32,137 nucleotides of DNA, taken from NCBI GenBank assembly GCA_903848905.1, contig CAINHP010000224.1:1-32137 (forward strand), written 5' to 3'. Below the pieces are notes generated by a model. That model did no database searches. It saw nothing but the letters and a program-made list of their open reading frames with translations, and was not told the DNA's origin. Of this stretch, positions 1-32,137 are shown one piece after another. Both the position numbers and the translations under genes were made by a program. The DNA is from an uncultured Pseudomonadota bacterium. GTDB taxonomy: Bacteria > Pseudomonadota > Gammaproteobacteria > Methylococcales > Methylomonadaceae. Within the stretch, counting starts at the first letter, position 1. Every line of letters begins with the position of its first letter.

Positions 1-624
1 TCCCACGGCTAAAATGGTGAGAGGATGGACAGCTTCATCGATTCGCAATCCTTCAGTGTATGGCCAATGCAAAACAGATTGATTGCGCAAGTTGGGCATA
101 ACGTCGGGTTGCTCTACGGTGGTAAATTTTACAAAATTAGCCGTTGAAAGCGGTTTTGCCATATTGAGTAAATTGACCAACGGAAAACCTACCCAAGGGA
201 CAACCATCGACCAAGCTTCAACACAACGGAAACGGTAAATCCTCTCTTCAAGAGTTTGTTTGCTCAAAATGTCTTCTAAATTAAATTTTCCCGCATTTTC
301 AACTTCACCACTAATCTCAATTGACCATGGGTCAATGACAAGCGGTTGTGCGAGTTTGGTGGAATCTTCTTTGCCGAAACTGAATTCGTAATAATTGGTA
401 TAGTCTTTAACCAACTGTTTAGGCGTTGGCGTAAGTGTTTTAGATGACAGGTCACTTTGCGCAAGAGTTTCCCATTTTGCAGAATCGGTTTTCGCCATAA
501 GTGAATGGCTATTTCCAACCACCGTTGCGGCAAGTAGAGATTTGATGAGTGTACGTCTCTCTTTAAATACTTTCTCATCTGTAATTTCATGGCTTGGAAT
601 CGATTTTGTTGTTTTTATTATCAT
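1..624 (-). CDS. msrP: Protein-methionine-sulfoxide reductase catalytic subunit MsrP (YedY-like molybdoenzyme), partial; C-terminus lies beyond the left edge
   Basis: Reading the reverse complement from ATG at 624..622 gives MIIKTTKSIPSHEITDEKVFKERRTLIKSLLAATVVGNSHSLMAKTDSAKWETLAQSDLSSKTLTPTPKQLVKDYTNYYEFSFGKEDSTKLA...IDPWSIEISGEVENAGKFNLEDIL...EERIYRFRCVEAWSMVVPWVGFPL. It has a twin-Arg-like leader (KERRTLIKSLLAA) and the MsrP molybdopterin-Cys motif YRFRCVEAWSM. No stop before position 1. The ORF track lists only an out-of-frame ORF here. Confidence 0.92.
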   Translation of the reverse strand, partial: MIIKTTKSIPSHEITDEKVFKERRTLIKSLLAATVVGNSHSLMAKTDSAKWETLAQSDLSSKTLTPTPKQLVKDYTNYYEFSFGKEDSTKLAQPLVIDPWSIEISGEVENAGKFNLEDILSKQTLEERIYRFRCVEAWSMVVPWVGFPLVNLLNMAKPLSTANFVKFTTVEQPDVMPNLRNQSVLHWPYTEGLRIDEAVHPLTILAVG

Positions 625-672
625 CGCTAATGTTCCAAATATAATATGATGACTTGACAGACCATGTGGCGG

Positions 673-1503
673 TTATTTTTTACCTTTAGGGATTAAACTC
701 CGTATTTTCATGAATTTACGTTCTGTGAGAAAAGCGAGAGAGAAAAGTTGAACAAAATTATCGGCTTCAATTAAGTCTAATCCGATATTAACAGGAACTA
801 ATTCTTTTCGTGTTCCAAAAATACGATCCCAAAAAGCTAACACAATCCCGTAGTTACTATCATGTTCTGACCGAACTTTAGAGTGATGAGTGCGGTGCAA
901 TGAGGGAGTAATGATGTACTGTGACACCATATCTTCATTTTTGACTTTAATATTTGCATGGTGAAAAAATATGAAGAATAACTCGATAATTTCAATAGAT
1001 AAAACTAAATAAGCATTCACACCAATAATGACAACAAAGACGCATTTGTATACAATTTCAAGTAATAAATCAAAAACGTGAAATCGAAAACCGGTGGATA
1101 CATTGAAGCTTTTGTCACTGTGATGAATTTTGTGAAAACGCCATAAAGGTTCAAATTTATGGCTATAATAGTGCCAAACATAAATAGCTAAATCGAAAAA
1201 CGCAAATGCCAGAATCCATTTAATCGGACCATCAGAGAGTCCGCTGAGTAACCCGTAGGTGGAAAACTGTTGTGCAACAAGAAATAAGGATGAAGCTCTA
1301 AGTGTAGTTATAATCACGTTGTTAATGACAAACGCCATGGTGTTTGTCACAAATGATTCTTTATAGACTTTAGATGAGAATGTACGAAGAGGTTTTTTCT
1401 TCTCAAGCATTAGCAAGAAAAAAAAGGCAAGAATTGCCAAACCAAAAAGCACTTCGTTAAAAATCAAGCCACCACTTTTGGCGGCAATTTCTGCTTCGTT
1501 CAT
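673..1503 (-). CDS. Fatty acid hydroxylase / sterol desaturase superfamily integral membrane di-iron protein
   Basis: 276 aa, several hydrophobic segments and clustered histidine motifs HYYSH, HKIHH, FFHHANI, HRTHH typical of the FA_hydroxylase/ERG3 superfamily. Confidence 0.9.
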   Translation of the reverse strand: MNEAEIAAKSGGLIFNEVLFGLAILAFFFLLMLEKKKPLRTFSSKVYKESFVTNTMAFVINNVIITTLRASSLFLVAQQFSTYGLLSGLSDGPIKWILAFAFFDLAIYVWHYYSHKFEPLWRFHKIHHSDKSFNVSTGFRFHVFDLLLEIVYKCVFVVIIGVNAYLVLSIEIIELFFIFFHHANIKVKNEDMVSQYIITPSLHRTHHSKVRSEHDSNYGIVLAFWDRIFGTRKELVPVNIGLDLIEADNFVQLFSLAFLTERKFMKIRSLIPKGKK

Positions 1504-1562
1504 AAATACTCACCTTTCAGTCGTTTACACATAAATTCAAAGTTACATAAAATTAACGATAA

Positions 1563-2018
1563 TTATTTAGATAACGCCTCAATCAATGAATTGAGTTCTT
1601 TAATTTCGTTATTAGCAACAACATGTTCTGTAATATCGTATTGCACGCCTAAATAATAAATAACGCGATGTTTTTTATCAAATAAGGGCGTTATTTTTAA
1701 GCGATTATGAAATAACGTGCCGTCTTTTCTATAGTTGCGCAACGTGACTTCTACAGATTCGTTCTTTTCCATCGCATCGGAAATGATTTTTCTAGCTTCT
1801 TGATCACGATCATCTCCTTGCAAGAAACGGCAATTGATACCTACAATTTCTTCTTGCGGATAACCGGATAAATTCTCAAATGCTTTATTCGCGTATACAA
1901 TGGGTGTGTCTTCTAAATCGGGATCCGCTAAGGTGACACCATTCACACATTCATCTAAAATCGCAGAAAGTACTTGAGGAATGAACCCACCACCATCTTT
2001 TTCAACAATAAAAGGCAT
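1563..2018 (-). CDS. Short LOV-domain (PAS/LOV) flavin photoreceptor, no fused output domain
   Basis: 151 aa; GINCRFLQGDDRDQ (LOV signature GxNCRFLQ with photoactive Cys63, codon 1832..1830), LRNYRKDGTLFHNRLKITPLFD and YYLGVQYDIT (expected FMN-contacting Asn/Asn/Gln), short C-terminal helix. Confidence 0.93.
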   Translation of the reverse strand: MPFIVEKDGGGFIPQVLSAILDECVNGVTLADPDLEDTPIVYANKAFENLSGYPQEEIVGINCRFLQGDDRDQEARKIISDAMEKNESVEVTLRNYRKDGTLFHNRLKITPLFDKKHRVIYYLGVQYDITEHVVANNEIKELNSLIEALSK

Positions 2019-2064
2019 AATTTAAACTCCAGAATAGATAGATAAAATTAAAGACGTATTTTTG

Positions 2065-2553
2065 TTATTTTGAATATTTTACGTCAATGAGATTCTTAAT
2101 GTTTTCAACAGTGCTTTCTGCTCCGTCTTCAATAGCGTAACGAATGAGTTTTTGAAATGGCCTCATGAACATTTCCAGTTCCAGCAATTCAAAACGAAAT
2201 GTCAGTCTTGTATTCATCTTTTGATTTTGAGTTTCATTTTCCATCAGGTAGCTTTGCCGATAAGGCGCGCTTATACCTTGACAAATCAAGCTGTTATTAG
2301 GATGGAAATCAATGATTTCAAAAACGGATTCAACATTTTCTCCGTTATCATTTCTAACCTGTTTTGCTTTAGCTCCTAAACATGCTTTATTGGTTTCAGG
2401 TTTGAATTCAACGACTTCAATTGCCCATTTGGTGTAATTTTCAAAAAATTCATTACCCACGTAGGCATAAATATCTTCAATAGGTTTCTCGATCTCAATA
2501 GTGGCTTCGCCAGTTATGGAGTCAGATGAATCAAGTAGAAATTTAATCTGCAT
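2065..2553 (-). CDS. SRPBCC (START/Bet v1-like) family protein
   Basis: 162 aa; EATIEIEKPIEDIYAYVGNEFFENYTKW...VVEF, then FEIIDFHPNNSL...RLTFRFELLE and a C-terminal amphipathic helix, the usual SRPBCC layout. GGAGGA Shine-Dalgarno just upstream of the ATG (2561..2566 on the + strand, complement). Confidence 0.75.
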   Translation of the reverse strand: MQIKFLLDSSDSITGEATIEIEKPIEDIYAYVGNEFFENYTKWAIEVVEFKPETNKACLGAKAKQVRNDNGENVESVFEIIDFHPNNSLICQGISAPYRQSYLMENETQNQKMNTRLTFRFELLELEMFMRPFQKLIRYAIEDGAESTVENIKNLIDVKYSK

Positions 2554-2601
2554 ACTATTTCCTCCTAAATCTAATTACCAAGTTAAACACTAGGTTTTAT
2601 A

Positions 2602-2630
2602 ATTATAATGTCACTCTAAGTGCAATGCAA
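2602..2630 (-). promoter_or_regulatory. Predicted sigma70-type promoter for the SRPBCC-LOV-hydroxylase-msrP cluster
   Basis: Reverse complement reads TTGCAT-(17 nt: TGCACTTAGAGTGACAT)-TATAAT, i.e. -35 at 2630..2625 and a perfect -10 at 2607..2602, about 50 nt upstream of the SRPBCC ATG. Confidence 0.6.
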
Positions 2631-2681
2631 TACTATACTCGATTAACTAAAACATCTACTGTTTTTTAACAATTTAAAAAA

Positions 2682-3098
2682 TTATTTTAGGGGACGATTT
2701 TTTGAGTCTTTATGAATGTGTCCACCAAAGAGGAGGACAGTATCAATAAAGCCCCAAATGACACCGTAGCCATGAGTGAGGATAGTTAAGGCAATTTGGG
2801 CTAGGGCTAATTTGTAAAATCCCAAGTAAAATCGATGCGCACCAATTGCCCCCAAAAATAGACCTAGTAGGGTTGCAATCGTGCGGCTTTTGACTGCTTC
2901 AACAGGTTTCATTGACTCAGCGAATAGGCGTATATTGATTACATTACCGTCATTGACTTCAAAGGTAACTTCATCACCTTGATCAGGTGGTACCGTCGAT
3001 TTCCAGCTATGATTATCGAATTCAAAATAATCGTCTTGGCTTTTTACAATACCTACATTTTTTTCATTGTCGTAAGATTCAATTTGTCCGATAAGCAT
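2682..3098 (-). CDS. TM2 domain membrane protein with an N-terminal cold-shock/OB-like domain
   Basis: N-terminus MLIGQIESYDNEKNVGIVKSQDDYFEFDNHSW...GDEVTFEVNDGNVINIRLF resembles an OB/CSD fold; C-terminus RTIATLLGLFLGAIGAHRFYLGFYKLALAQIALT...GYGVIWGFIDTVLLF is a TM2 domain (GAHRFYLG). Confidence 0.8.
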   Translation of the reverse strand: MLIGQIESYDNEKNVGIVKSQDDYFEFDNHSWKSTVPPDQGDEVTFEVNDGNVINIRLFAESMKPVEAVKSRTIATLLGLFLGAIGAHRFYLGFYKLALAQIALTILTHGYGVIWGFIDTVLLFGGHIHKDSKNRPLK

Positions 3099-3110
3099 GA
3101 CTGTTTCCTG

Positions 3111-3335
3111 TTAATTATTTTTAGTCGATTGCGTTAATAAACCATCGATTTTATCGTTTAAAGTTTGCGTATCACGCACTAAGTCCGTAATCTGTTTGTA
3201 CAGTATGTCAACTTCTGCACTCGCGGGTAAATCACGTGTTTCTTCTTGCAGAAACTCGAGTATATTTTGCTTGAGTGTGGACAGTGTTTCATTATGCCAT
3301 GCTTGTCCAGCATGAAAAAGTGTTTCTAGGAGCAT
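3111..3335 (-). CDS. Small hypothetical coiled-coil-like protein, coupled to ubiE
   Basis: The ORF runs 3111..3368, but an internal ATG (MLLETLFHAGQAW..., 3335) lies 1 nt after the ubiE stop (3339..3337), so that start is preferred. About 74 aa, helix-rich, no recognised family. Confidence 0.5.
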   Translation of the reverse strand: MLLETLFHAGQAWHNETLSTLKQNILEFLQEETRDLPASAEVDILYKQITDLVRDTQTLNDKIDGLLTQSTKNN

Positions 3336-3336
3336 A

Positions 3337-4083
3337 TTAAATTTTGTAACCGCGATGAACAGCCACAATTCCTTGCGTCATGTTGAAGTATTCGCAACGC
3401 TCAAGTCCCGCTTCTTGCATCATCGTTTTTAATTCAGCTTGCTTTGGGTGCATACGAATAGACTCGGCTAAATAACGATAACTGTCTTCATCATTAGCCA
3501 CAAATTTACCAATTTTGGGTAATAATTTAAATGAATAAAAATCATACACCTTTTCGGTAATAGGGTCGATTGGATGTGAAAACTCAAGCACGATTACGCA
3601 CCCACCTGGTTTTAAAACGCGTTGCATTGAGCGGAGTGCGGCAGCTTTATCAGTAACATTACGTAAACCAAATCCAATACACACGCAATCAAATGTATTA
3701 TCTGCAAAAGGCAAACATTCCGCATTGACTTGAGCGAAGCGGATATTGTTAGTTAAACCGCGATCAATTAAACGATCACGTCCCGTAAATAACATGGCGG
3801 CATTAATGTCGGCTAAAACCACTTGACCACTTTCACCTACTCGCGCACTAAAACGCGCAGTTAAGTCACCTGTACCACCTGCTAAATCAAGGACACTGTA
3901 TCCTGCATGCACTTGGCTTAAATCCACGGCAATACGTTTCCAGATGCGATGTACGCCAACTGACATTAAATCGTTCATAATGTCGTAACGCTTGGCAACA
4001 GAATCAAAAACGCCGCGAACCAATTTGACTTTATCTTGAGTGGCGACTTCTTTAAAGCCAAAATGCGTAGTGTTTTGCGTCAT
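3337..4083 (-). CDS. ubiE: Class I SAM methyltransferase UbiE/MenG (demethylmenaquinone / 2-methoxy-6-polyprenyl-1,4-benzoquinol methylase)
   Basis: [50 protein letters not shown]...[15 protein letters not shown]...GFGLRNVTD...VLEFSHP; classic UbiE motifs. The ORF extends to 4119; [10 protein letters not shown] at 4083 is the expected start. Confidence 0.96.
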
Positions 4084-4287
4084 AGGGATTTCCTTGGAGT
4101 AGCGAATAATAAATTTCAATTAATAGTATGAATTATAGCCTTAAAACTAGCAGACTCAAAAAAACAGCACATGAATTAATTAAAATAGATCAATTTTGGT
4201 GTTAGCTTGTTCAATTTACTGGCTTGGTTTAGCATAGCCCACTTTATTACCGTATTGTTTCATGATAATTAACAACGAGAATTCAAA

Positions 4288-5016
4288 ATGACCACAGAAA
4301 ATGCCCCTTGGACACGCGACGAATTTGAAGCCCAATTACGAGGTATGGAAAAGTTTTATCACATCCATCATCCCTATCATACGTTAATGAACGAAGGGAA
4401 ATTAACGCAAGCGCAGCTAAAAGGGTGGGTGGCTAATCGTTTTTATTATCAAGTGAGTATCCCTATTAAAGACGCCAATATTTTAGCGAATTGCCCAGAC
4501 CGTGAAACTCGCGCAAAGTGGACACAACGTATTTTGGATCATGATGGGCATGAGGGGGATGTGGGTGGTATTGAAGCGTGGATTCAACTTGGTATTGCGG
4601 TAGGTTTAACGCGCAAAGAAATTACGTCTTTAAAATATGTTCTACCGGGCGTTCGTTTTGCGGTGGATGCCTATGTCAATTTTGCTCGTCGCGCAGAATG
4701 GCATGAGGCGGCAAGTTCGTCATTAACCGAATTATTTGCCCCTAAAATTCATCAGCAACGCCTTGATAATTGGCCACAGCATTACCCATGGGTAGATCAA
4801 GAAGGCTATAACTATTTCCGTAAACGTTTAAAAGAGGCGCGACGTGATGTCGATCATGGTTTAGCAATTACGCTGGATTGGTATAAAACGCGTGAACAGC
4901 AAAATCGCATGATTGATATTTTAAAATTCAAATTAGACGTTTTATGGTCGATGGCAGATGCAATGCATCTAGCTTATATTGATAATATGCCGCCTTACTT
5001 TAATGTTGAAAAATAA
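4288..5016 (+). CDS. pqqC: Pyrroloquinoline-quinone synthase PqqC
   Basis: [18 protein letters not shown]...[26 protein letters not shown]...[22 protein letters not shown]...[51 protein letters not shown]; closely follows canonical PqqC along its length. Confidence 0.95.
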
Positions 5017-5060
5017 TAAAAACCATTAAGTGCAACATCATAAATTCAACCATACTTTTC

Positions 5061-6866
5061 ATGAATAAATATTCTTTCTTGCATCGTCACGCGCTGTGTT
5101 TACCTATTTACTCCACAGCGTTGCTTTATGTCTTTTATTATTGCATTAGTGTGTTTGAATTTGATGTAAAAATTGAACCAACATCCGTACCATTGGATTC
5201 TTTTGCACAATTGATTTTAGCTTATATTTTGTATTCGATTTCGCGTCGTGCATGGATATTTTTTATCTTACACGCACTGATTATGGGCGTTTTGTATATT
5301 GGTAATCCAATTAAAATTGCTTTTTTCGGTGGACCATTGATGCCTGACGATATTTTTGCGCTGCGGTCATTACTTTTGATTTTAAGTGGTTGGAAATTCT
5401 TTGCGCTTGCTTTTCCGCTGGTTGCGCTAGGGGGGTTGCTTTTTTTGAATTTCAAATTGCGCCGACTTCATAACTATATTGGTGGGGTGTTAGGTGGCGT
5501 TTTAGCCTTAACGGTAATTTATCAGCCAAATTTAATTGTTTATCCCATTGATACCTACATTGGCACAAAAGAGTGGGATCAACGGTCAAATTATTTGTGG
5601 CAGGGTGCAACGATTCATACGCTACTTGAAACGGCTCGTTATTTTCTTATTGCAGATAAAGCGCCTGATATTGATGTGGCGCGCGCTGCGGCGAAGCAAT
5701 TACTCGCACAACAGCCTTTTATTGATAAAATACCTTCAACGAAAGATTTCAAACCTCGCAATGTTCACATTGTGTTGCTTGAATCTTTTTGGGATGCGAA
5801 CAACCTCAAAAAAATTAAATTCAGTCAAAATCCACTCTCAGATGATTTTCGCAAACTTTGGAAAACAGCCAATAATTCCGTCGCACTGGTGCCGGTTTTT
5901 GCAGGAATGACAGCCAATTCAGAATTCGAAGTGTTATGTGGTTTCCCAGTGACAAAAAACACGGTGAAATTTGAGCGGCAATTATTAAATGAGGTACCTT
6001 GTTTACCGCGTTTGCTTGCGGATAAAGGGTATAAAACGGTGGTTTCACATCCGAATGTTCCTGTTTTTTGGAATCGGGTGAATGCGTATCATCGCGTGGG
6101 ATTTCAAACTTACTGGTCAGAAAAAGATTTTGAGCTCGATGATATCAACCGTGAATTTTTAGGTGATAGTTCGCTGTATCGTCAGGTACTTGGAAAAATT
6201 TCCAGTACACTTGAATCAAAAGCGCCCATATTAGATTACATTGTGACTTATTTTGGGCATTGGGATTATCCCCTAAATGAAAGTCGTCCACCTCAAATTA
6301 CCAGCACATCACAGGTGGAAGAAGTGAATGGTTATGCGAATACAACTTATTACAAATCACGTGAGTTTGTGGAATTTGTCAAAAATCTACAAAAAAGCGA
6401 TCCTAACGGCATTATTGTCGCATTTGGTGACCACTTGCCGTTTTTAGGCGAACATTTTGCGGGTTATGTCGAGTCGAATGTGCTCAAAAATAGTCGTGGT
6501 GAATTTTCAGATGCGATGTACAAAACCTATGTCAGCACGCCATTATTAATTATTGATGGTCAAAAAGGGGCGTTAAAAGTGGGGCGTTTACCACTTTATC
6601 AAGTTCCTAAATTGATTTTAGGGTTGCTCAATATTCATCAACCCACCATTATGGATTACACCATGCCGCCAGAAAAGGAACGCGTGAGACCCTTAACAGG
6701 CTTGCATTTTGATGAATGGGCAGATGGGCAGGTTCGAGTTTGTAAAACGCCACCTTATTCGCCAGAATGTGAGCGTTCACTTGCGTGGATTGAAGCAGTA
6801 AAAACGGTGAGCAATGATTTATTTATCGGTGGACAATTCACACGACCATTACTAGATAAGCTCTAA
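5061..6866 (+). CDS. LTA synthase-like membrane sulfatase-fold phosphoglycerol/phosphoethanolamine transferase
   Basis: 601 aa; N-terminal transmembrane segments, then NVHIVLLESFWD, VFAGMTANSEFEVLCGFP (nucleophile Thr region), YIVTYFGHWDYPL, IIVAFGDHLPFLG: AlkP/sulfatase-superfamily LtaS-type motifs. Confidence 0.82.
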   Translation: MNKYSFLHRHALCLPIYSTALLYVFYYCISVFEFDVKIEPTSVPLDSFAQLILAYILYSISRRAWIFFILHALIMGVLYIGNPIKIAFFGGPLMPDDIFALRSLLLILSGWKFFALAFPLVALGGLLFLNFKLRRLHNYIGGVLGGVLALTVIYQPNLIVYPIDTYIGTKEWDQRSNYLWQGATIHTLLETARYFLIADKAPDIDVARAAAKQLLAQQPFIDKIPSTKDFKPRNVHIVLLESFWDANNLKKIKFSQNPLSDDFRKLWKTANNSVALVPVFAGMTANSEFEVLCGFPVTKNTVKFERQLLNEVPCLPRLLADKGYKTVVSHPNVPVFWNRVNAYHRVGFQTYWSEKDFELDDINREFLGDSSLYRQVLGKISSTLESKAPILDYIVTYFGHWDYPLNESRPPQITSTSQVEEVNGYANTTYYKSREFVEFVKNLQKSDPNGIIVAFGDHLPFLGEHFAGYVESNVLKNSRGEFSDAMYKTYVSTPLLIIDGQKGALKVGRLPLYQVPKLILGLLNIHQPTIMDYTMPPEKERVRPLTGLHFDEWADGQVRVCKTPPYSPECERSLAWIEAVKTVSNDLFIGGQFTRPLLDKL

Positions 6867-7394
6867 AGCAAACATGAGTGCATCTTCACGATTATTGTTA
6901 TCTGCTGGGTAATAATTTCTTCGCACACCAATTTCGTTAAACCCCATGGATTCATAGAGCGAAATAGCGTGAATATTGGTTGGCCGAACTTCTAAAAACA
7001 TGGTTTCAGCTTCAGTGTATGCCACTGAAATAAGATGTTCTAATATTTTTCGTCCAATGCCTTGTTTTTGCTCTTTAGGTGAAATACATAAATTCAAAAT
7101 ATGCGCTTCACCTACTGCCATGCTCATAATGCCGTAACCTAGGATTTCATCACCAATTTCGCATACCCAATTTTGATAGCGCATATTGATGCAATCTCTA
7201 AAAATGTCTTCGCCCCATGGAAATTGATAACTGGCTATTTCAATAACGACCACTTGATCTAAGTCTGTGCGGTTCATTTTACGAAGGCGCATTAGCTCTT
7301 TACGGCCAACGGATTCAGGGAAAACTTTGGCGTAAAATTCCACATCGGCATCATAAACAACAAAGTCTTTTATTCGGTCTAATAGGTCGCGCAT
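6852..7394 (-). CDS. rimI: Ribosomal protein S18-alanine N-acetyltransferase RimI (GNAT)
   Basis: MRLRKMNRTDLDQVVVIEIASYQFPWGEDIFRDCI...ILNLCISPKEQKQGIGRKILEHLI...MFLEVRPTNIHAISLYESMGFNEIGVRRNYYP..REDALMFALEL. The canonical start is probably the internal ATG at 7292. Confidence 0.9.
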   Translation of the reverse strand: MRDLLDRIKDFVVYDADVEFYAKVFPESVGRKELMRLRKMNRTDLDQVVVIEIASYQFPWGEDIFRDCINMRYQNWVCEIGDEILGYGIMSMAVGEAHILNLCISPKEQKQGIGRKILEHLISVAYTEAETMFLEVRPTNIHAISLYESMGFNEIGVRRNYYPADNNNREDALMFALELI

Positions 7395-7442
7395 GATTAT
7401 ATTATTAAGTTGAGGTGAATTGTATAGAGTTACATTTTTGAT

Positions 7443-8168
7443 TTAAAGCATCGATTTTGCAATTAATGCTAAACCGGCTAAAAAGAGAAAAATGGCAAAA
7501 ATACGGCTGTATTTTTCATTGTCGATATTGCCATAAAGTGTTTCTTCAATAAATAAAAATGTCAACATGCCTACTTGCACGAGTGCAGCCTTGGTGCTGT
7601 AGGCAATGGTAAATTCCGTTTGCATGACAAGTAGTGTGAGAAGTTGAAATACAGCAAATACAGCGTAACAAGCTGCTGCAGTTACGCGTGTCGTATCTTT
7701 GGGGTGGTTTTTGCTGTAAATCATGACAGTTAAAAGTGAGCCCCCTAAATTACTGACGCCATGAATTAATCCCGTCACTACAAGATATAAGCGCTCAAAT
7801 TTTACGATAGATTGCAGGGCGCTTTCCATTTTTGGCAGAAAACTTTTAATGGCAACCAGTAGTAAAAATAGGCCCATGACAAAGCCAACATTGATTTTTA
7901 CGGACGCGATCAATGCCAAACAAAGCACAATAAATGGAACACAGTAGCGCATTACATTTTTAAAAAAATCACGGTCAACATAATCAACGTGTTTCACCAC
8001 TTGCAATAAACTGATTGCAATGGAAATGGGCAGTACAATACCGAGGGCATCAACAAAACTGTATCCAAGTAGCAGTAGGGCAGGCGTGCCAAAAAGTAAC
8101 ATTCCTACGCCAAAAATGGATTGAATGGTGGCTGTAACGAGAATGGTGAGCAGTATATCTATGGGCAT
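7443..8168 (-). CDS. Sulfite exporter TauE/SafE family membrane protein
   Basis: 241 aa polytopic protein; TIQSIFGVGMLLFGTPALLLLGYSF... and GLIHGVSNLGGSLLTVMIYS typical of TauE/SafE. Confidence 0.8.
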   Translation of the reverse strand: MPIDILLTILVTATIQSIFGVGMLLFGTPALLLLGYSFVDALGIVLPISIAISLLQVVKHVDYVDRDFFKNVMRYCVPFIVLCLALIASVKINVGFVMGLFLLLVAIKSFLPKMESALQSIVKFERLYLVVTGLIHGVSNLGGSLLTVMIYSKNHPKDTTRVTAAACYAVFAVFQLLTLLVMQTEFTIAYSTKAALVQVGMLTFLFIEETLYGNIDNEKYSRIFAIFLFLAGLALIAKSML

Positions 8169-8215
8169 TGGGTTTTCCCTATTGTCATGGTATTTCTTTA
8201 ATGGTAATTGAACAT

Positions 8216-8911
8216 TTATTCGTGTTTTTTAAATACTTCTAAAGCAAATTGCAAATCTTGCCATGCTTTGCTTTTTTCAATAGGTGAGCACAACATATAG
8301 TTAGGACCATAAACGGTAATTAACGGTTTTTGTTGAAATTGATGAATTTGTCCTCGTAGGTTTTCGATTGAGTCCGTTTTTTCTAAAAGTGTTTGCGCAG
8401 AGACTTGCCCTAAAGTTATAATCATTTTAGGGTTAATCAACGCAATTTGTCGATGTAAATAATCACGGCAAGCATGAATTTCATCAACGTGTGGATTGCG
8501 ATTATCGGGTAATCTACATTTTAGAATGTTGGTAATAAACACTTCTTCTCGAGTTAATTGCATCGCGCGGAGCATTTCAGTTAATAAATTGCCTTCCTCG
8601 CCGATAAAGGGGGTTCCGTGAAAATCTTCTTCTTGTCCAGGTGCTTCACCAATAAACATCCATTTCGCGTTCGGGTTACCTTCACCAAATACCGTTTGTT
8701 TTCGTGTGGTACATAATATGCACTGTTCACATTGTATGACTTGATTGCGAAGCGCTTCCCATGAATCAAGAGGTAAAGCGTCTTCATTCGCGCTTGAGGG
8801 TGGTAATGAAATCTCAGTAATAGTAGCGCGTGTCTCGTTGATACGCGATTGCCAAACAGTGATGCCGAGGGCATTGAGGTAGTGTAAGCGTGTGTTTTCA
8901 GAGATTGCCAT
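8216..8911 (-). CDS. Family-4-type uracil-DNA glycosylase (UdgA/Fe-S type), with an altered C-terminal motif
   Basis: [57 protein letters not shown]...[18 protein letters not shown]...[18 protein letters not shown]. Likely start [17 protein letters not shown] at 8911 (ORF extends to 8938). Confidence 0.88.
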
Positions 8912-9076
8912 AGTTAATACAATAGAAAAAGCCGTCAAAATAGTGACTATTATAGCGATTAATTACTTAGACGAATCATTAAAAAAGTTACCTTTATGTT
9001 CAATTCAAATTTACCTGTAATTCTGTTATGGTAAATAACCTCAAATTGAAAACAACAAAACTGTTTAATTTATATC

Positions 9077-9607
9077 ATGAAAAATAAAAATATTATCCCA
9101 ACAGACAAAGAGCGCTTTATGCGTGAACATGATTTTATCGTGTCTAAAACTGATTTAACTGGCCGCATTATTTATGGTAATGAAATTTTTATCGAGTTTT
9201 CAGGTTATGAAGAACATGAACTATTAGGGAGTCAACATAACGTTGTTCGCCATCCCGATATGCCACGCTTAGTATTTAAAATGCTGTGGGATTATTTGAC
9301 GGAAGATAAAGAAATTTTTGCTTTTGTAAAAAATATTTCAAAAGATGGGAGTTTTTATTGGGTTTTTACGCATGCTGCACCTATTTTGAATGAAAAAAAG
9401 CAAAAAATCGGTTACACCTCTGTGCGTCGAACGCCAAATCCTAAAGCAATTCCTATTGTTGCCGATCTATACAAGATGATGTTGAATGCTGAAAGACAAG
9501 CGGGCGCGAAAAATGCGATGACGGCTTCTGGCGATGTGTTAAATAAGGTATTACAGGAAAAAGGCGTAACTTATGATGAGCTTATCAATGTTCTTCAAGC
9601 ACTTTAA
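9077..9607 (+). CDS. PAS-domain sensor protein (Aer/CetB-like)
   Basis: TDLTGRIIYGNEIFIEFSGYEEHELLGSQHNVVRHPDMPRLVFKMLWDYL...FAFVKNISKDGSFYWVFTHAAPI resembles the Aer-type PAS (NxxFxxxSGY..EEL.G..HN.VRHPDMP...W..L..G....G.VKNR.K.G..YWV). Confidence 0.88.
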   Translation: MKNKNIIPTDKERFMREHDFIVSKTDLTGRIIYGNEIFIEFSGYEEHELLGSQHNVVRHPDMPRLVFKMLWDYLTEDKEIFAFVKNISKDGSFYWVFTHAAPILNEKKQKIGYTSVRRTPNPKAIPIVADLYKMMLNAERQAGAKNAMTASGDVLNKVLQEKGVTYDELINVLQAL

Positions 9608-11219
9608 AGTCAAAGAATCCATTGCTCAAGCAGCGATGACGTTTCTTTGGAGTGGGTCGTTAATTTACATTTGGATGATCAGTGTCAATTGGCTTATTCC
9701 GGCTTGTTTAACGATAGGGGCGGTAATTGTTGTTTTTATTTGGCAGTTTTCGCGCAAAGATGACAAGGTATTATTGACTCAGTTGCTCAATGCCAGCGAT
9801 GAATGGCGTAAAGGTAAAGTTCATGTGCGCATTACGCAAATAGGGGGTAAAAAAAATGAACTACAGCAATTATCGTGGGCGTTAAATGATTTGATGGATC
9901 AAGTCGAGACGGCTCAAGTAGATATGTATTACTCGATGGCGTATGTGACGTATGGTGATTTTACTCGTCGTAGCTACCCAGCTGGTCTGCACGGTGGTTT
10001 TGCTCAGGCTTCAACGCGACTTAACGCATTAACAAAAGTTTTATCATCGACAACTACTGGCATCAATGAATTGATGCGGGCATTAAATTCAGGTGATTTT
10101 AACAAAACAGTGAATGTGAGTGTGCGAGGGGAATACGGGCACGCTATTGAAAATGCAACTCAAGCGATGCGGACTATGCAAACGCTAATGAATAACATTG
10201 GTGAGGTGATGGGGCGAGTTGCTCAAGGGGATATCAGTGAGCGTGTTGAAGCGACTGCTCAAGGGGACTTTGCGACACTCAAAGAAAATATTAATTTATC
10301 ACTTGATGCGCTTGAAGGGAGTTTGAATGATATTTCACTTGTTTCTACTGCGCTTGCACATGGGGATTTAACGCTTAATATTGAGAAAGAGTACCCTGGA
10401 ACATTTGGCGAAGTGCTTTCGGGAATGAATCGCACGGTTGAAAATTTAAAAGTATTGGTTGGGGAAATTAAAGATTCAAGTGAAATAATTGAAGTAGCGG
10501 CAAAAGAAATTTCGATGGGGAATTTTGATTTATCTAATCGGACGGAGGCGCAGGCGCATAGCTTAGAAGAGACGGCCGCGAATATGTCTGAATTCACCTG
10601 CACAATTGAGCAAAACAGTCAAAATGCCAATCGCGCAAACGAATTAGCCCACGCGTCATCAATGATTGTGCGTAATGGGGTGACAGCGGTTAGTCAAGTT
10701 GTTCAAACGATGGAAGGTATTAATGATTCATCGAGAAAAATTGTTGATATTATCTCGGTGATCGATGGAATTGCGTTTCAAACGAATATTTTGGCGCTTA
10801 ATGCCGCAGTTGAAGCCGCGCGAGCGGGTGAACAAGGTCGAGGTTTTGCGGTAGTTGCAACGGAGGTGCGTAATTTAGCACAACGTGCAGCGGCGGCAGC
10901 AGGTGAGATTAAACATTTGATTGGCGATTCGGTTGATAAAGTTCAAGAGGGAAGTTATCTTGTCGCAAAAGCAGGGAAGACGATGGAGGAAATTTTAAGT
11001 TCTATTCAGAGTGTGACCAATACGATTACCGAAATTACCGTGGCATCCAATGAACAATCATTGGGGATTAATCAAGTGAATGAAGCGCTTCACAATATGG
11101 ATGAAGTCACGCAGCAAAATGCCGCACTGGTTGAGCAGGCAACCTCAGCAGCGCAATCCCTTGAGCAACAAACGCAAAATTTATCTGCAACTATTGCGAA
11201 CTTTAAATTAACATTATAA
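9573..11219 (+). CDS. Methyl-accepting chemotaxis protein with short N-terminal transmembrane anchor and repeated HAMP-like modules
   Basis: Conserved MCP hairpin tip IDGIAFQTNILALNAAVEAARAGEQGRGFAVVATEVRNLAQRAAAAAGEIK; upstream repeats ...LNSGDFNKTVNVSVRGEYGHA..., ...VAQGDISERVEATAQGDFATL..., ...LAHGDLTLNIEKEYPGTFGEV... look like tandem HAMP units. Start overlaps the PAS gene end by about 35 nt. Confidence 0.92.
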   Translation: MMSLSMFFKHFKVKESIAQAAMTFLWSGSLIYIWMISVNWLIPACLTIGAVIVVFIWQFSRKDDKVLLTQLLNASDEWRKGKVHVRITQIGGKKNELQQLSWALNDLMDQVETAQVDMYYSMAYVTYGDFTRRSYPAGLHGGFAQASTRLNALTKVLSSTTTGINELMRALNSGDFNKTVNVSVRGEYGHAIENATQAMRTMQTLMNNIGEVMGRVAQGDISERVEATAQGDFATLKENINLSLDALEGSLNDISLVSTALAHGDLTLNIEKEYPGTFGEVLSGMNRTVENLKVLVGEIKDSSEIIEVAAKEISMGNFDLSNRTEAQAHSLEETAANMSEFTCTIEQNSQNANRANELAHASSMIVRNGVTAVSQVVQTMEGINDSSRKIVDIISVIDGIAFQTNILALNAAVEAARAGEQGRGFAVVATEVRNLAQRAAAAAGEIKHLIGDSVDKVQEGSYLVAKAGKTMEEILSSIQSVTNTITEITVASNEQSLGINQVNEALHNMDEVTQQNAALVEQATSAAQSLEQQTQNLSATIANFKLTL

Positions 11220-11267
11220 ATTGATTGTATTACAAAAAATTACTTTCAATATGCGATAAAGCGCGGC

Positions 11268-11326
11268 AATTAGGGCGAATTTTTGAGTGTTGTTCTAATT
11301 TCGCGCTAATTTGATAATATTTTTTT
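11268..11326 (+). terminator. Possible terminator hairpin downstream of the MCP gene
   Basis: Arms AATTAGGGCGAA (11268..11279) and TTCGCGCTAATT (11300..11311) are inverted repeats with one mismatch, followed a few nt later by an atttttttat T-run. The loop is long (20 nt), so this is weak. Confidence 0.35.
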
Positions 11327-11519
11327 ATCGTGAGACAGCCGTTAAATTTATTATTTTTAAATTATCCCTTGTTTTGTATTACCATTATTTGCAGTGAGTG
11401 GTTATAATTAAGGAAAATGTAATTTTCAACTCAATTCCCCTAATCGTTATTTTGATTACTCAACTATCCATAAATATGTGTAAAAATCTTCATTCGTGGT
11501 GTTGGGGATTCAAATCATC

Positions 11520-14500
11520 ATGAAAAAAAATCGACGTATACTTTCTCGATTACTATTTGTCTATATTTTATTTAGCTGGCTTGGTATTATCGGGATTATT
11601 GCTAAATTGGGTTACAGTGAAATTCAGACCTCTAAATATCAAGCGTATTATTTAAGTGAAATTAGTAAACAATTAAGTTTTAAGCTTGAAAATAAGCCGA
11701 GTGATGCGATTCGATATCCAACGCATGGGCCTTATGATCAACGATTAGGCTATACCTTGCTGTCAAATCAAATTGATCGATTGCAGAAAGCAGGTTTTGG
11801 CGTGAGTGCGCAAGCAAGTTTGTCACCCATGATGTTGTCTTTAATGGATGAATATGGGTTATTCCCACTTTATCACGAAAAAAATCAAGCAGGTTTGCGA
11901 TTAGTTGACGAAAGGGAAAATCCTTTATTTACGGCTGTGTATCCTACTTATGGCTATCCCAGTTTCGATGATATTCCACCCATTATTTTGCACACACTGC
12001 TTTTTATTGAAAATCGTGAATTACTCGATGAAAAATATAAAAGTGTAAATCCCGCTGTTGAATGGGAGCGTTTAGGTTTTGCTGTGTTGCAAATGATGGC
12101 AAAAAAACTAGGTGCTGATGTGAATGTCCCAGGTGGCAGTACACTCGCCACGCAGCTTGAGAAATATCGTCATTCGCCTAATGGCTACACAGAATCGATT
12201 GTTGAAAAAATACGTCAAATGGCAAGCGCGTCAATTCGTGCTTATCTTTTAGGCGCAGATACCCGTCAAATGCGTCGTCAAATTGCACTTGCCTATTTAA
12301 ATACGATGCCGCTAGCTGCCTCTGAAAAATCAGGTGAGGTTCATGGTTTGGGTGATGGGTTGGTTTCTTGGTTTGGTGCAGACTTTAAAGAAACGAATCA
12401 GATACTTGCAGAGCAGGCTATCAAGACTCCAAATCCTTCGCCTGAACAAGCTAAAGCGTATCGTGAAGTGCTGAGTATTTTGCTTTCACAGCGTCGTCCA
12501 ACGTATTTGCTCGGCGCAGGTTATGATGCGCTTCAAAATTTAACTGACAGTTATTTGCGTTTGCTTGCTAATCAAGGCGTTATTTCATCAGAATTGCGTG
12601 ACGCTGCGTTGGCTATTAAGCTTGAGCGTGTTCCCAAAAGTAGTTCACATTATATATTTGTCACTGAGCAAAAAACTCAAAACGTTCTACGTGCGCGCTT
12701 AGCTCAAAATCTTGGTGTTAAGACAAATTACGATTTGGATCGTTTAGATTTGACAGTGAAAACAACGCTTAATTACGACGTTCAAAAACAAGTCAACATA
12801 GCACTGCGTAAATTAAGTGATTCTGCAAATGCGAGAGCAGCGGGTTTGTTTGGCGAACGCATGCTCAATCCAGACACGGATTTAAATCCTATTATTTACA
12901 GTTTGATGCTCTTTGAGCGCAGCGATCAAGGTAATTTACTGCGAATTCAAACGGATAATTACGATCAACCGCTTGATATTAATGAAGGTATTCGCCTTGA
13001 TTTAGGTTCTACGGCTAAATTGCGTACCTTAGTGCATTATTTAGAATTGGTAGCCGATATTTACCAGGTTTATCAAGGGCAATCACCGCAGGATTTAGCA
13101 AAAGTCGAATTACATCCACGCGATTATTTATCAGCGTGGGTGATTGAGCAACTTCGGGCACGACCTAAGATGACGGTTGAGGATATTCTCAATCAATCGC
13201 TTGAACGCCAATATTCTGCTAGTCCGGCTGAGTATTTTTACACGGGCGGTGGGGTACATCATTTTAATAATTTTACAGATGATGATGATTTTAAAGTTAT
13301 GACGGTGCGTGATGGGTTGCGAAATTCAGTTAACTTGGTGTTCATTCGAATGATGCGTGATTTAACGTATCATCATTTGTATAAACCTGAAGGAATTGCG
13401 CGTTGGCTGGAAAGTCCCGATGATAATAAGCGAAAAGAATATTTAACCCGTTTTGCGGACAGAGAAGGTTTGGTGTATTTGCGTCGTTTTTATTCCAAAT
13501 ACAAAGGAAAAAATACGGACGATAATTTAGAAACGCTAACGCAAAAAGTCTTTGCAAAACCTTCGCGTTTAACAATGCTCTACGAATCGATTTATCCCGA
13601 TCGTGATGTGCAGTCGCTTACTACTTATTTGCAAGAGCATTTACCCGCCACTGTGCTTGCAAATGAAAACATTGATACGTTGTTTTATAAATATTCATCT
13701 GAAAACTTTGATCTTCAAGATCAAGGGTATATAACAAAAGTACATCCGCTAGAACTTTGGATGGTGCAGTATTTATCTAAGCACCCTAATGCAACCCGTG
13801 ACGAAGTTATCGCAGCCAGTGTTGATGAGCGTCAGAATGTCTATCTTTGGTTATTTAAAAATATGCATCACTACGCGCAACAGCGTCGTATTATGACGCT
13901 TTTAGAGGATGATGCCTTTAAGCAAATTCATGATGCATGGGAGCGTCTAGGTTATCCTTTCGCATCGCTAACACCTTCTTATGCTACGGCCATTGGTGCA
14001 TCAGGTGATCGCCCAGCTGCATTGGCTGAGTTAATGGGTATTATTAACAACGATGGAATACGTTTGCCTGCTGTGCGCTTTTCACATTTGCATTATGCTA
14101 AGGCAACGCCTTATGAAACTATCTTAGATAAAACCCCCGAAACAGGGCAGCAAGTTCTGTTGCCTGAAGTAGCTCATGCAGCTCGTAGTGCGCTTATTGG
14201 TGTCGTTGTAAATGGAACAGCGGGTCGGTTAAACGGTGTCTATAAAGATGAAAACGGTAAGCCATTAGCTGTAGGCGGTAAAACAGGAACAGGTGATCAC
14301 CGCAAAGAAAAATGGGGAGCAGGGGGGCAATTGATTGAATCTAAATTTGTTAGTCGCGCTGCAACGTTTACTTTCTTTTTGGGTGATCGGTTTTTTGGTG
14401 TTATCACGGCTTATGTAACCGGCGATAATGCGGAAAGTTACCATTTTACCAGTTCGTTGCCGGTACAAATTTTAAAATTTTTAGAACCTACACTCTCACC

Positions 14501-14579
14501 ACTACTTTATAAAAGTAATTTAAAATCAACGCCCATGGCTCAAGTATTAGACTCTAATGAAACTAAAAATATGCGATGA
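11520..14579 (+). CDS. Bifunctional transglycosylase/transpeptidase penicillin-binding protein (GT51 + PBP transpeptidase), divergent
   Basis: Start MKKNRRILSRLLFVYILFSWLGIIGII (N-terminal TM). GT51-like IENREL...PGGSTLATQLEKY...RQIALAYLNTMPLA; transpeptidase SxxK = GSTAK, SxN = SVN, KTG = GGKTGTGDH. The ORF track starts at 11496. Confidence 0.85.
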   Translation: MKKNRRILSRLLFVYILFSWLGIIGIIAKLGYSEIQTSKYQAYYLSEISKQLSFKLENKPSDAIRYPTHGPYDQRLGYTLLSNQIDRLQKAGFGVSAQASLSPMMLSLMDEYGLFPLYHEKNQAGLRLVDERENPLFTAVYPTYGYPSFDDIPPIILHTLLFIENRELLDEKYKSVNPAVEWERLGFAVLQMMAKKLGADVNVPGGSTLATQLEKYRHSPNGYTESIVEKIRQMASASIRAYLLGADTRQMRRQIALAYLNTMPLAASEKSGEVHGLGDGLVSWFGADFKETNQILAEQAIKTPNPSPEQAKAYREVLSILLSQRRPTYLLGAGYDALQNLTDSYLRLLANQGVISSELRDAALAIKLERVPKSSSHYIFVTEQKTQNVLRARLAQNLGVKTNYDLDRLDLTVKTTLNYDVQKQVNIALRKLSDSANARAAGLFGERMLNPDTDLNPIIYSLMLFERSDQGNLLRIQTDNYDQPLDINEGIRLDLGSTAKLRTLVHYLELVADIYQVYQGQSPQDLAKVELHPRDYLSAWVIEQLRARPKMTVEDILNQSLERQYSASPAEYFYTGGGVHHFNNFTDDDDFKVMTVRDGLRNSVNLVFIRMMRDLTYHHLYKPEGIARWLESPDDNKRKEYLTRFADREGLVYLRRFYSKYKGKNTDDNLETLTQKVFAKPSRLTMLYESIYPDRDVQSLTTYLQEHLPATVLANENIDTLFYKYSSENFDLQDQGYITKVHPLELWMVQYLSKHPNATRDEVIAASVDERQNVYLWLFKNMHHYAQQRRIMTLLEDDAFKQIHDAWERLGYPFASLTPSYATAIGASGDRPAALAELMGIINNDGIRLPAVRFSHLHYAKATPYETILDKTPETGQQVLLPEVAHAARSALIGVVVNGTAGRLNGVYKDENGKPLAVGGKTGTGDHRKEKWGAGGQLIESKFVSRAATFTFFLGDRFFGVITAYVTGDNAESYHFTSSLPVQILKFLEPTLSPLLYKSNLKSTPMAQVLDSNETKNMR

Positions 14580-14646
14580 CAAAAATCATCAGTTTATTTT
14601 ATGCTATGCTACGCACAATAATTTTTACATTTTTTATTTTTGATTT

Positions 14647-15279
14647 ATGCGAACACGCCTTAAGATTTGTGGTTTTACCAATGTGGAAGAAGCTGTTTAT
14701 GCAGCCAATTTAGGTGTTGATGCGATTGGATTAGTTTTTTACGCATCAAGTCCACGTCATGTGTCGGTAGAAACGGCTCTTGAAATAACAAAAGCGCTAC
14801 CGCCATTTGTTTCAGTTGTCGGATTATTTGTGAATGCACAAGAACAATATATTCGTGATGTGATGTGTCAAGTTCCATTGGACTATTTGCAATTCCATGG
14901 GGATGAATTAGCGGCCGATTGTCGTATTTATAATAAACCATACTTTAAAGCGGTTAGCATGAAAAAGGGGCTTGATTTCGACGTTTTATATGAAGAATAT
15001 CACGATGCAGTCGCTTTACTATTGGATGCGTATCATCCAAATGCTAGAGGCGGAATGGGGAGTGTATTTGATTGGGATTTAATACCTAAAGAACGCAGTT
15101 TACCTGTTATTTTAGCAGGTGGATTAAGTTCTAAAAACATAAAGCGCGCTATCAAAACTGTAATGCCATATGCCGTAGATGTCAGTAGCGGTGTAGAATT
15201 ATATCAAGGTCATAAAGACATCGTTAAAATGACCGCATTTACACAACAAGTACAAGAAGGTGACCGAGAAACACTATGA
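14647..15279 (+). CDS. trpF: Phosphoribosylanthranilate isomerase
   Basis: [37 protein letters not shown]...FVNAQ...LQFHGDE...[23 protein letters not shown]...[11 protein letters not shown]...VDVSSGVE; adjacent to trpBA. Confidence 0.96.
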
Positions 15280-16478
15280 CCGAAAAATATAACATGCCCG
15301 ACGCTCGAGGACATTTTGGCGTTTATGGCGGCATTTTTGTCGCTGAAACTCTCATGCCAGCAATAGAGGAACTCAATACAGCTTATCAGCATTATATGCA
15401 AGATCCGGATTTTATTGCCGAATTAGATAAGGATTTGCAGTATTATGTTGGTCGTCCTTCACCGCTTTATCATGCGGAGCGTTGGAGTCAAAAACTCGGT
15501 GGCGCACAAATTTATTTGAAACGTGAAGATTTAAATCACACGGGTTCACATAAAATAAATAATACGGTCGGGCAAGCTTTGTTAGCGAAACGCATGGGTA
15601 AAACCCGTATCATCGCAGAAACTGGCGCAGGGCAACACGGTGTTGCAACGGCGACTGTGGCTGCGCGTTTAGGTCTTGAATGCGTCATTTATATGGGTGC
15701 TGTTGATGTGGCACGTCAATCACTAAATGTTTATCGTATGAAATTGCTTGGCGCAACAGTGGTTGCAGTGGAATCTGGTTCAAAAACATTGAAAGATGCA
15801 CTTAATGAAGCGTTGCGCGACTGGGTGACTAATATTGACGATACATTTTACATTATCGGAACAGTTGCAGGTCCCCATCCCTATCCAGCGATGGTAAGAG
15901 ATTTTCAAGCCATTTTAGGTCGTGAAGCACGGGCACAATGTTTAGCGCAAGCTGGAAAATTACCCGACGCGCTTGTAGCGTGTGTAGGTGGTGGTTCGAA
16001 CGCGATGGGTTTGTTTTATCCTTTTATTGATGATGCAAGTGTAAAGTTAATAGGCGTCGAAGCCGCTGGTGATGGCGTTGAAACAGGTCGTCACTCTGCT
16101 CCTTTATGCGCAGGTCGCCCTGGCGTTCTGCATGGTAATCGTACTTATTTGATGTCGGATGATGACGGTGAAATTATTGAAACACATTCAATTTCTGCTG
16201 GGCTTGATTATCCCGGTGTGGGTCCTGAACACGCATGGCTAAAAGATTCGGGTCGTGCACAATATGTCAATATTACAGATGATGAAGCATTGGGGGGGTT
16301 TTATGCCCTAACCCGCATGGAAGGGATTATTCCCGCTTTAGAAACAAGTCATGCGACGGCCTATATATTAAAGCTTGCACCTACAATGAAAAAAGACGAA
16401 ATCATCATTGTCAATTTATCAGGGCGTGGCGATAAAGATATGCAAACTATGGCAAAACGAGAAGGAATTGAATTATGA
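15276..16478 (+). CDS. trpB: Tryptophan synthase beta subunit
   Basis: [22 protein letters not shown]...[69 protein letters not shown]; overlaps trpF by 4 nt. Confidence 0.98.
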
Positions 16479-17278
16479 GTCGCTTAGCTGCAACTTTTGC
16501 TGAATTGGCACAAAAAAATCGTAAAGCGCTTATACCCTTTGTTACCGCAGGTGATCCAAATCCTCAATTTACAGTGCCACTGATGCATGCAATGGTTGGT
16601 GCTGGCGTTGATATTATAGAGCTAGGTGTTCCTTTTTCGGATCCAATGGCTGATGGCCCGGTTATTCAACGTGCTAGTGAACGTGCGCTTGCGCATCATC
16701 AAAGTCTAAGAACGACACTCACTATAGCCTCCGAATTTCGCAAAACCAATGGACATACACCAATTGTAATTATGGGATATTTAAATCCTGTGGAAGTGAT
16801 GGGATATGAAAAATTTGCTGATGCGGTTCAAGCTGCGGGGATTGATGGTGTACTGACCGTTGATTTACCGCCTGAAGAAGCGCAAGAATGTACGGCCCTT
16901 CTCAAGTCACGCGGCGTCGATCCCATTTTTTTACTTGCACCAAATAGCAGTGCAGAGCGTATTGCAACAATGGACACGATTGGTGCAGGCTATCTGTATT
17001 ATGTTTCACTTAAAGGTGTCACGGGCGCTGGGCATTTAAATGCGGCTGATGTTGAAACTAAATTAGCCGAGATTCGTGAAAATACAAAATTGCCGATTGC
17101 GGTTGGTTTTGGTGTAAAAGATGCGCAAACTGCTAAAACGATTGCTAATTTAGGTGATGGTGTTGTGGTTGGCAGTGCTTTAATAAGTCAAATTGAAGCC
17201 AATTTGCACAGCCCAGCACAAGCAAAAGAAGCTATTATTGATTTATTAACCGCGATGCGGCAGGCAATGGATAACTAA
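16475..17278 (+). CDS. trpA: Tryptophan synthase alpha subunit
   Basis: [56 protein letters not shown]...[17 protein letters not shown]...[12 protein letters not shown]. Confidence 0.98.
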
Positions 17279-17280
17279 TT

Positions 17281-18219
17281 ATGAGTTGGTTTGAGAAATT
17301 ACGACCGTCGATTATTCGAACAGAGTCAACAAATAAAAAGAATACGGTACCTGAAGGTTTATGGGCAAAATGCCCAAGCTGTAATGCTATTTTGTATAAC
17401 AGTGAATTAGAAAAAAATGGCAGTGTATGTCCGAAATGTGATCATCACATGCGTATTTCAGCACGCGCACGGCTAAATTTATTTTTGGATGAAGATGGAC
17501 GCGAAGAAGTTGGTAAGAATGTTAAACCGCTGGATCCATTGAAGTTTAAAGATAGCAAAAAATACAAAGATCGTATTCTGCAAGCACAAAAACAAACCAA
17601 AGAAAATGACGCACTGGTTGTGATGAAAGGGCAATTAAATGGTCACGATATTGTAGCAGCAGCTTTTGATTTTAATTTCATGGGCGGATCGATGGGATCG
17701 GTTGTCGGTGAAAAGTTTGTACGTGGTGTCAATAAAAGCTTAGAGCTCGGTGTACCCTTTATTGTCTTTACGGCAAGTGGTGGTGCGAGGATGCAAGAAT
17801 CTTTGTTTTCATTATTTCAAATGACGAAAACCAGTGCGGCATTAACGAAACTGTCTCAACGTGGTTTGCCTTATATTTCATTCATGACAGATCCAACAAT
17901 GGGCGGTGTTTCTGCTAGTTTAGCCATGCTTGGTGATATAAATGTAGCTGAACCTAATGCGTTAATTGGTTTTGCTGGACCGCGCGTGATTGAACAAACC
18001 GTTCGTGAAAAATTACCAGAAGGTTTTCAGCGTAGTGAATTTCTGCAAGAACACGGTGCCATTGATATGATCATTCATCGTCGTGATATACGCGAAAAAA
18101 TAGCAAGTATTTTGGCTATTTTGATGTCACATCAATATAGCCAGGAAGCAGTGGCAGTGGTGGTGACTCAAGACGAGACGATTGATCTTTTGGCAAATGA
18201 AGTAGAAGACGCAGGCTAA
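17281..18219 (+). CDS. accD: Acetyl-CoA carboxylase carboxyltransferase beta subunit
   Basis: [40 protein letters not shown] (zinc ribbon), [63 protein letters not shown]. Confidence 0.98.
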
Positions 18220-18222
18220 CGC

Positions 18223-19530
18223 TTGGCAGAAATAATGAATCGTTTTAATAGTTTAGCGCAGTGGTTGTCTTGGCAGGAAAGTTTACATCCGCTTACTATT
18301 GATTTGGGACTTGAGCGCGTTAAACGTGTTTATGAAACACTTTTACCTAAAGATCATTATCAACCCATCACGCTAACTGTTGCTGGAACAAACGGTAAAG
18401 GGTCTAGTGTCGCTTACTTGGAAGCCTTTTATATAGCAGAAGGTCATAGTGTGGGGGCATATACGTCCCCACATATTTTACGCTATAGCGAGCGTATTAA
18501 AATTAACGGAATACCTGTTAGTGATGAGGTTATTTGCGCTGCATTTTCGTTAATTGATGAGGCGCGTGGAGACACGACACTGAGTTATTTTGAATTTAGT
18601 ACGCTGGCCTCGCTGTTGATTTTTTCGCAAGCGCGTGTGGCAATTCAAATTCTAGAAGTTGGACTTGGTGGGCGTCTTGATGCTGTCAATATTGTGGATG
18701 CAGATGTTGCAATTGTGACGAGTATTGCAATTGATCATGTTGAGTGGCTTGGAAAGACACGTGATAAGATTGGCTATGAAAAAGCGGGAATTTTTCGCCC
18801 TAATAAGCCTGCCATTGTAGGAGAGCAAAATCCACCTCAAACGCTTATAGATCATGCAACACAGGTCAAAGCGGATTTATTTCGTATAGGTGATGTGTAC
18901 AATTATTCGAAAAATAGACAGACATGGACCTGGCAAAGTACGCGTTATGTAATAGATAATCTTCCTCCACCTGCATTGAAAGGTGAACATCAATATCGTA
19001 ATGCAGCGTCAACCATTTTTGCCACGCAATGTTTGAAATCTCGATTGACTATGCGAGATGAATCAATTCGCGCAGGGTTGCAAAATGTGAAATTGTTAGG
19101 GCGATTTCAACTTATTGAAGGCGATATCCCAATTCTTTTGGATGTTGGGCATAATCCTCAAGCTGTAGAAACATTGGTTTTGTATCTTAATGAAAATTTT
19201 CCAAATACCCGCATTCATGCTATTTTCTCCATGATGAAAGATAAAGATATTGCAGGTGTGTTGTCATTGATGAAACCGATGGTTTCACAATGGTTTTTTA
19301 CCCCTCTAACGCATAATGCGCGGGCTGTCACTGAATCGGCTATGCGCGTTATTTTTGATGAATGTCAAATTAATACGGGGCATTGGGGATTCTCAGGTTT
19401 TGCTCAAGCATTTACTGCAGCAAAAAGTACAGCGCGAGTGGGAGATTTGATTTTGGTTTTTGGGTCATTTTTTTTAGTATCAGATTGCTGTATTAATTTA
19501 AAAATAGGTGAAATTAAACATGAACATTGA
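18223..19530 (+). CDS. folC: Bifunctional tetrahydrofolate synthase/dihydrofolate synthase
   Basis: ITLTVAGTNGKGSSVAYLEAFYIAEGHSVGAYTSPHILRYSERIKING...EVGLGGRLDAVNIVDADVAIVTSIAIDHVEWLGKTRDKIGYEKAGIFR. Start at 18223 would be TTG; an ATG at 18235 is an alternative. Confidence 0.95.
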   Translation: MAEIMNRFNSLAQWLSWQESLHPLTIDLGLERVKRVYETLLPKDHYQPITLTVAGTNGKGSSVAYLEAFYIAEGHSVGAYTSPHILRYSERIKINGIPVSDEVICAAFSLIDEARGDTTLSYFEFSTLASLLIFSQARVAIQILEVGLGGRLDAVNIVDADVAIVTSIAIDHVEWLGKTRDKIGYEKAGIFRPNKPAIVGEQNPPQTLIDHATQVKADLFRIGDVYNYSKNRQTWTWQSTRYVIDNLPPPALKGEHQYRNAASTIFATQCLKSRLTMRDESIRAGLQNVKLLGRFQLIEGDIPILLDVGHNPQAVETLVLYLNENFPNTRIHAIFSMMKDKDIAGVLSLMKPMVSQWFFTPLTHNARAVTESAMRVIFDECQINTGHWGFSGFAQAFTAAKSTARVGDLILVFGSFFLVSDCCINLKIGEIKHEH

Positions 19531-20440
19531 TCATGAATTAAAACAACGTTTAATGGGCGCATTTGTAGTCACAATATTGTCGGCAATTCTTATACCGATG
19601 TTGTTTGATGACAGTGTTGAAGAAGACGGTCAGGTAGTTAGTAATTTAAGCATACCTGTTGAGAATCAATTTGTAGAAGAGCCTCCTGCGAAATTGCCTG
19701 TTAGTGCCGAGCAAGTTTTAGCGTTGCCTCCCCAAAATAAAACAGCGGTTGCATCCGTTAATGGTGTAGCACCAAATACTTTACGTCCAGATGAAATGGA
19801 AGATATTTCACCTGTGACAACAGCGGCTAGTTCATCTACAGAGGTTGCGCCAGTACTTGCAAAACCCGTTCGAGAAAAACCACGCAGTGAAAAATCGGTT
19901 TATTCAGAAACAACGAATTATGATATTCGTGGCGACGAAGTGGATGATGAACCACCAATGAAACCAAAACTTACCCCTAAAAAATCACCTGTTATCATTG
20001 CTGAAGATGATTCATCTGTGGTAGATACGAAAACCAAGAAACCTGCAAGTAAACTCGAAGAAGAGTTATTAAAACAAGTGCATGCGGCAAAACTTAACGA
20101 CAGTGCTACTGTAGCACCGGTAAAATCAGTTTCACCCGTTGTAGATAGCTCTGCAGCAGATGCAAAGAAAATTGCAGCGGCTGTCGCAGCTCCTAAAACC
20201 ACTGCAGCACCATCACGCTGGTATATTCAAGTCGGAAGTTTTACAAAGAAAGAAAATGCAACCGCCCTACTTGAAGGATTGCAAAAAGAAGGGTTGCCAG
20301 CATTACTTGAACCCGTTCAAACTGAAAAAGGGGTTAGCTATCGTTTACGTGTGGGACCTGAGCTTGATGGTAAACGCGCAGCATCAATGAAACGAAAAAT
20401 GGATGAGCAAAATATCAAATCTATTTTAGTAGCAGAATAA
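19520..20440 (+). CDS. dedD: SPOR domain-containing cell-division protein (DedD-like)
   Basis: MNIDHELKQRLMGAFVVTILSAILIPMLFDD (TM anchor), Pro/Lys-rich linker, SPOR domain RWYIQVGSFTKKENATALLEGLQKEGLPALLEPV...YRLRVGPELDGKRAASMKRKM; standard position after folC. Confidence 0.85.
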   Translation: MNIDHELKQRLMGAFVVTILSAILIPMLFDDSVEEDGQVVSNLSIPVENQFVEEPPAKLPVSAEQVLALPPQNKTAVASVNGVAPNTLRPDEMEDISPVTTAASSSTEVAPVLAKPVREKPRSEKSVYSETTNYDIRGDEVDDEPPMKPKLTPKKSPVIIAEDDSSVVDTKTKKPASKLEEELLKQVHAAKLNDSATVAPVKSVSPVVDSSAADAKKIAAAVAAPKTTAAPSRWYIQVGSFTKKENATALLEGLQKEGLPALLEPVQTEKGVSYRLRVGPELDGKRAASMKRKMDEQNIKSILVAE

Positions 20441-20466
20441 ATTCTATTTACAAAAGTAGGTCAATA

Positions 20467-20496
20467 AAGTTGCACGATATTTTGATTGTGCAACTT
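20467..20496. promoter_or_regulatory. Inverted repeat/hairpin between dedD and purF
   Basis: AAGTTGCACGAT-ATTTTG-ATTGTGCAACTT: 12-bp stem (one G-T wobble), 6-nt loop, no strong T-tract after it. Attenuator, terminator or operator not distinguishable by eye. Confidence 0.5.
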
Positions 20497-20550
20497 ATAT
20501 CAATCAAATCTTTATTTTTAAAACTTTCCTCCTCAATTTAGGTAAAAAAA

Positions 20551-22056
20551 ATGTGTGGTATTGTTGCTATCGTTTCTCATCAGGCGGTCAATCAAGATTT
20601 GTACGATGCACTCACTGTGCTTCAACATCGTGGTCAAGATGCTGCAGGTATTGTTACTTGTGAAAACGGTCGATTGCATTTACGCAAAGACAATGGTTTA
20701 ACGCGAGATGTTTTTACCAATGATCAAATGCTTCGTTTACGTGGAAATATGGGTATCGCTCACGTCCGCTATCCAACAGCAGGTTGTACAAGTTCAGCTG
20801 AGGCGCAGCCATTTTATGTGAATTCGCCTTTTGGTTTAACGCTTGCACATAATGGTAATTTAACGAATACAGAAGAACTCAAACAAGCCTTATTTGAGGA
20901 AGATCAACGTCATATTAATACGGATTCTGATTCTGAAGTATTGCTCAATGTCTTTGCGCACGAGTTGCAAAGTTTGCATAAATTAGATTTAAGCGTTGCA
21001 GATATTTTTGAAGCGGTGAAAGGCGTACATCGTCGTTGTCGTGGCGCTTATGCGGTTGTTATTATGATTGCAGGTGTTGGTATTTTAGGCTTTCGTGATC
21101 CAAATGGTATTCGACCTGCTGTTTTTGGCGAGCGTAAAAGTGAGCAGGGTAGTGAATTTATGATTGCCTCAGAAAGTGTTGCACTTGATGTTTTAGGGTT
21201 TGATGTCATCCGTGATATCGCAGCTGGTGAAGCCATTTTCATCGAGCAATCAGGAAAACTACACACGCACCAATGTGCCGATATCGTGGATCATTGTCCT
21301 TGTATTTTTGAGTATGTGTATTTTGCACGTCCTGATTCGATTATTGATAATATTTCTGTTTATAAAGCTCGCCTTCGTATGGGTGAAAAACTGGCGGCGA
21401 AAGTGCAACGTGAATGGGGTGATCACGATATTGACGTCGTGATTCCAATTCCTGATACAAGTCGCACAGCTGCGCTGCAAATGGCGAATAAATTGGGGGT
21501 TAAATTCAGCGAAGGGTTTATTAAAAATCGCTATATTGGTCGCACGTTTATTATGCCGGGCCAGAAGATGCGGGAAAAATCAGTACGTCAAAAACTCAAT
21601 GCGATTGATTTAGAGTTCAACGGCAAAAATGTATTACTCGTGGATGATTCCGTTGTACGCGGAACAACGTCTGCGCAAATTATTCAAATGGCGCGTGAAG
21701 CGGGGGCAAAAAAGGTTTATTTTGCTTCAGCTGCGCCGCCAGTTCGCTATCCTAATGTGTATGGTATTGATATGCCTGCTGCGCATGAATTAATTGCACA
21801 TAATCGAACAGAGCAAGAAGTGTGTGAGGCTATTGGCGCAGATAAATTAATTTATCAAGATTTAGAGGATTTGATAGCTGCAGTTCAAAAAGGCAATCCA
21901 GAGATTTTACATTTTGATACGTCCTGTTTTAGTCATGAATACATTACAGGTGATGTGGATGATGCCTATCTGGAGCGTATTGAAGCACTGCGAAATGATG
22001 CAGTCCGCGGTGGAAAAAATGCAGAGAATTTTATTATTGAAATGCAAAGTTGGTAA
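20551..22056 (+). CDS. purF: Amidophosphoribosyltransferase
   Basis: [36 protein letters not shown]...[11 protein letters not shown]...[22 protein letters not shown]...[49 protein letters not shown]. Confidence 0.98.
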
Positions 22057-22116
22057 TGAATTGATTAATTACTGTAGAATCAGCCTTTATTAATATTAGA
22101 AACTGGATAACAACGC

Positions 22117-23010
22117 ATGGCACTTGCTAAATATCGCTCGATTTTCACACCGTCAACCAAGCAGCAACGTATAGAAAACTTTGAGAATTATTGGGAATTT
22201 ACCCAACAACATGGTGGCGAGTTACTGGAAAATGACCGTGATTTAGCAATTAAACGTGATAAATTGGTCTATTTTAAAAATAATCCAGTGAAACTGCGTA
22301 AACCACTTGCTGATCCAGATGCGTTTTATCGCAACTATGTTGAAATGAAGGATAAACCCGAATCACTCGATCGTATGACGTTGATGCTGACAGGGATTTA
22401 TAAGTTTGCAAGACATGAGTGGGTTGGCATTAAAGGGGCGTGGGATGTGGTTCCTGATATGGCCAATTCACATCATATTGAAGACAAAATCAGTCGTGTG
22501 CATTTAGCTGAAGAATTCTGTCATGTCCGTTTGTTTGATGAAATGCTGTTGACTTGCGGTCTTGATAAAGTGGAATGGGTGCCATTGTCACCTTGGAAAG
22601 AAAAAGTTTACGAACAATTCCCCAAATTTCCTGGATTTTTGATGGACACGCCTGCATTTGTGACTGAATTGATGGGTGTTACGTTTTATTGTCATTTGTA
22701 TCGCTTATTCGATGAAGTGCTTGCAGATGAGCCTGAAGTTTGCGAGCGTTTGAAAGCGTTGCTTGATGAAATTACGATTGATGAAATTGCGCACGTTGGG
22801 CAACGTCGCAATTTCATTGGTGATTTAGGAATTAAAATTTCACAATGGCTCGTAAAACCTTTTTATACGCTTTTCTTTGATGATATTCCTGAAGTTAAGC
22901 ATTTGTTTGATGTACCCAAAATGATTAAAGATGGCGAAACGTTTGATTTCAACTCGATTCCTGAAGAGATGATGGCGAGAAGTTGGGTGCCATCTTATTG
23001 CAAAATTTAA
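22117..23010 (+). CDS. Uncharacterised ferritin-like (putative di-iron) protein
   Basis: 297 aa, helical; ExxH motifs in HLAEEFCHVRLFDEM (EFCH) and ITIDEIAHVGQRR (EIAH), with an intervening FVTELMGVTFYCHLYRLFDEV glutamate: ferritin-like di-iron ligand spacing. Confidence 0.6.
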   Translation: MALAKYRSIFTPSTKQQRIENFENYWEFTQQHGGELLENDRDLAIKRDKLVYFKNNPVKLRKPLADPDAFYRNYVEMKDKPESLDRMTLMLTGIYKFARHEWVGIKGAWDVVPDMANSHHIEDKISRVHLAEEFCHVRLFDEMLLTCGLDKVEWVPLSPWKEKVYEQFPKFPGFLMDTPAFVTELMGVTFYCHLYRLFDEVLADEPEVCERLKALLDEITIDEIAHVGQRRNFIGDLGIKISQWLVKPFYTLFFDDIPEVKHLFDVPKMIKDGETFDFNSIPEEMMARSWVPSYCKI

Positions 23011-23753
23011 TCAAATTTGCTCATTTCTGCTCTAATCCACGCCTCAGCCTCAGCGTTAATGTCTGAGGCTTTTCGGCCTACAGTTTGAATTGGCTTGCCG
23101 ATTTTTACTTTTATTGTGCCCGGATATTTAAAGAAATTATAACGTGGCCAAAAATCCCCCGCATTATGGACGACCGGAATGACTGGATAACCTGATTTTT
23201 GAGCGAGCATTGCACCGCCAATACTAAACGCTTTAACTTCACGAGCACCTGAGCGCGTACCTTCAGGGAAAATCAAAATATACAAACCTTCTTTTAAGTA
23301 TTTTGTCCCATCTTGCACTAGATTTTTTAATGCTTTACGGGCATTTCGTTTATCAATAACAATCGATTTGAGCAGAAGTAGTGACCATCCCCATAAAGGC
23401 AAGTAGAGTAATTCACGTTTCATCACCGCAGATTGCGTTGGCATAATGACGCGAAGTGCTAATGTTTCCCATGCAGACTGATGATTGCTCAAAATGATGG
23501 CGGCTTGAGAAGGATCAACATTCTCAAGACCTTCTACCTCGTATTTTAATCCGACAAATACTTTCATACACCAAAGCATAATGACACACCAAACTTGCCC
23601 AAGTTTGTAGCGGATATTAAACGGTGCCCAAAAAAGTGAAAATAAAAGAATACCTTCAATGGTGGCGGTAAAAAAAATACTAAAAAAAAGTAAACTCGAC
23701 CCGATATAATTTTTTTTTCGGCTATCGGGTAATGAGGTAGTTTGCTGCGTCAT
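23007..23753 (-). CDS. plsC: 1-acyl-sn-glycerol-3-phosphate acyltransferase (PlsC family)
   Basis: IILSNHQSAWETLALRV (NHxxxW/D motif), GWSLLLLKSIVIDKRNARKAL, LIFPEGTRSGAREVKAFSIGGAMLAQKSGYPVIPVVHNAG. Start likely MTQQTTSL (23753); the ORF extends to 23765. Confidence 0.93.
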   Translation of the reverse strand: MTQQTTSLPDSRKKNYIGSSLLFFSIFFTATIEGILLFSLFWAPFNIRYKLGQVWCVIMLWCMKVFVGLKYEVEGLENVDPSQAAIILSNHQSAWETLALRVIMPTQSAVMKRELLYLPLWGWSLLLLKSIVIDKRNARKALKNLVQDGTKYLKEGLYILIFPEGTRSGAREVKAFSIGGAMLAQKSGYPVIPVVHNAGDFWPRYNFFKYPGTIKVKIGKPIQTVGRKASDINAEAEAWIRAEMSKFD

Positions 23754-24264
23754 GTAAGTTCTCAAAAATTAAAAGTGAAGTTTGAAGTTGTGGATTGTTG
23801 CGTAGCGTTTGTTGACCATTTCCAGTTTTAACTAAAATAGGGGTTGCACCAACACTTTGCGCTGCTTGTATATCACGAAGTGAATCACCAATGAAAAAGG
23901 TATTGTGTAAATCAACCTGTTTTTCTGCTGCAAATAGTATTAATAAACCGGCTTTAGGTTTTCGGCATTCGCATAAGTCATTTGTGTTGTGTGGGCAATA
24001 GTAAATGTCATCGATGTGTCCACCCTTTTCATTCACACTACTGCGCATTTTTTCATGAATGCGATTAAGCATAGGTTCGTCAAATAAGCCTCTTGCTAAA
24101 CCCGATTGATTGCTAATGACCACTGTGCGAAACCCATGTTGATTTAATAAGGCAATCGCCTCTAAACTGCCATCAATAGCATGCCATTCATCGGGGGTTT
24201 TAATAAAATCAGCTGAATCATGATTAATAACCCCATCACGATCAAGTAGTACATAGTTTACCAT
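23722..24264 (-). CDS. gmhB: D-glycero-beta-D-manno-heptose 1,7-bisphosphate 7-phosphatase
   Basis: VLLDRDGVINHDSADFIKTPDEWHAIDGSLEAIALLNQHGFRTVVISNQSGLARGLFDEPMLNRIHEKM...YYCPHNTNDLCECRKPKAGLL...FFIGDSLRDIQAA; HAD family with GmhB zinc-binding Cys/His. Confidence 0.95.
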   Translation of the reverse strand: MVNYVLLDRDGVINHDSADFIKTPDEWHAIDGSLEAIALLNQHGFRTVVISNQSGLARGLFDEPMLNRIHEKMRSSVNEKGGHIDDIYYCPHNTNDLCECRKPKAGLLILFAAEKQVDLHNTFFIGDSLRDIQAAQSVGATPILVKTGNGQQTLRNNPQLQTSLLIFENLHDAANYLITR

Positions 24265-26300
24265 TAAAATTTATAAGATAAACGAAGCATCAATTCACGC
24301 GCTTCAGCTGGTAGGGCGGGATGACCACCATTGTATTGCTGTACATATTGCCACCGTGCGTTGAAAACGTCATAAAGTCCTAGTCCGACTTCAGCACCTT
24401 TAATGGGCATATTTTGATAGCGCAGATAGGTATTGTAAATAAATTCGGGTTTATAGTGCATCACATTTTCACCGCTGTAACCTAAACGATCACTAAAGAA
24501 AATCACAGAATGAGTAAATGAAAAATCGGGTGTGAAATTGAACGTATGATTGAATGTGGCTTTATGTGTAGGAAATCCTAAATTCATTTTTGGAGAAATG
24601 AGTTGTCCATTGATAAACGCTTGATAATTTTTTGATGGTTCGTGTTGATGGGCTTGATAAATTGAATAATTGATATCAAATTTTCCTAAGACATCATGTT
24701 GATACTTAATGCTAGACTCGCCACCATAGACATCTGACTCAGGTCCATTAATGTAATAATCATCATAATTTACATCAATGCTATACGTCAGTAAGTCTTT
24801 AATATGTGTTAGGAAAATATTTGAGGTCCAGTCTAGGTGACGCGAAAAACGATATCCTAGTTCAACTTCGTAGGTTTGTGTTAATTCGGGTGCAAGCGTA
24901 TTTAAGTGACGATCTATGGTATTGATTTCATTGTAGCCGACGTTGAGTTGATAATTTCCGGCTGTTGGCGTATGGAAGGCGTGTGTATAAAGTAGTTTAT
25001 AGTGAAATTGATCAAATTGTTTGGTAAGGGCAACGCGAGGGGCTAAATTGGTGCCAAATTTATTGTAAGAATCAAATCGCAAACCTGCTAATAAATCCCC
25101 AAAGGGTGTTTTATAAACACCTTCTGTATAAGCCGTATAGTTGTCGAAAGTCAGCGGCACTGCTGGACTCACAATGAAAGAATAATGATCACTTTGAAAA
25201 CTATTTCCCACCGCTAAATAACTTCCCGAATCATCCATCCACGTTGCTTTTGTGTTTACTTTGTAATTATCAATCACAACTTTTTCTAATATTTTTGTTG
25301 GCGTACCATCTTCATAATGTCTTAAACGCTCCCAAGGCGATTGGCGTGAAAAATTGGCGTCGGCGTTAAGTTTGAAATGTGAATTAAAGGGATGTTCAAA
25401 TTCCAGTTTTGCTGCTTGTGTTGAAAATTCATTAGAAATGTAACGCTTTTTAGGCATCATTACGTCTGAAAAACCATCTCGAGCCTCGATATTATAGTCA
25501 TCGGATATAAGGCGAAGTTTCAGCTCTTTATAGGTCAAACCTAAATTGCCGTAAAGTGAATCGAGTTGACTGTTATTTGCCATATCAAAACTACTTTTAT
25601 GCGCGTCTGTGTAAATTCGATCACTGCGTTGTGATTCATTTGCTTTGCCTGAAAAACTCACCTCAAGGTCATCAAATACTTTACCTGCGGCCATATTGAT
25701 ATTTTTTCGTGCTTCACCACGCTCAAAACGCCCATAATCGGTTGTTATAGCAAGCCCATCTATTTGCTTGGCGTTTTTAGAAATAATATTAATCACACCC
25801 ATTTCAGCAAAGTTGCCGTTCATAATAGAACTTGAACCACGAATAATTTCAATATGATCAATTTGCTCAATAGGATAATGTCCGCCAAAGACATTTTCAC
25901 CAAATTCGCGCTCAGTTAGCATAATACCATCAATAAATACGGACATCTTGCCATCATTAGCGGAAATGCCGCGAACGCCTGCAGACACGGTATTGGCCAT
26001 ATCATTACCAAAAAAGAATCCCGGAACCAATTGAAGTATATCGATTAAATCACGCGCACCGCTCGTTAATATTTGTTCTTGACCAATGTAGGTCACGATA
26101 TTTGAGGCTTCATTTGTGCAAGCGGCTTGTTGCGATACGCTCAAGAAGGCGGGAAGTTCCATTAATTCTTCAATTGACGTATTGTCCACATCTGAGGGAA
26201 TATGTTGACACGTTAAATTCTGTTGAGCAAAAACGAGGTGACTGAAAATAGATGTGACAGCAATCAATAATAATCGTTTTTTTTTGCAAAATTGAGTCAT
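24264..26300 (-). CDS. TonB-dependent receptor
   Basis: 678 aa with signal peptide (KKKRLLLIAVTSIFSHLVFAQQ), plug domain (GARDLIDILQLVPGFFFGNDM...VSAGVRGISANDGKMSVFIDGIMLTE...IEQIDHIEIIRGSSSIMNGNFAEMGVINIISK), beta-barrel and terminal Phe (LMLRLSYKF). Confidence 0.93.
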   Translation of the reverse strand: MTQFCKKKRLLLIAVTSIFSHLVFAQQNLTCQHIPSDVDNTSIEELMELPAFLSVSQQAACTNEASNIVTYIGQEQILTSGARDLIDILQLVPGFFFGNDMANTVSAGVRGISANDGKMSVFIDGIMLTEREFGENVFGGHYPIEQIDHIEIIRGSSSIMNGNFAEMGVINIISKNAKQIDGLAITTDYGRFERGEARKNINMAAGKVFDDLEVSFSGKANESQRSDRIYTDAHKSSFDMANNSQLDSLYGNLGLTYKELKLRLISDDYNIEARDGFSDVMMPKKRYISNEFSTQAAKLEFEHPFNSHFKLNADANFSRQSPWERLRHYEDGTPTKILEKVVIDNYKVNTKATWMDDSGSYLAVGNSFQSDHYSFIVSPAVPLTFDNYTAYTEGVYKTPFGDLLAGLRFDSYNKFGTNLAPRVALTKQFDQFHYKLLYTHAFHTPTAGNYQLNVGYNEINTIDRHLNTLAPELTQTYEVELGYRFSRHLDWTSNIFLTHIKDLLTYSIDVNYDDYYINGPESDVYGGESSIKYQHDVLGKFDINYSIYQAHQHEPSKNYQAFINGQLISPKMNLGFPTHKATFNHTFNFTPDFSFTHSVIFFSDRLGYSGENVMHYKPEFIYNTYLRYQNMPIKGAEVGLGLYDVFNARWQYVQQYNGGHPALPAEARELMLRLSYKF

Positions 26301-26411
26301 AATTACCTTAGGAATGGAGTAAACGGACTGAATATTAAAATACTAAATTATTCACTCTTTGTTGTTTCCCCGATATTTTAAACCAAATTACGTTCTATTT
26401 TTATATTTTTG

Positions 26412-26430
26412 CGCAATTTTATCAATTGCG
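26412..26430. promoter_or_regulatory. Palindrome in the divergent TonB-receptor/ligA intergenic region
   Basis: CGCAATT-TTATC-AATTGCG, a perfect 7-bp inverted repeat with 5-nt spacer in the shared upstream region. Confidence 0.3.
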
Positions 26431-26460
26431 TTTAGATGTTAAGCACTCTCTTATTAATAG

Positions 26461-29111
<2,651 letters not shown>

Positions 29112-29164
29112 AATCGTCTAAATGGTGCTATTCTAAAAGCATTTATAACTACTGATGAAAACGC

Positions 29165-29938
29165 ATGACGCAAGCATCTATTGAAAAAACGACTTTAGAA
29201 ACCCTTATTCGCCAAGCTGGGGAGATAGCGTTAAGTTACTTTAATGATTTAAAAAATATTAATGTAGATAAAAAAAGTCCCCGTGATTTTGTAACGGCTG
29301 CAGATATTGCAGTAGAGAACTTTTTAAAGGAAAAATTAGGGGAACTCTATCCTGACTACGGTTTTTGGGGAGAAGAAAATGGTCAAAGTGCAAATCAAAA
29401 TACGCGTTGGATTGTAGATCCTATTGATGGCACTCATTCTTTTTCACGCGGTCAATACTATTGGTCGATTAGTGTGGCACTGGAAATTAACTCGGATATT
29501 GTCTTTGGTGTTGTCTATGCCCCTGCACTCAATGATTATTACTGCGCGCTGAAGGGTCAGGGCGCATGGCGAAACGATAAAGTCATTCATGTGTCGTCAC
29601 TCGATAATTTAGATGAAGCGATGATTGGGACAGGCTTTGCGTGTTTGCGCTCGTATTTAGAAAACAATAACTTAGCGCGTTTTTGCCGAATTGCGCAGGC
29701 AACAACAGGGCAGCGCAGATTGGGTTCTGCTGCGATGGATATTTGCCTTGTAGCAGATGGTCAGCTCGATGCGTTTTGGGAACAGGAGCTCAATTTATAT
29801 GATGTCGCAGCGGGTGCATTGATAGCAAAAGAGTCGGGCGCTACGGTCACTGATTTTAAGGGGATTGCGGGCATTTTCCCCAAGCAAATATTGGTGACGA
29901 ATGGAAAAATTCTAAACCAACTATTACCACTTATGTGA
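29165..29938 (+). CDS. Inositol monophosphatase family protein (possibly histidinol-phosphatase)
   Basis: DFVTAADIAVENFLKEKL...YGFWGEENG, WIVDPIDGTHSFSRG, GSAAMDICLVADGQLDAFWEQELNLYDVAAGALIAKESGA. Confidence 0.92.
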   Translation: MTQASIEKTTLETLIRQAGEIALSYFNDLKNINVDKKSPRDFVTAADIAVENFLKEKLGELYPDYGFWGEENGQSANQNTRWIVDPIDGTHSFSRGQYYWSISVALEINSDIVFGVVYAPALNDYYCALKGQGAWRNDKVIHVSSLDNLDEAMIGTGFACLRSYLENNNLARFCRIAQATTGQRRLGSAAMDICLVADGQLDAFWEQELNLYDVAAGALIAKESGATVTDFKGIAGIFPKQILVTNGKILNQLLPLM

Positions 29939-29945
29939 TAATTCA

Positions 29946-29965
29946 AGCTAATTTTTTAATTAGCT
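29946..29965. terminator. Possible short hairpin terminator after the IMPase gene
   Basis: AGCTAATT-TTTT-AATTAGCT perfect 8-bp stem 8 nt after the stop; no strong trailing T-run and AT-rich context, so weak. Confidence 0.3.
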
Positions 29966-30009
29966 GTATGTATTTATATCCTAATTTATTTTAAGTAAGC
30001 GAGAGTGTT

Positions 30010-30375
30010 ATGTCTAAAAAAATATTGATTGTTGATGACAGTAAAATGTCGCGCATTTTTATTGGTCAACATGTTAAAGCAGCGCATCCTGATTGGGTCA
30101 TTCAAGAAGCTGGAAGCGGGGAAGAGGCGATTGCGTTAATTGAAAATGAATTGCCCGATTTCTGCACGATGGATATCAATATGCCCGGTATGCTTGGAAC
30201 GCAGGCGGCTAAATTGATTTTAGAAGCGCATCCTGATATTCGCCTTGTTATTTTTTCTGCCAATGTACAAGAATCTTATCAAAATGAAGCACGTGAGCTG
30301 GGCACTATTTTGGTGGCTAAACCAGTCACGCAAGCTTCCGTTGGACTTGCTCTTGATTATTTTTTAGGTGCTTAA
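30010..30375 (+). CDS. CheY-like single-domain response regulator
   Basis: ILIVDDSKMSRIFIGQHV...FCTMDINMPGMLGTQAAKLI (phospho-Asp), LVIFSANVQ, ILVAKPVT (conserved Lys). Confidence 0.93.
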   Translation: MSKKILIVDDSKMSRIFIGQHVKAAHPDWVIQEAGSGEEAIALIENELPDFCTMDINMPGMLGTQAAKLILEAHPDIRLVIFSANVQESYQNEARELGTILVAKPVTQASVGLALDYFLGA

Positions 30376-30378
30376 ATT

Positions 30379-30972
30379 ATGACGGAAACCTTGAGGCAAC
30401 GTCATTTTGAGAAATTAGCTAAAATTATCAATAGAGGGACTGGGCGCGCTGTACAAGGATTTCAAGAAATAATAGGTGAGTCACAGCCTTATTGGCTTGA
30501 GAAAAACGGAATTGATGTTAATACACTGCAATTAAATGCGGGCAATTATGGTGTGGTTGAGCAAGAGTTTACAGGGCTTTTAAATGGGAAAGTGCTCGTG
30601 CTTTTCACTGCTGAAAATGTGCAGTGTATTTTGCAAAAAATGCTCGGCGATGAAATGGATGCGCAAGGCCTTAATGATATTGAATCTGAAGCAATGGGTG
30701 AGCTTGGCAATATTATGGTGAATGCGGGGCTATCAGCAATTGCAGATAGTTTACATGTCTTACTTGAAAGCACGGTCACTTGTTATAAGCAATACTCAAA
30801 CGATACGATTGTGACCCTAATCCAACAAGAGAGCAATGTGGATAGTATATTAGTGACGCACGTTAACTTAATGATTAGTGGCACTGCACTTCTAGGCGGT
30901 AAATTAATAATGTTATTGAATAACGAATTTAATCAAGAGATTACAGAGAAAATTGAATTATCTGCAACGTAG
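30379..30972 (+). CDS. CheC/CheX-family chemotaxis phosphatase-like protein
   Basis: NDIESEAMGELGNIMVNAGLSAIADSLHV matches the CheC-type ExxN active-site helix; adjacent (3 nt) to the CheY-like gene. Confidence 0.82.
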   Translation: MTETLRQRHFEKLAKIINRGTGRAVQGFQEIIGESQPYWLEKNGIDVNTLQLNAGNYGVVEQEFTGLLNGKVLVLFTAENVQCILQKMLGDEMDAQGLNDIESEAMGELGNIMVNAGLSAIADSLHVLLESTVTCYKQYSNDTIVTLIQQESNVDSILVTHVNLMISGTALLGGKLIMLLNNEFNQEITEKIELSAT

Positions 30973-31029
30973 TGCACTACGCTCTATTGCGTTTCATCTT
31001 TTTATATAAAATCTCGTTAGGCTATTTTT

Positions 31030-32137
31030 ATGAATAGTATGTTTTTAAGGCGTTTGTGTCTGATTGGTTTTGTTTTGAATGTGAGTGTAAGTTCTGCGGT
31101 AGAGATTGATAATTTGAATCTTCCTGAAATGGGCGATTCGGCAGGTACGTTAATTAGTCCTCAAGAAGAGAAACAACTCGGCGAAGCATTTTTTCGCGGT
31201 TTACATCAACAAGTCGACATCAATCAAGACAGTGAAATTCAGCAATATATTCAAACTATCGGTGAAAAATTAGTATCACAAAGTGATACACCTGCTTATC
31301 CGTTTCATTTTTTCGTGGTCATGGAAAATGCAATTAATGCATTCGCTGGGCCGGGGGGATACATTGGTGTGAATTCCGGCTTGATTTTAATGACTGAAGC
31401 CGAAAGTGAGCTTGCATCCGTTATGGCGCATGAAATTGCACACGTCACACAGCGTCATTTATATCGCTCTTATGAAGCCAGTTCACGCTTATCTATTCCT
31501 ATGGTTGCCGCCACATTGGGTGCGATTTTACTTGGCACGCAATCGGGGGCCGCCGGGCAGGCTGCGATTATGGCTATTCAAGCAGGAAGTGTGCAGTTTC
31601 AAATTAATTTCACACGCGAACATGAAGAAGAAGCAGATCGTGTCGGTATGCAAACGTTGTCAAAATCTGTTTTCGATCCACGCAGTATGCCGACATTCTT
31701 TGAGCGACTTCAGCAGTCTACTCGCTACGCAGGGCAGAATATACCAGAATTTTTACGAACTCATCCCGTCACCGCATCGCGTATTTCGGATTCACGCGGT
31801 CGCGCAGAAGGCTATCCTTATAAACAATATCCCGATTCTTTAGCGTATCAACTCATTAAAACAAAGTTACAGGTTTTATTAAGTGTTGATAACGATGAAA
31901 TACGAGCGCTTTTGCAAGCGAGACTAAATCAAGGTCTGCAGGAGCAACGTACTGTTGCGAATTACGGTTTGGGGCTTGTTGCACTGAAAACACAAAATTT
32001 CACACAAGCAGAAAGTATTTTTCAAGGGTTAGCGCAAGAGTTTCCACAGCAACCGCATTATTCATCGGCTTTAGCGCGAGTTGCACTGGAGTCAAGTAAT
32101 TACAAAATAGCGCTTGATCGTTATCAAAAATTAACGA
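31030..32137 (+). CDS. bepA: M48 family periplasmic metalloprotease BepA (YfgC) with TPR-like C-terminus, partial; runs off the right edge
   Basis: From ATG 31030: MNSMFLRRLCLIGFVLNVSVSSAVEIDNLNLPEMGDSAGTLISPQEEKQLGEAFFRGL...NAFAGPGGYIGVNSGLILMTEAESELASVMAHEIAHVTQRH (HEIAH zinc motif)...FTREHEEEADRVGMQTL. No stop before 32137; the ORF track shows only an out-of-frame ORF inside. Confidence 0.94.
   Translation, partial: MNSMFLRRLCLIGFVLNVSVSSAVEIDNLNLPEMGDSAGTLISPQEEKQLGEAFFRGLHQQVDINQDSEIQQYIQTIGEKLVSQSDTPAYPFHFFVVMENAINAFAGPGGYIGVNSGLILMTEAESELASVMAHEIAHVTQRHLYRSYEASSRLSIPMVAATLGAILLGTQSGAAGQAAIMAIQAGSVQFQINFTREHEEEADRVGMQTLSKSVFDPRSMPTFFERLQQSTRYAGQNIPEFLRTHPVTASRISDSRGRAEGYPYKQYPDSLAYQLIKTKLQVLLSVDNDEIRALLQARLNQGLQEQRTVANYGLGLVALKTQNFTQAESIFQGLAQEFPQQPHYSSALARVALESSNYKIALDRYQKLT

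What the first reader, a model, noticed from the sequence alone, without database searches (positions are those of the whole stretch)
1563..2018. Short LOV photoreceptor with no effector domain
The 151-aa ORF is almost only a LOV core with short N- and C-terminal caps. All hallmark residues appear present (GINCRFLQ Cys63, Asn/Asn in LRNYRKDG...FHN, Gln in LGVQYD), so it should be photoactive. With no fused output, signalling must be by protein-protein interaction, possibly with the adjacent SRPBCC protein.
Basis: partly seen in the sequence, partly recalled or inferred. Interest (0 to 1): 0.6.

Follow-up and report, generated by a model that had tools for sequence, protein, structure and literature searches.

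The report
Methanotroph blue-light sensor with SRPBCC partner
A methane-eating bacterium carries a small stand-alone blue-light sensor whose gene almost always sits directly behind a gene for a small ligand-binding protein, a pairing found repeatedly in methane- and ammonia-oxidising bacteria, which suggests that the two form a light-response module in organisms whose key enzyme is known to be damaged by light.

Summary
In detail: window 1563-2018 (minus strand) encodes a 151-aa short LOV protein with every photochemical residue (C63, N95, N105, Q126) and no effector domain. The host is a Methylococcales methanotroph. Its nearest studied relatives are the Methylocystis short LOVs (McLOV), which are dimeric and photoactive; their partner is unknown. 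New here: the LOV lies in a conserved operon SRPBCC - LOV - fatty-acid hydroxylase - MsrP - MsrQ. In 151 Methylococcales genomes, 78 of 81 such LOVs have the SRPBCC gene directly upstream (median gap 57 bp), and all 71 LOV genomes have it. The pair also recurs in Methylocystis and ammonia oxidisers (SRPBCC in 88 of 100 Nitrosomonadaceae). In 399 Pseudomonadota, only the three genomes with AMO/pMMO have this SRPBCC. The tie is one-sided: SRPBCC also occurs without LOV. The two known short-LOV outputs, class II LitR and an AraC-LOV factor, are absent from this genome. Best reading: a light-switched LOV dimer acting on or with the SRPBCC protein, in an envelope photo-oxidative-stress operon. Photoactivity is very likely; physical partnership is inferred (about 0.5). 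New variant of a known kind; it makes the light response of methane and ammonia oxidisers testable.

The parts
1563..2018 (-). Short LOV protein, 151 aa (C63 adduct cysteine; N95, N105, Q126 flavin contacts; T29 = McLOVr T27; C24 in N-cap turn; R71 and R76 = PpSB1 R61 and R66)
2065..2553 (-). SRPBCC / Polyketide_cyc2-like protein, 162 aa, first gene of the operon and proposed partner of the LOV; helix-grip fold closest to PYR/PYL receptors and other START-like proteins
   Evidence: Pfam PF10604 1.1e-4 in the window copy, all 32 homologues match, best 9.6e-16; AF2 model pLDDT 90.5; Foldseek PDB; adjacency statistics
673..1503 (-). Membrane fatty-acid hydroxylase (sterol desaturase superfamily), 276 aa
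   Evidence: PF04116 6.5e-26; conserved next to LOV
1..624 (-). MsrP, catalytic subunit of the periplasmic methionine sulfoxide reductase; cut off by the end of the contig
   Evidence: PF00174 2.3e-12; intact homologue L010 scores 436 bits against NF003767 cut-off 207
2554..2681 (-). Non-coding stretch upstream of the operon, expected to hold its promoter and leader
   Evidence: between the SRPBCC start and the TM2-protein stop; no promoter mapped

Best explanation
A short LOV blue-light receptor of the McLOV clade works as the sensor of a two-gene module, SRPBCC-LOV. Proposed mechanism: blue light makes the C63-FMN adduct in a constitutive LOV homodimer; [quoted passage not shown] this changes the dimer's binding to the co-transcribed SRPBCC protein, a pocketed helix-grip protein that presumably carries or senses a lipid- or quinone-like ligand; the complex tunes the enzymes made with it (membrane hydroxylase, MsrP/MsrQ) or their supply, as protection of the envelope from photo-oxidation. 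Shown: the sequence chemistry, the operon-like gene order, its conservation and its distribution. Shown by others for close relatives: photocycle and dimerisation. Inferred: co-transcription, the LOV-SRPBCC contact, the ligand, and the protective role.
For: Photochemical residues invariant. McLOVr, about 62% identical, is a dimer with a real LOV photocycle of 80-180 s. 78 of 81 LOVs have the SRPBCC directly upstream on the same strand, and LOV genomes are a strict subset of SRPBCC genomes, 71 of 71, Fisher p 2e-41 with phylogeny ignored. The pair recurs in three groups (gamma methanotrophs, alpha methanotrophs, Nitrosomonadaceae) although the flanking enzymes differ. LOV and SRPBCC trees match, r = 0.855 against at most 0.66 for shuffles within groups, and multi-copy genomes keep matched pairs. 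Known alternative outputs are missing here: only two small MerR proteins, no LitR, no AraC-type HTH. In Pseudomonas mendocina gene proximity correctly pointed to the true short-LOV partner. MsrP/MsrQ, and in relatives photolyase, DUF1499 and RudS next door, fit a light-stress regulon.
Against: No interaction test was possible. SRPBCC homologues work without LOV: LOV-less copies of the same cluster, SRPBCC-hydroxylase and SRPBCC-MsrP-MsrQ operons without LOV, and an SRPBCC-methyltransferase pair in ammonia oxidisers. So the SRPBCC may simply serve the enzymes while the LOV only shares the operon. The second LOV of this genome has no SRPBCC next to it. No natural SRPBCC-LOV fusion was found.
Confidence: 0.5

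Rival explanations
1. The LOV acts on a transcription regulator elsewhere, as PmSB-LOV acts on the repressor PmlR2, and switches on the operon and other light-stress genes; the SRPBCC is only a co-regulated enzyme accessory.
For: The only proven partner of a bacterial short LOV that I found is a class II LitR (PMC9758184). Photolyase, DUF1499 and RudS lie beside the operon in relatives. LOV-AraC fusions arose inside this LOV clade in Methylocystis.
Against: The genome (96% complete) has only two MerR-type proteins, 117 aa next to ihf and 139 aa next to mercury-type genes, neither of them LitR-like, and no AraC-type HTH. No regulator gene is conserved near the pair.
Confidence: 0.28
2. VVD-like competitive dimerisation: the short LOV forms heterodimers with another LOV protein and so tunes it, as proposed for Methylocystis.
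For: Proposed for McLOV and the AraC-LOV factor. The N-cap hinge residues P14, D22 and C24 are kept here. This genome has a second LOV, 69% identical.
Against: No LOV transcription factor was found in this genome, and most genomes of the group have one such LOV only. The model does not explain the SRPBCC link.
Confidence: 0.1
3. The protein is mainly a flavin or redox sensor (C24, FMN redox state) of oxidative stress, and light is incidental.
For: It sits with methionine sulfoxide repair genes. The N-cap cysteine is kept in 126 of 143; in ENV1 a key cysteine links light and oxidative stress.
Against: The photoactive cysteine and all flavin contacts are invariant in 143 sequences, which a purely redox role would not demand. 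17 of 143 members lack C24.
Confidence: 0.08

Closest known systems
Methylocystis short LOV proteins McLOVn/McLOVr (PMC4416707)
   Same: Same LOV clade (98 SH-aLRT), N-cap P/D/C hinge, Thr next to flavin N5 (T29 = McLOVr T27), no effector; M. rosea short homologue is L053
   Different: That paper proposes competitive dimerisation with an AraC-LOV factor, absent here. 'Operon' and 'polyketide' do not occur in its text.
PpSB1-LOV / PmSB-LOV of Pseudomonas with class II LitR (PMC9758184)
   Same: Stand-alone LOV with N-cap and J-alpha, same photochemical residues; best structural match of the model
   Different: Separate clade; V instead of T at position 29 and S instead of C at 24; partner LitR absent here; Pseudomonas-type LOV genomes lack this SRPBCC
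Bacillus YtvA family (NF052652)
   Same: LOV core, E = 1.1e-46
   Different: YtvA has a fused STAS domain (own knowledge); here only 159 of the required 250 bits and about half the profile
START/SRPBCC helix-grip proteins (Polyketide_cyc2, PYR/PYL receptors, COQ10/RatA type)
   Same: Predicted fold of the partner (TM about 0.75 to PYL)
   Different: About 10% sequence identity; a distinct family that, in the phylum sample, occurs only in methane and ammonia oxidisers; ligand unknown

Membership tests
Short LOV photoreceptors | LOV core with adduct Cys and Asn/Asn/Gln flavin contacts | tested here: met
   C63, N95, N105, Q126, also N62, R64, Q67
Short LOV photoreceptors | no fused effector domain | tested here: met
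   only PAS/LOV matches over 151 aa
Short LOV photoreceptors | helical N-cap and/or J-alpha extension | tested here: met
   helices 12-24 and 130-150 in the model, pLDDT 72; PDB alignments span both
Short LOV photoreceptors | flavin binding and reversible 450/390 nm photocycle | not testable with these tools
   shown for close relatives McLOVn/McLOVr in PMC4416707
McLOV clade | monophyly with Methylocystis LOVs; N-cap P/D/C hinge and Thr at McLOVr 27 | tested here: met
McLOV competitive-dimer system | LOV transcription factor in the same genome | tested here: not met
   no AraC-type HTH, no other LOV except the short paralogue
PpSB/PmSB-LOV - class II LitR system | class II LitR regulator adjacent or in the genome | tested here: not met
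   two MerR proteins only, 117 and 139 aa, not LitR
PpSB1-LOV slow cyclers | arginine cluster R54, R61, R66, R70 around FMN phosphate | tested here: inconclusive
   R64, R71, R76 present, R70 equivalent is S80; T29 argues for a fast cycle
YtvA family (NF052652) | curated score of 250 bits | tested here: not met
   159 bits
SRPBCC superfamily (upstream gene) | Polyketide_cyc-type profile and helix-grip fold | tested here: met
   window copy 22.9 bits, below the 27.4 cut-off; all 32 homologues match, best 9.6e-16; fold match
MsrP | NF003767 over curated cut-off | tested here: inconclusive
   homologue L010 436 against 207 bits; the window copy is truncated and was scored only with Pfam

The most novel reading that the evidence does not exclude
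SRPBCC-LOV is a dedicated, so far undescribed light-response module of bacteria with copper membrane monooxygenases: the LOV dimer gates a lipid- or quinone-binding SRPBCC protein by light and so helps cells cope with light inactivation of pMMO/AMO and of the membrane around it.
Probability: 0.3. Interest if true: 0.8.

Novelty: new variant of a known kind. Interest (0 to 1): 0.6.

Why it matters
Only one bacterial short LOV type has a proven partner in the papers I could search (a LitR repressor), and that system is absent here. A second partner type would explain a large group of effector-less LOVs. The module is widespread in ammonia- and methane-oxidising bacteria; light inactivation of ammonia monooxygenase has been known for decades (PMC9797979), yet I found no paper that names a blue-light receptor for it. 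Gene deletion in a cultured methanotroph or Nitrosomonas would test the link directly.

Tried and rejected
Apparent SRPBCC fusions (462, 240 and 705 aa) were long overlapping reading frames in GC-rich genomes, not fusions. Partner by LitR: rejected for this genome. Partner by AraC-LOV: rejected. PDB sequence search for the SRPBCC: nothing significant. A first idea that LOV1 is a slow cycler and LOV2 a fast one, from R61/R66 alone, was dropped: T29/I29 predicts the opposite. A strict rule 'SRPBCC only with AMO/pMMO' was rejected: in one alphaproteobacterial family three of four AMO genomes lack it, and three genomes reached through loci or the family search have it without a detected AMO. A conserved regulator motif upstream of the operon was not found; the leader hairpin of relatives is not in the window. 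Literature searches for LOV with SRPBCC, or short LOV with methanotroph, returned nothing; McLOV was found later.

Full report
WHAT IS THERE. The ORF at 1563-2018 is on the minus strand and encodes 151 aa. It matches PAS/LOV profiles only, and its best PDB relatives are LOV proteins, PpSB1-LOV among them, aligned through both flanking helices. The AF2 model is of moderate confidence (pLDDT 72) but shows N-cap helix, LOV core and J-alpha, and its nearest PDB folds are PpSB1-, PpSB2- and PF5-LOV.

HOST. Relatives at 72-85% identity are Methylococcales (Methylobacter, Methylovulum and others), and the window's own genome holds AMO/pMMO genes (PF02461). It is a small methanotroph genome (2.49 Mb, 96% complete).

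THE OPERON. On the minus strand, SRPBCC (2553-2065), LOV (2018-1563), fatty-acid hydroxylase (1503-673) and MsrP (624 to the contig end) follow each other with gaps of 46-59 bp. Co-transcription is inferred from this spacing. In related genomes the same order continues into MsrQ; MsrP and MsrQ of L010 pass the NCBIfam cut-offs. [quoted passage not shown] Photolyase, DUF1499 and RudS were named by sequence similarity and my own knowledge, not by a curated cut-off.

THE SRPBCC-LOV PAIR. In 151 Methylococcales genomes, 81 LOVs of this family lie in 71 genomes; 78 have an SRPBCC gene directly upstream on the same strand (median gap 57 bp). The three exceptions are one paralogue type, which includes the second LOV of this genome. 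All 71 LOV genomes hold the SRPBCC; two genomes have SRPBCC only, 78 neither. The Fisher p of 2e-41 ignores shared ancestry. The flanking enzymes change between lineages (hydroxylase-MsrP-MsrQ; pyridine nucleotide oxidoreductase plus RatA-like and ABM genes; hydroxylase divergent), but the pair stays. LOV and SRPBCC trees agree (r = 0.855; at most 0.66 when shuffled within groups), and multi-copy genomes keep matched pairs. The SRPBCC can stand without LOV: G058 and G067 keep the cluster without the LOV, some Methylomonadaceae have SRPBCC-hydroxylase or SRPBCC-MsrP-MsrQ copies without LOV, and in ammonia oxidisers 12 of 20 further copies lack LOV, four examined ones lying next to a methyltransferase-like gene. 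So LOV depends on SRPBCC more than SRPBCC on LOV.

DISTRIBUTION. In 399 Pseudomonadota genomes, only three pass the AMO/pMMO cut-off, and the same three are the only ones with this SRPBCC family; leaving out the window's genome, two of two against none of 396 (about 1e-5 by my own arithmetic). In the family Nitrosomonadaceae 88 of 100 genomes have the SRPBCC, and all 20 top-scoring loci there have the LOV directly downstream. Limits: in one alphaproteobacterial family only one of four AMO genomes has it and one SRPBCC genome shows no AMO, and two MAGs with the pair show no AMO. The tie is strong but not strict. All these LOVs form one clade apart from the Pseudomonas type.

MECHANISM. Photoactivity is very likely: McLOV relatives purify with flavin, are dimers and make the 390-nm adduct, recovering in 38-180 s (PMC4416707). 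T29 here equals McLOVr T27, whose change to Ile slows recovery about 100-fold, so LOV1 is probably a fast cycler; R71/R76, equivalents of the PpSB1 arginines that slow recovery (PMC5314338), argue the other way, so the lifetime is open. For the output, two known routes fail in this genome: no LitR and no AraC-type HTH. The SRPBCC is the best candidate partner by gene order, the same kind of evidence that correctly led to PmlR2 in Pseudomonas. Its model (pLDDT 90.5) is a helix-grip fold nearest to PYR/PYL receptors, proteins that signal by ligand-gated binding to another protein (own knowledge). MsrP/MsrQ repair oxidised periplasmic methionines (own knowledge), and ammonia monooxygenase is inactivated by light and must be made anew (PMC9797979). 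Hence the proposed role in photo-oxidative protection. Contact, ligand and role are inference.

VERDICT. A real, almost certainly photoactive short LOV of the known McLOV clade; the new point is its conserved SRPBCC partner gene and operon in methane and ammonia oxidisers, not described in the papers I could search. New variant of a known kind, interest 0.6.

Noticed in passing
G000:C144:9007-9459 (L002:1498-1953, minus): Second short LOV in the same genome (69% identical) without SRPBCC, next to a BLUF-domain protein (L002:576-1355) and a small metal-binding protein (PF16785); I29, Q71 and S76 differ from LOV1, so its photocycle should differ.
   Followed up: partly
L010-L045, about 60 bases before the SRPBCC start: Conserved hairpin GTTGAG-loop-CTCAAC abutting the Shine-Dalgarno site, with covariation (94% of cells paired, four pairs changed on both sides, 0 of 500 shuffles as high on the covariation score); not evident in the window.
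   Followed up: partly
L054:847-2313, L057, L197: AraC-like regulator (488 aa in L054 and L057, 503-aa frame in L197) with a C-terminal LOV of this clade in Methylocystis and a relative; the known McLOV-TF type.
   Followed up: partly
L231, L235, L238, L241: LOV-free SRPBCC paralogue in Nitrosomonadaceae beside a methyltransferase-like gene, a possible clue to the ligand chemistry of the SRPBCC family.
   Followed up: partly
window 9077-11219, plus strand: A 176-aa PAS protein overlapping a 548-aa chemoreceptor-like ORF, resembling an Aer-type redox or oxygen sensor split in two.
   Followed up: no
window 2682-3098, minus: TM2-domain protein with a cold-shock-like N-terminus just upstream of the operon; not conserved next to it in relatives.
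   Followed up: no
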